Assembly (NCBI GenBank): GCA_017936005.1
Contig: JAGBGK010000017.1
Coordinates: forward strand, 1-56,015
Direction: 5' to 3'
From: Tidjanibacter sp.
Lineage (GTDB): Bacteria; Bacteroidota; Bacteroidia; Bacteroidales; Rikenellaceae
DNA length: 56,015 bases
The notes beneath the pieces are model-generated. The model did no database searches. It was not told the DNA's origin and saw only the letters and a list, made by a program, of their open reading frames with translations. This document shows positions 1 to 56,015 of the stretch, in pieces; position 1 is the stretch's first letter, and every line of letters begins with the position of its first letter. A program made the position numbers and the translations under genes.

Positions 1-24
1 ATATAAATAGGATAAATCATAGTC

Positions 25-453
25 TTAAAACATCATTTTATACTCTGCGGAGTCCATAAAACTCTGCAAAATTATGGTTGCACTAATCTTGTCCACCACG
101 GCTTTGTCCCTGCGGGCCATTTTTTTCATTCCGCCGTCAATCATTGCTCGGTGGGCGATTACGGAGGTAAACCTCTCGTCGTGGAGGACGACCTGCTTTG
201 TGGGATACTGTTTGCGCAGACGCTCCACAAAGGGCTCTATGGCTGCCCACGACTGGCTGGGGTTACCGTTCATCTGTGTAGGCCTGCCCACCACAATAAT
301 ATCAACCTCATTTTGGGCGAAATATTGTGCGAGCCACGATTCGAGAGTTGCGGTAGGCACGGTGTCGAGCCCACCGGCAATGATGCGCAACGGGTCGCTC
401 ACCGCCACACCCGTACGCTTCAAACCGTAGTCTATTGCCAAAATTCGTCCCAT
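25..453 (-). CDS. ruvX: RuvX/YqgF-type Holliday junction resolvase-like nuclease
   Basis: This 142-residue protein matches the compact RNase H-fold YqgF/RuvX family in length and motifs. The N-terminal block ILAIDYGLKRTGVAVSD carries the first catalytic Asp (residue 8). The middle has IIVVGRPTQMNG, and the later HDERFTS and AVVDKISATIIL segments supply the other acidic residues. Family members act in the cytoplasm and are tied to Holliday junction resolution or pre-16S rRNA 5'-end maturation; the sequence cannot choose between these roles. The start at 453 is the only one that keeps the glycine-rich first strand. A -7-like box (TACTTTTG on the minus strand, 465-458) lies only a few bases upstream of the ATG, so the transcript may have almost no leader. 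The gene stands alone; the 24 bases beyond its stop show nothing recognisable. Confidence 0.93.
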   Translation of the reverse strand: MGRILAIDYGLKRTGVAVSDPLRIIAGGLDTVPTATLESWLAQYFAQNEVDIIVVGRPTQMNGNPSQSWAAIEPFVERLRKQYPTKQVVLHDERFTSVIAHRAMIDGGMKKMARRDKAVVDKISATIILQSFMDSAEYKMMF

Positions 454-520
454 AGTGCAAAAGTACTACAACGAATTGAAAATGGAAAATGGAAAATTGA
501 AAATTGTGGGATTGGGATAA

Positions 521-588
521 CAAAAAAGGTAGGCGTTATCACAACGGCTACCCTTTCAAAACTACTAACCCATAACTTAAATAAATGA
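521..588. repeat. Direct repeat copy 1 with hairpin (pairs with 1335-1402)
   Basis: About 66 bases that recur with only a few substitutions or single-base indels at 1335-1402, in the same orientation. The unit begins with an inverted repeat: AAAGGTAGGCGTT opposes AACGGCTACCTTT with one mismatch and a short loop, so it resembles a bidirectional terminator. A conserved tail ending TTAAATAAATGA follows. The two copies bracket the low-GC lipoprotein at 808-1191. An inverted fragment of the tail (TTAAGTTTGGGTTA) lies near 686-699. Confidence 0.75.
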
Positions 589-597
589 CGAGTTTAT

Positions 598-720
598 ACA
601 TTCCTCCCTAAATCCCTCCTTTGAAAAGGAGGGACTTGGTTTCGCCTTTCGGCTCAATAAAGCGGAGTGGCCGCCACACCTATATTTAAGTTTGGGTTAA
701 AAAGAAATTCGCAATGAATT
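598..720. repeat. CCTCC/GGAGG hairpin repeat and flanking intergenic sequence
   Basis: The 454-807 gap holds no convincing gene. Besides the direct repeat at 521-588 it contains simple GAAAATT-type repeats at about 474-505 and this element. CCCTCCTTT pairs with AAAGGAGGG around 611-630, preceded by CCTCCCTAAAT. An inverted, close relative lies at 55387-55425 beside the rRNA genes, so it is a dispersed intergenic repeat. Bases 721-750 contain another short inverted pair around AAGAGG/CCTCTT that could end transcription of the 808-1191 gene. Confidence 0.5.
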
Positions 721-807
721 TCGAGGTAAGAGGTCGTTGGGAAACGCCCTCTTATTTTTTTGTCTATTTGCGAGTTTCTTTCTTTCAGCTTGTTGCGCCT
801 CGGGTGA

Positions 808-1191
808 CTAAAAATCTATGGTGTAACTTAAATTTTCACTTCCTCTTTTTTTCAATGCAAATGGACCATTGTTCTTGCTAACATAAATTGCAGTGTTATC
901 GCATGCTCCAGAAACCATAGTAACTTTCATTTTTGCAACGGCGCCTTTGTGAGCAGGCCCTATGATTTCAGAATATGTCTTTCCTTCCACTATTGTTGTG
1001 AAACTTTCACAACCTGTTAGAGAGAGACTTACTTTGTATATATAGTAATAGCTGCTTGTAGCTTCGAATCTTACGTAATAAAAGTCTTCTTGGGTGTTTT
1101 GCCCTTTATTATTATCATTTTCCATTTTTTCACAACCAAAACAAGTGATTGCAGCAAATAGAACTAAAAATAGTTTTGTAATAGCTTTCAT
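808..1191 (-). CDS. Small low-GC lipoprotein of unknown function
   Basis: A 127-residue protein with a clear lipoprotein signal: a Lys-containing start, a hydrophobic stretch (LFLVLFAAIT) and the lipobox CFGC, giving lipidation at Cys20. The mature part begins with a short acidic, Asn-rich linker (EKMENDNNKGQN). The next roughly 95 residues alternate polar and aromatic residues (FYYVRFEATSSYYYIYK), which suggests a small beta-sandwich. I do not recognise a family. The gene is visibly more AT-rich than its neighbours and sits between two 66-base direct repeats, so it may be a recently gained or mobile cassette. It is probably expressed alone from a promoter at 1223-1254, and it is likely anchored in the outer or inner membrane facing the periplasm or the surface. 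Confidence 0.7.
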   Translation of the reverse strand: MKAITKLFLVLFAAITCFGCEKMENDNNKGQNTQEDFYYVRFEATSSYYYIYKVSLSLTGCESFTTIVEGKTYSEIIGPAHKGAVAKMKVTMVSGACDNTAIYVSKNNGPFALKKRGSENLSYTIDF

Positions 1192-1222
1192 AGTTTATAA
1201 TGATTAAACTGTTTCAATATCA

Positions 1223-1254
1223 CAAATTTAGAGAATTATTTTTGATTGAGCAAA
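1223..1254 (-). promoter_or_regulatory. Bacteroidota-type promoter for the 808-1191 lipoprotein
   Basis: On the minus strand, TTTG (1254-1251) is followed after 20 bases by TAAATTTG (1230-1223). This matches the Bacteroidota primary sigma factor consensus TTTG - about 19 to 21 bases - TAnnTTTG. The predicted start of transcription lies about 25 bases upstream of the ATG at 1191. Confidence 0.6.
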
Positions 1255-1334
1255 ATGTTGAAGTAAAAATAGATTTAGAAATTTTAGGTGTATCATTAGA
1301 TGTTTACAACCTTTGGGTTAGAAACTTTAAGCAA

Positions 1335-1402
1335 CAAAAAAAGGTAGGCGTTTCACAACGGCTACCTTTTCAAAACTACTAACCCAAACTTAAATAAATG
1401 AA
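1335..1402. repeat. Direct repeat copy 2 with hairpin (pairs with 521-588)
   Basis: Second copy of the 66-base unit described at 521-588. AAAGGTAGGCG and CGGCTACCTTT form the stem, followed by the conserved tail ending TTAAATAAATGA. It lies upstream of both the low-GC lipoprotein and the PepSY-like gene. The rest of 1192-1570 shows no gene I can support; an open frame at 1200-1382 runs through this hairpin and is not convincing. Confidence 0.75.
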
Positions 1403-1570
1403 GAAACCTTGTAGTATTCAACTACGCCCTACATAGTCGCAAACTCCGTGCCACATTCGCAAGCAGTGGTTTTTTATTACACTTTTTTTCTCAATCGCAA
1501 CCTTTTGCACCATTCTTGGAGCTGTGGACTGCGTATTTCATTCTTAACCTTTTAACCAACAAAAAACGCA

Positions 1571-2005
1571 ATGATTATGAAAAAAGTGATGTTAGCAGCA
1601 GTGGCCACCCTTGCGGTGGTGATGGGTGTGGTGGCAGCCGAAATCTCCACCAAGCAACTCCCCCAGCCCGCACAGGAGTTCATCAAAGAGTATTTTGCAA
1701 AGGACACCGTGAAGAAAATCCGTATGCACAAGCACCACCACGGCGGGGCCTCCTACAACGTGCTCTTCACCGACGGCAGCAAAATCAACTTCGACTCCAA
1801 AGGTCAGTGGACCAAAATCAAACTCCGCAACGACTCTATCCCCGTGGAGATTATCCCCGAATACATCACCACCTACGTCTGGGAGCAGTACCCCAATGTG
1901 GTTATTATGAGCATCGAGCAGGAAGGACAAGGCCACGAAGTGGAGCTCTCCGACGGCACCGAGCTAACCTTTAACCCCAAGGGCAACGTGGTGAAAATCG
2001 ACTGA
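1571..2005 (+). CDS. Secreted PepSY-like (beta-lactamase-inhibitor-like) periplasmic protein
   Basis: A 144-residue secreted protein. A Sec signal peptide (about residues 3-23, MKKVMLAAVATLAVVMGVVAA) ends before EISTKQLPQPAQEFI. The mature part shows two related half-domains: helix plus strands around QLPQPAQEFIKEYF...YNVLFTDGSKINFDSKGQW, then IPEYITTYVWEQYPN...HEVELSDGTELTFNPKGNVV. The motif of an A/V-rich helix followed by two strands with a DG turn and a F/NxKGxW turn is typical of the PepSY-like, BLIP-fold family common in Bacteroidales. Members are thought to bind or inhibit partner proteins in the periplasm, but the partner here is unknown. ATG at 1571 and 1577 are both possible; both keep the signal peptide. 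It is transcribed alone and converges with dapF across the structured repeat at 2121-2335. Confidence 0.8.
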   Translation: MIMKKVMLAAVATLAVVMGVVAAEISTKQLPQPAQEFIKEYFAKDTVKKIRMHKHHHGGASYNVLFTDGSKINFDSKGQWTKIKLRNDSIPVEIIPEYITTYVWEQYPNVVIMSIEQEGQGHEVELSDGTELTFNPKGNVVKID

Positions 2006-2055
2006 AAGGGAATTGCCTAACAAGCAAGCCTTTGTGTAATAGGGGCAGAAAAGGG

Positions 2056-2104
2056 CTTTAAGGAATTTAAGGACTCTAAGGTCTTTAAGGACCCTAAGGA
2101 CCTT
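2056..2104. repeat. Nine-base tandem repeat array (NYTTAAGGA type)
   Basis: Five to six head-to-tail copies with an exact 9-base period: ctttaagga, atttaagga, ctctaaggt, ctttaagga, ccctaagga, then a degenerate unit. It lies just before the long hairpin at 2121-2335. A related array in the opposite orientation lies before the hairpin at 38401-38717. Confidence 0.7.
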
Positions 2105-2120
2105 AAAAAAAGACGTTTGG

Positions 2121-2335
2121 TAGCCCCACAACAAAAAAACGCAAAGTGCGCAGGCGTTGCCTGTTTTGTGTATTTTGGTCGGAGTGCTATCGAGCGATGG
2201 TAGCACCGAAAAAACGCAAAGTGCGAGGTGAATTTTGTGCCAAGCAAGAAGGCGAGTCCGCAGTTTGCTCTCGCAAATGAGGAACTCGCCTATTGAAGTG
2301 CGGTGCAAAATTCACCCGCAATCTGCGTTTTTTCA
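2121..2335. repeat. Long imperfect hairpin element, unit 1 (3' of dapF)
   Basis: The core is a near-perfect palindrome. An outer arm at 2209-2242 (starting GAAAAAACGCAAAGTGCG) pairs with 2302-2334 (ending GCAATCTGCGTTTTTT). Inside, GGCGAGT (2251-2257) pairs with ACTCGCC (2284-2290), and TTTGC (2264-2268) with GCAAA (2273-2277). Between the two inner stems CCGCAG (2258-2263) faces TGAGGA (2278-2283). A less regular module at 2131-2208 precedes it. It fills the convergent gap between the PepSY-like gene and dapF, with its T run 10 to 15 bases from the dapF stop. It could act as a bidirectional terminator or as a structured 3' UTR. Relatives are at 38401-38717, 46834-46967 and 46967-47092. Confidence 0.8.
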
Positions 2336-2342
2336 AGTTTTT

Positions 2343-3134
2343 TTAGTATTCGCCGCAGAAAACCAACCTCGCCGGACCGGTAAGGTAGATGTCGGTGTAG
2401 TGACCACAACCATCGGTGGAGAACTCAACAGACAAATCACCACCTTGTGCCGCAAGGTCAAAGTGGTGCACCGAGGGTTGTAGGGTGTGGCATATAGCAA
2501 TGGCGGTGGCGGTGGCTCCCGTACCACAAGCAAGGGTTTCGTCTTCAATGCCACGCTCATAGGTGCGGAGTGCAAGCCTACCCTCGCCCAGCACCTTAAC
2601 GAAGTTGATGTTGGCACCATTCGTGGGGGCGCACTTGGGCCCATAGCGCAAGCAGGCACCCACGCCAACCACGTCCATATCCAAATCGTCCACTACCCTC
2701 ACAAGGTGTGGCGAGCCGGTATTGAGCAGAACATCGCCATCCGCATCGACCTCAACACTCTCAACATCAATCATCTGCAAGCGCACTTGTGCCGTCGCAC
2801 CATTGCGTGAAAGTATCTCGGCAGTGTGGAGTCCGTCAACAGCCTCAAAGGTTTTCACATCGCCACCGATGCCCAACAGGTCGGCAAACCAAGCGATACA
2901 CCTACCGCCATTGCCACACATTGTAGCCTCTGGGCCATCGGAGTTGTAGTAGTGCATAGCAAAGTCGTAGTTATCCGAGTCGGCAAGCACCATTGCGCCA
3001 TCGGCACCCACGCCCGTACGGCGCGAACAAATGGCACGGATAAACTCCTCGCTAGGCTCAAAATTTGCACCTCTGCCGTCGAGCAACACAAAATCGTTAC
3101 CAGCTCCCTCGTATTTCCAAAACTTCGTTTTCAT
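2343..3134 (-). CDS. dapF: Diaminopimelate epimerase
   Basis: DapF interconverts LL- and meso-diaminopimelate in the cytoplasm, supplying lysine and the peptidoglycan cross-linking residue. The 263-residue protein begins FWKYEGAGNDFVLLDG, the standard N-terminal motif. Both catalytic cysteines are present in conserved boxes: Cys73 in MCGNGGRC and Cys203 in LACGTGATAT. TNGANINFV and TYERGIEDET are also family signatures. Length is close to the usual 270. It diverges from the TamL-type gene at 3216; the 81 bases between them carry overlapping -7-like boxes, TATATTTG on the minus strand at 3163-3156 being the best for this gene. Its 3' end abuts the long hairpin element. Confidence 0.97.
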   Translation of the reverse strand: MKTKFWKYEGAGNDFVLLDGRGANFEPSEEFIRAICSRRTGVGADGAMVLADSDNYDFAMHYYNSDGPEATMCGNGGRCIAWFADLLGIGGDVKTFEAVDGLHTAEILSRNGATAQVRLQMIDVESVEVDADGDVLLNTGSPHLVRVVDDLDMDVVGVGACLRYGPKCAPTNGANINFVKVLGEGRLALRTYERGIEDETLACGTGATATAIAICHTLQPSVHHFDLAAQGGDLSVEFSTDGCGHYTDIYLTGPARLVFCGEY

Positions 3135-3175
3135 TCAAAATGGCCGTTTGATTGACAAATATACTGAAACTTTTG

Positions 3176-3183
3176 TATATTTG
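3176..3183 (+). promoter_or_regulatory. Probable -7 box for the TamL-type gene
   Basis: TATATTTG matches TAnnTTTG and ends 32 bases before the ATG at 3216. The upstream element is weak: ATTG at 3151-3154 gives a 21-base spacer, while an exact TTTG at 3147-3150 would give 25. The opposite strand carries its own TATATTTG (3163-3156) facing dapF. Confidence 0.45.
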
Positions 3184-3215
3184 TACTTCTAAAACCTATT
3201 TTTCAGACTCGCAAA

Positions 3216-5588
3216 ATGTCACTACGCAGGCGTACATATCTCCTTGTGTGGGGTTTGATGGCAATGGTATTGCTCGGCTCGTGCAACATCAAGGGCTACC
3301 TTCCCGAGGGAGCCTATATGCTCACCCAGAATATTGTGGAAGCCGACAAAACCACTCCCCGTAGCGAGCGCATCACTAGTTCCGAAATCAACAAATACAT
3401 TCGTCAACGCCCTTCGATGGACCTCTGGGGCATCCGTGCGTGGATATATTGTCAAGCAGACTCGGTTGGTGCGAAGTGGTGGGATAAGCTATTACGCAAC
3501 GTGGGTGCCGAGCCTGTGATTCTCGACACCACCCAGAGCCGACTCAGCGCTGCCAACATCGAAGCCTATGTTGCCTCGCGCGGATTTTTCAATGCTGTGG
3601 AGGAATACTCCTTCCGCCTCAACCCCAAGAGGCGCACAGCATCGGTTACCTATACCACCTTTCAGGGTGAGCCATACCGAGTAGCAAAGGTGGAGAATCA
3701 AATTGAGGATAATTTTATGGCCAAGGTGTTGGCTGCCGACACCGCCACTTCGCTCATCAAACCTGGTGTCATTCTCGACCTCGAAAAACTCGGAGCCGAG
3801 CGTAGTCGTGTTGCACAACAGTTGCACAATAGCGGTTACTACGATTTCAGTATGTCCGACATTGAGTTTCAGGTGGACACCACCGTTGGCAACCACAAAG
3901 GCAATGTGGCAATGGTTATCGCGGGGCGCACCAAGGGTTACGACAAACAGGGGCGTCCCATAAAGGAGAGCTACCCGCTATACCGCCTGGGCAAAATCAA
4001 AGTTCTTCCCTCCTACGATGCCACTCGTGCGGCCACCGACCCCGACTATTTCCTTTCGCTTGACACACTCTCCTACAAGGGTTTGGATGTAATCTACACC
4101 GACGGAGAGCCTAACTTGCGACCCGCCGTGTTACGCAAATTCATTAGGTTGCAACAAGGAAGTCTTTATAGCAATGCAAGGGTAAACTCCACCTACGACA
4201 ACCTTATGAGTATGGACTACATCCGTAGTGCCAACATTCTTTTCTCTCCCACCTCCGCACCGTTCACTCCCATAACCCTCATTGGGGACCATTGGAGCGA
4301 TACGGCCGAGGCCACCGAGGGAGTGCTCGACTGTGAGATAAGGCTCACACCGGCACAGAGGCAGAGCTATAAGGTGGAGTTGGAGGCCTCCACCACGTCG
4401 AGTTTCTACGGCGTTGCCACAACGGTCGGTTATCAGAACCGCAACATATTCCGAGGTGCAGAGCTCTTCGACATGAGTGTCACATTCGGTTATGAGTTTC
4501 TGAAAGTTGCCGACCCATCGTTTAACCGCAACTCGGTGGAGTTGGGAGCGCGCGTCGGTATCACCTTCCCACAATTCCTCTTCCCGGGCGATTTCGATCC
4601 CCTGGGACGCATTCAAGATGCCAAGACAAGGCTTGAATTCTCCATCAACGACCAAAATAGGCGTTACTACGACAGGGTGCTTTCCAACGTAACCTTTGGT
4701 TATAATTGGAGCGTTGGCCCTATGTATCACTACTCCCTGCGCCCATTTGATGTGAGCCTTGTGAAGATGAACCACGTGAGCCAATCGTTCCTCGACAGGC
4801 TCCAAAACCCATATTTGAGAGATAGTTACACCACACAGATGATGGCCGGACTATCGGGCACATTCCACTATGGCGAGCAGAACATATCTGCCAAGCGCGA
4901 CTATGTGGACCTGAGGGTGAACTTGGGAACAAGCGGCAATGTTCTTTCGGGTATCAATGGGCTTTTGGGCAGTAGCAAGACCAACGGACACTACACAATG
5001 TTCGGCATTCCCTATGCACAATACATCCGCACCGACCTGCAATGGGCACAATCCATCGGTGTAGGCGAGCAGAGCAACTTTGTCTATCGCCTCTTCGGTG
5101 GTATCATCTATCCCTATGGCAACTCTCGACACGAATCCCTTCCGGCCGACAGGCTCTTCTATGCGGGTGGTGTGAATAGTATGCGAGGTTGGAGTGTGAG
5201 AACCATTGGCCCCGGCAGTTCGCCAGAGGTCCACAGTGGCTATCCCAGCCAATTCGGCAACCTGCGTTTGGAGGCTAATGCCGAGTTGCGATTCCCCATT
5301 TGGAGCATATTTGATGGTGCTGTGTTTATGGATGCCGGCAATGTGTGGTACACCCCCGACATCCACGGAGTACCCGAAGGTGCCGCATTCCGCTTCAACT
5401 CGTTCATACCACAGATTGCGCTCAACACGGGTGTCGGCCTAAGGCTGAATCTCACGGTATTGGTACTGCGTCTTGATTGGGGTATTCAGCTCCACAACCC
5501 CAATAAACCCGAGGGCGAAAGGTGGGTTATCGCCCACCCCAAGTGGAACAATACCGCCCTCAACTTCGGTATCGGTTATCCGTTCTAA
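3216..5588 (+). CDS. tamL: TamL-type Omp85 outer membrane lipoprotein
   Basis: A 790-residue BamA/TamA superfamily protein that carries a lipoprotein signal instead of a plain signal peptide. MSLRRRTYLLVWGLMAM leads into the lipobox LLGSC with Cys23. The first half (about residues 25-370) holds POTRA-like repeats with a LxKLGxxRSRVAQQLHNSGYYDF-type segment. The second half is a 16-strand barrel domain containing AGGVNSMRGW, equivalent to the conserved RGW/VRGY loop of Omp85 proteins, and it ends in the C-terminal aromatic GIGYPF. In Bacteroidota this architecture is TamL, a lipidated TamA relative thought to help insert outer membrane proteins, usually with a TamB partner encoded nearby. No tamB is in this window, so the pairing is unproven here. 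A bidirectional terminator follows at 5621-5664. Confidence 0.85.
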   Translation: MSLRRRTYLLVWGLMAMVLLGSCNIKGYLPEGAYMLTQNIVEADKTTPRSERITSSEINKYIRQRPSMDLWGIRAWIYCQADSVGAKWWDKLLRNVGAEPVILDTTQSRLSAANIEAYVASRGFFNAVEEYSFRLNPKRRTASVTYTTFQGEPYRVAKVENQIEDNFMAKVLAADTATSLIKPGVILDLEKLGAERSRVAQQLHNSGYYDFSMSDIEFQVDTTVGNHKGNVAMVIAGRTKGYDKQGRPIKESYPLYRLGKIKVLPSYDATRAATDPDYFLSLDTLSYKGLDVIYTDGEPNLRPAVLRKFIRLQQGSLYSNARVNSTYDNLMSMDYIRSANILFSPTSAPFTPITLIGDHWSDTAEATEGVLDCEIRLTPAQRQSYKVELEASTTSSFYGVATTVGYQNRNIFRGAELFDMSVTFGYEFLKVADPSFNRNSVELGARVGITFPQFLFPGDFDPLGRIQDAKTRLEFSINDQNRRYYDRVLSNVTFGYNWSVGPMYHYSLRPFDVSLVKMNHVSQSFLDRLQNPYLRDSYTTQMMAGLSGTFHYGEQNISAKRDYVDLRVNLGTSGNVLSGINGLLGSSKTNGHYTMFGIPYAQYIRTDLQWAQSIGVGEQSNFVYRLFGGIIYPYGNSRHESLPADRLFYAGGVNSMRGWSVRTIGPGSSPEVHSGYPSQFGNLRLEANAELRFPIWSIFDGAVFMDAGNVWYTPDIHGVPEGAAFRFNSFIPQIALNTGVGLRLNLTVLVLRLDWGIQLHNPNKPEGERWVIAHPKWNNTALNFGIGYPF

Positions 5589-5620
5589 ACCCACTAAACA
5601 CACATAGGGTGGCTTCGTAA

Positions 5621-5664
5621 CAAAAAGGCTGCGAGAATGCATTTCTGCATCTCACAGCCTTTTC
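5621..5664. terminator. Bidirectional terminator between tamL and the oxidoreductase
   Basis: AAAAAGGCTG-GAGA-TGCA pairs with TGCA-TCTC-CAGCCTTTT across a short loop. Both ends carry A/T runs, so it can end transcription from the tamL side and from the long minus-strand locus that finishes at 5716. Confidence 0.8.
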
Positions 5665-5715
5665 CCAATAATACTAACCTTATAAAATACTACTAATTAG
5701 TAGTCAACATTGCAA

Positions 5716-7062
5716 CTATTTGATTTTGGGCTCCCAACCCTTCTCATACTTGCGGCCCCACAACTTGCGTACTTCCCTATCGTCATTGAGAACACGACCG
5801 GTCAGAGGATCGATATCCAACGAGTGGCCTACCTCTTGTGCAATGTTACCGAGCTGCACGAGTTGGGTACTAATACAAGCATCCACCAGAGGCGAGTTGA
5901 GTTTGGCACCCTTGCGAATACCGTCGAACCAGTTGCGGAAGTGGAACGCATCAAGAGCCTCCGAGGGGTTCAACAAGTTACCCTCCTCGAAAACGAGATT
6001 ACTCTTAACGTCTTTGATAATCTTACCCTTGTGGTCTTTGATCTTGTAGTCGTTACCACCCGAGAGGAACAAGGTAGCCTTCGAACCATAGAAAGCGACA
6101 CCAAGACCCTGGCCATCCACGGGGTGCGATTGGCAGCTACGGCCCTCCCACGAGCAACTTGCCTTGTCGCCAAACTGATAGGTAATCAACTGTGTGTCGG
6201 CAAATTCCCAATCGTCCTCATAGTAGTAGCGGCCACCAATGGAGTCAACCTTTGTGGGCCACTCAACATCCAGGCCCCAACGCAACATATCCACAAAGTG
6301 GGTACCATTGTTGAGAGCCTCGCCGGTTCCCCAGTGCCAGAACCAGTGCCAATTGTAGTGAACGATGTTATCCTTGAACTCCCTGCGAGGAGCTGGGCCC
6401 TGCCACAAATCCCAATCCAGCCACTCGGGCACAGGTGCAGGCTTACCAACACCAATGCTCTTACGCTGGTTTACATACCACGCCTTGGCATAGCGTACCG
6501 TACCGATATTGCCGGACAATACCTCCTCTACACCGGCCTGTACATTGGGCCACGAACGACGCTGATTACCAACCTGAACAACCACACCGTACTTGGCAGC
6601 GGCACGAATCAACATCTCGTTCTCCTCCGGATTGTGCGAAGTGGGTTTCTCAAGATAGACGTGTTTGCCTGCCTGCATTGCGATGATGGCAGCAGGTGCG
6701 TGCCAGTGGTCAGGGGTGGCGATAACAACAGCGTCCACATCCTCCTTTTGCACCATCTCCCTCAAATCTTTTATACCCTTGGGAGTCTTACCGGTGATTT
6801 TGCGCACAACCTCTTGGCATTTCTCGATAGCGCGACTATCTACATCGCAGACGTAGGTAATCTCACACTCGGGCAGTTTGGCAAGACCGCTGGCGATACC
6901 TTTACCGCGCGAATTAACGCCAATCATACCTATACGAATCTTCTCGTTGGCGCCAGCAATATTGTTATACGATTTGGCCGAAAAGCCGGGTGCGATACCA
7001 CCCAGCGTCAAGGCTGCGCCTCCTGCCAGGGCGGTTTTCAGAAAATCTCTCCTCGTAGTCAT
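5716..7062 (-). CDS. Gfo/Idh/MocA oxidoreductase with a Tat signal
   Basis: A 448-residue NAD(P)-dependent oxidoreductase family protein. The N terminus MTTRRDFLKTALAGGAAL is a twin-arginine signal, so the folded, cofactor-loaded protein is probably exported to the periplasm. The Rossmann motif GMIGVNSRGKG spans about 45-55, VCDVD follows at 71-75, and LEKPTSHNPEE holds the catalytic-type Lys139. The C-terminal part (WQGPAPRREFKDNIVHYNWHW...TGEALNNGTHFVDMLRWGL) is the usual alpha/beta substrate domain with its central His. Family members oxidise sugars, often at C3, or use a bound NAD for redox-assisted glycoside cleavage. It is the last gene of the second unit of the carbohydrate locus. A -7-like box (TAACTTTG, 7095-7088) just upstream hints at an extra internal promoter. 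Confidence 0.88.
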   Translation of the reverse strand: MTTRRDFLKTALAGGAALTLGGIAPGFSAKSYNNIAGANEKIRIGMIGVNSRGKGIASGLAKLPECEITYVCDVDSRAIEKCQEVVRKITGKTPKGIKDLREMVQKEDVDAVVIATPDHWHAPAAIIAMQAGKHVYLEKPTSHNPEENEMLIRAAAKYGVVVQVGNQRRSWPNVQAGVEEVLSGNIGTVRYAKAWYVNQRKSIGVGKPAPVPEWLDWDLWQGPAPRREFKDNIVHYNWHWFWHWGTGEALNNGTHFVDMLRWGLDVEWPTKVDSIGGRYYYEDDWEFADTQLITYQFGDKASCSWEGRSCQSHPVDGQGLGVAFYGSKATLFLSGGNDYKIKDHKGKIIKDVKSNLVFEEGNLLNPSEALDAFHFRNWFDGIRKGAKLNSPLVDACISTQLVQLGNIAQEVGHSLDIDPLTGRVLNDDREVRKLWGRKYEKGWEPKIK

Positions 7063-7087
7063 AGTTTTAGCAGTTTATTTGATGTTT

Positions 7088-7095
7088 CAAAGTTA
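7088..7095 (-). promoter_or_regulatory. Possible internal -7 box upstream of the Tat oxidoreductase
   Basis: TAACTTTG on the minus strand matches TAnnTTTG and lies 26 bases before the ATG at 7062, inside a 94-base gap that is larger than the other gaps in this gene run. I see no matching TTTG at the expected upstream distance, so this is tentative. Confidence 0.3.
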
Positions 7096-7156
7096 AGTCT
7101 TAATTTTTGTTTTCGCTCTTCTATTAACGACAACCACACTTCAAAAAGCGCAAACA

Positions 7157-7405
7157 TCATCGTTTTAGCCTCCTAAACAAGCACACAAGAAGCGCAACCA
7201 CTCCTCGTAAAACCCACAATAGCAAGTAGATAAGCAGGGAGGTCGCCACAACAAAGCCTATCTGGGAGTAGAGCTCACTCCACGGCCTATCGTAGCCAAT
7301 AATTGCACACACGTTCACCACATTGGCGGCAACAAAGCAACCAACCAATACCCACAGTTCGCGAACGAGTTTCTTTGATGTAATAACAATATCTTTCATA
7401 CTCAA
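7157..7405 (-). CDS. Small two-helix membrane protein, unknown function
   Basis: An 82-residue protein with two predicted membrane helices, at about 16-37 (LWVLVGCFVAANVVNVCAII) and 47-75 (QIGFVVATSLLIYLLLWVLR). The tail is positively charged (FRRLKR) and points to the cytoplasm. I do not recognise a characterised family; small proteins of this plan occur beside Gfo/Idh/MocA genes in Bacteroidales loci. It sits 34 bases after the 7440-8771 oxidoreductase and on the same strand, so it is probably co-transcribed. A structural or scaffolding role is only a guess. Confidence 0.7.
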   Translation of the reverse strand: MSMKDIVITSKKLVRELWVLVGCFVAANVVNVCAIIGYDRPWSELYSQIGFVVATSLLIYLLLWVLRGVVALLVCLFRRLKR

Positions 7406-7439
7406 TCTCCTCTTTTGATTGCCAAACGTGTGATGTTGT

Positions 7440-8771
7440 TTAGAACTTCATATACGGAATCTTGTACTCCTCGGGGAAGGTGATGAGCTTCTTCTCCTCC
7501 ATCGCCTTATTGCCCAACAAGCACAACAGTGTGGAACAATATGCCTCCTCTACCACATCCTTGGCCTTTTCGCCCGTGATGCACGATTGGCAGAAGGCCG
7601 AAAGGATAATATCGGAGCCATCCTTATCCACACCCACCGTACTCTGGCCGTGGTTGACGTGCACCTCGCCACGAGTAATCGAGTGGGGCACATAGGCAGA
7701 TTTTGTCTCGGGCCTCCACGAAGGGCCTGCAGCAGGGATGGATGCAAGGGCCTTGTCTTTGACACTCTCCAAGAGTTGGCGCATACCCGAAAGTTCGTTA
7801 TCCTCTTCGAGATAGTATATACCCTTGGCCATCTCCATTGTTCCTTTGGTGCCGAGAATCTGGTCTTCCATACCGTTGTACTTATTGGAAATGAGCGACT
7901 CATAGTTGATTTTCACACCATTGGAGTAGCGGTAGAGAACGTTCACATTGTCATAGACCTCCCTGCCATCTTTCCAATAGACAATATCGCCAAGTCCCAT
8001 AATCGACACCGGCATTTTGTGCGAAGCAGCCCAAGTGCAAATCTCCAATTGGTGGCTGGCAAGCTCGGTCATCAGTCCGCCCGACGACTCCTTGTAGAGC
8101 CTCCAATTTATCTTCCTTTCCAACTCTGGCGAGGGCACCGGTCTGCGCCAATCGGCATTGCGGAACCAATGGCAACGCATACCCACCACATCGCCGATGA
8201 GGCCCGAATGTATCATCTGCATACCCTTGATGTACTTCTCGTCATACATCCTCTGCATACAGAAGTAGAGAGCCCTATCGGTCTTTTGGTAGGCCTCCCA
8301 GATGGCCTTACACTCGTCCATCGTGCGGGCCATAGCCTTCTCGCAAAAGACGTGCTTACCGGCCTGCAAAGCATCCAACACTATTGGCGCGTGCCAATTG
8401 AGCGGAGTGGAGATAATCACGCCATCGATATCCTTATCCTCCAACAGTCGGTGGTAGTCGCTGTAAGTCTTTGCCTTGGGGAAGAACTCGGCGGCTTGTC
8501 GGAGGTGTGGTTCGTAGTTGTCGCACACCGCAACCACCTCTGCGTGGGGAATTAACAGGAGGTTGTGTGCGTGGTACATACCCCTACTACCCGTACCAAT
8601 GAGTGCCACACGCGCCTTGTGACCACCAATCTCTTTGAGTTTTTCGGGCGTACACGATTTGAGCCAAGGGGTTGTTGCCAACAGCGCAGCACCACCCGAA
8701 AGGTATCCGAGGTTACGGATAAACTTCCTCAAACTCAAATCCACTCCCAATTGTTGATTTGTCTCTTTCAT
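7440..8771 (-). CDS. Gfo/Idh/MocA oxidoreductase, exported
   Basis: I place the start at the ATG at 8771 (MKETNQQLGVDLSLRKF), giving 443 residues and a 7-base gap after the ApbE gene. The longer frame to 8813 would overlap that gene and adds no recognisable sequence. The N terminus (LSLRKFIRNLGYLSGGAALL) resembles a Tat-like or anchor signal but lacks a clean RR pair. The Rossmann motif VALIGTGSRGMYHAH, then VAVCDNYEP, STPLNWHAP and FCEKAMARTMDE (catalytic-type Lys) identify the family. Near the C terminus SKYNGMEDQILGTKGTMEM is typical of the sugar-oxidoreductase group. A substrate related to the glycan handled by the rest of the locus is likely, but unproven. Confidence 0.85.
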   Translation of the reverse strand: MKETNQQLGVDLSLRKFIRNLGYLSGGAALLATTPWLKSCTPEKLKEIGGHKARVALIGTGSRGMYHAHNLLLIPHAEVVAVCDNYEPHLRQAAEFFPKAKTYSDYHRLLEDKDIDGVIISTPLNWHAPIVLDALQAGKHVFCEKAMARTMDECKAIWEAYQKTDRALYFCMQRMYDEKYIKGMQMIHSGLIGDVVGMRCHWFRNADWRRPVPSPELERKINWRLYKESSGGLMTELASHQLEICTWAASHKMPVSIMGLGDIVYWKDGREVYDNVNVLYRYSNGVKINYESLISNKYNGMEDQILGTKGTMEMAKGIYYLEEDNELSGMRQLLESVKDKALASIPAAGPSWRPETKSAYVPHSITRGEVHVNHGQSTVGVDKDGSDIILSAFCQSCITGEKAKDVVEEAYCSTLLCLLGNKAMEEKKLITFPEEYKIPYMKF

Positions 8772-8778
8772 TTTATGC

Positions 8779-9594
8779 TTAAAGTTCGTACAATTCACAC
8801 TCAATATTCTCAAACCTACGGCCTACCACCTCGCGCTCTTCCTCGGTGGCCACGAGCCACACGGTCGATAGCACCTCTGCATCCAGCGGGTTGTGGGCCA
8901 ACACCGTGGAGGCCACCTGTGAGTTTTCATACTCGCCCGTGGCCGGGTTGATGATGTGTCCCGAATAGTCGGCCGTATTGCCCGACGTGGACATCGACAC
9001 ATCCCTCAGCGCAAACTCCCTCACAAGTTCCCCCGTGTAGGGATTATTGAAGGCCACCTTCCAGCAGTCGCCATAGGGGTGATGTCCGAGAGCCAGCAGC
9101 GAAGAACGTCCAAAGTCCACAAAGGCATTCTCCACTCCCTCCTCTTCCAACAATCTCTTCACCTCCGAAAGTGCATACCCTTTGGCAAAACCTCCAAAAT
9201 CGAGGCTCACGCCCTCTTCGGCAAACCTCACACTGCGGCACTGCTCGTTCCATTCCACCAGAGCAAAGTCCCTCAGTGTAACATCAAACAATCGCTCGGT
9301 CTTGTGGTAATACTCTCCACACAGCCCAATGATGCGTCCAAGTTCTTCGCTCACCTCCACCCACTCATTCGTTGGGCAGAGGGCGTTGAGTCGGGCCACC
9401 TCACTTTGTGCATCAAAGCGGTTGAGCATACCATTCAGCACCTCCAAGCGATCCATCACTCGCCACCACAGCAGGTCGGCATCCTCAGCGTCGGGGTGGA
9501 GCATCAACAGGTCGAAACGTGTTCCCATAATGTGGGGGATGAAGCCGTGAAACAACTGCTCCCCCTCATAGTATTTGGCGCTATTGACCAACAT
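8779..9594 (-). CDS. ApbE-like FAD:protein FMN transferase
   Basis: ApbE enzymes attach FMN covalently to Thr or Ser of target flavoproteins outside the cytoplasmic membrane. This 271-residue protein has the family motifs: HIMGTRFDLLM near the N terminus, NRFDAQSEVARLN, the Mg/FAD motif SLDFGGFAKGYA, VDFGRSSLLALG, and STSGNTADYSGHIINP, with AEVLSTVWLVAT near the end. No signal peptide or lipobox precedes HIMGTRFD, although most Bacteroidota ApbE proteins are exported lipoproteins, so its compartment is unclear. No FMN-binding-domain target is visible in the window. It lies between Gfo/Idh/MocA genes (38 bases upstream, 7 downstream), implying that a flavoprotein takes part in the same pathway or that its target is encoded elsewhere. 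Confidence 0.85.
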   Translation of the reverse strand: MLVNSAKYYEGEQLFHGFIPHIMGTRFDLLMLHPDAEDADLLWWRVMDRLEVLNGMLNRFDAQSEVARLNALCPTNEWVEVSEELGRIIGLCGEYYHKTERLFDVTLRDFALVEWNEQCRSVRFAEEGVSLDFGGFAKGYALSEVKRLLEEEGVENAFVDFGRSSLLALGHHPYGDCWKVAFNNPYTGELVREFALRDVSMSTSGNTADYSGHIINPATGEYENSQVASTVLAHNPLDAEVLSTVWLVATEEEREVVGRRFENIECELYEL

Positions 9595-9632
9595 AACTCT
9601 GCCCTCCCACTCTATGGTTTCTATTCGGAGGA

Positions 9633-11003
9633 CTACTCTTGGGCCTTCCTTACAGCCTCTGTGGTGATATAGTATTTCGAGAGCGTATTATCCACCTCCC
9701 ACTGAGGCAACTCCTCGCCATTCTTGTAGCCGAGAAAGGCCTCTGCGACCTTACCGAAGTGATCTTCGTGTGCAAGGTTCATCTCTTGTGGAATGTTTGC
9801 GCGGTAGCGGCCTTGTGCCTCCTCAACAAAACCCACACCGGGCATCTCCTCCTGCAACTCCTGCTCGAAAGCCGTCAGCGTAGCCTTGAACGCCTCTACA
9901 TCTACACCCTGTGCAGGCTCCACATAGAGGGTTTTAACATAGCCGTTATCCTCATTCTGTAACTGCATAACCGTTGCCTTGGTGCCCTTCTTAACGGAGG
10001 TCGAAGTGTCGCCACTACCCTGTGGAGCCACAAAGTTCCACACGACCTTCATCTGCACACAAACGCCCTTCATCACGGAGTTAATCACACCGTTGGCATT
10101 GACATTAAGCACGCCTCGTTTGACATCTTTCAGCAGATACTCGGGCCACTCCTTCCTACCGGTCGATTGTTCATACTGGGCAGCAGTGATGCGTGTGGGC
10201 CAATGCTCGGCACTCACAACAGCCACATCCTCCACCCTGACGCTCTCCTCGGGGAAACACTGCCAAGCCACCTGGTCAATAAGGTGGGTGGTAACATCGG
10301 CAATACCCTCGCCCTGCTGCTCCACGTCGTAGTACCACGCAGGTCTTACCGAAGGCTTGCCCGACACCATTTTACAAAAGTGGTGAACGCTCTCCTGATA
10401 GACAGCAGGCTCCTCGGGAGTCCCCTGTGTGAGAGTACCGAAGAGGGCTTCGTTGGCAAGAATCTTCTTCTCCAAGATATTCTTCACATCATACCTCTCG
10501 GTCATCATCTCATAAATCACAAGTCCCTTTTCTGCTGCCAGGGTGTATGCCTTTTTGAGCAGTATGTAGTCGTCCGCACTAATAGCCATAGGCTTGTCGG
10601 CCAGCACGTTATAACCCGCCTCAACTGCGGCATAGATATATTGGGTTTTCTTGCGGTTATTGCCTGCCAGCACCACCACGTCGCCCTTGTGTTCGGCAAC
10701 CATACGGTCGAGGTAGTCCTCTCCTGCATAGGTGTCAAGTACCCAATGTGTAGGGTTCTCTGTCCTGCCATTGTAGCTCTCCACAGCACCCACATACTGC
10801 TCCAACTCCGCGCCCTCGGGTGCATACACAGCAACAGTGTCGGCAAAAGCTGACAACTCGTTTTTCTGCAACAAGCTGGCGTGGAAGTGGCCGGGGTCAA
10901 GCACAATAAGCCTGCTCTGCTTCACATCCTCTTTGGGAGTGCAGCACACGCCGACAACAATCATTGCAGCCATAGCAACATATCCAAAAAATTTCTTCAT
11001 CAC
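9633..11003 (-). CDS. Lipoprotein with Gfo/Idh/MocA-like fold and oxidoreductase C-terminal domain
   Basis: A 456-residue lipoprotein. MMKKFFGYVAMAAMIVV precedes the lipobox region GVCC. The body has a degenerate Rossmann half: the usual GxGxxG is replaced by LIVLDPGHFHASLLQK, followed by VVVLAGNNRKKTQYI and NVLADKPMAISADDY, the last containing the conserved Lys. The second half (VHHFCKMVSGKPSVRPAWYYD...EGIADVTTHLIDQVAW) matches the putative oxidoreductase C-terminal domain found in such Bacteroidota proteins. The altered nucleotide-binding loop raises the question of whether it still uses NAD. It sits between nagA and the ApbE gene in the same run and is probably membrane-tethered in the periplasm or on the surface. 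Confidence 0.8.
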   Translation of the reverse strand: MMKKFFGYVAMAAMIVVGVCCTPKEDVKQSRLIVLDPGHFHASLLQKNELSAFADTVAVYAPEGAELEQYVGAVESYNGRTENPTHWVLDTYAGEDYLDRMVAEHKGDVVVLAGNNRKKTQYIYAAVEAGYNVLADKPMAISADDYILLKKAYTLAAEKGLVIYEMMTERYDVKNILEKKILANEALFGTLTQGTPEEPAVYQESVHHFCKMVSGKPSVRPAWYYDVEQQGEGIADVTTHLIDQVAWQCFPEESVRVEDVAVVSAEHWPTRITAAQYEQSTGRKEWPEYLLKDVKRGVLNVNANGVINSVMKGVCVQMKVVWNFVAPQGSGDTSTSVKKGTKATVMQLQNEDNGYVKTLYVEPAQGVDVEAFKATLTAFEQELQEEMPGVGFVEEAQGRYRANIPQEMNLAHEDHFGKVAEAFLGYKNGEELPQWEVDNTLSKYYITTEAVRKAQE

Positions 11004-11043
11004 TATTCTTTCGTTTTTAGGGTGTTAACCGCCCTCTCATTTT

Positions 11044-12234
11044 CTATGCCCTATTGTCGTAGACAATACGTCCCTCGACAATGGTGGTACAAATATTGAT
11101 ATTTTCATCGAAAATAACAACATCTGCATCTTTTCCCACCTCCAAAGAGCCTTTTTTATCACCCACGCCCATAATACGTGCAGGCACCTCGGTTGCACTC
11201 AACACCACCTCTTCGAGGGGTAATTCCGTGAGATTACGCACCGTGCGCACCACCCTATCCATAGTGGCTATACTACCCGCAAAAGCACTGCGGTCGAGGA
11301 GTTTAGCAACGCCATCCTCCACCACAACCTCTTGGCCGTCTTTCAAACCACCCAACAGATAGATTCCATCGGGCATACCTGCGCCACGCATCGAGTCGGT
11401 AATGAGGGCAATCTTGTCTGCACCCTTCACTTTGAACATCAGTTTCAGCAGACTTTGGGGAACGTGGATACCGTCGCCAATAAGCTCCACCGTTGCTCCG
11501 TCGGTGTAGTATCCCCACTCTACCACACCCGCATAGCGATAAGCGTTGCGGCGAGTGATGGTGCTCATACAGGAGTAGAAGTGAGTCAGGTGGGTAAAGC
11601 CCGCCTTGTAGGCCACCTCACACTCATCAAATGTAGCGTTGGTGTGGCCCATAGACATCAGCACACCCCTCTTACGCAACTCCTCGCCCATTTCGGGTGC
11701 GCCCTCCAACTCGGGTGCAAGGCTCCAACGAGCAATGTCGCCATCGGCCTCGTTGAGCAAGCCCATATACTCCTTAGGCTCCGGATTACGCAAAAAGCGG
11801 GGGTCTTGTGCGCCCTTCATCTCGTAGGCAAAATAGGGACCTTCGAGGTGCAAACCACCCATTGCAGCACCGCCCAGCCCTGCCCTCTTAGCCTCCTTAT
11901 ATAGACGGAGTGCATCGTAGAGCGACTCTGTGGTGCTCGAAAGGGTTGTGGGATAGAGGAGCGTGGTGCCGTGCTCGGCGTGTTTTACAAGGGCAGCCTC
12001 GTAAGCCTCCACTGTGCCATCCATAAAGTCGGCACCGCCCGCACCGTGTGTGTGCAGGTCGATAAAACCTGCCGACACCCACCTACCTTTTGCGTCAATT
12101 ACAACAGTATTCTCATCGGCCTCCACAACCTCGGGGCCAACGTAGGCAACTTTGCCGCCTTCAAGCAGCACATTAGCGGCCGTAGACCTACCGCCGCTAA
12201 TCACCGTGCCATTTATAATGGAGATTCTCTTCAT
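11044..12234 (-). CDS. nagA: N-acetylglucosamine-6-phosphate deacetylase
   Basis: NagA removes acetate from GlcNAc-6-phosphate in the cytoplasm, yielding glucosamine-6-phosphate for NagB. The 396-residue amidohydrolase has the metal site HTHGAGGADF (His61, His63), HLEGPYF with Glu131, MGHTNA (His197), THLTHFYSCM, and ITDSMRGAG with the catalytic Asp280. The C terminus closes the beta sandwich (GSLEVGKDADVVIFDE). Length matches characterised NagA enzymes. It lies 8 bases after the MFS importer and 40 before the 9633-11003 gene, so uptake and deacetylation are co-expressed. Its presence argues that the glycan or its side chains contain N-acetylated hexosamine. Confidence 0.95.
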   Translation of the reverse strand: MKRISIINGTVISGGRSTAANVLLEGGKVAYVGPEVVEADENTVVIDAKGRWVSAGFIDLHTHGAGGADFMDGTVEAYEAALVKHAEHGTTLLYPTTLSSTTESLYDALRLYKEAKRAGLGGAAMGGLHLEGPYFAYEMKGAQDPRFLRNPEPKEYMGLLNEADGDIARWSLAPELEGAPEMGEELRKRGVLMSMGHTNATFDECEVAYKAGFTHLTHFYSCMSTITRRNAYRYAGVVEWGYYTDGATVELIGDGIHVPQSLLKLMFKVKGADKIALITDSMRGAGMPDGIYLLGGLKDGQEVVVEDGVAKLLDRSAFAGSIATMDRVVRTVRNLTELPLEEVVLSATEVPARIMGVGDKKGSLEVGKDADVVIFDENINICTTIVEGRIVYDNRA

Positions 12235-12242
12235 ACTATCCT

Positions 12243-13577
12243 CTATTTTTTAGCCTTTCGGGGGCACCAATGCTCAATCTTATGACCAATGGTGGCATAG
12301 AAAATCAGATAGGCAAAGCAAGGAATCAACACCCAATAGCCTGTCTGGAAGTCGAACTTATCGGCTACTGCTGCATAAATCATAGGCAGGATAGCGTTAC
12401 CGCACAAGCCCATCACCAACATCGATGAGCCGAGGCTCGTGAACTTACCCAAGTTGCGGATAGCCAAAGGCCAAATGCCTGCATAGATGAGCGAGTTGGG
12501 GATGCCCAGCAGCACCAAGAACCACAACGAGATGTCGGTATCCAAACCAAACACCCTCACTGCACCCGAGGTGAGCACCACCAACAGCGAGAGAACAAGT
12601 CCGAGAGTGGTGCAAATCACCAAAGCCTTCTGCTGTTTGAGGTATTTGGGGATGAGTGCGATACCGCACAGATAGCCGATAAGGATGCAGGCCAGCGTGA
12701 GCGAGGGAAGAATTTGGGCCTCACTCATACCTACACCCATTGTGCTTGCATAGCGGATGGATGTATCAATCGATACCACCTGCGAGCCGGTGTGGCAGAA
12801 CATTGCCAACATTCCGAGGATGAGGTAGGGATATGCAAAGATATTCTTACGCTCGGTGCCTTCGCCCTCTTCGGCCTTGTTGTCCTTGCTGGGGTTGATG
12901 TCCGGAATGGAGGAGCGATAGAAGATGATACCGAAGGCGAACAGAATGATACCCAAGCAGATGTAGGGAACAATCACACCGCTGATAAGTTGGTCGAGTG
13001 CGGCCTCTTTGGCAGCACCCACGAGAGTACCGTTACCCACCTGCTCCATAATGATTTTGTCGCTCTGACGGATAACCAGCGCCGAGAAGATGAAGGGCGA
13101 GATGATACCTGCGAACTTGTTGCAGATACCCATAATGCTAATCCTTCGTGCGGCACTTTCGATGGGGCCAATGATTGTTACAAATGGGTTGGCAGCGGTT
13201 TGGAGAATTGCCAAGCCCGTACCCAGACTGAACAGACCAACGAGGAACACCCAATAGGTGCGGGTGAGCGCTGCGGGGGTGAACATAAAGGCACCGAAGG
13301 CCATAATCCACAAACCAATCTTAACACCCTTCTTGAAGCCTATCTTGTTGAGCAACACCGAAGCGGGGATGGTCATCAGCAGATAGGCGATGTAGAATGC
13401 GAAAGTTACCAGATAGACCTGCACTTCGCTTTTGAGGTCGCACGCCACCTTGAAGTAGGGAATGAGAATGGAGTTCACCCACGACACAAAGCCGAAGATG
13501 AAGAACAAGCAACCGCACATAAAGAGCGAGCGGATGTAGCCTGCCTTTGAGTTTGCCGTTACACTTTGAGTAGTCAT
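12243..13577 (-). CDS. Sugar MFS transporter (FHS family, FucP/GluP/NagP-like)
   Basis: A 444-residue inner membrane protein with about 12 hydrophobic helices. The first helix region FMCGCLFFIFGFVSWVNSIL, the loop GFKKGVKIGLWIMAFGAFMF and TGLAILQTAANPFVTIIGP are typical of the fucose/glucose/GlcNAc proton-symporter branch of the MFS. Substrate cannot be read from sequence alone. The position directly before nagA (8 bases) and the presence of nagB make GlcNAc or a GlcNAc-containing sugar the best guess. Members work by proton symport of free monosaccharides, so a kinase to phosphorylate the sugar must be encoded elsewhere, since none is visible here. Confidence 0.9.
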   Translation of the reverse strand: MTTQSVTANSKAGYIRSLFMCGCLFFIFGFVSWVNSILIPYFKVACDLKSEVQVYLVTFAFYIAYLLMTIPASVLLNKIGFKKGVKIGLWIMAFGAFMFTPAALTRTYWVFLVGLFSLGTGLAILQTAANPFVTIIGPIESAARRISIMGICNKFAGIISPFIFSALVIRQSDKIIMEQVGNGTLVGAAKEAALDQLISGVIVPYICLGIILFAFGIIFYRSSIPDINPSKDNKAEEGEGTERKNIFAYPYLILGMLAMFCHTGSQVVSIDTSIRYASTMGVGMSEAQILPSLTLACILIGYLCGIALIPKYLKQQKALVICTTLGLVLSLLVVLTSGAVRVFGLDTDISLWFLVLLGIPNSLIYAGIWPLAIRNLGKFTSLGSSMLVMGLCGNAILPMIYAAVADKFDFQTGYWVLIPCFAYLIFYATIGHKIEHWCPRKAKK

Positions 13578-13612
13578 AAGTTTTAGTATTTTTTTGTGTT
13601 TATTTGTTCGTT

Positions 13613-14704
13613 CTATTTCAGGTGATACTCGAAGAACTTGTATATCACCTCGTTGGCCTCGGGGTTGGGTGCGTGCAGTTCTCGGTTAGTCATACCCACA
13701 CGCTCCTTGTAGCCGAGCAACTTGTTGACCTCAACGGAGTGGTTGAGTGCTCTCCACTGCTTGGGCTCGTCGGAGTAGCCGCCCGACACGAGGAAGGGTC
13801 GTGGGGCCATCAGGGCGTGGAGCTCGTGGAGGTTGTGTCCTTCGGCCTTCATATAGTCGTAGGTGCCGAGCGAGCCGAGATACCAAGGTTCCCAATAGTT
13901 GACATACCCACCCTTCTCCTCGGAGAATACAATGCCGGGGTCGCCCCAGGCGGAGCAGGCGAACTTCTCATACAAACACGAGGCAAACATTGCCCACTTG
14001 CCACCGTAGGAGTGGCCCACGATGGCCACCTTTTCGGGGTTGACACTCTCTTCGAGAGCGAGGGCCTCGTAGGCATTTGCGGCGGCATAGCCGAGCATCG
14101 AGAGAGGCTCCACGGTTTCGTTACCCTTCGAGGGGTAGCGGATGGAGTATGTTCTGGATATGGATGTTTCGGTTGTGCCGATGGAGAGTGCCACAAAACC
14201 CCTGCGTGCGAGCTGGATGGCAAAATCACGATGGGGGCCATATTTGAGTCCCTCCTCCATACCGAGTGCCGTTTCGGGCTCGTAGAATACCACTATTGCG
14301 GCAGGCTTGGGGCATTTGGTTGCGGTGGGCACGAGGAGATAACCTTCGGTCTGCTCGTTGGGTGTCCACATAAACCTCACACGGTGGCGAATGATACCCT
14401 CTTCCAACTGCACGGTGTCGAGTTTGGTGAGTGGCTGATTGTAGATAATTTCGGGCCACTGCCCCATTTTGCTGTGCCAATAGTTTTTGATTTCCTCCCT
14501 ACGGAGAGCCCACTGCTCGGCAGTGCGCACGGTGTCGCCATTCTCGAATACGAGTGGGGAGCGCAAGTCGCCAAAGTCGCCCTGCCACTCGGCGGGGACG
14601 TTGAAATATTGGCGAATCTCTTGGGGGAGTTTGCTTGTGCCACAGCAGGCTGTGAGCAGCGATGCGGCACAAATTGCAAGAATATATAGTTGCTTTTTCA
14701 TCAT
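13613..14704 (-). CDS. Alpha/beta-hydrolase lipoprotein, probable carbohydrate esterase
   Basis: A 363-residue exported lipoprotein (MMKKQLYILAICAASLL, lipobox LTACC). The serine hydrolase core has VAIVGHSYGGKWAMF with the nucleophile Ser232, PRPFLVSGGYSD carrying a candidate acid near residue 312, and NRELHAPNP with the candidate His344. The long N-terminal part before the nucleophile and the GKW after it recall acetylxylan-esterase and glucuronoyl-esterase-like groups in Bacteroidales loci, but I cannot assign a CE family. It is the first gene of the second transcription unit, behind the terminator at 14844-14886 and a -7-like box at 14766-14773. A role in removing ester substituents from the glycan before or during cleavage is inferred. 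Confidence 0.78.
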   Translation of the reverse strand: MMKKQLYILAICAASLLTACCGTSKLPQEIRQYFNVPAEWQGDFGDLRSPLVFENGDTVRTAEQWALRREEIKNYWHSKMGQWPEIIYNQPLTKLDTVQLEEGIIRHRVRFMWTPNEQTEGYLLVPTATKCPKPAAIVVFYEPETALGMEEGLKYGPHRDFAIQLARRGFVALSIGTTETSISRTYSIRYPSKGNETVEPLSMLGYAAANAYEALALEESVNPEKVAIVGHSYGGKWAMFASCLYEKFACSAWGDPGIVFSEEKGGYVNYWEPWYLGSLGTYDYMKAEGHNLHELHALMAPRPFLVSGGYSDEPKQWRALNHSVEVNKLLGYKERVGMTNRELHAPNPEANEVIYKFFEYHLK

Positions 14705-14765
14705 CGTAGGCGGTTAGTCTTTGTGGGGTGCGGCACCTACACGTCACCACACTCCAACTCATCTA

Positions 14766-14773
14766 CAAAGTTA
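14766..14773 (-). promoter_or_regulatory. Probable -7 box for the esterase-nagA unit
   Basis: TAACTTTG on the minus strand lies 62 bases upstream of the ATG at 14704, downstream of the terminator at 14844-14886. No TTTG sits at the ideal distance; the nearest are 14 and 25 bases away. The position fits a promoter for the second half of the locus. Confidence 0.4.
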
Positions 14774-14843
14774 TGGCTATTTTGCGACAAAGCCAATACA
14801 AAAAGCGACAACAGCACCTCAAAAAACGCAAAAATACCACGCG

Positions 14844-14884
14844 TAAAAAAACTCGGGGTGAGCCGATGTGTGGCCCACCCCGAG
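14844..14884 (-). terminator. Terminator after the fimbrillin-type lipoprotein
   Basis: On the minus strand CTCGGGGTG pairs with CACCCCGAG (arms 14884-14876 and 14860-14852), extended by GGCC/AGCC inside, and is followed by a run of T (14851-14845). It marks the end of the transcription unit that starts at susC. Confidence 0.85.
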
Positions 14885-14921
14885 GATTCAAATTGTGTGC
14901 GGAAACGCCCGCAATGTTAGT

Positions 14922-16925
14922 TTACTCTGCCAAGCAAGTGTACTTGTAGCACGATACGTTACCGTTGGCAAACATCACATAGACATACATATAGTCGCCG
15001 TCAACGTGAGCCAAGACATCACCATACATATTGCTGTTTGCGAGTTTGTTGACATACCAAGAGCCATCAACGTGGTTTCCTGCAACATTGGTTCTCTTCG
15101 AGGTGTCCAAAATGCCTTCGGTTACGTCATACATTCTCACAACATCATAATTCAATTGCGTAGCGTTGTTAACATACATAACAAAGGCATAACTTGCATT
15201 ATTGAAGGTTATCACATCTGTTGCGGGAGAAACAAAACCAATAGCCTCATCAGTAACCTTTGATTTTTCCTCATATTTGTAATATGAAGCATACTTGTAA
15301 TTCTTGAAGTAACGAGTATTGTCACCACTCCACTTAGCATAACAAGTGTAATAAAGATCGCTGCTTGCACTCGATGTTGCATATACAGCATCGCAACGAG
15401 TTCCCTTTACCTGATTCCAATCAAATGCATTTCCAACATTGAGATCCGACAATTTGCTAACCGCACCATTCTTAACCTGCCAGGGGCGTACATACATTGC
15501 CAAAGCGCCCGTATAACCAACGCAAGTAGAAATCATTGCATTAGCAGTAACATCTCCCTGAACAGAAATTTTGTAGCCAACTCGCTGCTTTCCCGCTGTA
15601 CCTAATGTGAGTGCCTGGGTAACAAAACTTTCAGGGGTTGCAGTTACGTTTGCCGACTTAAAGATTGTGAATGTCGCCGTTTCAACATTGTCCCAATAGT
15701 TGCAGAACAAGATATTACCTGCATCATCGGAGGTTGCATAGTAGTTGGTATTGGCAGCAGTAACGGCCGAAACATCCATAGTGCCCTCTTTTGCACCGGT
15801 GAGTGCATTGAGATAAACGGGACTCGAGTTGCCATTCTCACTAAGGAGCAGTTTGCCATTCGAGAGTGCAATACCGGTAATATTTGCAGCATTCACGCCC
15901 TCCAAAGTGGTGAGGTTAACCGACCAAACCTTGGTAGGAGTGGTCGAAGCAACACCCTTCTCTACACGATTAACAGTAGGAGCCTCGGGCTTCGGATTCA
16001 CGTCAAGAGGCAGCACAGCCCTCTGGCCGGCAGCAATAGCTTTGCTGGGGGTCTTCTCGAAGGTGTAGGTCTTGCTGTTTTGGTCGGTAACGGTGATGGT
16101 GAACTTCTTGCCTGCGTGGCCGGGGAGAATGGTCATATAGCAAGAATAGGAGTTAGCACCACCTGCTTTCAATGTGGGAACAACATTGAAGTTCATCTTG
16201 CAGGTATTCTGCAATTTGCTATTTGTAAGCGAACCATCAGCGAGGTTTACTTTCACTGCATTGTCGGTAATACCAGCGGCATCCACCTGAATTTGTTTCA
16301 GTTTGATATCCTCGCTACCGGTGGTGGTGAGTTTGAACTCCAACACTGCAAATGCGTGGTTGAACTGGAAGTTGAGGTCAACATTGCCCGAAGGGTTAGC
16401 CACAGCCACAGGATTTGCCCAAAGCAGGTCGAACTGATAGAGCCTTTTGGTACCATCATTATCCACAGCACCCTGAATACTCCAGTTGTTTGTCTTACCA
16501 TTCATATGGCAAGTGAGGTAGGGAATACCATTCTCGTAAGTAAACTTGGTATCTGCCTCATTCTTGAAATAGTGGTAGTAGGCATAGAACTTGTAGTTCT
16601 GGCCACCCTCTTTTAGAGTGAGAGCATCGGTCTTGGGCGAGAATGCCACTTTGGTACCGGCAGCATCTGCGGTGTAGGTGAGTTTCTCATAGGGTGCCTC
16701 ACCGCCATCAACCATCGAAATGATGTCAATCTCATCGGCAGCCTTCCACGAAGCGGTCAGCACACCGTCAACCTCGCTATATGCAGTACGGTGATCATTG
16801 TCTGCACTTGCGATCACATTGAACGCACCTTTGGCACTACCCTCGGGAGCGATATTCTCATCAAAGTCGTTCACACAACCCCATGCCAACAGCAGGGCAG
16901 TTGCAAAAATAGAAATCTTTTTCAT
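14922..16925 (-). CDS. Fimbrillin-family lipoprotein with a PUL-type C-terminal domain
   Basis: The start is the ATG at 16925 (MKKISIFATALLLAWGC, lipobox LAWGC), preceded 5 to 10 bases away by a strong AGAGGAGGAAA ribosome-binding site that is unusual for this phylum. A longer frame to 16967 adds only basic, non-signal sequence. Residues 20-330 resemble fimbrillin-type proteins: RTAYSEVDGVLTASWKAADE and later strands such as NLDFQFNHAFAVLEFKLT-like segments. Residues from about 335 onward (VWSVNLTTLEGVNAANITGIAL...) share order and motifs with the C-terminal part of the 25432-27117 lipoprotein: SDDAGNILF versus SDDKGNLLL, VQGDVTANAMIST versus VTGDINGNAIIST, and YMYVYVMFANGNVSCYKY versus YMYVYFVFAGGYVGCVQY. 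It is probably a cell-surface protein that binds the locus's glycan. Confidence 0.75.
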   Translation of the reverse strand: MKKISIFATALLLAWGCVNDFDENIAPEGSAKGAFNVIASADNDHRTAYSEVDGVLTASWKAADEIDIISMVDGGEAPYEKLTYTADAAGTKVAFSPKTDALTLKEGGQNYKFYAYYHYFKNEADTKFTYENGIPYLTCHMNGKTNNWSIQGAVDNDGTKRLYQFDLLWANPVAVANPSGNVDLNFQFNHAFAVLEFKLTTTGSEDIKLKQIQVDAAGITDNAVKVNLADGSLTNSKLQNTCKMNFNVVPTLKAGGANSYSCYMTILPGHAGKKFTITVTDQNSKTYTFEKTPSKAIAAGQRAVLPLDVNPKPEAPTVNRVEKGVASTTPTKVWSVNLTTLEGVNAANITGIALSNGKLLLSENGNSSPVYLNALTGAKEGTMDVSAVTAANTNYYATSDDAGNILFCNYWDNVETATFTIFKSANVTATPESFVTQALTLGTAGKQRVGYKISVQGDVTANAMISTCVGYTGALAMYVRPWQVKNGAVSKLSDLNVGNAFDWNQVKGTRCDAVYATSSASSDLYYTCYAKWSGDNTRYFKNYKYASYYKYEEKSKVTDEAIGFVSPATDVITFNNASYAFVMYVNNATQLNYDVVRMYDVTEGILDTSKRTNVAGNHVDGSWYVNKLANSNMYGDVLAHVDGDYMYVYVMFANGNVSCYKYTCLAE

Positions 16926-16945
16926 AGTCTGTTTCCTCCTCTGTT

Positions 16946-17095
16946 TTACTGCCATTCGCCGTCCCAATTCTCATAGTCGTTAATCTGGTCGTTGGTGGTG
17001 CCATCAAGCAAAATGTTGCCCGAAACAGCAATGCCACTCTCAACCACGATGCTCTGAACGTCCAGCTCAGGAGCACTGTAATTTGGTTTTCTCAT
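16946..17095 (-). CDS. 49-residue small protein before the fimbrillin-type gene
   Basis: A short open frame I read directly from the sequence: ATG at 17095, TAA at 16948-16946. It begins MRKPNYSAPELDVQSIVVE, continues SGIAVSGNILLDG and ends DYENWDGEWQ. It lies 35 bases after the Gfo/Idh/MocA gene at 17131 and its stop is 20 bases before the next ATG, the gap being filled by the AGGAGG site, so translation of the two is probably coupled. The pattern of a (K/R)xxYxxPxxDV start, a GIAxSG middle and a Trp/acidic tail resembles short proteins I recall from Bacteroidales fimbrillin-type operons, but I know no function. No signal peptide is visible. Confidence 0.6.
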   Translation of the reverse strand: MRKPNYSAPELDVQSIVVESGIAVSGNILLDGTTNDQINDYENWDGEWQ

Positions 17096-17130
17096 AGCTT
17101 TTGTTTCTTGTTAATTGGTTAATATTAAGA

Positions 17131-18147
17131 TTATTTGGTCTTATCGTATTGTTTGAGCAACTTTTTGGCCTCCTCCTGGCCCGACTTCCAAGCCTCCTCC
17201 ATGGTAACAATCTTGCCACCCTTGGCCTCGCTCATATTGGCAGCCCTCATGAAGGTGAAAATCTCCAAAGTCTCCTCCTTCGACACGGGCACCTCACCGG
17301 TCTGGAAGAACTTCAAAATCTCTTTCAGCATATCCTTGTAGCCAACGTAGCCACCAACGGGAACAGCCTTATTCTTCCAAGTGTAGGCCGTACCGCCATA
17401 AATCTGGGGACCGTCAACAATGGCACGGAAGGTACCAACCCTGCCATTCTCCCACGTACCAACACACACGTGGCTCTTGGGGGTAGAAACACGGCTAACC
17501 GACACACAGCCGGGGCCCATAACGGTAAACAGAGTCTCCACACCGTGGATGCCATAGAAGCCATAGTCGGGGTGGGTGGGCTCGGCCTTGTGGGGCGAGT
17601 AGCAGTCGGCCTCCAACACGGGGCCATAGACTCCATTGCGCAACTCCTGATTCTTGGGCGTAAAGCGCAGTGTGGAGGTCGAGAAGGTGGGAACACCATA
17701 TTTCTCGGCAAGTTCATAGATGGCAATAGCCTGACCCAAAGTGGCAGCAACGGGCTTATCAATGAAGCACCTCTTGCCTGCCTTGAACACCTCGGCAGCC
17801 TGCTCCAAGTGGATGGTTCCGTCGTTGGTTTCGAGGAAGACACAATCAACCTTCTCCAACAGTTCGGCAATGCTCTCCACAATCTCCACATCATACTTCT
17901 TCACCTCCTCAATATACTTGGGGATGCGCTCATAGCTCGACTTGATAATCTGTGAGCCCTGTGGATAGGCCGCAACAATCTTGAAGCCCTGAGCCCACTC
18001 CTCGGCACCGCTATTGATGAGTTTGGTGAACGCAACAGCGTGGGAGGTATCCAAGCCTATGATACCGAGCTTCACAACATCTTGGGCCATAGCTCCCAAG
18101 GCAAGCAGCAACGAGGCTGCAAGGGTCATAAGTTTTTTCATATTCAT
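17131..18147 (-). CDS. Gfo/Idh/MocA oxidoreductase with a Sec signal
   Basis: A 338-residue protein with a Sec signal peptide (MNMKKLMTLAASLLLALGAMAQ, cleavage after AMA or AQ), so it should reach the periplasm unfolded, unlike the Tat-exported relative at 5716. The mature N terminus VKLGIIGLDTSHAVAFTKL replaces the usual GxGxxG with GLDTSH, which could alter nucleotide binding. VFLETNDGTIHLEQA and CFIDKPVAATLGQA (conserved Lys) follow, and YGIHGVETLFTVMGPG carries the conserved catalytic-region His. It lies 24 bases after nagB and 35 before the small ORF in the first transcription unit. How a periplasmic protein of this family obtains NAD is an open issue. Function is inferred as sugar oxidation or a structural variant. 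Confidence 0.82.
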   Translation of the reverse strand: MNMKKLMTLAASLLLALGAMAQDVVKLGIIGLDTSHAVAFTKLINSGAEEWAQGFKIVAAYPQGSQIIKSSYERIPKYIEEVKKYDVEIVESIAELLEKVDCVFLETNDGTIHLEQAAEVFKAGKRCFIDKPVAATLGQAIAIYELAEKYGVPTFSTSTLRFTPKNQELRNGVYGPVLEADCYSPHKAEPTHPDYGFYGIHGVETLFTVMGPGCVSVSRVSTPKSHVCVGTWENGRVGTFRAIVDGPQIYGGTAYTWKNKAVPVGGYVGYKDMLKEILKFFQTGEVPVSKEETLEIFTFMRAANMSEAKGGKIVTMEEAWKSGQEEAKKLLKQYDKTK

Positions 18148-18171
18148 TGAGTGTTTTTGTTTATTGTTTCA

Positions 18172-18936
18172 TTAGTTCAGCAGCATCTTACCGCTATCGC
18201 TATCCACATAGAGGGTGGCAGCAGGGTGGAGGCGCATAATGGATGCAGGGCAATGTTCGTCGATGGTGCCATTGACCGTCTCGTTCACAGCCCACGCCTT
18301 GGTCGCAGCAGGCACCACACAGAAGAGCCTCTCGGCCTTCACGAGGGTGGGAATAGTTAGGGTCATAGCGTGGGTGGGCACGTCGTCGATGGTGGCAAAG
18401 CAACCGTCGTTGACTTGTTGGCGGCGGCACTTCTCGTCGAGGTCCACAACCTTCACAACCTCGCTATCGTCGAAGTGGGCAACGTGGGGGTCGTTGAAGG
18501 CAATGTGGCCATTCTCGCCAATGCCCATAAATACCACATCCACAGGATTCTCCACCAACAGTCGGGTGTACTCCTCACACGCCCTCTGAGGCTCAATCTG
18601 GCCGTTCAGATAGCTCACGCTCTTGAAGGGTACCTTCTCAAAAATAGCCCTGCGCAGGAAATTACCAAAGCCCTGAGGCGCATCCTTAGGTAAGCCAATG
18701 TACTCGTCCATGTGGAACGCATTCACCCTTGTCCAATCAATGTCGGACGAGGCTACTGCCTCCAAAAATTCATTCTGCGAAGGGGCTGCGGCAAATATTA
18801 TATTCACCTCCTCCTTGTTAGCCAACAAATCCTTGATATAGGCAACAGCCTCCTCAGCAGCACCTATACCCATCGACTTTCGACTGTCGTAGATACAAAC
18901 ACGCATCGTGTCCTTCTTAAAATCCTTCAACAACAT
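18172..18936 (-). CDS. nagB: NagB-type glucosamine-6-phosphate deaminase
   Basis: NagB converts glucosamine-6-phosphate to fructose-6-phosphate and ammonia in the cytoplasm. I choose the ATG at 18936 (MLLKDFKKDTMRVCIYD, 254 residues). The longer frame to 18975 would overlap the upstream esterase. The isomerase/deaminase fold is recognised by FHMDEYIG (Asp77, Glu78) and MGIGENGHIAFNDP. Compared with E. coli NagB (GNDGHIAFNEP), the first acid of this loop is Glu instead of Asp and the last is Asp instead of Glu. The swapped pair is seen in a NagB-like subgroup and leaves some doubt about activity and allostery. Context with nagA supports the deaminase role. Confidence 0.85.
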   Translation of the reverse strand: MLLKDFKKDTMRVCIYDSRKSMGIGAAEEAVAYIKDLLANKEEVNIIFAAAPSQNEFLEAVASSDIDWTRVNAFHMDEYIGLPKDAPQGFGNFLRRAIFEKVPFKSVSYLNGQIEPQRACEEYTRLLVENPVDVVFMGIGENGHIAFNDPHVAHFDDSEVVKVVDLDEKCRRQQVNDGCFATIDDVPTHAMTLTIPTLVKAERLFCVVPAATKAWAVNETVNGTIDEHCPASIMRLHPAATLYVDSDSGKMLLN

Positions 18937-18949
18937 AGTCGTTACTCTT

Positions 18950-19855
18950 TTATTTACGTATTGTTTGTTGCTCAAAAAATGCTAAAAAATCGTCCAAATA
19001 GGTCTGGGTGGCATACACAGCCTGTGCGTGGCCCTTGCCCTCCATAATGTGAAAGACAGAGGGAATGCCAACCTCTGTTGCGCGCGCGTGCAGGGCTTTA
19101 CCATACTCCACACTCACAACATTGTCTATCTCACCGTGGACCGTATACAATGCGGGAGCATCGGCCTCAATCACCGAAGCATCTTCCAGACCGCCCCACA
19201 TATTAAACACCACGTCAATATCCACACACTTAGGACTGCGAACATAGGCAGTATGCAAAGCAGTCATAGCACCGGCAGAGCCACCACTAAGGGCAACTTT
19301 ATCGAGGTCAAGGCCATACTCCTCGCCATAGCGAGCCAGCCACTTCAAAGACCTCACTGCATCTGCCGAAGCAGCCTCGAAATACCTACGCCTTTCGGGG
19401 TGCAGTTTGCCATCCTTGGGCAGTCCGGGGCCCATCTCTTGCTCAATGGGGTAGCCCTCAATGGGGTGGTATTTGCCACGAAGGTAGTAGTTGATTGCCA
19501 CCACTGCATAGCCTTTGGCTGCAAGGGCCGGTATCATCGGATGAACTCCCCAAGTGTCAACCTTTGCACCGCCACAAAAACCACCACCGTGGATGTAAAC
19601 CACCACAGGCCAACCCTCCGCAGGTTGCTCGCCACGAGGAATGTAGATGTCCAGCAATCGGTCGCTGGCAGGGTCCGTTGGGGGCACCTTACAACTACGC
19701 TCGCCATAGCGTATGTTCTCATAGAGGGTGTACTTCGATGTTATCCTCGAAGCCTCCGGACGTTTCTTCCTCTCCACATTGCAGCCACTACACAGCAACA
19801 CAACCAACAGAGTAGCAACTCCGGCACCTCTCATTATTGCTTTTCCAATCTTCAT
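18950..19855 (-). CDS. Esterase/lipase-like lipoprotein (HSL/BD-FAE type)
   Basis: A 301-residue exported lipoprotein (VATLLVVLLCSGC, Cys25) with an alpha/beta-hydrolase fold of the hormone-sensitive-lipase-like group. The oxyanion loop YIHGGGFCGG is at 88-96, the nucleophile Ser193 lies in LSGGSAGAMTA, and the acid and base of the triad fit Asp244 (VHGEID) and His276 (GKGHAQ). Enzymes of this type in gut Bacteroidota loci often remove acetyl or feruloyl groups from polysaccharides. It lies 11 bases after the GH3 gene and 13 before nagB, so it belongs to the first transcription unit. Substrate is not determinable from sequence. Confidence 0.82.
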   Translation of the reverse strand: MKIGKAIMRGAGVATLLVVLLCSGCNVERKKRPEASRITSKYTLYENIRYGERSCKVPPTDPASDRLLDIYIPRGEQPAEGWPVVVYIHGGGFCGGAKVDTWGVHPMIPALAAKGYAVVAINYYLRGKYHPIEGYPIEQEMGPGLPKDGKLHPERRRYFEAASADAVRSLKWLARYGEEYGLDLDKVALSGGSAGAMTALHTAYVRSPKCVDIDVVFNMWGGLEDASVIEADAPALYTVHGEIDNVVSVEYGKALHARATEVGIPSVFHIMEGKGHAQAVYATQTYLDDFLAFFEQQTIRK

Positions 19856-19866
19856 ATTCGGCCCGT

Positions 19867-22098
19867 TTATTTCACCAACTCAAACTCTCCTGTCAGGCGA
19901 ATGTCTCTCGAAGAGGCACCCACCAAGAGTGTGAACTTACCTGCCTCGTCAATCCAGCAATCCTTCTCTGCATTCCACCACTGCAAGGCCCTGCGAGAAA
20001 GGGTTGTTTGCACTCTCTTCGACTCGCCTGCGGCAAGGGTAACTTTCTCGAAACCTTTGAGTTCCTTTTCGGGGCGCATCACACTGCTCTCGTTCTGGTG
20101 AACATAGATTTGTGCCGCCTCACTACCCTCTCTATCACCCGTGTTGGTGATGGTAAAGGCGACCTCAAATTCCTCCTCCGAGCCGTTCCACACGGGAGCG
20201 ATTTCAAGGTCGGAGTAGGCAAAGGTGGTGTAGCTCAAACCATAGCCAAACTCAAACATAGGCTTCACATCGTAGGTGTCAAAATAGCGATAGCCCACCA
20301 ACAAGCCCTCGTTGAAGTGGACCTCTTTGCCGTTGCCGGGATACTCGCCAAACTTAATGTCGGGCATATCCTCAAGCCTTACCGACCAAGTGTTGGCAAG
20401 TTTACCCGAGGGGTTAACATCGCCATATAGCACCCTTGCCAGGGCGTTACCACCCTCTGTGCCGAGGAAACTGCACTGCAACACAGCGTCGGTGGTGTCA
20501 TACCACTCGCCCATTTCCACAGGCGAACCGGCCATCAGAACAACCACCGTATTGGGATTTGCCTTCTTAACCTTTGCAATAAGTTCGTCCTGACGATAGG
20601 GCAATTTCATATTGGGGCGGTCGTAGCCCTCGCAATCCATACCGTGCTCGTGGCTGAGTCCGCCCACGAAAATTACCAACTCGGCCTCCTTGGCCACCTC
20701 AACAGCCTCGGCTGCGAGTTCGGGGAAATCGCGGTCAAACTCATTGGTGAAGTGGTGTTTTGCAGGCACAAATTGGCGATTGAGCAACTTGTAACCAGGA
20801 GCAAAGTTAATCTCCACATCATCACCCAACCTATTACGCAATCCCTCCAAGACCGTTACCTCATATTTGGCCTTCACCTTGGGGCTACCACCTCCGAGCG
20901 AGAACTTGGTGTTGGCATTCACACCAATCACAGCCACCTTCTTATACTGCTGGGGGTTGAGAGGCAACACGTTGTTGTCGTTTTTCAAGAGCACAATCGA
21001 CTCCTCGGCAATCTTACGAGCCACGGCTGTGTGCTGGGGAGTGGCAAGCTTAGCACCCATACCCAACGTGTCGTAGGGTTTGCCGCCAATGGCATCGAGC
21101 CTAAGGAGCATACGCAGGATGTTACGCACCTTGGCATCGACATACTCCTCCGACACAGTGCCATCTTTTACCTTCTCCAACAGTGGGTTGGAGAAATAGT
21201 AGTTGTGGAAGGCATAGAGTCCGTTCTCCTTGATAGCCGTACCCATCTCCACATCCGTACCCGTGGTTGCGGTGCTTACGGTGTTGTGTATGCCGTTCCA
21301 ATCGCTAACAACCACACCGTCAAAGCCCCACTCGCCACGCAGCAGAGTGTCAATCATATACTTATTCTCCGAGCACCACAGGCCGTCAATCTTGTTGTAG
21401 GCGGGCATCAGCGCCATTGCGCCTGCACGATTAATGGCTGCATCAAAGGCAGGAAGATATATTTCACGCAGGCTTCGCTCGTCGGTCTGCGAGCTAATCC
21501 AATATTGGTCAATAGCTTGGCTATTGAGCGCGAAGTGTTTCACACACGCAGCCACACCCTTCGACTGTACACCCTGAATGTAAGGCACAGCAAGTTCGGC
21601 TGTGATGTAGGGGTCTTCGCTAAAATACTCCCAAGTGCGGCCATTTAGCACCGAACGGGTAATGTTGACACCGGGAGCGAGTTGAACGTGTTTGCCCCTC
21701 GCTTTACTCTCGGCACCGATAACTTCGCCACATTGCAGGGCCAACTCTCTATTCCAAGTGGCTGCCAAAGCGCTCAGTGCAGGCATATTGGTACAAGCGT
21801 CATTCTCCCAATTGAGCGAAGTCCAACCATTGTCCACGCTCTCATAGCGCACACCGTGGGGGCCGTCGGCATACCACACATCGGGGATACCGAGTCGTGC
21901 CACGCCCGTGCTGGAAAACATACGATTGGCGTGCAACATACCAATCTTTTCTTCCAAAGTCATCTTGGAGAGGAGGCGCTCAATCTTGCGATTCTCGCTT
22001 GCTTTCTTACACTCTGCCGAGTTGCATCCAGCGGTGGTGAGGGCAACCACTGCTACCATCGCCACTGCCACAATTGAGGTTAGGGTTCTTCTGTTCAT
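19867..22098 (-). CDS. GH3 family glycoside hydrolase (beta-glucosidase/BglX-like)
   Basis: A 743-residue exported enzyme with a lipoprotein signal (VALTTAGC, Cys25). It has the three-domain plan of BglX-like GH3 proteins: a TIM barrel (LLSKMTLEEKIGML...VAACVKHFALNSQ), an alpha/beta sandwich (IVLLKNDNNVLPLNP...VVVLMAGSPVEMGEW) and a C-terminal fibronectin-III-like domain (FTITNTGDREGSEAAQIYV). The nucleophile Asp266 sits in GVVVSDWNGIHNT. This plan is typical of exo-acting beta-glucosidases or xylosidases rather than the short NagZ-type N-acetylglucosaminidases. It would release terminal sugars from oligosaccharides made by the GH26-like enzymes. It lies 19 bases after the GH26-like gene. Confidence 0.92.
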   Translation of the reverse strand: MNRRTLTSIVAVAMVAVVALTTAGCNSAECKKASENRKIERLLSKMTLEEKIGMLHANRMFSSTGVARLGIPDVWYADGPHGVRYESVDNGWTSLNWENDACTNMPALSALAATWNRELALQCGEVIGAESKARGKHVQLAPGVNITRSVLNGRTWEYFSEDPYITAELAVPYIQGVQSKGVAACVKHFALNSQAIDQYWISSQTDERSLREIYLPAFDAAINRAGAMALMPAYNKIDGLWCSENKYMIDTLLRGEWGFDGVVVSDWNGIHNTVSTATTGTDVEMGTAIKENGLYAFHNYYFSNPLLEKVKDGTVSEEYVDAKVRNILRMLLRLDAIGGKPYDTLGMGAKLATPQHTAVARKIAEESIVLLKNDNNVLPLNPQQYKKVAVIGVNANTKFSLGGGSPKVKAKYEVTVLEGLRNRLGDDVEINFAPGYKLLNRQFVPAKHHFTNEFDRDFPELAAEAVEVAKEAELVIFVGGLSHEHGMDCEGYDRPNMKLPYRQDELIAKVKKANPNTVVVLMAGSPVEMGEWYDTTDAVLQCSFLGTEGGNALARVLYGDVNPSGKLANTWSVRLEDMPDIKFGEYPGNGKEVHFNEGLLVGYRYFDTYDVKPMFEFGYGLSYTTFAYSDLEIAPVWNGSEEEFEVAFTITNTGDREGSEAAQIYVHQNESSVMRPEKELKGFEKVTLAAGESKRVQTTLSRRALQWWNAEKDCWIDEAGKFTLLVGASSRDIRLTGEFELVK

Positions 22099-22117
22099 AC
22101 TATTTTGTGGTTTACGA

Positions 22118-23746
22118 TTAGCGATTTTGTTTAGTGCGACGTTCTATCATTTCGAGATAAACATCTTCGGGTATTTCGTCGAGCCAATAGTCCTTAGCTA
22201 CTCCCTCCTTGTAGATTTCCATCAGTTCGGGGTCAACGTGTGGCCTACACTCGGGGCCTCCTGCGGAGGAGTTGGCCTGATTGAAATAGACCACAGCCTT
22301 CACCCTTGGGTTGGTTTGGTCGAGGTTGAACCACTCACGAAGCCACGTTGCGCCATCGCAACCCTTGTAGGTTTCGCTCTTGATACGATATGCGCCCTCG
22401 GAAATCATAATGGGTTTATTGGGGCTTACGGCCTCTGTTTCTAGCATCAGGTACGATGGATATGGGTGCTTAATTTGCCCATTGTGGGTGGTGTAGTAGC
22501 AACTCGTACCAATCCAATCGCAGTAGTGGTCGCCGGGGTAGTACTCTTTCATAGTGTACTTACCGTAGGTGGAGCAGTTGCTCGACCACACAAAGACGTT
22601 GTATTCAGTAACACCCACCTGCTCGGCGATGTTGTACATCCTGCGCCAGAACTTCACATAGTTGGGCGCATCATAGCCCCAATGTACCCAATTGGAGTTC
22701 ATCTCGTTGTTGGGACGGAACCACACGGGGCCATAGTCCTCCACGCCATCCCTCTGGGCCTCTTTCACATCGGAGAAATATTTTTGCCAATGGGCGTCGA
22801 GTTTACCCTCGGCCAACTCTTTGGCGGTGCTGCTCTTTTCTGGTTTCAGTTCGTTGGTGTTGAAATCGCGAGCCTCGGAGAGCCAGCCATACATAAACAT
22901 ACGGTACTTACCCTCTGCGAGTCCCTTGCCTGCGTGTTCTTTCCTCACCCTCTGGATTTCGGCAAAACTGTATTTATCATCGGGGTAGTCGGTCATCACC
23001 TGATACCACAACATCATAGAGGTTGCTTTGCCTGCATCCCTATCGAAAGCATCCACAGGGCAAGCACTACTCTCCGGCTCGCCAGCATAGGAGAGTCCGT
23101 TGTTGAAGGCACCGTGATAGGCACCCTTCTTGGGCACATATTTCCAATCCTCCTTGTGTTTACCCATAGCGGTAATCTCGTCCACAAGGAAAGCACGGTT
23201 TGCCGAGGGGGCCTCGATGGTTACTTTCAGATAGCGACAATCGGTGAGGTTGGCCTCTGCTTCTGCCCAACCGGTCGATGCATTCACCTTGGCCGACACA
23301 GCATTGCTCCACGTCTGCTTGTCGGCACTACCGTAGAACTTAACACCCGAAGGTAGTGCGAAGAGATAGGCGGAGGCGTTGCCCTCTATTGCGTGGAGTC
23401 CCACCTTTTCGATTGTGCGCTTGGTGCCGAGGTCAATCACTACATCCACACTTGCCACACCTTGCCAACCAACACCGAGGGAGTTCTCTTTGATAGAGCC
23501 CACCTCCTCGTCGGTGAGTTTCACACCCATAGAGTAGTTCAGACAGGGGAACGAGTCCTCACGGCCCGACATAGGCTCCACCGAAGCCTTGTAAAACTTA
23601 CCTGCGGCGAGGTTCAACAGCTCACTTTGTGGCGTGGGTGTGGGAGTAGGCTGTGGGCCCCAATAGTCGGGCTTGTCCTCCTCGCAACCAACGCACACAG
23701 CCCCCAAGAGGGCCAACGAAGCCAATATGTTCATCTTCACATTCAT
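22118..23746 (-). CDS. GH26-like lipoprotein with N-terminal F5/8-type domain (copy A)
   Basis: A 542-residue lipoprotein (LLGAVCVGC, then a Pro/Thr linker PTPTPTPQ). Residues 45-195 form a discoidin-like binding domain (GVASVDVVIDLGTKRTIEKVGL, DCRYLKVTIEAP). The catalytic module from about 205 resembles clan A family 26 (beta-mannanase-type) enzymes: VWFRPNNEMNSNW gives the candidate acid/base Glu348, YYPGDHYCDWIG is the usual C-terminal barrel motif, and IMISEGAY gives the nucleophile Glu450. The His that precedes the acid/base in classical GH26 (RPxHE) is Asn here. It is surface-exposed by inference and follows a paralogue by 40 bases. Substrate may be a beta-linked glycan but mannan is not proven. 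Confidence 0.8.
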   Translation of the reverse strand: MNVKMNILASLALLGAVCVGCEEDKPDYWGPQPTPTPTPQSELLNLAAGKFYKASVEPMSGREDSFPCLNYSMGVKLTDEEVGSIKENSLGVGWQGVASVDVVIDLGTKRTIEKVGLHAIEGNASAYLFALPSGVKFYGSADKQTWSNAVSAKVNASTGWAEAEANLTDCRYLKVTIEAPSANRAFLVDEITAMGKHKEDWKYVPKKGAYHGAFNNGLSYAGEPESSACPVDAFDRDAGKATSMMLWYQVMTDYPDDKYSFAEIQRVRKEHAGKGLAEGKYRMFMYGWLSEARDFNTNELKPEKSSTAKELAEGKLDAHWQKYFSDVKEAQRDGVEDYGPVWFRPNNEMNSNWVHWGYDAPNYVKFWRRMYNIAEQVGVTEYNVFVWSSNCSTYGKYTMKEYYPGDHYCDWIGTSCYYTTHNGQIKHPYPSYLMLETEAVSPNKPIMISEGAYRIKSETYKGCDGATWLREWFNLDQTNPRVKAVVYFNQANSSAGGPECRPHVDPELMEIYKEGVAKDYWLDEIPEDVYLEMIERRTKQNR

Positions 23747-23786
23747 TTGGTTTTAAGTTTTATCGCTATATTTGACTTGCGGATAA

Positions 23787-25322
23787 TTATCTGTTTTGTT
23801 TAGCCTTACGCTCGGCCATCTCGTCGAGTACCTCCTGTGGTATTTCGTCGAGCCAATAGTCGTCCTGCACGAGTTGTTTGTAGACTTCGAGGGCTGCGGG
23901 GTCGTGGTGGATACGACGGTCGAGGTCGCCGTTGGAGTGGTTTTCCCACACCACACCCTTAACCCTTGGGTGTGTGTTTTTCAGACCAAACCACTCTTTC
24001 ACCCAGAGGTTGTTGTTACACTCCTTGGGGCCAAAACCACCCTCGGTAATCATCACGGGTTTCTCCTCCGAGATACTTTGTGTTTCGTTCATCAGATAGG
24101 AAGGGTAGCCGTAGGTTGATGCGGTGGAGTAGTAGCAACTTGTACCAATCCAGTCGCAGTAGTGGTCGCCAGGGTAGTATGATTTCATATTGTACTTACC
24201 GAAACTTACGGCGTTGCTCGACCACACAAAGACGTTGTACTCGGTAACACCCACCTGCTCGGCGATGTTGTACATCCTGCGCCAATACTTCACATAGTTG
24301 GGTGCATCGTTGCCCCACTTCACCCAGCCCGAGTTCATCTCATTTGCGGGGCGGAACCAAGCGGGGCCACAGTCGTCGTCGCCCTTCTGCACCTCTTTAA
24401 CCTCCTTGAAATAGGTGTCGTAGTATTCGTCCATCACGCCGGTTACGAGGTCGGCGCTGGTGTATTGAGGCTCCCATCCGTAGATGAAGATGCGGTATTT
24501 TCCATTGTAGTTTTTGCCCGAGAAGGTGCGCCTGATGTTCATAATCTCGGCGTAGTTGCGGGTGGGGCCCGTTGCGCCCTGATACCAGAGCATCAGCGAG
24601 AGCTGCTTACCCACATATTCCTCGTAGGTATCCACAGGGCATTGGCTTTGGATGCCCTCGTCCTTGAACGAGGTGCTGTTGTTGAACGCACCGTGGTATG
24701 CGCCATTTTTGGGCACATATTTCATTTCGTTTTTGTGTGCGCCCCACGCCTCTATTTCGTCCACAAGCATAGGCTTGTTGGCCTCTGTGGGGGCTATGAT
24801 TGTATATTTGAGGTAGCGTCCTGTGATGCCACACTTTTCGGCTTTGGCCCACGCTGTGGTGGTGTCAAAGGCGAGCGACACGCTGTTACCCCAAGTTTTG
24901 CCATCCTTGCTGCCACGCACCTCCACGGCTGCGGGCAGGGTGAATTGCCACATCGACACCTGGCCGACGATGGCGTGTAGTTTCACACTCCCGATTGTGC
25001 GCTCACGGCCGAGGTCAACAACCACATCGACACTCTCCACACCTTTCCAACCCACACCGAGGTCGGCACTTTTGGAGGATGAGGCCACATCTCCATCGGT
25101 GAGTTTAACACCTGTTGAGTAGTTCAAGCAGGGGTATTGGTCTTTGTATCCCTCCATTGGCTCCACGGCTGTTTTGTAGAACTTACCGATTGCGAGGTTC
25201 AACAATCCGGCCTTCTCCTCTTTGTCGTCAGGCTCGGGCCAATAGTTGGGTTTTTCGGGTTCCTCACAAGCAAACAAGAGGGTTGCCATTGCAGCCAATA
25301 GAAGTGTCATTTTGTAGCGCAT
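23787..25322 (-). CDS. GH26-like lipoprotein with N-terminal F5/8-type domain (copy B)
   Basis: Paralogue of the 22118-23746 gene. The start is the ATG at 25322 (MRYKMTLLLAAMATLLFACEE, lipobox LLFAC). The frame upstream to 25379 runs through a hairpin and is not used. The binding domain (ESVDVVVDLGRERTIGSVKL) and catalytic module follow in the same order, with AWFRPANEMNSGWVKW as the acid/base motif and VMITEGGFG as the nucleophile motif; again the classical His is missing (RPANE). A 95-base stretch is 95% identical in DNA between the two genes (24214-24308 and 22578-22672), pointing to recent duplication or gene conversion, while the rest has diverged. The two copies may cut different linkages of the same glycan. 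Confidence 0.8.
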   Translation of the reverse strand: MRYKMTLLLAAMATLLFACEEPEKPNYWPEPDDKEEKAGLLNLAIGKFYKTAVEPMEGYKDQYPCLNYSTGVKLTDGDVASSSKSADLGVGWKGVESVDVVVDLGRERTIGSVKLHAIVGQVSMWQFTLPAAVEVRGSKDGKTWGNSVSLAFDTTTAWAKAEKCGITGRYLKYTIIAPTEANKPMLVDEIEAWGAHKNEMKYVPKNGAYHGAFNNSTSFKDEGIQSQCPVDTYEEYVGKQLSLMLWYQGATGPTRNYAEIMNIRRTFSGKNYNGKYRIFIYGWEPQYTSADLVTGVMDEYYDTYFKEVKEVQKGDDDCGPAWFRPANEMNSGWVKWGNDAPNYVKYWRRMYNIAEQVGVTEYNVFVWSSNAVSFGKYNMKSYYPGDHYCDWIGTSCYYSTASTYGYPSYLMNETQSISEEKPVMITEGGFGPKECNNNLWVKEWFGLKNTHPRVKGVVWENHSNGDLDRRIHHDPAALEVYKQLVQDDYWLDEIPQEVLDEMAERKAKQNR

Positions 25323-25371
25323 AAAGTAGAGTAAAAAGTTTGTGTTTTTGTGTCGTTTTTTTATACCACCA

Positions 25372-25402
25372 TCTGCCAAAGGGCATTTGGCCCTTTGGCA
25401 GA
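25372..25402 (-). other. Perfect 13-bp hairpin between the DUF5018-type and GH26-like genes
   Basis: TCTGCCAAAGGGC and GCCCTTTGGCAGA pair perfectly around the loop ATTTG. It lies in the 109-base gap (25323-25431), the widest inside the first transcription unit. On the minus strand no U run follows, so it is more likely an RNA stability or processing element than a full terminator. It could keep susC-susD-lipoprotein mRNA more abundant than the enzyme mRNA. Confidence 0.65.
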
Positions 25403-25431
25403 CAGCGGAAAATCAGAGTTTTAATGTATCA

Positions 25432-27117
25432 CTAAATGTCCAAGCAGTCATACTGCACGCAGCCTACATAACCACCTGCGAACACAAAGTAAACATACAT
25501 ATAGTAGCCATTATCAGCAGCGTGGAGAGTAACATCACCATACTGATCCGAGTTGGTAGCACCAGCTTTCACTGCACCATAGGTACCCGAAGGTATGGTG
25601 GTAATAGGATCGCCAAACTTACGACCGGAGAAGTCAAAGAGCATCACAGCATCCGACTTGCCAACAACCCAGCCGAACGAGTTTACATAGTTGTAAACAA
25701 GGTAGTCGGCACCGTTGAAGGTCATAAAGTCGCCCGCATCCATAACGGTATTGCTAGTAGTCTCTGCAGGACCCTTCTCAATAATAGAGTGGTCAGTCCA
25801 ATTCTGGTAGTAGCTCCAACGTTTCAAACCACTTGCTTCGTTTGCGTGGGCAGTTACGAAGTAGTTGCTGGGCATTGTGGACTTCTCGAAGATGATATCA
25901 CCAGCCCTCTGCCAGTTACTAAACCTCTTGGTATCGAACAATACAGGAGTGGCAATCTCACCATTCTTAACCTCCCAATATACACCTTTCACATTTGCCT
26001 CTAATTGGGGTGTGGAGATGATTGCATTACCATTGATATCACCCGTTACGGAGGTGTGGCGACCTGAACAATAGAGTTTCAATGATGCAGCAGGAGTGGT
26101 GAACCAGTGGGTAAATGTATCGTTCACACCACTTGCCTTGTAGAAGTGCAAGTCCTCGGTCACACCCGAACCATTGTGGAAACGGCTGGCAAGCAAGAGG
26201 TTACCCTTGTCGTCAGAGGTAATGGTTGCCTGTGCGCTGGGCATCATACTAATATCCATAGTGCCCACATTGTCGCCCTTAGTACCATTCAGCACGATAG
26301 CCTTCGAATTTCCCTTCTCGCAAATTACAAGGTACTTGCCGGTGGCAGCAATCGAAGTCACGTTCACAGGATTGGTAATACCCTCCACTTCGGCGAGTTT
26401 CTTAACCCACAGCAGAACACCGCTACCGGGACGGATACCATTGGGCAACTTGGCGGGTACCGACTTAACAACCTGATACTCGGTCTTGTCGGTGCCATTC
26501 TGTGCGATAACGGTGATGGTCTGGGGCTCATCCCAGTTGAGTGCGGTGGTGCGTGGGTCGGGCTGCATTGTTGCGCCGTGCGAAATCTCCACTGCGGCAG
26601 TCTGGGTACCGATATCATCGATGCTCACAATTGACACATTCTTGCCTGCAATCACACCCGTAACATCCATTGCAGGAATGCTGAACGAGGTCATAAGGCA
26701 CTCTGCACTCTTGCGAATCTCAGCCTTAACGGTGTACTCGGTGCGAGTGTTTTCGAGGTCGTCGATAACGGTGATGACATTCTCCTTGGTGAGGTCCATA
26801 TAGAGCAACGCAGGCTCAATCACTACGTTGTTCTCAACCACAGCCTCCACCCTCATCTTGGTCAACACATCCACGGTGAGGACGTTGTTGGAGGTGCGGG
26901 GGTAGTTGTAGGGGAATACCACGTTGATAATGTGATTAACGTGGTCAATCTCTGCTTTGAATACGTTCTCGTCGCTATCGTCATTAACAAACTTGGCCGT
27001 AAAACTTGTCAAAGCATTGGCATCACGCACAGCAGTAAACTCATCGGGAGTCTGGCAACCACCCAGAGTGAGCACCACTGCAAGCGAAGCTAAAATTGTA
27101 AATATTCTGTTTTTCAT
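25432..27117 (-). CDS. DUF5018-type surface lipoprotein in the SusE/F position
   Basis: A 561-residue lipoprotein (LAVVLTLGGC, Cys21) that follows susD by 23 bases, the place where SusE/SusF-type surface glycan-binding proteins are usually encoded. Residues 25-230 hold two or three Ig-like repeats, including DDLENTRTEYTVKAEI and NGTDKTEYQVVKSVPA, whose T-Y-V strand ending is typical of DUF5018-type proteins. From about 240 a larger beta-propeller-like domain begins (VLLWVKKLAEVEGITNPVNV) that ends YMYVYFVFAGGYVGCVQYDC. This C-terminal domain is shared with the fimbrillin-type lipoprotein at 14922-16925. It probably binds the target glycan at the cell surface and helps the SusC/SusD complex. 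Binding is inferred from position and domain type. Confidence 0.75.
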   Translation of the reverse strand: MKNRIFTILASLAVVLTLGGCQTPDEFTAVRDANALTSFTAKFVNDDSDENVFKAEIDHVNHIINVVFPYNYPRTSNNVLTVDVLTKMRVEAVVENNVVIEPALLYMDLTKENVITVIDDLENTRTEYTVKAEIRKSAECLMTSFSIPAMDVTGVIAGKNVSIVSIDDIGTQTAAVEISHGATMQPDPRTTALNWDEPQTITVIAQNGTDKTEYQVVKSVPAKLPNGIRPGSGVLLWVKKLAEVEGITNPVNVTSIAATGKYLVICEKGNSKAIVLNGTKGDNVGTMDISMMPSAQATITSDDKGNLLLASRFHNGSGVTEDLHFYKASGVNDTFTHWFTTPAASLKLYCSGRHTSVTGDINGNAIISTPQLEANVKGVYWEVKNGEIATPVLFDTKRFSNWQRAGDIIFEKSTMPSNYFVTAHANEASGLKRWSYYQNWTDHSIIEKGPAETTSNTVMDAGDFMTFNGADYLVYNYVNSFGWVVGKSDAVMLFDFSGRKFGDPITTIPSGTYGAVKAGATNSDQYGDVTLHAADNGYYMYVYFVFAGGYVGCVQYDCLDI

Positions 27118-27140
27118 TGCTATTCGAAGTTAAAAAAGGT

Positions 27141-28811
27141 TTACAACCACGATGGATATTGCTCAATCAAGAGGTTATTCTGGCGCTCCGCAGGAGGAAT
27201 GGGCAGAATGTAGTACTTCTCGTTGAAGAGGCGGTCGGCCAAATCACACTCTATATATTCATAGGTATTGTTGGCGCCGTTAATCTTGAAGCCGTGGGTA
27301 CGGTAGTGGTTATACTCGATGTGAGCCAACTTCCAACGACGCATATCCCAGAAGAGGTGGCCCTCATAGGCAAGCTCCACTTTGCGCTCGTTGCGGATGT
27401 CGGCAAAGAGCTGTGCATCGGTCGAATAGGTCTTGTTGGGAAGGCCAACCCTTGTACGCACCTTGTTGAGCGACTCCAACGCAAGGCCATTCTGTTTCAG
27501 GCGGTAGGCAGCCTCTGCCTTGTTGAGCAACACCTCGGCAAATCGAATCTCAACCCAAGGCTGGCTACTCTCCACGTTCTTCACATCAATAAGGCTCTCG
27601 TCGAGGAGTTTGCGGAGGAAGTAACCGGTGATGGTCTTACCATAGTTGGTACCGTTCTCGGGGCCATATTTTGCCCACTCACCATTCACACCGGCAACAC
27701 TACAATCCATCGTTTTGCCCTTCCAAGTGCAACCACGGTAGATAACCGTTGCGTGGAAGCGAGGCTCCAACTGGTCGTAGGGAGGAGTCTGGGTGGTGGT
27801 GCCGTGCCAAGGTGTCCAATCAACCTTCTTACCATCTTTGGTCTCGTAGCACTCAACCATCTCCTGGGTGGGAGCACCAAGGCCACCAAACTCGTAACCA
27901 TCACAAGCGGGAGTGTAGTATTTGTCGAACGAGTGGTAGGGACCGTTGTTCTTGTCGTAGTTGAACTCCAAGATAGACTCCGAGTTACCACCCTTCCAAG
28001 CGTTCTTGTAGTCTTTCTCCAATGCGTAAATCATCAGCTCCTCAACATCCTCGGCAGCATCAAAAGCAGCCTGCCAATAGGAGGTCTGTTTTTCGTCGTC
28101 GTCATCACACTGGCAAGCAGCGTAGAGCATCGCACGAGATTTGAGCGCATAGGCAGCACCCTTGGTTACACGACCACTGTTGGCTGCATCCCACTGTTCG
28201 GGCAGGTTGAGAGCTGCAAAATCGAGGTCGGCAGCGATGAAGTCCCAAGTCTGCTCGGCAGTGCTACGGTTACGCTGACCATCGGTGGGAAGCGCATCGT
28301 AGATGATAACGCCATCGTGGCGTTTTGCCAACTGGAAGTAGAGGAATGCACGGAAGAAACGTGCCTGAGCCTCCCAACGAAGATTCATATTTTCGGGAAA
28401 CTCCGAATATTTCTTCTGCAATTCGAGGAATTGGTTTACACGGCGAATGTGGTTGTAAACATTGTTCCAGATGCTATACATACAGTCGCCATCAGCAGAG
28501 ATGGAGTTGGGTGTAGTCATCAGGAAGTAGGCGTGGCCAAAGCGTGCGCCAATATTCGAACCACCGTAGTTGAACGTGTCGGTCAGAGCCTCGGTGAGGT
28601 TGCCCTGATACTGGGCAGTACCAAATGGGCCATAGCTGTGCAGGTAGGTGTAGAAACTATTGATATAGGCATCCACAGAGCTCTCCTGCTCCCATACAAT
28701 CTCGTCGCTGACCTTGCTGGTCTGCTCCACGTCATCGAGCCAATCGTTACACGATGTCAAAGCAAGGCCTGCCACAACGAGTGCGAACATTATATTGAAT
28801 ACTCTTTTCAT
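27141..28811 (-). CDS. susD: SusD/RagB-family glycan-binding outer membrane lipoprotein
   Basis: A 556-residue lipoprotein (VVAGLALTSC, Cys21) of the SusD/RagB family, which caps the SusC channel from outside and binds the incoming glycan. The N-terminal part (WLDDVEQTSKVSDEIVW...YINSFYTYLH) and the TPR-rich middle (RWEAQARFFRAFLYFQLAKR, a classical SusD helix) are clear. The C-terminal RNERKVELAYEGHLFWDMRRWKL and YYILPIPPAERQNN complete the family signature. It starts 14 bases after susC on the same strand. Length is near the upper part of the family range. The substrate cannot be inferred from SusD alone. Confidence 0.95.
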   Translation of the reverse strand: MKRVFNIMFALVVAGLALTSCNDWLDDVEQTSKVSDEIVWEQESSVDAYINSFYTYLHSYGPFGTAQYQGNLTEALTDTFNYGGSNIGARFGHAYFLMTTPNSISADGDCMYSIWNNVYNHIRRVNQFLELQKKYSEFPENMNLRWEAQARFFRAFLYFQLAKRHDGVIIYDALPTDGQRNRSTAEQTWDFIAADLDFAALNLPEQWDAANSGRVTKGAAYALKSRAMLYAACQCDDDDEKQTSYWQAAFDAAEDVEELMIYALEKDYKNAWKGGNSESILEFNYDKNNGPYHSFDKYYTPACDGYEFGGLGAPTQEMVECYETKDGKKVDWTPWHGTTTQTPPYDQLEPRFHATVIYRGCTWKGKTMDCSVAGVNGEWAKYGPENGTNYGKTITGYFLRKLLDESLIDVKNVESSQPWVEIRFAEVLLNKAEAAYRLKQNGLALESLNKVRTRVGLPNKTYSTDAQLFADIRNERKVELAYEGHLFWDMRRWKLAHIEYNHYRTHGFKINGANNTYEYIECDLADRLFNEKYYILPIPPAERQNNLLIEQYPSWL

Positions 28812-28825
28812 AGTCGTAATTTCGT

Positions 28826-31800
28826 TTAGAAGGTAACTTTAAGACCCATAGTGATAGTCCTCTGCTGAGGATAGTAACCGTTGTTTACACCAGGAGCCTC
28901 GGGGTCGATGTTGAACTTGTTGAGTTCGCTCCAAGTGAAGAGGTTATAGCCCTCGGCATAGATGCGCAACGACTCAATACCAATCTTGGCAAACATCTTC
29001 TTGGGGAAGGTGTAGCCAATCTGGGCAGTCTTCAAACGGAGGTACTTACCGTCCCTGTTCCAGAAGGTCGAGCAGTAGCCATTACCCATACTACTTGGGG
29101 TGTACTCCAAGCGGGGGAACTCTGCATCGCTGTTGTCCTCACCCTCAACCCACGCTTTCTCCATCAGGTACCTAGGCGAGTTACCATACTGGTAGAAGGG
29201 ACGAGTGAAGGCAGTGGGGCTCTGGATGTAGTCGGTTGCACCCTGAACACCAACATAAAGACCCATCAGAGCAACGTCGTTACCTGCACCATAGGAGAAG
29301 AGCACGTCGATATCGAAGCCTTTCCACTCGGCAAACAAGTTCAACGAACCGGTGTGGGTGGGAGTGGCTGCACGGCTGAAATAGCCCTGGTCCTGTGCGA
29401 GGGTAATCTTACCATCACCGTTCACATCTTTATATTTAATGTAGCCGGGATAGGGAGGACGAGAAGAGTCGATTGCCGAATTCTCAATCTCTTCCCAACT
29501 CTGGTAGAGGCCCTCGGCGATGAGCGAAAGCTGGCTACCAACCTGCTTGCCGGTCATACGCTTGTAGTCCTGAGTGTCGTTTGCATCACCTGCGTAGTGC
29601 AACCAACGAGCATAAGCATAGGACCAGATGAACTTCATACCATAGTTGAAGTCGCCAATCTTGTTGTAGTGCGAGAATGTCAAGTCGAAACCACGGTAGT
29701 CAACCTCGTTCACGTTTGCGCTCGAAAAATAGTAGCCACCCATCGAAGGAGGATATGCACCCGTTGTTCCGCTTGCAAGTTTGTCGTACTCGTGTTTGTA
29801 GAACACATCGGCCTCGATGCCCAGCAGGCCACCCCACAAGGTTGCATCAACACCCACGTTGTAGTTCATACACTGCGACCAAGTCAGGTTGGGGTTACCA
29901 AGAGTCGAAGCAGTGATACCGGTCTGGCTGGAACCACCAATCACAACCTGATTCTGGTTGAGAGCCATTGTGTTCATCCACTGGAATGCGCTGATGGCAC
30001 TCGAAGCGGTCTTACCGGCACCTGCACGCAGTTTGAGGTTGTCAATCGACTCAGACTCAAACCAATCTTCCTTGTTGATACGCCAAGCTGCCGACAAACC
30101 GGGAAGTGCAACCCAGCGTTTGTTCATACCACCGAAGAGGTAGCTACCATCGTAGCGCATCGAAGCCTCCAAGTAGTACTTATCATCATAGCTATAATTC
30201 AACCTACCAACAAAACCAGCTACACGGGTCATCGAGCGACCACCGCTGATGGTGGGGATGGCCTCGGAGTACTGACCGGTAGAAGCATTGTAGGAGAGGT
30301 TGGTAACATTACCAAGGTCGTCCATCTGAACAAAGTCCAAACCGGTACCTGTTGCACCAATGGTGTTGGTCTTCCTCTGGCGAGTCTCTGCAAGCAACAG
30401 AACACCAATAGTGTGCTGACCGAACTCGTTGTTGTAGGAGATGCTGGTCTGCGAGGTGATGTCGTTGGTGCGAGCTGCGCTCTCACTCAGAATGGGGGTA
30501 TCACCAATCATCGACAGGTTTTTCTTCGAGTAGGTCAGCTCGGTAGTTGCCGAGGTGGGTTTGTTTGCCACCATCACCTCCATAGGAGTACGGAGCGACT
30601 TGCTCATAGTGTAAACCACGTCATAAGCACCCTGGAACCTAAAACTCAAACCCTTCAACCAAGGAGCATCATATTGGAGTGCAAAGTTGGTCTGCACATA
30701 GGTACTGTTGCTCCTCTGGTAGCCGGAGTTCTGTGTCACGGCTTTGGGCGACACGGGCTGCGAGTTGGTGGGGGTTGCGGTGTAGAACTCCCTACCATCC
30801 TCGTCCGTAACGGTCAGAGGCACATAAGGCAATGCGTAGCAAATCTGTGTAGGCATAGTCAAGAAGCCTTTGGGATTTGCGGTAATATATGGAGTATTGC
30901 GGTCCTCAACACGGCCGGCCATACCAACGGTCAGTTTCAGGCCTTTGGCAAGCGAAGCATTAACGTTAGCACGGAGGTTGAAACGCTCATAGTCGAAGTT
31001 GTCAAGGTTACCCTGCTCGCTCATATAACCAAGCGAGGTAAAGAATTGGGTGGTCTCGTTACCGCCCGATGCGGAGATATTGTTGTGGCTCTTCACACCT
31101 GTACCCCACATCAAGTCGTACCAATCGGTGTTACCCCAACCGTTCTTACCCTCACGCATCCACTGCACCTGCTCGGCAGTAAAGAGAGGCTCGCCAGGGT
31201 TAACGGCCTGGTTAGTAATCGCCTTGTTATACCAATAGGCATACTCGGGACCATCGAGGTAGTCGTGTTTGAGTGCGTTCTGGCTGATACCCACGGTTCC
31301 GGTGTAGGAGATTTGTACCTTCTCGTTGGCACCCTTCTTGGTGGTAACAACGAAAGCACCGTTGGCGTCAAGACCATACACAGCAACAGCCGAAGCGTCT
31401 TTCAATACCGAGATAGACTCAATCTCATTGGGATCCAATCCGTCGAAGTCGGCTTTGGTACGGCGGATACCGTCAATAACGTAGATTACGTTGCTCTGGC
31501 CACGCACTGTGAGGGCAGCATCGTTCGAGCCGGGCTGACCGCTCGACTGCACAGCCGAGATACCTGCAATCTTGGCACCGACCATGTTACTCACACTCAT
31601 TGTGGGAACTTTGAGAATTTCGTCATCCGACACAGTTGAGATTGCGCCCGTCAGGCTGGAACGTTTCTGTACGCCATAACCCACAACTACGATCTCATCC
31701 AACGCTGCGGCATCCTCTTTCATCACAATATCAATTCGGGTACGTCCTCCAACCTTTACCTCTTGGGTTAACATACCGAGGTAGGAGAACACCAAGACAT

Positions 31801-32014
31801 CGTTGGGAGCTGCATTGATGGTAAAAGAGCCATCTGTTCCGGTAACAGTACCAACCGATTGAGCCTTTTTCAGCACTACCGAAACGCCCACCATTGGTTC
31901 ATTGCTACCATCCTTCACAACGCCTCGTACAACCACCTGCGCCGACAGATTGACCGTCAATGCACAGAGTGCCAACAAAAGCGTTGCAACTCTGGTTGTC
32001 CATTTTTGTTTCAT
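28826..32014 (-). CDS. susC: SusC/RagA-family TonB-dependent glycan transporter
   Basis: A 1062-residue outer membrane transporter. After the signal peptide (TRVATLLLALCALTVNLSAQ) comes a carboxypeptidase-regulatory-like domain (about 25-105, VVVRGVVKDGSNEPMVGVSV). Next is the SusC box DEIVVVGYGVQKRSSLTGAI, then the TonB plug (VPTMSVSNMVGAKIAGISA...GANEKVQISYTG) and the 22-strand barrel ending MGLKVTF. It imports oligosaccharides using energy from TonB, in complex with the neighbouring SusD. It opens the first transcription unit, behind a 325-base gap containing its promoter and close to the XylR-type regulator at 32340-33545. A long open frame on the opposite strand (29354-31639) is a coding shadow. 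Confidence 0.96.
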   Translation of the reverse strand: MKQKWTTRVATLLLALCALTVNLSAQVVVRGVVKDGSNEPMVGVSVVLKKAQSVGTVTGTDGSFTINAAPNDVLVFSYLGMLTQEVKVGGRTRIDIVMKEDAAALDEIVVVGYGVQKRSSLTGAISTVSDDEILKVPTMSVSNMVGAKIAGISAVQSSGQPGSNDAALTVRGQSNVIYVIDGIRRTKADFDGLDPNEIESISVLKDASAVAVYGLDANGAFVVTTKKGANEKVQISYTGTVGISQNALKHDYLDGPEYAYWYNKAITNQAVNPGEPLFTAEQVQWMREGKNGWGNTDWYDLMWGTGVKSHNNISASGGNETTQFFTSLGYMSEQGNLDNFDYERFNLRANVNASLAKGLKLTVGMAGRVEDRNTPYITANPKGFLTMPTQICYALPYVPLTVTDEDGREFYTATPTNSQPVSPKAVTQNSGYQRSNSTYVQTNFALQYDAPWLKGLSFRFQGAYDVVYTMSKSLRTPMEVMVANKPTSATTELTYSKKNLSMIGDTPILSESAARTNDITSQTSISYNNEFGQHTIGVLLLAETRQRKTNTIGATGTGLDFVQMDDLGNVTNLSYNASTGQYSEAIPTISGGRSMTRVAGFVGRLNYSYDDKYYLEASMRYDGSYLFGGMNKRWVALPGLSAAWRINKEDWFESESIDNLKLRAGAGKTASSAISAFQWMNTMALNQNQVVIGGSSQTGITASTLGNPNLTWSQCMNYNVGVDATLWGGLLGIEADVFYKHEYDKLASGTTGAYPPSMGGYYFSSANVNEVDYRGFDLTFSHYNKIGDFNYGMKFIWSYAYARWLHYAGDANDTQDYKRMTGKQVGSQLSLIAEGLYQSWEEIENSAIDSSRPPYPGYIKYKDVNGDGKITLAQDQGYFSRAATPTHTGSLNLFAEWKGFDIDVLFSYGAGNDVALMGLYVGVQGATDYIQSPTAFTRPFYQYGNSPRYLMEKAWVEGEDNSDAEFPRLEYTPSSMGNGYCSTFWNRDGKYLRLKTAQIGYTFPKKMFAKIGIESLRIYAEGYNLFTWSELNKFNIDPEAPGVNNGYYPQQRTITMGLKVTF

Positions 32015-32339
32015 CTTTGAATGGTTTTTGGTTAGTTAAACTATTAGTTTTAGTATTCTATTATAAATATATAAGGTATCCCTGTCGAAGTGCGACAACC
32101 ATTTCTGGTGGCAATTTTACACATGGTCGCCTTTTTATCAGTTCTACCCATTACAAAAGTACAAGGTAGCAAAGAAGGTAAATGTGCAAAAAACGACAAA
32201 CAATCATCAGAAAGCGACAATTTAACCTATCGCGTCATATAGAAACGACAAGTCAAGAGCCGCCTATTTTTTTAAGCGGCAAAAAAAGAGAGTACAAATA
32301 ACAAAAGGGATGTGAAAACGGGCCACAAATTGGGTGCTA
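32015..32339 (-). promoter_or_regulatory. Promoter and leader region of the susC unit
   Basis: This 325-base gap holds no gene. The best -7 box on the minus strand is TACTTTTG (32161-32154), giving a leader of about 130 bases before the susC ATG at 32014; no exact TTTG lies 19 to 21 bases upstream. A short hairpin with GCCGC/GCGGC arms sits near 32258-32280, downstream of the regulator gene, and could be its weak terminator. The AT-rich stretch between the two is a plausible operator region for the XylR-type regulator. Confidence 0.4.
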
Positions 32340-33545
32340 CTATTTGCCCACGCTCTTCGCATTGGAAGAAAAGCACACTCCGTTGGTTGCACGATAGTCG
32401 GCAGGAGAGATTCCCTTACACTTTTTGAACACACGCGACACATTGTTACCGTCCTTAAAACCAACTTCAAGTGCAAGGTCAACAACCGAACGATTGGTGG
32501 TCAGCAAAAGGTCTGCGAGGTGATTACAGCGGCAATTGAGAATAAATTGATAGACAGAGGTGTTCAACTCCTTTCTGAACTTCATCTCAAAGTTTCGACG
32601 AGAGAGAGGAATATCGGCCACAAGAGCTTCCACAGAAAGCTCCTTATCATAGTTATTTTCAATCTGTTGCACCACCTTCAACACATAGGGGTCTTGAATG
32701 TTATATCGCTCCGTACTGCGTCGTTGCTCAATTCTCACGGGACTGATGACAACATTGGTTGCGTGGGGCAGAATGCCGTTCAACATCTGGCCATAAAGGA
32801 GTTCGCCGATGGCATAACCACCACCCTCCACATCCAATTCGATGGAGGAAATCGGGGGGTCGGATATGTTGCACAGCAGGTCGTCGTTATCCACTCCGAG
32901 CAGTGCAATATCCTCCGGGATGCTGATGCCGGCAATCTTACACGTTTCGGAGATGAAAATCGCCCTCTCGTCGTCGCAGCAGAACACCGCCACAGGCTTT
33001 GGCAGCCGCCTCAACCACTCCTCCACTTTGGCTCGCAACTTACTCTCCGAGGTGGGCTCGGTATACTCAAAGCACTCCACCGAATAGCCCTCGCTACCAA
33101 GTTTCTCCTTGAAAGCCTCTTTGCGTTCCTCGGACCAAATCACATTCTTAATGCCATAGTAGGCAAAATTGGTGTAGTTCTTTTTGCGGAAGAAGTTCGC
33201 AGCCATCACACCTGCCGTGTGGTAGTCGCCCGTGAGGTTGGAACAAGATAAGCTGCGGTGGTGATAGTTCTGCAACACCACCGGAATTCCAAGTTCCTTT
33301 TGAACATCCACAACCTCATCGTTAAGCCTACCGACAATAGCATTGGCACCCCACTTCTTTGCCCATTTCAAAATCCCCCTGTCGCCATACTTATTGCGAT
33401 AGGATTGGGGCATACGATAGAAGAGCCAAGGACCGTGTTCGTTGGAATAGCGCACGATACCTCGCAACAACTTGCGATCAAACTCACTGGAGGAGTCCAA
33501 CAGCAGCAAAACACGGAAGGTTGTTTGTGGGGTTTCGGTTTTCAT
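32340..33545 (-). CDS. XylR-type regulator (sugar-binding domain plus AraC helix-turn-helix)
   Basis: I place the start at ATG 33545 (MKTETPQTTFRVLLLLDSSS), giving 401 residues. The earlier frame to 33704 adds a non-conserved low-complexity stretch. The first 275 residues resemble the LacI/periplasmic-binding sensor (LLLLDSSSEFDRKLLRGIVRY, AIFISETCKIAGISIPEDIALLGVDND). The last 105 contain two AraC helix-turn-helix motifs: SVEALVADIPLSRRNFEMKF and RSVVDLALEVGFKDGNNVSRVF. Regulators of this plan sense a sugar in the cytoplasm and activate neighbouring loci. It is separated from susC by 325 bases and has its own promoter at 33587-33618, so it very probably controls the carbohydrate locus. Confidence 0.9.
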   Translation of the reverse strand: MKTETPQTTFRVLLLLDSSSEFDRKLLRGIVRYSNEHGPWLFYRMPQSYRNKYGDRGILKWAKKWGANAIVGRLNDEVVDVQKELGIPVVLQNYHHRSLSCSNLTGDYHTAGVMAANFFRKKNYTNFAYYGIKNVIWSEERKEAFKEKLGSEGYSVECFEYTEPTSESKLRAKVEEWLRRLPKPVAVFCCDDERAIFISETCKIAGISIPEDIALLGVDNDDLLCNISDPPISSIELDVEGGGYAIGELLYGQMLNGILPHATNVVISPVRIEQRRSTERYNIQDPYVLKVVQQIENNYDKELSVEALVADIPLSRRNFEMKFRKELNTSVYQFILNCRCNHLADLLLTTNRSVVDLALEVGFKDGNNVSRVFKKCKGISPADYRATNGVCFSSNAKSVGK

Positions 33546-33586
33546 TTCGGTTGGGTTGTGGCAGAATATTGTGTCCTCAACAGCAA

Positions 33587-33618
33587 CAAAGGTATATACA
33601 TTTTTCGTTATTTGCAAT
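33587..33618 (-). promoter_or_regulatory. Probable promoter of the XylR-type regulator
   Basis: On the minus strand TACCTTTG (33594-33587) matches TAnnTTTG. An approximate TTTG-like element (ATTG, 33618-33615) lies 20 bases upstream. Transcription would start about 35 bases before the ATG at 33545, in agreement with that start and against the upstream frame to 33704. Confidence 0.5.
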
Positions 33619-33691
33619 TTTTTTGAGGATTTTACCCCTCCTATCCTCAAAAAGCGCAATTTGGGTGTCATTTTGCGACACCACCCCACAA

Positions 33692-33721
33692 TAAGAAAAC
33701 CCACGCAATTTCTTGCGTGGG
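33692..33721 (-). terminator. Terminator after the phosphate transporter
   Basis: On the minus strand CCCACGCAA pairs with TTGCGTGGG (arms 33721-33713 and 33708-33700) and is followed by TTTTCTTATT. It lies 43 bases after the stop of the PiT gene. Confidence 0.88.
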
Positions 33722-33763
33722 CTCCCCATTTTTCCTAATTTTATTCACCTAACCTTTCAGCAC

Positions 33764-35989
33764 CTATTTTGCCTCTGTTCTCTGTGCCTCAACAAAGTAC
33801 TTCTGCGACTTCAAAAGGTTGCGGCTCTGCAACACCATCGTCTTTGTTTCGTTCAAGATGGTCAGGTAGAGCATACTTGCTTTGGTAGAGGTTGAGTTGT
33901 TCTGAATACGGCGCAGCTGGTTCTTAATGGCCTGTGCAATCAGGTCGAAGAGTTCATCACGCATTGCCAGCACAAGGTCAATCTGTGCGAAATCGTTCGC
34001 CTGCAACATATCGTTGATGCGGTTATAGAGCTCCGACACGGAGTTGTTGATTGCTGTGAGGTCCTCCACCTGCTCTTCGCTCATACCACGGTGGTTGTTG
34101 TCGATGTGCTCATAGCAGGGACGGGTGATGTGGACAAGTGCCTTACACATCTCGCTGATGTAGTCCACAACCTGAACGTAGTAGTGGCCCGTGTCGATGT
34201 AGTTCTCCTCGTGGAACTTGTGGAGCGTAGGCAGCATTGCATATTTGCGCTCGCGTGCCGCATAGAAGAGGTCGTTGCTCTGGCGCACGAGTGTGCGGAG
34301 TGCCTTGCGGTCCTCTTTGAGGGTAGCTGCAATGGTCTGTGCATAGATGTCGGTAGTGGTCTGCATAGTCTGGCACACCTCGGTAATGAGCGTACCGAGA
34401 GCCTCGTCTTGGTCATCCGAGAAGGCAACCTTCACGGACTCCTGCTCGGTCTCTTTCTTCTTGCTCTTCTTGGGCAGCATCAAATAGACACACAAGATTG
34501 AGAGCGCGATGATGGCCACCACTCCGCCCCAGAGGAGCAACAATGTGATGACAATCGAGAGAATAAACGCTGCAAAACCTGTGAGGAACCAACCTGCCAC
34601 CACGGTAATTACACCTGTGATGCGATACACTGCGCTCTCACGACCCCACGCCTTGTCTGCCAACGACGAACCCATTGCCACCATAAAAGTAACGTAGGTG
34701 GTCGAAAGGGGCAGCTGCAACGATGTACCGATAATAATCAGCATCGAGCCTGCGGTGAGGTTTACCACGGCACGAATGAGGTCAAACCGTCCTTGGTCGG
34801 CGGCCATCTCCGATGCAGCAGGAGTCTCAAAACGACGTGCCACAGCATTCTGCCAACTCTTGGGAGTGTGGTCCTCAAACCAACGGCTACACGACACTGC
34901 CACCCTCACAATAGCCCTCGAAAATGCGGTGGAGCCAAACTTCTCATTACCATCATCCTGAGTGGAAGCAAGGCTAAGCTCTGTCTCGGAAACATTCTCT
35001 GCCTTCGAAGAGGTGCAAAGCACCACAACCATAATCAAGCCGGAGAGCACAAGGAAGATGGTGTCTGCCTTCACGGGGTTATTAAGCGCACCCATAAGCA
35101 TATTGGGGTCGCCCGTCTGCTGGGCAATCTTCCACGAATCCAGACCTGCCAGAGGTACACCGATGAAGTTCACAAGGTCGTTACCTGCAAAGGCCAACGC
35201 CAGCGAAAAAGTACCCGCAAGGATGGTTATTTTGAGAATGTTCACTTTGAGTTTCTGCAACAAGAACAGCAACAGCGAGCTGATGGCATAGACAACCAGC
35301 AAACAAATAGCCGTGTGCTCATTGATGTATGCCACCAAATCCACAGCCAAGCCCGACGATTTCAGACCTTTGATAAGTGCAAAATAGATGATAATGGTGA
35401 ATGCTACACCACACCAAAGCGCACCATAACGACGGAGTTGTTTGTGATAGCGGAACGTGAAGAGAAGGCGGCTGAAAAACATCAGTATCGTACCTGTGAT
35501 GAAGGCCAACACGACCGAAAGCAGAATACCCGCAATCATTGCCAGCGCCTTGCCGGAGTTGATGAGCGTTTCGGGCGTGCCATCGGGGCCAATCACGGGC
35601 TCTTTGAAGATGCTCACTGCAATAGCCGAGCCGAGCAAGCCGAACACGAGGGCTACGGTAGTCGAGGTGGGCAGACCGAGCGAATTGAATACATCCAACA
35701 GAATCACGTTGGCAAACATCACACCCGTAAAGAGCATTATCACTTCGTGGAAGGTGAAGAACTCGGGGTAGTAAACACCGCTACGGGCCACCTCCATCAT
35801 ACCGCTCGAAGTGAGCGCACCGATGATGATACCCACCGAGGCCACCGCGAGGATGACCTTCTTGGGTGCTGCCTTGGAACCGAGTGCCGAGTTAAGGAAG
35901 TTTACTGCGTCATTGGATACGCCCACATAGAGGCCTCCCACTGCCAAGAGAAGCAGTACGATGACAAGAAATGTGTAGATTGCTGACAT
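33764..35989 (-). CDS. PiT-family inorganic phosphate transporter with PhoU-like C-terminal domain
   Basis: A 741-residue inner membrane protein. The first 520 residues contain about 10 to 12 helices with the two PiT signature repeats, GVSNDAVNFLNSALGSKAAP and the second inverted half (AGNDLVNFIGVPLAGLDSW). The tail (about 525-741, EALGTLITEVCQTMQTTTDIYAQ...) is predicted all-helical and resembles PhoU-type regulators. It probably imports phosphate with a proton or sodium ion, with the tail sensing or gating. It is expressed alone: a -7-like box (TACATTTG, 36030-36023) precedes it and a terminator follows. Many long open frames on the opposite strand are shadows caused by strong codon bias. 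Confidence 0.88.
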   Translation of the reverse strand: MSAIYTFLVIVLLLLAVGGLYVGVSNDAVNFLNSALGSKAAPKKVILAVASVGIIIGALTSSGMMEVARSGVYYPEFFTFHEVIMLFTGVMFANVILLDVFNSLGLPTSTTVALVFGLLGSAIAVSIFKEPVIGPDGTPETLINSGKALAMIAGILLSVVLAFITGTILMFFSRLLFTFRYHKQLRRYGALWCGVAFTIIIYFALIKGLKSSGLAVDLVAYINEHTAICLLVVYAISSLLLFLLQKLKVNILKITILAGTFSLALAFAGNDLVNFIGVPLAGLDSWKIAQQTGDPNMLMGALNNPVKADTIFLVLSGLIMVVVLCTSSKAENVSETELSLASTQDDGNEKFGSTAFSRAIVRVAVSCSRWFEDHTPKSWQNAVARRFETPAASEMAADQGRFDLIRAVVNLTAGSMLIIIGTSLQLPLSTTYVTFMVAMGSSLADKAWGRESAVYRITGVITVVAGWFLTGFAAFILSIVITLLLLWGGVVAIIALSILCVYLMLPKKSKKKETEQESVKVAFSDDQDEALGTLITEVCQTMQTTTDIYAQTIAATLKEDRKALRTLVRQSNDLFYAARERKYAMLPTLHKFHEENYIDTGHYYVQVVDYISEMCKALVHITRPCYEHIDNNHRGMSEEQVEDLTAINNSVSELYNRINDMLQANDFAQIDLVLAMRDELFDLIAQAIKNQLRRIQNNSTSTKASMLYLTILNETKTMVLQSRNLLKSQKYFVEAQRTEAK

Positions 35990-36022
35990 ATATTTTTATG
36001 TGTCTAATATTGTTTCGCACCG

Positions 36023-36030
36023 CAAATGTA
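36023..36030 (-). promoter_or_regulatory. Probable -7 box of the phosphate transporter
   Basis: TACATTTG on the minus strand lies 34 bases upstream of the ATG at 35989. A TTGG (36052-36049) about 18 bases further up is a weak -33 candidate. The gap 36031-36178 shows nothing else I can name. Confidence 0.4.
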
Positions 36031-36178
36031 ACCCAATATTTAAGACAGCCAAGCCCTTTGTTCCTTAATTAACAATTACTTAATATCCCCCTAACGCAAA
36101 TTTAACATTAGCACGACAACAATCTCAATTTTGCACATAAAAGAGTATTTTCGCACACATTCCCGAGTGTTGCTGCAC

Positions 36179-36210
36179 AAAAAAGGCGGCAACCCACACG
36201 GGTTACCGCC
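36179..36210 (-). terminator. Terminator after the nucleoside permease
   Basis: On the minus strand GGCGGTAACCC and GGGTTGCCGCC pair with one U-G wobble and are followed by TTTTTT. The wobble is a pair only in the minus-strand RNA, supporting that direction. It lies about 27 bases after the stop of the permease. Confidence 0.88.
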
Positions 36211-36236
36211 CAATATCGCATCACAACAGTCCCTTT

Positions 36237-37496
36237 TTAGGCTTTGTTGGGCTCGTGTTTATACTTGAAAACAATGGCAAACAGCAGGGCAACAACCAAT
36301 GCGTATGCCGCAAAGATGTACCACGCTGTGCTCCAACCTGCTGCCTGCTCGGCCAGAGGTTTGGAGTTGACACAAGCGTTCACAACAGCCTGTGCCGAAA
36401 GGGTACCAACCGTTGCACCAATACCGTTGGTCATCATCATAAAGACACCCTGTGCACTTGAACGAATCTCTGGCTCGGTGGACTGGTCAACAAAGAGCGA
36501 GCCGCTGATGTTGAAGAAGTCAAACGCAATACCATAGACAATCATCGAGAGGATGAACATCCACACACCGCCACCGGGGTTGCCTGCACCAAACAGACCA
36601 AAGCGGAACACCCAAGCAAACATCGCCATAAGCATAACTTTCTTAATACCGAACTTACGCAAGCAGATGGGAATGAGAAGGATGCAGAGTGTTTCACTCA
36701 CCTGCGAGAGGGAGATGAGCATATTGGAGTGCTGAACACCAAAGGTGTCGGCATACTCGGGGATGGCCTCAAAACTACCGAGGAAGGGGTTGGCAAAGCC
36801 ATTGGTAATCTGCAACGACACGCCCAGCAACATCGAGAAGATGAAGAAGATGGCCATCTTTTTCTGCTTGAAGAGCGCAAAGGCTTTCAGACCAAGAGCA
36901 TCCGCAAGGCTCTTCTTCTCGGCACTCTTATTCACAGCACAAGCAGGCAGTGTGAGTGCATAGGCACCAAACACCAAACCGATAACGCCGGAGAATACGA
37001 GCTGTTTGGCGTTGGCCTGGAAGCCGAGAGCATCAGTGAGAAGCATTGCGCAGATGAAGCCCACGGTACCGAATACACGAATGGGCGGGAAGTGCTTAAC
37101 GGTATCCATACCTGCGCCCTCCAAAGCCGAGTAGGCCACCGAGTTGGAGAGGGCAATGGTGGGCATAAAGAATGCCACGCTGAACGAGTAGAGTGTAAAG
37201 AGAGTTGCAAACTCGGGTGTCGCAGTCGAAAGGCCATAGACTCCTGCGGCCAACATCAACGCACCGGCCATAGTGTGGCAGATACTCAACACCTTCTGTG
37301 CGGGCAGCCAACGGTCGGCCACGATACCTGCCAATGCGGGCATAAAGATTGAGACCACACCCTGCATAGCATAGAACCAACCAATGTTCTCTGCCATACC
37401 TGCACCTGCAAGGTAGCGGCCCATACTTGTCAGATAGGCTCCCCACACTGCATATTGCAGGAAGTTCATAATAATCAAGCGAATTTTCAGTTTCAT
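36237..37496 (-). CDS. NupG-like nucleoside:proton symporter (MFS)
   Basis: A 419-residue inner membrane protein with about 12 helices. The start MKLKIRLIIMNFLQYAVWGAY and the following GRYLAGAGMAENIGWFYAMQG are the standard opening of the nucleoside:H+ symporter family (NHS, NupG/XapB). PPIRVFGTVGFI in the fifth helix region and GIAFDFFNISGSLFVDQS in the tenth are also conserved. It probably imports nucleosides with protons. It is alone: a -7-like box (TATATTTG, 37555-37548) lies 52 bases upstream and a terminator follows. Nothing links it functionally to the carbohydrate locus. Confidence 0.9.
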   Translation of the reverse strand: MKLKIRLIIMNFLQYAVWGAYLTSMGRYLAGAGMAENIGWFYAMQGVVSIFMPALAGIVADRWLPAQKVLSICHTMAGALMLAAGVYGLSTATPEFATLFTLYSFSVAFFMPTIALSNSVAYSALEGAGMDTVKHFPPIRVFGTVGFICAMLLTDALGFQANAKQLVFSGVIGLVFGAYALTLPACAVNKSAEKKSLADALGLKAFALFKQKKMAIFFIFSMLLGVSLQITNGFANPFLGSFEAIPEYADTFGVQHSNMLISLSQVSETLCILLIPICLRKFGIKKVMLMAMFAWVFRFGLFGAGNPGGGVWMFILSMIVYGIAFDFFNISGSLFVDQSTEPEIRSSAQGVFMMMTNGIGATVGTLSAQAVVNACVNSKPLAEQAAGWSTAWYIFAAYALVVALLFAIVFKYKHEPNKA

Positions 37497-37605
37497 AGTT
37501 TTTTGTAGTGTTATGTTTATGTGACTATTTTTTTACTTTGCTAACCACAAATATACGAAAATCTCAACATATCACTCCACAATGAGGAGTTTTTTATGCA
37601 ACGTA

Positions 37606-38030
37606 GCCACAAAAACAAAGCCCCCACTCTTTCGAGTAGGGGCTAATAGGTGTTATACTATATGGGGTTGACAGCGTTTCGGTATGGGATTGACGGCGCT
37701 TCGCTTGTCCATCCCTTCTTTTGCAGAGCAAAGTCTACACTCGGAGTGCCCGAAGGCACCCGCGGGGCAGTTGCACAACAATTAATTCAGCCATAATGCC
37801 CACGGGCAGCAGTTTTGTTTTTGTGGCCACATTCTTTGTGAGCAAGCTCACAGAATGGCCACGCTCGTCAGCACTTCGGTATGGGATTGACGGCGCTTCG
37901 CTTGTCCATCCCGTGTGCTGCCGCAGGGCAGTTGCACAACAATTAATTCAGCCATGATGCCCACGGGCAGCAGTTTTGTTTTTGTGGCCACATTCTTTGT
38001 GAGCAAGCTCACAGAATGGCCGCAAAAACA
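37606..38030. repeat. Tandem repeats derived from the tRNA-Glu 3' end and terminator
   Basis: Most of the 37497-38070 gap is repetitive. Two head-to-tail units of about 150 to 190 bases begin at 37680 and about 37878, each opening CGGTATGGGATTGACGGCG. This resembles the reverse complement of the tRNA-Glu T arm and acceptor end (CGGTATGGGATTCGAACCC at 38075). Each unit continues with ACAACAATTAATTCAGCC, the inverted form of the sequence just after the real tRNA, and a GGCCA...TGGCC hairpin around GTGAGCAAGCTCAC. A degenerate terminator copy lies at about 37617-37642 (AGCCCC...GGGGCT with a TTTC loop), like the one at 38032-38057. A 24-base module at 37737-37760 recurs inverted at 55335-55358. 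Confidence 0.6.
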
Positions 38031-38057
38031 AAGCCCCTGCTCTTTCGAGCAGGGGCT
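38025..38057 (-). terminator. Terminator of tRNA-Glu
   Basis: On the minus strand AGCCCCTGCTC and GAGCAGGGGCT pair perfectly over a GAAA tetraloop (arms 38057-38047 and 38042-38032), followed by TTGTTTTTG. It lies 14 bases after the tRNA 3' end. Confidence 0.9.
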
Positions 38058-38070
38058 GAATTAATTGTTG

Positions 38071-38145
38071 TACTCGGTATGGGATTCGAACCCATGATTT
38101 CAAGAATGAGAATCTTGCGTCCTGGACCAGCTAGACGAACCGAGC
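38071..38145 (-). tRNA. tRNA-Glu (anticodon CTC)
   Basis: A complete cloverleaf on the minus strand, 75 bases. The acceptor stem GCTCGGT pairs with ACCGAGT (a G-U pair at the end). The D arm is GTCTAGCTGGTCCAGGAC, and the anticodon stem CAAGA/TCTTG holds the loop TTCTCAT, so the anticodon is CTC and it reads GAG. The T arm is ATGGGTTCGAATCCCAT. The discriminator base is A and CCA is not encoded. It has a consensus promoter at 38165-38195 and a strong terminator at 38025-38057. No other tRNA adjoins it, but decayed partial copies of its 3' part lie downstream. Confidence 0.96.
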
Positions 38146-38164
38146 TTGTTCCGTTTTGGTGGTG

Positions 38165-38195
38165 CAAAGATAGAGCAAATTTTTTTACCTCCAAA
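38165..38195 (-). promoter_or_regulatory. Promoter of tRNA-Glu
   Basis: TTTG (38195-38192), a 19-base spacer, then TATCTTTG (38172-38165) on the minus strand: an exact Bacteroidota consensus promoter. It predicts transcription starting about 10 bases before the mature tRNA 5' end. Confidence 0.75.
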
Positions 38196-38318
38196 AAAAA
38201 CTAAAGAAAAATTTAATTTTTCGTGCATTTTTATACAAAACACACCAAAAACCCCACCATATTATATATAGGTAAAGGCATACTTAAACACAATCACTCT
38301 CCCCTATCGCCCTTATCT

Positions 38319-38387
38319 TCCCTAAACTCCCTAAACTCATTAAAGTCCCTTTTATTCACGGGTTACATTTTTGTTACCCGTGAGTGA
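38319..38387. repeat. Nine-base repeat array and adjacent hairpin
   Basis: CCCTAAACT, CCCTAAACT, CATTAAAGT, CCCTTTTAT form a short array with a 9-base period, the inverted relative of the array at 2056-2104. It is followed at 38356-38384 by a hairpin in which TCACGGGT and ACCCGTGA pair around TACATTTTTGTT. In both places the 9-base array comes just before a long hairpin element. Nothing in 38196-38318 looks like a gene. Confidence 0.55.
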
Positions 38388-38400
38388 AATGGTGGGAGCA

Positions 38401-38717
38401 CCACACAAAAAAGCTGATTATCTCGGAGGAAATTTTGCAAGCACAGCCTGTTTTGTTATTTTGGCTGGAGTGCAGCCAAGCGTTCGATAGCACAAAAAAA
38501 CGCACAGAACGAGATGAATGCAAGGCAGCGTCAGAATGACGCTTCCCCTATTTTGGCCGTGGGGTTTATTAGGCATTGAGTTGCCCCACAAAAAACTGAT
38601 TATCTCGGAGGAAATTTTGTGCCAAAAGAAGGAGCGAGTCCGCAGCCTACTTGGCGTAGGTGAGGAACTCGCTCTCTGAATTTTGGTGCAAAATTTACCC
38701 GAGAGAATCGGTTTTTT
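38401..38717. repeat. Long imperfect hairpin element, unit 2 (3' of the zinc ribbon gene)
   Basis: Relative of the element at 2121-2335. The outer arms are 38590-38623 and 38685-38717, based on CTGATTATCTCGG opposite CCGAGAGAATCGG; this sequence differs from unit 1 yet still pairs. Inner stem GAGCGAGT (38632-38639) pairs with ACTCGCTC (38667-38674), and CCTAC (38646-38650) with GTAGG (38656-38660), replacing TTTGC/GCAAA of the other units. The constant motif CCGCAG (38640-38645) faces TGAGGA (38661-38666). A second module with another CTGATTATCTCGG lies at 38412-38560. The T run of the outer arm merges with the stop codon at 38716-38718. Confidence 0.8.
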
Positions 38718-39477
38718 ACTCTTCGGAATCGTCGTGCACAAGAATACGTCCACAATACTCGCAGATGATAATCCTCTTGCCCTGACGAATCTCGCTCTGA
38801 CGCTGGGGAGGAATACGGTTGAAGCAACCACCACAAGCATCCCTCTTCACGGGAACAACAGCCAAACCATTGCGAACATTCGAACGGATACGGCCATAGG
38901 CGGTGAGCAACCTCTCGTCGATAACCAGACGAGCCTTGTCTGCCTGTGCCTGCAATGCCTCAACATCCTTTGCGGTCTCTGCATCAATACCCTCCAACTC
39001 GGTGCGTTTGTTGTTGAGGTCAATCATACGGTCAGCCTTCACAGCCTCTGCCTCTTCGAGTTTCTGCTTCTTGGCCTTCATTGCCACAGAGTACTCTTTG
39101 AGGTGCTTCTCGCTGAGCTGAACCTCCAACTGCTGATACTCAATCTCTTTGCTGATGGCATCAAACTCGCGATTGTTACGTACATTCTGCTGCTGCTCCT
39201 CATACTTTGCAATCTGCATTTTGCTCTGCTCGATTTCCTCTTTTGCCTGACGGGTGAGAGCCGTAATTTCGTCTATCTCGGACTGGATGTGAGCGATGCG
39301 GGTTTGGAGTCCTGCAACCTCATCTTCAAGGTCAGCTACCTCCATAGGGAGCTCACCCTTAATCTTGTTGATTTCGTCAATCCTCGAATCGATTTTCTGC
39401 AACTCATACAGGGCCTTAATGCGCTCCTGCATAGTGTAATCCACGCCCTCGGTGGCTTTTTTGTTGGTTGTTGCCAT
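38716..39477 (-). CDS. Coiled-coil protein with C-terminal C4 zinc ribbon
   Basis: I start at ATG 39477 (MATTNKKATEGVDYTMQERI, 253 residues); the longer frame to 39534 adds sequence not typical of the family. Residues 20-180 are one long coiled coil rich in Glu, Lys and Gln (LQKIDSRIDEINKIKGELP, KEIEYQQLEVQLSEKHLKEY). The C terminus contains the zinc ribbon CGGCFNRIPPQ...IIICEYCGRIL, with Cys pairs CxxC and CxxC. This is the PF02591 type common in Bacteroidota; the function is not settled, with suggested nucleic-acid or trafficking roles. It is 60 bases after the Nif3-like gene and is followed directly by the long hairpin element. Confidence 0.9.
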   Translation of the reverse strand: MATTNKKATEGVDYTMQERIKALYELQKIDSRIDEINKIKGELPMEVADLEDEVAGLQTRIAHIQSEIDEITALTRQAKEEIEQSKMQIAKYEEQQQNVRNNREFDAISKEIEYQQLEVQLSEKHLKEYSVAMKAKKQKLEEAEAVKADRMIDLNNKRTELEGIDAETAKDVEALQAQADKARLVIDERLLTAYGRIRSNVRNGLAVVPVKRDACGGCFNRIPPQRQSEIRQGKRIIICEYCGRILVHDDSEE

Positions 39478-39537
39478 AGTCTTGTATATTCTGTGTTTCG
39501 TTGTTTTTGGTTGAAATTGCTCACGCCCACCCATCTA

Positions 39538-40320
39538 CTAAATCTTGTATTTTACGGGGTTTTCGGCACAAGCACTCTTGCGGAGTGCAAAAGTAGTTAT
39601 TTTTTTTGATAATATATCAAACAAAATTTCAATTGCGCAAATTTCGCTCTCAAAATGGCCAGCATCCACCAGCACCATACGGTCGGCATCCACAAAGTCG
39701 TGGTACTTGAAGTCGGCAGCAAGGTAGAGGTCGGCACCCGACATTTCGGCCACCTCAATGAGGCCACCGCCCGAGCCACTACAAATGGCCACCCTCTGCA
39801 CCGAGTCTATTCTCACCGTGCTATGGCGCAGAGCGACCACACCGAGGACATCCTTGATGCGTGCCAGAAACTCCTCCGTTGCCACCGCCTCGGGCAGTTC
39901 GCCCACGACTCCGATGCCAACCCCCTCCACCGCACTCGGCTCCAAGAGGGCGACCACATTCAAGCCGAGCAGGGCAGCCAAGTGGTGGCTGATACCCCTT
40001 TGGGGTGCGCTATCGAGGTTAGTGTGGGCCGCATAGAGTGCAATGCCGTGGCGGATGGCTTTGGCGATGGTGCGTTGCTGGCGGTTTTCATCGGCGAGGC
40101 GTTTGATGGGGCGGAAGATTATGGGGTGGTGGGTAACAACCATTTGACACCCTTCGCTTATGGCCTCCTCCACAACCTCCTCGGTGGCATCCAGCGCAAT
40201 AAGCACCCTCTCCACCTCGGCCTCCGGACTACCAACCACAAGGCCCGCATTGTCGTAACTCTCCTGCCAAGCCAGAGGCACCTCGGCCTCCAACAGCGCA
40301 ACAATATCTTTGACTTTCAT
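39538..40320 (-). CDS. Nif3-like dinuclear metal centre protein
   Basis: A 260-residue Nif3/YbgI-family protein (DUF34). The N terminus KVKDIVALLEAEVPLAWQESYDNAGLVVG is diagnostic. Metal ligands are in VVTHHPIIF (His-His) and AAHTNLDSAPQRGISHHLA, with the last ligands in VDAGHFESE near the C terminus. It lacks the PII-like insert that lengthens many Bacteroidota members to about 365 residues, so it matches the short YbgI form. Proposed activity is GTP cyclohydrolase-like or metal-related; physiological role is unsettled. It lies 60 bases upstream of the zinc ribbon gene and 23 after the MerR-like gene, a common neighbourhood in the phylum. Confidence 0.92.
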   Translation of the reverse strand: MKVKDIVALLEAEVPLAWQESYDNAGLVVGSPEAEVERVLIALDATEEVVEEAISEGCQMVVTHHPIIFRPIKRLADENRQQRTIAKAIRHGIALYAAHTNLDSAPQRGISHHLAALLGLNVVALLEPSAVEGVGIGVVGELPEAVATEEFLARIKDVLGVVALRHSTVRIDSVQRVAICSGSGGGLIEVAEMSGADLYLAADFKYHDFVDADRMVLVDAGHFESEICAIEILFDILSKKITTFALRKSACAENPVKYKI

Positions 40321-40343
40321 CGCTCTATCCTACTGTGGTATCA

Positions 40344-41045
40344 TTAAAAAAGCGTCTGTTCGATGACCTGACTCTTTGCCTCTTTGGAGTTCTTTTTGGC
40401 CACAGCCAAACGTATATCTTCGGGCGAGAAGAGGTTTCCTCCTATTAGCGTTCCCACCTTCGCACCACGAGGTGTCTTCTTGTGTGATTCTTCGGCAGAT
40501 GGTTGTGGCTGGGGCTCCAATTGGAACTCGGCCAACTTCTCGGCGGGCTTGGCCGTGGGTGTAGGCTCGGTGGCCTCAACCTCAACAGCAGGCTCCGCTA
40601 CCACCTCTTCCACCTCAATTGGTGCAGGGGCCACAGGCGCAGGCGAGGTAACCACCGGTTCTACCTCAACATCGGCATCCTCCTCAATCTCAATCACCTC
40701 CGTGTCTATACCCATCTCGGCCTTCAATGCGGCAAGCATATTGCGTATGTTTTTGAGCCTTTCGACAATCTCGGCATCGTGGCTCACCCCCTCGGGATTG
40801 TTACGCATACGTTTGCGAGCACCTTCGAGGGTCATACCTTGCTCTTTGACAAGGTGGTATATGAGTCGGAGGTTATCCACATCTTTGGGAGTGTATTTGC
40901 GGTGTCCTCGGCTGTCCTTTTTGATTTTCAGCACGGGAAATTCCTCCTCCCAGAAGCGTAACAACGAAGCGTTCACACCGAACAATTCGCACACCTCGCC
41001 CACGGAATAGTAAATTTTACCTTTGGGATGAACTATCTCTTCCAT
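40344..41045 (-). CDS. MerR-family transcriptional regulator with Pro/Glu-rich linker
   Basis: The start is ATG 41045 (MEEIVHPKGKIYYSVGEVCE), giving 233 residues; an earlier frame to 41099 is not typical. Residues 12-80 are a MerR winged helix (YYSVGEVCELFGVNASLLRFW, then SRGHRKYTPKDVDNLRLIYHL). A short dimerisation helix follows (VERLKNIRNMLAALKAEMG). Residues 115-195 are a low-complexity Pro/Ala/Glu/Val linker. A conserved tail (GTLIGGNLFSPEDIRLAVAKK) closes the protein. No metal-binding Cys pattern is visible, so it is probably not a metal sensor. It overlaps the promoter region of the divergent riboflavin kinase-like gene, which it might influence. Confidence 0.87.
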   Translation of the reverse strand: MEEIVHPKGKIYYSVGEVCELFGVNASLLRFWEEEFPVLKIKKDSRGHRKYTPKDVDNLRLIYHLVKEQGMTLEGARKRMRNNPEGVSHDAEIVERLKNIRNMLAALKAEMGIDTEVIEIEEDADVEVEPVVTSPAPVAPAPIEVEEVVAEPAVEVEATEPTPTAKPAEKLAEFQLEPQPQPSAEESHKKTPRGAKVGTLIGGNLFSPEDIRLAVAKKNSKEAKSQVIEQTLF

Positions 41046-41055
41046 AAAAAATGCG

Positions 41056-41063
41056 TATATTTG
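41056..41063 (+). promoter_or_regulatory. Probable -7 box of the riboflavin kinase-like gene
   Basis: TATATTTG matches TAnnTTTG on the plus strand. Transcription would begin at about 41070, downstream of the ATG at 41028 that opens the frame, so that ATG cannot be used from this promoter. No TTTG at the right distance is visible, so the call is moderate. Confidence 0.4.
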
Positions 41064-41105
41064 GCGCAAGATAGTAATTCTTTTGCGGAAAGACAACAAT
41101 TAGTT

Positions 41106-41501
41106 TTGAAAACCAACACTCTAAATATAAAATTGGTAGGTGAGGTTATCTACGGCAATGGTTTAGGTCGCACACTGGGCTTTCCCACAGCCAACCTTCA
41201 CGCTTCGGAAGAGGTAGCCGAGATTACCAGCGGAGTCTATGCTGCGGTGGCCACCGTTGACAACATCCCACATCCTGCTGTGGTTAACATTGGTCGCAGT
41301 CCTTCGGTTGTGGAGAATGGTGCGGTGCGTATCGAGGCCCACCTGCTCGACTTCGAGGGCAACCTCTATGGTCGCACATTGGAGGTAGAGTTGCTCCACT
41401 TCCTGCGCCCCGAACAGAAGTTCGCCTCTCGTGAAGCACTCTGCGAGCAGATAGCCAAAGACTGCACACAAACCCGCAAATTGCTGACGGTTGTCGGTTG
41501 A
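41106..41501 (+). CDS. Stand-alone riboflavin kinase (flavokinase) domain
   Basis: The protein corresponds only to the C-terminal flavokinase module of bifunctional RibF. GEVIYGNGLGRTLGFPTANL is the nucleotide- and flavin-binding signature, ITSGVYAAVATVD and HPAVVNIGRSPSV follow, and RIEAHLLDFEGNLYGRTLEV plus FLRPEQKFASREALCEQIA finish the domain. The N-terminal FAD synthetase half is absent. Frame extends to an ATG at 41028, but that lies inside the divergent MerR gene and before the predicted promoter, so I prefer the TTG at 41106 (131 residues). It phosphorylates riboflavin to FMN in the cytoplasm. A full-length RibF is expected elsewhere in the genome. A bidirectional terminator follows. 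Confidence 0.8.
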   Translation: MKTNTLNIKLVGEVIYGNGLGRTLGFPTANLHASEEVAEITSGVYAAVATVDNIPHPAVVNIGRSPSVVENGAVRIEAHLLDFEGNLYGRTLEVELLHFLRPEQKFASREALCEQIAKDCTQTRKLLTVVG

Positions 41502-41516
41502 CGGTCGACGGTCGAC
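41487..41516. repeat. Seven-base (TTGACGG/TCGACGG) simple repeat
   Basis: A short run of 7-base units (cggttga, cggtcga, cggtcga) overlaps the 3' end of the riboflavin kinase gene and continues past its stop. The same units recur at 50553-50583 between mreC and mreD, there preceded by GAAAATT-type repeats. Confidence 0.6.
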
Positions 41517-41519
41517 AAA

Positions 41520-41556
41520 ACAAAAGAGAGCAACACTCGGTGTTGCTCTCTTTTGT
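41520..41556. terminator. Bidirectional terminator between the flavokinase and DUF3467 genes
   Basis: AAAAGAGAGCAACAC and GTGTTGCTCTCTTTT pair perfectly over a TCG loop, with A/T runs on both sides. It serves both convergent genes. Confidence 0.92.
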
Positions 41557-41559
41557 TCT

Positions 41560-41874
41560 CTACGCCTGTCCCATACTGAAACCGCCGCCATTTTGACCTG
41601 CGGGCCCTCCGGGAATCGCAATAGTACCCATCTTATTCTCAAAGCGCCCCACATTCTCCTGCAGCGACAAGAGAAGTCGTTTGGCGTGCTCGGGAGTCAT
41701 AATCACACGGCTCTTAACCTTCGCCTTGGGCATACCGGGTAACATCTCGGCAAAGTCCAACACAAACTCCGAGGTGGAGTGGGTGATGACCACAAGGTTG
41801 GAGTATTGGCCCTGTGCAACCTCGGCATCGAGTTCGATTTCGAGGCGGTTCTGGGGTTTCTGTTCGTTAGACAT
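41560..41874 (-). CDS. DUF3467 family protein
   Basis: A 104-residue cytoplasmic protein. The block LEIELDAEVAQGQYSNLVVI, then HSTSEFVLDFAEMLPGMPKAKVKSRVIMTP, and EHAKRLLLSLQENVGRFE identify DUF3467. The tail is Gly/Gln-rich (PAGQNGGGFSMGQA). Function is unknown; the family is widespread and short in Bacteroidota. It follows proS by 27 bases on the same strand, so it is probably co-transcribed with it, and ends at the shared bidirectional terminator. Confidence 0.9.
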   Translation of the reverse strand: MSNEQKPQNRLEIELDAEVAQGQYSNLVVITHSTSEFVLDFAEMLPGMPKAKVKSRVIMTPEHAKRLLLSLQENVGRFENKMGTIAIPGGPAGQNGGGFSMGQA

Positions 41875-41901
41875 AGTGTTCCTATTTTACTCTAAATGAT
41901 A

Positions 41902-43386
41902 CTAATAGTTCTTTGCGAAGAGTACCCTGCGAGTGGAGGGTTTACCGCTAAACACGCACACACCCTCCTCTTCGGGTGAATCGAATGGAATACAGCGGAT
42001 GGTTGCTTTCGTAGCATCCTTGATAGCAATCTCAGTTTCGGTGGTGCCGTCCCAGTGGGCAAGGATGAAGCCACCCTTATTCTCCAACACATCCTTGAAC
42101 TCTTCCCAAGTGTCCACCTTGGTAATCATTGAGTTGCGGAACGAGAGGGCCTTCTCGAAGATGGTCTTCTGCATATCCTCCAAGGTTGCCTCCACGAGGT
42201 TTTCGATACCCTCCAAAGCAACGCTCTCCTTCTCCAAAGTATCACGGCGCATCATCTCCACGGTGCCATTTGCGAGGTCGCGAGGACCAACAACAAGCCT
42301 TACGGGCACACCCTTCAACTCATACTCAGCAAACTTGAAGCCCGAGCGAACGTTATCGCGGTTATCAATCTTCACACTGATACCCTTAGCGCGCAACTTA
42401 ACTGCAATCTTCTCCAACTCCTCGGTCATCTTCTGCAACTCCTCATCGCCCTTGTAGATGGGAATCATCACAACCTGAATGGGGGCCAACTTGGGAGGCA
42501 GAACGAGGCCATTATTATCGGAGTGCGACATAATCAGAGCACCCATCAGACGAGTGGACACACCCCACGAGGTTGCCCAAGCGTAGTCGAGGCCACCCTC
42601 ACGGGTTGCAAACTGAACATCAAAAGCCTTGCCGAAGTTCTGTCCGAGGAAGTGCGAAGTACCACTTTGGAGCGCCTTACCATCCTGCATCAGGGCCTCA
42701 ATGGTGTAGGTATCCACAGCGCCTGCAAACCTCTCATTGGCGGTCTTGGTACCCATAATCACAGGCACACCCATCCAATTCTCGGCAAAGTCGGCATAGA
42801 CACGAATCATCTTCTGTGCCTCCTCAACGGCCTCCTCGCGGGTTTCGTGAGCAGTGTGGCCCTCCTGCCAGAGGAACTCGGCAGTACGGAGGAACAAGCG
42901 GGTACGCATCTCCCAACGCACCACGTTTGCCCACTGATTGCACAGGATAGGCAGGTCACGATAGGAGTGAATCCAGTTCTTGTAGGTATTCCAGATGATG
43001 GTCTCGGAGGTGGGCCTAACGATGAGTTCCTCCTCCAAGCGAGCCTCGGGGTCCACAACCACACCATTACCGTCAGGATCATTCATCAGGCGGTAGTGGG
43101 TAACCACAGCGCACTCCTTTGCAAAACCCTCAACGTGGTCGGCCTCACGGCTGAAAAACGATTTGGGGATAAAGAGTGGGAAATAGGCATTCTGGTGGCC
43201 GGTTGCTTTGAACATATCGTCCAGCGCACGCTGCATCTTCTCCCAAATTGCATAACCATAGGGTTTGATTACCATACAGCCCCTTACAGCCGAGTTCTCG
43301 GCCAGGCCAGCCTTTACTACCAAGTCGTTAAACCACTGCGAGTAGTTCTCCTCACGCGAGGTGAGTTGTTTAAGTTCTTTTGCCAT
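41902..43386 (-). CDS. proS: Prolyl-tRNA synthetase (archaeal/eukaryote-like ProS)
   Basis: A 494-residue class II synthetase that charges tRNA-Pro. The order of elements ([37 protein letters not shown], then [48 protein letters not shown] and the anticodon domain [15 protein letters not shown]) is that of the short ProS without the editing insertion, the type 3 form used by Bacteroidota. The C-terminal zinc-like domain ends [19 protein letters not shown] -7-like box (TACCTTTG, 43495-43488) lies about 100 bases upstream. Confidence 0.97.
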
Positions 43387-43712
43387 TGTTCTCTATTTTT
43401 CGTCTGATATCTATTTTATTCTGCTCTAAGTGTAGGAAATTCCCGTCAAAAACCATACTTTTGTATGGGGGAGAAACCTTTGCGCCGCAAAGGTACACTT
43501 TTTTGCCGAATTTATCACCCCATCCCTGCAAAAAGAGTTTTTTGCACATCCGATGCAACTAAATGCACCATTTTTGCGTCATAATAGTAGAAAGGGTAAC
43601 ACAACACCCGCAACGATCAAAATTTACTTTCGCCCCAAAGCGAGGTCTACATTACAAAAGATTATAAACCCACACTCGCCTTTTCGAGTCTAAAAAAAGA
43701 AAGGAGATGACT
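43387..43712. promoter_or_regulatory. Divergent regulatory region between proS and the Ser-rich lipoprotein
   Basis: This stretch contains no gene. An inverted repeat ACCTTTGC-GCC-GCAAAGGT spans 43477-43495 and embeds the minus-strand -7 box for proS (TACCTTTG, 43495-43488). A plus-strand -7-like box (TACTTTTG) is at 43456-43463, 250 bases before the lipoprotein start, so its use for that gene is doubtful. An AAAGGAG ribosome-binding site ends at 43706. Nothing else is recognised. Confidence 0.4.
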
Positions 43713-44984
43713 ATGATACGAATGAAAAACATCACACTGCTTGCCACCGCCTTTGTGGCCCTCCTGTCGATGAACTCGTGCGCCAGCGGAGCCTTTGCGC
43801 TCGCTTCGGGTGCAAGCACTTCCTATGTGGACGACCTCTATGCCACCCACGACCGCGTGGCCATAGCAAAGGCCGAAAAAGCCGCCGCCGAAGCCGAGGC
43901 CGCAGCAGCAAAAGCCAAAGAGGAGAAGATACAAGCAATGATTGCAGCCGCCAAAGCCGAGGCTGACCTTGCGGATATCCTCGGAGGTATAGAGCTTGAC
44001 GAGGTGAACCCCACAACGACCGTAGCAGCAGGCACCGTTGTCAACATCAACAATATCTATGTTGACGACTACGAGAGCGCCTACGCACGCAGGCTGCGTG
44101 GTTTCTCCTCGCCCACCTACAACCTACCATCCTCCTATTGGGACTACCGCTATGGTGATGCATACTTCCTCACTATGGCCTATGACCCAGCCTTCTACAC
44201 CGTGATGGTTATGGGCGACCAGGTGTGGGTGGAGCCTCGCTATGTTACTGCAATGTTTGGTTCGTGGGGCCGTCCCTACTACTATCGTTACAGCGCGTGG
44301 GACTACCACTACAACCCATTCTACTATGACTACTATTGGGGCTGGTATCACTCGCCATACTACACCCCCTATTACAACCCATACTACCACCACTGGCACG
44401 GTCCACACTATGGCCACATCCCGCCTCACCACTATCACCCACCCCACCACGCTCCTTCGCACGGTGTAGGAGGTGGGCACAAGCCGAGTGGCCCCGGAGG
44501 AGGCAAGTCGCCCGTGGTACACCGTCCGAGCTATGCAAGCGGTTCTTCGGCACGCCCCTCATCGGGAGGTCGTCCGAGCTATGCCGAGCGCATCAATGGC
44601 TCTCGTGGCGAGGTTGGTAGCGGAGCATCGAGCGGACGTCCGAGTGGCACGATTGGTGCAGGCAGTGGAAGTTCCAGCCGCCCGAGTGGCAACAGGGTTT
44701 CACCGTCGACCAATAGGGGCGACAACAAGAACTCGTCGAGCGTGGGCAACCGCGCCACCAACAGACGTCGTGGCTCCGTCAGTGGCAGTTCGTCGAGTGG
44801 CAACCGCTCGTCGGTGAGTGGTAGCAGCCGTGGCAGCAGCACTCGTTCGAGCAGTTCGTCCTATTCGAGTGGCAGCAGTAGCCGTAGTAGCGGAAGCTCC
44901 TATTCGAGTGGTAGTTCCTACTCCGGTAGCAGCAACCGTGGTGGCTCCTATTCGGGTAGCCGTAGTGGTGGCGCACGAAGGTAA
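43713..44984 (+). CDS. Lipoprotein with Ala/Glu coiled coil, Tyr/His-rich middle and Ser/Gly/Arg tail
   Basis: I start at ATG 43713 because AAAGGAG ends 6 bases upstream; the ATG at 43707 directly touches it. The lipobox is LLSMNSC. Residues about 45-90 are an Ala/Lys/Glu coiled coil (KAEKAAAEAEAAAAKAKEEK). A conserved-looking block follows (YDPAFYTVMVMGDQVWVEPRY). Residues 180-260 are extremely aromatic and His-rich (YHYNPFYYDYYWGWY, HYGHIPPHHYHPPHH), and the last 160 are almost only Ser, Gly, Arg and Asn (SSSSSYSSGSSSRSSGSSY). The His run could bind metals; the tail may be extended and surface-exposed. I do not recognise a functional family. It stands 54 bases before the FadL-like gene and may be co-transcribed. 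Confidence 0.78.
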   Translation: MIRMKNITLLATAFVALLSMNSCASGAFALASGASTSYVDDLYATHDRVAIAKAEKAAAEAEAAAAKAKEEKIQAMIAAAKAEADLADILGGIELDEVNPTTTVAAGTVVNINNIYVDDYESAYARRLRGFSSPTYNLPSSYWDYRYGDAYFLTMAYDPAFYTVMVMGDQVWVEPRYVTAMFGSWGRPYYYRYSAWDYHYNPFYYDYYWGWYHSPYYTPYYNPYYHHWHGPHYGHIPPHHYHPPHHAPSHGVGGGHKPSGPGGGKSPVVHRPSYASGSSARPSSGGRPSYAERINGSRGEVGSGASSGRPSGTIGAGSGSSSRPSGNRVSPSTNRGDNKNSSSVGNRATNRRRGSVSGSSSSGNRSSVSGSSRGSSTRSSSSSYSSGSSSRSSGSSYSSGSSYSGSSNRGGSYSGSRSGGARR

Positions 44985-45038
44985 GCCTACCACGGCACTC
45001 AAAAAGAACACTTATTGTAAGTAGAATAAGAAGTCGTT

Positions 45039-46685
45039 ATGAAAAAAGTTTTAAGCATATTAGTGGCCACCTCGCTCTCGGTATTCTCGCTGGGAGCGCA
45101 GGCCACCTACTCCGAGTTTGGCGGAACACTCATCAGTCCCGCATATATGAAATATACCGATGCGCTGAAATTCTCACAGCAGGAGCACACCTATATGTCG
45201 GCGCGCGTAGCCGCAATGGGCGGAGCCTTCTCTTCGCTCGGTGCCGACATTTCAAGTATGAGCATCAACCCCGCAGGCTTGGGTATGTATCGTTCGTCGG
45301 CTTTCACCATCTCGGGCGACCTGGGTATCACCACCGCCTCCAACAACTTTGCCCCCAGCGGTAAAAGACAGACCTCCTTTGCTTTCAACCAGATTGGCAC
45401 CGCTTTGAATATCTACCAAGGCTCGGGTTCGTTGGTTAGTTTCACATTTGGCTTCGCCTACAACAAACTCGCCGACCTGAACTACGACGAAAGCTTCGGT
45501 TGGGAAGGCGACGGAGTGAGCATTGGCGACTTTTTTGCGCTCCAAATGGAGGGCTTCCCATCATCGGCACTCAGCTACAACTCCGACCCATTCCGCAATG
45601 AGAACATCTACGTTGACGAGTGGGGTGGCGCACTTGCCTATCAGACAGCTCTCATCGACCCCGTAAAGACCGCAGATGGTAAAGAAACAGGTCGATATAC
45701 AGTTTCTGGCATCCACCCCGATGCAAGCATTGCCGGTGGCTTGCAGACACGTTCGCGTGGCTCGGTGGGCGAATACTCCTTCTCGTCGGGTATGAACATC
45801 GCCAACATCCTATATCTTGGCGCTACACTCGGCATTCAGGACATCTCGCAGACCATCCGCTACTACTACACCGAGAACTACTCGCAACCAATCAGCGACC
45901 CTGCACTGCTCAAAGCTATGGCCTACACCCCCATTGAGAGCAACTATGGTTCGGGGATCAACCTCAAAATTGGCGCAATCCTACGCCCCATCCCTTCGTT
46001 GCGCTTGGGCGTGGCCTACCACACTCGCACACTGACCACCCTCACTAGGGACTATGTGGCAAGTATGCAGACTTGGTTTGAGCCAAACTCCAATCAGGAC
46101 CCCACTTTCTACGACTCGGAAAGTCTGGTCCACAACTATACATACAACTATACCTCGCCCAGCAAATTGCTTCTCGGCATGTCGTATGCGCTTGGCAACA
46201 GAGCTCTCTTCTCGCTGGACTACGACATTGTGTGGAATCGCTCCATAAGGCTCCAATCGCAAGACCATTGGGCCGAGGATAGCTTCCGCCAAGATGTGGA
46301 AGCCGACTTGGGCACCTCCCACAATGTGAGGGTTGGCGTGGAGATTGTCCCTATTAACGGTGTCTATCTGCGTGGCGGTTATGCCCTCTATGGTTCGCCC
46401 TTCAATAAGGCTGCAGAGCAGTATGACGACAATGGCAACTACTTCTATGGCAACCACAAACGCGCCACCACCAACTTCTCGTTGGGCTGCGGAGTGAGGT
46501 TTGCATCGGGGTCGTCGTTGGACTTTGCGTGGACTTCGAGCACCGCTCGCTACACCAATAGCGTACTCTATGACTTCTATGGAGAGTATGCCGACAACAC
46601 CTATGAGCAGGTTAACAGCCCTATCATCTCCGGCTCCAAACAGCACAAGAGTGTCTTCACAATGAGTTACTCGGTGTTGTTCTAA
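45039..46685 (+). CDS. OmpP1/FadL-family outer membrane protein
   Basis: A 548-residue outer membrane barrel with a signal peptide (MKKVLSILVATSLSVFSLGAQA). The N-terminal hatch SARVAAMGGAFSSLGADISSMSINPAGLGMYRSS is the standard FadL/OmpP1 motif with its NPAG box. Repeated amphipathic strands fill the rest and the chain ends with the barrel-terminal aromatic YSVLF. FadL-type proteins carry hydrophobic compounds such as fatty acids across the outer membrane; the ligand here is unknown. It may share a transcript with the preceding lipoprotein and is followed by a strong terminator. Confidence 0.88.
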   Translation: MKKVLSILVATSLSVFSLGAQATYSEFGGTLISPAYMKYTDALKFSQQEHTYMSARVAAMGGAFSSLGADISSMSINPAGLGMYRSSAFTISGDLGITTASNNFAPSGKRQTSFAFNQIGTALNIYQGSGSLVSFTFGFAYNKLADLNYDESFGWEGDGVSIGDFFALQMEGFPSSALSYNSDPFRNENIYVDEWGGALAYQTALIDPVKTADGKETGRYTVSGIHPDASIAGGLQTRSRGSVGEYSFSSGMNIANILYLGATLGIQDISQTIRYYYTENYSQPISDPALLKAMAYTPIESNYGSGINLKIGAILRPIPSLRLGVAYHTRTLTTLTRDYVASMQTWFEPNSNQDPTFYDSESLVHNYTYNYTSPSKLLLGMSYALGNRALFSLDYDIVWNRSIRLQSQDHWAEDSFRQDVEADLGTSHNVRVGVEIVPINGVYLRGGYALYGSPFNKAAEQYDDNGNYFYGNHKRATTNFSLGCGVRFASGSSLDFAWTSSTARYTNSVLYDFYGEYADNTYEQVNSPIISGSKQHKSVFTMSYSVLF

Positions 46686-46708
46686 AAGGTTGACCCACTT
46701 CTGAAATA

Positions 46709-46742
46709 GAAAAGCCATTGACCGTTTGGTCAATGGCTTTTT
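46709..46742 (+). terminator. Terminator after the FadL-like gene
   Basis: AAAAGCCATTGACC and GGTCAATGGCTTTT pair perfectly over a GTTT loop, followed by further T. It lies 24 bases after the stop codon of the FadL-like gene. Confidence 0.93.
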
Positions 46743-46833
46743 TGATATACGGCTCACAATAAAGCGGGCCCACAGCGGCCACAGGCCCTTTTGTGTAGAT
46801 GGTAGGTTACATTACATCCAAACGTCAGCAAGC

Positions 46834-46967
46834 ACCACAACAAAAAAACGCAAAGTGTGCGGCAAATGCAAGGCACACAAGAAAACCACCTCCGCAGTTT
46901 GCTAACGCAAATGAGGAGGTGGTTTGTCGCAGTATGACGCCGCAGTCGCCTGCAATCTGCGTTTTTG
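46834..46967. repeat. Long imperfect hairpin element, unit 3a
   Basis: First of two adjacent units in the convergent gap before pgi. Inner stem AACCACCT (46884-46891) pairs with AGGTGGTT (46917-46924), a different sequence from the GGCGAGT/ACTCGCC of units 1 and 3b, so pairing is preserved by compensating changes. TTTGC (46898-46902) pairs with GCAAA (46907-46911). The constant motif CCGCAG (46892-46897) faces TGAGGA (46912-46917). The outer arms AAAAAAACGCAAAG and CTGCGTTTTT are at 46842-46857 and 46957-46966. Confidence 0.78.
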
Positions 46968-47092
46968 AAAAATGCAAAGTGCGGAGGGAATTTTGCACCA
47001 AACGAAAAGGCGAGTCCGCAGTTTGCTTGTCGCAAATGAGGAACTCGCCTATTGAAGTGCGGTGTGAAATTCACCCGCAATCTGCATTTTTC
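46967..47092. repeat. Long imperfect hairpin element, unit 3b (3' of pgi)
   Basis: Outer arms 46967-46999 (GAAAAATGCAAAGTGCGGAGG) and 47061-47092 pair with few mismatches. Inner stem GGCGAGT (47009-47015) pairs with ACTCGCC (47043-47049), and TTTGC (47022-47026) with GCAAA (47032-47036). CCGCAG (47016-47021) faces TGAGGA (47037-47042). The arm runs straight into the pgi stop codon at 47093-47095. Confidence 0.8.
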
Positions 47093-48430
47093 TTATAAGC
47101 GTTTTTTGATGGCTGCCGAAGCCTCCTCATACCCAGGTTTGTCGAGGAGTGCAAACATATTTTTCTTGTAGGCCTCCACACCGGGCTGGTTGAATGGGTT
47201 GACACCCAGAATGTAACCGCTGATACCGCAAGCCTTCTCGAAGAAGTACAAAAGGCCACCGATGTAGTACTCGTTGATGGCGGGAATCTCAATGCGGATG
47301 TTGGGTACACCTCCGTCAACGTGGGCCAAAACAACACCCAACTCAGCCATCTTGTTCACATAGTCGAGGCGTTTGCCGGCAAGGAAGTTTAGACCATCGA
47401 GGTTGTCGCTATCGGTCTCGATGGTTACTTTACCATCGGGCTGTGCCACGCTAATAACGGTCTCAAAGAGGGTGCGCTCGCCCTCCTGAATATATTGTCC
47501 CATAGAGTGGAGGTCGGCAGTAAGGGTTACGCTTGCGGGGAAGATACCCTTGTTCTCCTTACCCTCGCTCTCGCCATAGAGCTGTTTCCACCACTCGGCG
47601 ATGTATTGGAGGCGAGGCTCATAGGAAGCCAAAATCTCAATCTTATATCCCTTGTTGTAGAGGGCGTTGCGCGCTGCGGCATACTGTGCAGCAATGTTCT
47701 GCTCGAAGGGCACACCCTCGGCAGTGGCAACCTCCATATCCCTTGCACCACGCACCAACTCGGAAATGTTGATACCTGCGGCAGCGAGGGGCAGAAGACC
47801 CACGGGAGTGAGCACCGAGAAGCGACCACCCACGTTGTCGGGAATAACATAGGTTGCATAACCCTCGGCAGTGGAGAGGGTTTTGAGTGCGCCACGTGCT
47901 GCATCGGTTACAGCTGCAATGCGCTCACGAGCCTCCTCTTTACCATAGCGAGCCTCTATCTCGGCCTTAATCAGGCGGAAAGCCACGGCAGGCTCGGTGG
48001 TGGTACCGCTCTTGCTGATAACGATGGCGGCAATGCTATAATCCTTAACAGCATTGAGGAGTTCGGCAGTGTAGGTTTCCGACAGGTTGTTGCCGGCAAA
48101 AACAATGTAGGGGTTTTTGCGGTTTTTCTCCAAGAAGTGGAACGAGCTGCTCATTGCATCCAAAACAGCCTTTGCACCGAGGTAGGAGCCACCGATACCG
48201 ATGACAATGACAACCTCTGCTTTGGAGGCCAAAGTGCGTGCTGTGATGTTGATTGCCTCAATCTCTTCGGGAGTGATGCTCGAAGGGAGATTAACCCAAC
48301 CGAGGAAATCGTTACCTGCTCCTTCTCCGCTGTGGAGCAACGAGTTAGCCTGTTGTGCTGCACCTGCAAGTGCTGCCACCTCGGAGGCCTCTACGCCACA
48401 CGAGATGTGTTTGGTTTCAAGTTTTATCAT
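47093..48430 (-). CDS. pgi: Glucose-6-phosphate isomerase
   Basis: Pgi interconverts glucose-6-phosphate and fructose-6-phosphate in the cytoplasm. The 445-residue protein is the short bacterial form. [20 protein letters not shown] is the phosphate-binding motif, [16 protein letters not shown] the second signature, [20 protein letters not shown] the Prosite-type region, and [26 protein letters not shown] leads to the C-terminal catalytic part [15 protein letters not shown] -7-like box (TAAATTTG, 48480-48473) lies about 43 bases upstream of the ATG. It diverges from mreB. It links to the NagB product fructose-6-phosphate only through central metabolism. Confidence 0.97.
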
Positions 48431-48492
48431 TTTTCTGTAAAATTATGAATTTATTGTCCGTTTTATGGTGCGCAAATTTAATATATTTTTTT

Positions 48493-48500
48493 TACTTTTG
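48493..48500 (+). promoter_or_regulatory. Probable -7 box of the mreB operon
   Basis: TACTTTTG on the plus strand lies 48 bases before the mreB ATG at 48549, in a very AT-rich divergent gap with pgi. No TTTG lies at the ideal upstream distance; a run of T precedes it. Confidence 0.4.
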
Positions 48501-48548
48501 TTCTTTGTAACGCTATTTAGCAAAATCGTACAAAAAATATAAGATAAA

Positions 48549-49568
48549 ATGGGCCTGTTTTCATTAACACAAGAGTTGGCAGTTGACCTGGGAACCGCCA
48601 ATACTCTCATTATCCACAACGGCAAAGTCGTTGTGGATGAGCCCTCCATTATCGCTGTGGATATCCACACCGGCAAGGTTATGGCTATCGGTAAGGAGGC
48701 TCAAAAAATGCACGGCAAAACCCACCAGGACATCAAAACCATTCGTCCTTTGAAGGACGGTGTGATTGCCGACTTCAACGCTGCCGAGCAGATGCTCAGG
48801 GGTATGATCAAGAAGGTTAAGACCAATGGCCACCTTTTCAGTCCTTCGCTCAAAATGGTTGTTTGTATCCCTTCTGGCTCTACCAACGTGGAGATTCGTA
48901 CCGTTAGGGAGAGTGCAGAGCACGCAGGCGCAAGGGATGTCTATATGATTTTTGAGCCTATGGCTGCTGCTTTGGGTGCCGGTTTGGACGTGGAGGCTCC
49001 CGAGGGCTCGATGATTATCGACATCGGTGGCGGTACCACCGAGATTGCGTGTATCTCGTTGGGCGGTATCGTATGCAGTGAGAGTATCGATGTTGCAGGT
49101 GATGTCTTCACGGAAGATATCCAAAAATATATCCGTCAGCAGTACAACGTGCGTATCGGTGAGCGCACTGCCGAGAACATCAAAATATCGGTAGGTGCAG
49201 CGCTGAGAGAGTTGGAAAATCCACCAGAAGATTTTGTGGTTACGGGCCCCAATATGCTCACCAGCCTTCCCACCACACTCAACATTTCATATAGCGAGAT
49301 TGCCTACGCATTGGAGAAATCGCTGTTGAAAGTTGACGCTGCTGTGATGAAGGTGTTGGAGATGGTGCCACCCGAACTCTACTCCGACATTATGAAGAAC
49401 GGCATCTATTTGGCAGGTGGTGGTGCTCTCATCAAGGGCCTCGACAAACGCCTCCAAGAAAAGACCAACATCCCATTCATCATTGCCGAAGACCCCCTGA
49501 GGGCTATCGTGAGGGGTACGAGTGTGGCGTTGAAGAACATCAACAGCTTCTCGTTCCTGATGAAATAG
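48549..49568 (+). CDS. mreB: Rod-shape-determining actin homologue MreB
   Basis: MreB is a bacterial actin that forms filaments under the inner membrane and guides lateral wall synthesis. The 339-residue protein has the N-terminal amphipathic start MGLFSLTQELAVDLGTANTL containing phosphate-1 DLGTANT, IDIGGGTTEIACISLGG as phosphate-2, and YLAGGGALIKGLDKRL as the adenosine motif. Length is typical. It opens the mreB-mreC-mreD-mrdA-rodA operon. A 143-base gap with a strong hairpin separates it from mreC, so its level may exceed that of the downstream genes. Confidence 0.97.
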   Translation: MGLFSLTQELAVDLGTANTLIIHNGKVVVDEPSIIAVDIHTGKVMAIGKEAQKMHGKTHQDIKTIRPLKDGVIADFNAAEQMLRGMIKKVKTNGHLFSPSLKMVVCIPSGSTNVEIRTVRESAEHAGARDVYMIFEPMAAALGAGLDVEAPEGSMIIDIGGGTTEIACISLGGIVCSESIDVAGDVFTEDIQKYIRQQYNVRIGERTAENIKISVGAALRELENPPEDFVVTGPNMLTSLPTTLNISYSEIAYALEKSLLKVDAAVMKVLEMVPPELYSDIMKNGIYLAGGGALIKGLDKRLQEKTNIPFIIAEDPLRAIVRGTSVALKNINSFSFLMK

Positions 49569-49640
49569 GTTTTACAAGAAGTGGTGGCAAACGGTTTTTC
49601 TTGAACACATCGTCTGCGCCAACTCTGTGTCTACAAGTTT

Positions 49641-49673
49641 GTTGCGGTTGCCCCAAAGGTGGGTAACCGCAAC
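49641..49673 (+). other. Strong hairpin in the mreB-mreC gap
   Basis: GTTGCGGTTGCCC and GGGTAACCGCAAC pair over 13 positions (one G-U) around CAAAGGT. Only a weak T tract (AATTTT) follows. It could attenuate transcription or protect mreB mRNA, which would fit the need for more MreB than MreC. Confidence 0.65.
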
Positions 49674-49711
49674 GTAATTTTGAAAACAACAACTCAATCC
49701 GAGGTGAACGG

Positions 49712-50521
49712 ATGAACAAAGTCCTTATATTGTTGAAACGTGTGGCTGTGCCGGTGCTCTTTGTCCTCATTGAAGTGCTGGCCATTGGCTATTACACCCG
49801 CGCCACGAGTTTCACAAGGGCGCGATTGTTGACCATATCCAATCGTGTAACCGCCAATGTAGAAGGGGCGCTGCGTGGTGTTAGCGACTACTTCGCGTTG
49901 CGTGAGGAAAATGATGTGCTTATGCAACGAGTGGCATACTTGGAGAATCGGCTCGCAGTCTTTGAAGAAAACGAGGAGGCTGTGAGGGTTGAAGAAAGTT
50001 CCACGCCCTACTATTTCACCTCTGCCCGTGTGGTCAAGAACTCGGTATTTGGACAGAACAACTTTTTCACCATCAACAAGGGCCTTTTGGATGACGTGGA
50101 GGGCAATATGGCCATTCTATCGCCAGAGGGTTACGTTGTGGGCTACACGATAGATTGTTCCGAGCATTTTTCGGTATGCATCTCGGTGGCCAATAGGGAT
50201 TTCACAATGGGTGGCAAGAGTACACGGAGTGAGTATATGGGTTCCATCAGTTGGACGGGTGGCGACTGGCGCAGAATTCAACTCACCGACATCCCCTACT
50301 ACGCCAACTTCGCTCCGGGTGATACTATTGTTTCCACCATCTCCTACCGTTTTCCTCCGGGCCGCATCATCGGCACTGTGGAGAAATTCGAGCCTTCGGA
50401 GGATAGGATGAATAGCAATGTGGTTGTGAAATTGGCAGCCGACCTATCCAAATTAGACAAGGTGTTGGTTGTGAGATATATGGGTGGCGAGGAGTTTGAG
50501 AGCCTACATAGTGGGTATTAG
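49712..50521 (+). CDS. mreC: Rod shape-determining protein MreC
   Basis: MreC is a bitopic membrane protein that activates the PBP2-RodA pair from the periplasmic side. The 269-residue protein has an N-terminal membrane helix (VAVPVLFVLIEVLAIGYY), a coiled coil at about 60-95 (YFALREENDVLMQRVAYLEN) and a beta-rich domain: FFTINKGLLDDVEGNMAIL, SPEGYVVGYTI and LTDIPYYANFAPGDTIVSTI. Length is close to E. coli MreC minus the tail. It follows mreB and precedes mreD in the shape operon. Confidence 0.93.
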   Translation: MNKVLILLKRVAVPVLFVLIEVLAIGYYTRATSFTRARLLTISNRVTANVEGALRGVSDYFALREENDVLMQRVAYLENRLAVFEENEEAVRVEESSTPYYFTSARVVKNSVFGQNNFFTINKGLLDDVEGNMAILSPEGYVVGYTIDCSEHFSVCISVANRDFTMGGKSTRSEYMGSISWTGGDWRRIQLTDIPYYANFAPGDTIVSTISYRFPPGRIIGTVEKFEPSEDRMNSNVVVKLAADLSKLDKVLVVRYMGGEEFESLHSGY

Positions 50522-50524
50522 ACG

Positions 50525-50583
50525 AGAAATTGAAATTGAAAATTGAAAATTGACGGTCGACGGTTGACGGTTGACGGTTGACA
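50525..50583. repeat. GAAAATT and (T/C)GACGGT simple repeats between mreC and mreD
   Basis: Units of GAAATTGAAATTGAAAATTG are followed by 7-base units (tgacggt, cgacggt, tgacggt, tgacggt). The elements occur in part at 474-505 (first half) and 41487-41516 (second half). Here they fill almost the whole mreC-mreD gap inside the shape operon. Confidence 0.65.
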
Positions 50584-50591
50584 ACAAAAAT

Positions 50592-51095
50592 ATGCAACGC
50601 ACGATTGAATACATACTCTTTTTCGTGGCAGTGGTGCTCCTGCAAGCACTACTGTTCGACAACCTTGTGCTTACTCGTTATGTTGTGCCACTCTACTATG
50701 TTGTGTTCCTGCTGCTCCTACCTGTGAATACGGGACGAATGGGCCTGCTCATTATGGGTGTTCTGTTGGGCGCAATTATGGACATCACAATGGGAACCCC
50801 GGGACTCAACATCATTGCAAGTGCAGCAGTGGGCTTTGCGCGTCCAGGAGTTATGAACATCTCTATGGGTAAGGATGTACAGCACGAGAAAATTCCCTTC
50901 GGCGGAGCCATCGACAACAAGTCTTTCCTGCTCTATGCGATAATTCTTGTGGGCCTTCACCAAACGCTCTTCTTTGGCTTTGAGTCGCTCGGCAGCCATT
51001 TCTTCTTCACGTTGTCAAAAATCATTTTGAGCACGTTGGTGACTGTTGTGCTGGTGTGGATTACCGCTGCGCTCTTCCGCAAGATCACCAACTAA
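50592..51095 (+). CDS. mreD: Rod shape-determining protein MreD
   Basis: I start at ATG 50592 (MQRTIEYILFFVAVVLLQAL, 167 residues); the ATG at 50571 lies inside the simple repeat. The protein is almost all hydrophobic, with five to six helices: IEYILFFVAVVLLQALLF, VPLYYVVFLLLLPV, LLIMGVLLGAIMD, LLYAIILVGLHQTLFFGF and IILSTLVTVVLVWITAALF. The helix containing VLLGAIMDITMGTPGLN matches the MreD pattern. It helps the elongasome in the inner membrane. It lies 40 bases before mrdA. Confidence 0.88.
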   Translation: MQRTIEYILFFVAVVLLQALLFDNLVLTRYVVPLYYVVFLLLLPVNTGRMGLLIMGVLLGAIMDITMGTPGLNIIASAAVGFARPGVMNISMGKDVQHEKIPFGGAIDNKSFLLYAIILVGLHQTLFFGFESLGSHFFFTLSKIILSTLVTVVLVWITAALFRKITN

Positions 51096-51135
51096 CAACC
51101 GCTCTTCTATGTAGATAATCAACTTAGTTGAAGGG

Positions 51136-52962
51136 ATGAATGGACAAAGCAGATACAGAACTTTGGGGTGGTTCGTAATAGGACTCTTTGTGGTGCTATG
51201 CTTTCGTTTGTTCCACATCCAGATTGTAGACCACACCTATCGCGACGCTGCCGAGAACAACGTGCTTCGCTATGAGGTGCAGCACCCTCCGAGGGGCGAA
51301 ATCTACGACCGTAATGGCGAATTTCTGGCCCAGAGTGTCCCATCATACGACCTTATGGTTATACCCAAAAACCTTCCCAAAGAGGGGTTCGATACGGTTG
51401 CACTCGCACGCATTGCGGGTGTGAGTCCTGATGTTATAGCCAAAGCTGTTGCCACTGCCAAAAGCTACTCTCGCAGTCGCCCATCGGTGGTGGTCAAACA
51501 GATGACCACCGAGGCCAAACTACTCTTTGACGAGTCCGGCTTTGAGGGTTTCTACACACTCTTCCGCACCCAAAGGTCCTACCCCCGTAAGATTGCGGGC
51601 AACCTATTGGGCTACATCGGTCAGGTCAACGACAACATCATTCAGAAAAACCCATACTATGAGCGTGGCGACTACATAGGCTACTCCGGCATTGAGAGTG
51701 CCTATGAGGACTTGTTGCGTGGCGAAAAGGGCGAAAAGGTAAGCGTGGTTGATGTGAGGGGAGTGGTCAAAGGATCCTATCAGGAGGGGCACTACGACCG
51801 TGCACCCGTTGCCGGAACAGCCATAACCACCACCATCGATGCACCCCTCCAACAGTTTGCCGAGGAGCTGATGAAGGACAAAGTGGGTAGTATCATCGCC
51901 ATTGAGCCATCCACAGGCGAAATCCTCGTGATGGTCAGCAGTCCCACCTACGACCCCGACGAACTGATGGGGCGTGATAGGGGTAACAACTATGTGAAGA
52001 TGCTCAACAACCCCCGACAACCTCTCTTCAACCGTGCGGTGATGTCGAGCTACCCTCCCGGCTCTACATTCAAACTTGTCAATGCACTCATTGGCTTACA
52101 AGAGGGGGTGCTCAAACCGGGATATCGCTATGAGTGCCATCAGGGCTACAAGGTAGGACGTGGTGTGAAGTGCCACGACCACCCCTCGCCACTCAACCTG
52201 CGACAAGCTGTGAGCAACTCCTGCAACGGCTATTTCTGCTACGTCTTCCGCAACACCCTCGACAACCCCAAGTATGGCGGTATCACCGAGGGCGGATATG
52301 ATAATTGGGAACGCTATGTACGCAGTTTCGGCTTTGGCGACAAGTTGGGCTCCGACTTTGCCTCCGAGCGTAGCGGTTTTGTTCCCTCGGCCGAGTTCTA
52401 CGACAAGGGCTACCCGAGGTGGAATTCACTCACAGTAATCTCGATGGCTATCGGTCAGGGCGAGTTGGGTTGCTCGCCACTCCAAATGGCCAACCTCGCT
52501 GCCACCATAGCCAACCGTGGGTACTACTATATACCCCACGTTGTCAAACACATAGAAGGCCGTGATTCGCTCGACATCCGCTTCTACGAAAAGCACTACG
52601 CAATGGTTGACCGAGAACACTACGAGCCCATCATCGACGGTATGTGGGGCACAGTGCATAGAGAAATAGGCACCGCAGGTGTGGCCTACGTCAAGGGGCT
52701 CGACATCTGTGGCAAGACCGGTACGGCCCAGAACCCCCACGGCAAAGACCACTCCACATTCCTCGCCTTCGCCCCCAAAGATAACCCACAGATTGCCATC
52801 TCGGTATATGTGGAGAATGGTGGTTTTGGCGCAAGTGTGGCGGCCCCCATCGCCAGCCTGCTGATGGAGCAATACATCAATGGCGAGGTAACAAGGCCCG
52901 AACTCGTGGAGTATATCAAGAATATGAAAATAGCCTATCCGAACTATGAGAAGCGCAAATGA
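51136..52962 (+). CDS. mrdA: Penicillin-binding protein 2 (elongasome transpeptidase)
   Basis: PBP2 cross-links peptidoglycan during elongation with RodA. The 608-residue protein has an N-terminal membrane anchor (LGWFVIGLFVVLCFRLFHIQI), a dimerisation domain opening RYEVQHPPRGEIYDRNGEFL, and the transpeptidase domain: SSYPPGSTFKLVN has the nucleophile Ser and Lys (SxxK), AVSNSCNGYFC the SxN motif, and GKTGTAQNPHGKDHS the KTG motif. Length is typical. Its last 17 bases overlap rodA (52946), indicating translational coupling of the two partners. Confidence 0.97.
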   Translation: MNGQSRYRTLGWFVIGLFVVLCFRLFHIQIVDHTYRDAAENNVLRYEVQHPPRGEIYDRNGEFLAQSVPSYDLMVIPKNLPKEGFDTVALARIAGVSPDVIAKAVATAKSYSRSRPSVVVKQMTTEAKLLFDESGFEGFYTLFRTQRSYPRKIAGNLLGYIGQVNDNIIQKNPYYERGDYIGYSGIESAYEDLLRGEKGEKVSVVDVRGVVKGSYQEGHYDRAPVAGTAITTTIDAPLQQFAEELMKDKVGSIIAIEPSTGEILVMVSSPTYDPDELMGRDRGNNYVKMLNNPRQPLFNRAVMSSYPPGSTFKLVNALIGLQEGVLKPGYRYECHQGYKVGRGVKCHDHPSPLNLRQAVSNSCNGYFCYVFRNTLDNPKYGGITEGGYDNWERYVRSFGFGDKLGSDFASERSGFVPSAEFYDKGYPRWNSLTVISMAIGQGELGCSPLQMANLAATIANRGYYYIPHVVKHIEGRDSLDIRFYEKHYAMVDREHYEPIIDGMWGTVHREIGTAGVAYVKGLDICGKTGTAQNPHGKDHSTFLAFAPKDNPQIAISVYVENGGFGASVAAPIASLLMEQYINGEVTRPELVEYIKNMKIAYPNYEKRK

Positions 52963-54385
52963 TAAACTTGGGTGGAGCAAGATAGATTGGAAAACCATTC
53001 TGGTCTTTGTGGTGCTGATGTTGCTCGGATGGATGAACATCTACGCCGCATCGGCGGGCGAAGGCGAGAGCTTCTCGTTCGGCTCGCGCTATGGTATGCA
53101 GATGATTTGGGTTGTTATTTCGATGGTTGTTGCAGGGGTTATCCTGCTGGTTGACGACATCTACTACCACCAATTCGCCTACCCGTTCTACCTGCTGATG
53201 CTGCTCGTACTGGTGGCAACGCTTTTTGTGGGTAAGGAGGTTAATGGAGCCAAGTCGTGGCTCTCGTTAGGTCCTGTGGCGGGGCAACCTGCGGAGTTTA
53301 TGAAACTCGCCACTGCACTCGCACTCGCACGTTTTATGAGCGAATACCACTTCTCGCTCGGCAGGCTCAAGGACCTTGTGGGTGTGGGAGCCATACTGCT
53401 TGTTCCCATTGGAGTTATCTTGGCACAAAACGATATGGGCTCGGCATTGGTCTATTGTTCGTTCCTCATTGTACTCTACCGAGAGGGACTCAACTCGTGG
53501 ATTTACTACGCCATCTTCCTCGTTGTCGGACTCTTTGTGTGCTCGTTCCTGCTCTCGGATGTGGCCCTGCTCGTGGGGCTTATCGCGGTGTTTGTGGTGG
53601 TACAGGCACTCGGCAACCACAACCCCAAGGAGAGCGCAATCTATACTGCAGGGGTGGGTGCGCTGAGCCTTGCAATCTATGGACTCGCTCTTGTGGCGGG
53701 GTGGAGCCTCACCTACTACGGGGCTCTACTTATAGCCTCGGTGGTGATGCTCATTGTGGCCCTCGCCTATGCCTACCGCAACAAGTTGGCAAATATCTAC
53801 CTCTTCGCAGCGATGTTTGTGGGCTCACTACTCTTCATCGGAGCCATCGATTTTGTGTTCAACGACGTGCTGCAACTGCACCAACAGAAACGAATACTCG
53901 ACCTCTTCGGACTCGAAAGCGACCTGAAAGGCTGGGGCTATAATGTGAACCAGTCGAAGATTGCCATCGGCTCGGGCGGATTCTTTGGTAAGGGTTTCTT
54001 GCAGGGTACGCAGACCAAATATGACTTTATTCCCGAACAGAGTACCGATTTTATCTTCTGCACTGTGGGCGAGGAGTGGGGCTTTGTGGGAGCCGTTGTG
54101 GTGTTGATGCTCTTTGCCACACTCATTATCCGCCTGATGAAGATGGGCGAACGACAAAACGAGCCCTTCCGTAGGGTCTATTGTTATGGTGTTGCGGGTA
54201 TATTCTTGTTCCACGTTATTATCAACGTGGGTATGACCATCGGCCTGATGCCCGTGATTGGCATCCCCCTGCCAATGTTCTCCTATGGTGGCTCGTCGCT
54301 GCTGGCCTTCACGATATTGTTCTTCATCGCCGTCCGCCTCGACTCCCAAAACAGCACCATCGGCAATACCTATAAGCCGTATTAA
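52946..54385 (+). CDS. rodA: RodA peptidoglycan glycosyltransferase (SEDS)
   Basis: RodA polymerises glycan strands in the inner membrane with PBP2. The 479-residue SEDS protein has about ten to twelve helices. WMNIYAAS, FMKLATALALARFM, VILAQNDMGSALVYCSF (catalytic-region Asp), GGFFGKGFLQGTQTKYDFIPEQSTDFIFCTVGEEWGF and IGIPLPMFSYGGSSLLAF are the family signatures. It is about 110 residues longer than E. coli RodA because of an expanded hydrophobic region at about 175-300, a plan I associate with Bacteroidota RodA. It overlaps mrdA by 17 bases and ends the operon. Confidence 0.95.
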   Translation: MRSANDKLGWSKIDWKTILVFVVLMLLGWMNIYAASAGEGESFSFGSRYGMQMIWVVISMVVAGVILLVDDIYYHQFAYPFYLLMLLVLVATLFVGKEVNGAKSWLSLGPVAGQPAEFMKLATALALARFMSEYHFSLGRLKDLVGVGAILLVPIGVILAQNDMGSALVYCSFLIVLYREGLNSWIYYAIFLVVGLFVCSFLLSDVALLVGLIAVFVVVQALGNHNPKESAIYTAGVGALSLAIYGLALVAGWSLTYYGALLIASVVMLIVALAYAYRNKLANIYLFAAMFVGSLLFIGAIDFVFNDVLQLHQQKRILDLFGLESDLKGWGYNVNQSKIAIGSGGFFGKGFLQGTQTKYDFIPEQSTDFIFCTVGEEWGFVGAVVVLMLFATLIIRLMKMGERQNEPFRRVYCYGVAGIFLFHVIINVGMTIGLMPVIGIPLPMFSYGGSSLLAFTILFFIAVRLDSQNSTIGNTYKPY

Positions 54386-54481
54386 TTAAACCACAGAACA
54401 AAAGTTAATTTAGGTCTGACCTACTCTGATACTTTGGGGGCATACCCGATGTGTAGCCAGCCTCTGTGGTCGAGCCTACAC

Positions 54482-55153
54482 CTATTGGACCTCGCATCTC
54501 CGCATCTCGTTCAACTCTTCAATGGTCAACGTGGGTATAAACTGCGGCCTGATACCTGTAATTTCAGCGAGTTGTTCGAGATAGTCGTCAAGTGGCGAGA
54601 GGCCCACCGATGCACGCAACGAGTCCACAGTTGCAGGCGTTTCCACAGGCCACACATAGAGGTACATCTCTTCGGGAGTCCCAAACTGAACGGTCTGACT
54701 GCCATAGCGTTGCGGACGATTTTGCCCCAAGGCTACTCGGTCAAAGAACACCGCAAAGTCATCTTTTTCAATGAGTTTCTCACTTGCCATCTGCTCCACG
54801 AGGGGCAAGTATTGCACCTGCTCATCAACCGAGGAATGGTCAATCACTATCCAAATAGTCTTGTAGGACTCCTTCGTAAGTCCTTTTGGCACACCGCTTT
54901 GTAGGATATCGGCAACGATGGAGATATTCACACTATCCCTGCGCTGCATCTCATCGCCAACACTGATGAGCGAGTCTATCAGCTCGGTATGCCCTTCGGT
55001 AACTACGGCCTTCATAAGCTCCGCCATCTGGATACGGATACTCTGGTCGGAGTGCCACACCTCGGCCAACACCTTGTCTGTTGCTTTGTGTGAGTTGCAA
55101 GCAGCCAACAGACAAATAGCCCCCACCAATATTATCAGAAAAACTCTCTTCAT
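54482..55153 (-). CDS. DUF6624-like lipoprotein
   Basis: A 223-residue lipoprotein (LIILVGAICLLAAC, Cys19). The mature part is mostly helical: VWHSDQSIRIQMAELMKAV, then WIVIDHSSVDEQVQYLPLVEQM, FAVFFDRVALGQNRPQRYGSQ and VDSLRASVGLSPLDDYLEQL. The pattern DQxxR ... IxIDHS ... QxxYLPLxE ... DRVxLxxxxxQxYGSQ ... VDxLRxxVGL is what I know from the DUF6624 family, whose function is unknown. It converges with rodA, with a 96-base gap that shows no strong terminator. A C9A9 homopolymer lies about 66 bases upstream of the start. Confidence 0.65.
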   Translation of the reverse strand: MKRVFLIILVGAICLLAACNSHKATDKVLAEVWHSDQSIRIQMAELMKAVVTEGHTELIDSLISVGDEMQRRDSVNISIVADILQSGVPKGLTKESYKTIWIVIDHSSVDEQVQYLPLVEQMASEKLIEKDDFAVFFDRVALGQNRPQRYGSQTVQFGTPEEMYLYVWPVETPATVDSLRASVGLSPLDDYLEQLAEITGIRPQFIPTLTIEELNEMRRCEVQ

Positions 55154-55507
55154 TGTGCGTATATATTATAATAGGTAACACAAAAATACTCATATTCGGA
55201 ACAAAAACCAACACCTCTCCCCCCCCCAAAAAAAAAGGCCCATAATGGCAAAAAAAACAGTAAGCCTCCCCTACGACAGGGGAGGTTTGGGGGATAGGTA
55301 ACACAAATGGTGGCGGCAACAGCCGACTCTTCAAGGTGCCTTCGGGCACTCCGAGTGTTTTCCCTAACTATGCTATAAATAAGAAAGTCCCTCCTTCTCA
55401 AAGGAGGGGTTGGGGAGGATTGTCTATATCAGTGGCGGCAAGGCCGCCTCTTCAAGGTCAGTTGCTTTTGCGTTAAGGTATGAAACAACATAACCTAACA
55501 TTACCAC
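55154..55507. repeat. Repeat-rich region between the lipoprotein and 5S rRNA
   Basis: No gene is supported here. It holds a C9A9 tract (55219-55236), a perfect hairpin CCTCCCCT/AGGGGAGG (55265-55285), the 24-base module at 55335-55358 that recurs inverted at 37737-37760, a CCTCC/GGAGG hairpin repeat (55387-55425) related to 598-640, and GGCCGCCTCTTCAAGGTCA at 55444-55462. That last piece is the reverse complement of the 5S 3' end and downstream sequence (55536-55553). A shorter relative is at about 55322-55340. Confidence 0.55.
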
Positions 55508-55542
55508 ATAAAAAAAAGGTCAACCCGTTAAGGCTGACCTTG
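55508..55542 (-). terminator. Terminator of the rRNA operon
   Basis: On the minus strand AAGGTCAGCC pairs with GGGTTGACCTT over a short loop and is followed by TTTTTTT. It lies directly after the 5S 3' end. Confidence 0.8.
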
Positions 55543-55654
<112 letters not shown>

Positions 55655-55724
55655 AATCTTTTCTCTACATCTAAGTAGTATATCGTGTCCATTAACACTA
55701 AGGAATGAGAAAAAGCTTTTCATA

Positions 55725-56015
55725 GAAAGCCGTTCGGGTAATTAGTACTACTCGGCTTTGCCATCACTGACTTTACACCTGTAGCCTATCAACGTAGTAG
55801 TCTCCTACGACCCTCAAGGGAAATCTTATCTTGGGATTGGCTTCGTGCTTAGATGCTTTCAGCACTTATCCTCACCGAACGTGGTTACTCGGCAGTACAC
55901 CTGGCGGCATAACCGATACACCAGAGGTTCGTCCAACTCGGTCCTCTCGTACTAAAGTCAGGTTCCCTCAAATTTCCAACGCCCACAACAGATAGAGACC
56001 GAACTGTCTCACGAC
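55725..56015 (-). rRNA. rrl: 23S ribosomal RNA, 3' end (partial)
   Basis: The minus strand includes the sarcin-ricin loop region AGTACGAGAGGACC (about 55941-55954), the conserved tail around GGCATAACCGATACACCAG on the plus strand, and the 3' terminal CCCGAACGGCTTTCTATG. The gene continues beyond the window. The 3' end is estimated to within about 10 bases. Confidence 0.93.

Follow-up and report, generated by a model that had tools for sequence, protein, structure and literature searches.

The 56,015-nt stretch of Tidjanibacter sp. DNA analysed here (hereafter the window) raises the question of why long hairpins with changing stems and a constant internal loop should stand directly behind genes of its minus strand. 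The original prediction described them as a four-member family of covarying hairpins and offered three readings, namely a terminator class, an element for 3′ UTR processing or protein binding, and a mobile hairpin equipped with a terminator of its own. It is the third proposal that is supported, by the dispersal of copies, some of them nearly identical, and the variable occupation of orthologous gene ends described below. We regard it as fairly probable that the units are non-autonomous mobile hairpins of the ERIC type, which have settled behind stop codons and are predicted to serve there as terminators.

Four long hairpins in the window

The sequences and coordinates first given for the four units proved correct to within one base, and the stems were found as described (Table 1). 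Outside the CCGCAG/TGAGGA loop the stems read GGCGAGT/ACTCGCC, GAGCGAGT/ACTCGCTC or AACCACCT/AGGTGGTT, and inside it TTTGC/GCAAA or CCTAC/GTAGG. Protein family matches identify the genes that the three loci follow as dapF, a zinc-ribbon gene and pgi, all on the minus strand as had been proposed, and the last pgi codons (AAAAAACGCTTATAA) resemble a unit arm. The segment at 2205-2340 was predicted to fold with -69 kcal/mol, compared with -34.4 kcal/mol (sd 3.8) for shuffled sequences (z -9.2), z being about -9 on either strand. A scan of Rfam gave no match to the units over threshold, and at relaxed limits, applied to the pgi pair only, it returned chance-level microRNA models and nothing else.

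A shortened or chimeric derivative is also present in the window, where the terminator scan placed a terminator-like stem at 2150-2164; comparable junctions occur at three other loci (L041, L095 and L196). In all of these chimeras a short hairpin of the type GCxGCCxCAGGCxGTTTTGTG replaces the part that follows the arm or TGAGGA. Possibly they are deletion derivatives, or else members of a second repeat family. The contig closes (55543-56015, minus strand) with a 5S rRNA gene and a 23S rRNA gene of which the 3′ part is included.

Table 1. Hairpin units, the genes whose 3′ ends they adjoin and a derivative in the window, with scores from the covariance models R1 and R2 (see text).
Feature	Positions	Strand	Details	R1 (bits)	R2 (E)
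Unit 1, full-length hairpin behind dapF	2209..2334	- (mRNA sense)	core CCGCAG..TGAGGA 2258-2283 on +	78.6 (at 2226-2317)	2.6e-4
Unit 2, behind zinc-ribbon gene	38590..38717	-	core 38640-38666, inner stem CCTAC/GTAGG	80.3	3.4e-5
Unit 3, second in tandem pair behind pgi	46842..46967	-	core 46892-46917, outer stem AACCACCT/AGGTGGTT; CAAGGC..ACGC subtype	66.7	5.8e-8 (top R2 match)
Unit 4, closest to pgi stop codon	46967..47092	-	core 47016-47042	76.4	1.2e-5
dapF, unit 1 at 3′ end	2343..3134	-	PF01678, E 4.6e-36		
C4-type zinc-ribbon protein gene, unit 2 at 3′ end	38716..39534	-	PF02591, E 4.1e-14		
pgi, units 4 and 3 at 3′ end	47093..48430	-	PF00342, E 3.9e-22		
Shortened/chimeric derivative	2136..2208	unassigned	unit arm AAAAAAACGCAAAGTGCG, then short terminator-like hairpin GCAGGCGTTGCCTGT; no core		

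A dispersed repeat with paired changes in its stems

The four members are real, and the family is wider than first described, with kinship to ERIC and carriers in several phyla that had gone unseen. In the host genome (G000, a 1.97-Mb draft of 80 contigs, 88.8% complete), the loose pattern CCGCAGN{4,30}TGAGGA gave 68 matches against one for its reverse, and the strict pattern CCGCAGYYTRCN{2,10}GYARRTGAGGA gave 56 copies (24 + 32) against none. Each unit is a single long imperfect hairpin of ~126 bp, and the centre AG-YYTRC-loop-GYARR-TGA is present in the 56 copies. BLAST of unit 1 against the same genome returned 61 matches, at most 98% identical apart from unit 1 itself and some of them partial or on the reverse strand. 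Many units are close to contig ends, no more than a few hundred bases away (C7, C13, C17, C29, C44, C45, C48, C50, C57, C76 and C77); the assembly thus probably breaks at the units, and the real copy number would be higher. Runs of GACGGTTGACGGTCGACG and GACGTTGGACGTTAGAC, another low-complexity repeat of the lineage, were seen at the left flanks of many of the units.

Compensatory change around the constant loop, as had been predicted, is evident in an alignment of 53 of 55 host copies (A3), from which the chimeras L041:2088 and L064 were excluded. Here 86.6% of cells are paired, against 73.3% in shuffled alignments and 36-50% in slid controls, over which the structure used is favoured by its origin as the fold of unit 1. 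The covariation score is 0.388, compared with 0.170 for shuffled and 0.07-0.13 for slid alignments, and both-sided changes occur in 38 of the 49 pairs. The outer arms (helix 1) are 91.6% paired in A3, and the inner stem is fully paired (100%) in A3 as well as in the alignments A1 and A2 introduced below. About 19 of the 53 copies, mostly of the CAAGGC/AACGC subtype, lack some middle pairs of the unit 1 fold. The invariance of the loop proves nothing by itself, as the search patterns used to pick A1 and A3 leave the loop letters no freedom to vary. Selection on RNA structure had been claimed; the paired change on which the claim was built stands, and it is compatible with an RNA hairpin and a DNA hairpin alike.

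Placement behind stop codons

Gene direction near the units was assessed from codon-usage gene calls and from an open reading frame (ORF) test that treats both sides symmetrically. By the gene calls, the right-hand gene lies on the minus strand with its 3′ end facing the unit in 51 of 55 host copies; for 47 of them the core is separated from the stop codon by 28-78 nt, most commonly 47-51 nt. The left-hand genes are evenly split (22:22, with 12 uncalled). The ORF test likewise found the gene on the right only, as opposed to the left only, in a ratio of 37:0 in the host genome (n=43) and 19:0 in its relatives (n=23), in line with the one-sided placement at gene 3′ ends originally proposed. Ratios of 41:7 (n=69) were obtained in other named Bacteroidota, 4:2 (n=14) in named non-Bacteroidota and 13:4 (n=28) in Halomonas-class genomes, and single genomes gave 7:1, 4:0, 1:1 and 2:2. 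One-sided placement is therefore very strong in this lineage, and elsewhere weak to absent. Codon-usage calls gave right-hand genes on the minus and plus strands in a ratio of 61:26 for 88 named copies, two of which lie inside a called gene, and 19:9 for 30 Halomonas-class copies. An orientation test based on the longest ORF (35 minus, 20 plus, 1 none) was discarded, as it was misled by long antisense ORFs. The suggestion that the units are non-random in position and strand thus holds clearly in Bacteroidota and weakly in the Halomonas class; the four E. coli ERICs compared are mixed in orientation (one as in the units, three the other way).

The fixed side, the distance to the stop codon and the single orientation would equally suit the main rival explanation, in which the units are terminator or processing hairpins of the 3′ UTR that serve the host, bind a host protein through their loop, and spread by recombination or gene conversion rather than by a transposase. 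Overall we consider this explanation rather unlikely, on evidence taken up below. Units that directly follow stop codons and share one orientation, with variable paired stems and constant boxes, also resemble the attC sites of integron cassettes, which stand behind ORFs and are folded as a single strand for a tyrosine recombinase. However, attC core boxes were not noticed in the units, and the genes beside the units in the window belong to the ordinary core set; a recombination site of this kind is improbable.

If the units are instead ERIC-type mobile hairpins settled at gene ends, they would most likely replace the host terminator with a strong hairpin. By sequence and fold the unit is a stable hairpin that ends, read in the direction of the gene, with a T-run, as in an intrinsic terminator, the corresponding A-run of at least five on the left arm being present in 42 of 54 host copies and absent from 12. 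The terminator scan, whose model permits loops of 3-8 only, missed the long hairpin itself. The outer arms are mostly of the A-run/T-run kind, and transcription could therefore stop from either side. Most likely, this lineage tolerates, or uses, an ERIC-type mobile hairpin as a gene terminator. The units stand at the ends of dozens of genes in the lineage and so probably shape its transcript ends.

Structural kinship with ERIC repeats

At the pgi end of another genome of the genus (G006), which has no match to the strict pattern, a variant unit with the loop GGAG/TGA was found. This sister form is present in 43 of 274 Halomonas-class genomes, compared with two that have a control match. A single 2.4-Mb genome of that class (G295) contains 185 copies, of which the ten that were fetched (L367-L376) are nearly uniform, with the ends GTAACT..AGTTAC; this genome is a good place to search for an active mobiliser.

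Two covariance models were built, neither of which includes an ERIC sequence. Model R1 derives from alignment A1 of 81 CCGCAG-type copies, for which 209 copies were reduced by five with fewer than two of four stem pairs and thinned to 87, ten chimeric or doubtful copies were removed by hand, and the four window units were added. Model R2 derives from alignment A2 of 26 of 32 Halomonas-class sister copies and is also free of Bacteroidota sequences. Over the 56 kb of the window R2 ranked the four units first to fourth, with E values of 5.8e-8 to 2.6e-4 and the next match at 0.16. R2 also found all four E. coli ERICs that were fetched (E 2.7e-8 to 1.2e-3; next match 0.68), and R1 found the same four (E 3.7e-4 to 3.5e-3; next match 0.77). 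Three of these ERICs score 17-20 bits with either model, and the fourth 31 bits with R2 and 17 with R1; since palindromes score on both strands, as shown by two window units that reach 17-18 bits with R1 when read in reverse, scores near 20 need a strand control. On the reverse strand neither model gave a match below E 1 that covers an ERIC centre, the match at E 0.68 overlapping an ERIC end by ~18 bases, and plain palindromy is thus not the cause of the scores.

The flanking boxes give a mixed picture. The combination of a left AAGGC with a right AACGC was seen in all four ERICs, in 14 of 30 Halomonas-class copies, in 36 of 111 named copies of the window type and in 11 of 52 host copies, and the host copies of the other subtype pair through the AAGGC/AACGC box region instead. 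Comparison of the four ERICs with the window by blastn gave no similarity at the units, so their placement in an ERIC superfamily follows structure and motif rather than nucleotide identity. The host, a member of the Rikenellaceae, lies outside the Enterobacteriaceae and Vibrionaceae, in which the available part of a review places ERIC (PMC10969869), and in the strict sense, by nucleotide similarity as well as by host, the units are not ERICs. They look like ERIC-type repeats outside enterobacteria, that is, like distant ERIC relatives. With the ERIC/IRU/RU-1 elements of enterobacteria and Vibrio they share a length of ~126-127 bp, one long imperfect hairpin, presence in many copies and intergenic position, as well as the AG-YTTAC..GTAAR-TGA centre and, in part of the copies, the AAGGC left box and the AACGC right box. 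They differ from ERIC in an inner loop of CCGCAG/TGAGGA rather than GAG/TGA, in their arms, in their Bacteroidota host, and in their strong one-sided placement behind stop codons. ERIC repeats have long been in use for strain typing and are not known to have a mobiliser. ERIC-type units in Bacteroidota are not described in the available portions of the literature searched (including PMC10969869, PMC2229807, PMC2267715, PMC10924375 and PMC3733652).

Two RNA families in Rfam resemble the units. The model of sX9 (RF02228) scored 35.6 bits on a related unit (cut-off 44), its match lying antisense to that of R1. Further matches below cut-off were found in three genomes of another family of the phylum, f41 (11, 21 and 31 matches), and in Halomonas (2); in the cases compared they fall on R1 sites and read the other strand, the one that corresponds to gene sense in the window units. 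None of 17 genomes gave an sX9 match over the curated cut-off, the host genome gave no match, and sub-cut-off matches arose in the E. coli control too. V_AS5 (RF02818, Vibrio RNA AS5) matched three of the four E. coli ERICs below its cut-off (E 1.1e-7 to 1.8e-5), the fourth, from an E. coli plasmid, having an overlapping match to CssrA over that family's threshold; no V_AS5 match was found in the window at 46800-47110 at E 1. The sX9 elements of Xanthomonas are annotated as small RNA genes, in contrast to the units, which appear as a repeat, and several sX9 genes are described in the available part of one study as rising under copper (PMC10924375). There are hints that units of this type are often transcribed. 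The sX9 and V_AS5 matches, both sub-cut-off, would also fit a 3′ UTR element that serves the host.

A broader proposal, which we put forward tentatively and would rate at somewhat less than an even chance, is that ERIC is a single branch within a superfamily of mobile hairpins that is defined by structure and extends across bacteria, spanning Bacteroidota, Gamma- and Zetaproteobacteria, Pseudobacteriovorax and Gallionellaceae. The loops would be recognised by one strand-aware enzyme or RNA-protein machine that places copies in sense behind stop codons in some lineages, and some members would have been annotated as small RNAs (sX9, V_AS5). Such kinship would link repeats of several bacterial groups, may help to explain their movement, and may account for sX9 and V_AS5, annotated separately, as belonging to one repeat family.

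Age of the sites and probable mobility of the units

Presence and absence of the units at orthologous gene ends differ between species. In the genus a dapF match was obtained in 19 genomes, and of these only G000 and G019, the latter with different arms, have a CCGCAG-type unit at the dapF end; of the 20 with a pgi match, the close species G000, G010, G013 and G017 have such a unit at the pgi end. The remaining pgi ends carry ordinary hairpins (several, as judged by eye), sister-form units or remnants of them (G006, G008 and G012), or none, and the last pgi codons vary (IKKRL or LKKRM versus IKARLK). Many unit sites are old. By right flank, 28 of 42 loci in G013 match an element locus in G000, and 24 of 55 do so in the reverse direction, both figures being upper bounds because the flanks of tandem copies contain the neighbouring unit. 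Orthologous copies are ~70% alike, compared with ~89% for their flanks. In 22 orthologous pairs of copies from G013 and G000, both-sided base-pair changes kept the pair 129 times and broke it 44 times, and one-sided changes kept it 34 times and broke it 158 times.

The shared sites and the excess of both-sided changes that keep pairing are what a hairpin maintained in the 3′ UTR for the host would be expected to show. That explanation sits less well with the one-sided changes, most of which break pairs, and with copies that are less alike than their own flanks; the patchy occupation of orthologous ends and the range of 5 to 73 copies in the 11 carriers other than the host resemble a spreading repeat. 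It is further opposed by the outer arms, which are common to most copies in three of four other genomes (G295, G080 and most of G104; G177 is mixed), indicating that the whole unit spreads. Insertion of a unit into the loop of a host terminator, whose stem would then form the outer arms, was rejected on the same ground of arms shared by most copies within a genome.

Our preferred reading, an ERIC-type mobile hairpin, would have the units multiply in a Rikenellaceae-like lineage and be retained mainly at places that directly follow a stop codon, and in one orientation. The hairpin has an inner loop, CCGCAG/TGAGGA, that encloses YYTRC/GYARR, and some copies have a second, outer loop, CAAGGC/AACGC; these conserved loops would most likely form the recognition site of a protein that moves or processes the element. 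An empty site with alignable flanks was not found at the dapF, pgi or L409 loci. At L409, a G013 locus, the sister species G017 is also occupied, the two sides lie on different contigs in G016 and G010, and G000 has one side only, leaving no readable junction.

TA, a candidate target-site duplication, stands at both ends in 19 of 42 host copies. Such ends are common among Correia/NEMIS, RUP and other TA-ended MITEs, as covered in the available part of PMC2229807, and like them the units are small, non-autonomous and provided with terminal repeats. They differ from those MITEs in having variable arms around constant internal loops and no partner transposase among Y1_Tnp and DDE_3. The profile of the IS630-type transposase (DDE_3) did not match G000, and across 23 genomes of the genus it gave three matches, all of them below cut-off and in non-carriers. 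Y1_Tnp was matched neither in G000 nor in the 11 other carriers of the genus, its only match in the genus being in a non-carrier (G007). On these profile searches RAYT and IS630 were rejected as mobilisers in G000.

That the units are REP-type elements mobilised by RAYT, a Y1 HUH transposase, is very improbable and largely refuted. They resemble REP/BIME elements in being palindromic, extragenic, hairpin-based and present in many copies, and REP-like palindromes have been reported in Bacteroidetes, according to the available part of PMC3733652. REP elements, however, are shorter, at 20-40 bp against ~126 bp, and are accompanied by the Y1 transposase that all 12 carriers of the genus, the host included, lack by the profile search.

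Distribution among genomes

The strict pattern was present in 12 of 60 genomes, the host's included, all of one genus, and gave no match in the 37 genomes from outside that genus. An origin by chance or by misassembly, to which the fragmented draft with several copies at contig ends might point, is refuted by units in other assemblies and by reversed-pattern controls that were zero in all 60 genomes. Among the matches listed in a wider search, the strict pattern occurs in assemblies of Rikenellaceae, Alistipes, Tidjanibacter, Bacteroidaceae and Flavobacteriia, and more rarely in Halomonas, Alteromonadaceae, Pseudoalteromonas, Marinobacterium, Kangiella, Ghiorsea, Gallionellaceae and Pseudobacteriovorax; this covers at least the taxa named, some of which may be chance matches, those at L111, L128, L131, L140 and L184 appearing weak. 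Viral contigs gave no strict-pattern match, and a phage origin was rejected on that ground.

Model R1 found matches in all 24 genomes preselected for a pattern match (1 to 58 each) and in 27 of 198 genomes sampled across the phylum, the host's included, 25 of the 27 belonging to f41. A family that spans phyla gives comparative power, as genes that track the units across carriers would be candidates for the mobiliser or binding protein. The units in f41, which belongs to another class of the phylum, have the inner stem TGTAC/GTACA (L378-L381). In a Chryseobacterium metagenome-assembled genome (locus L116, 5900-7293), two near-identical units stand 667 bp apart within a larger, apparently non-coding repeat.
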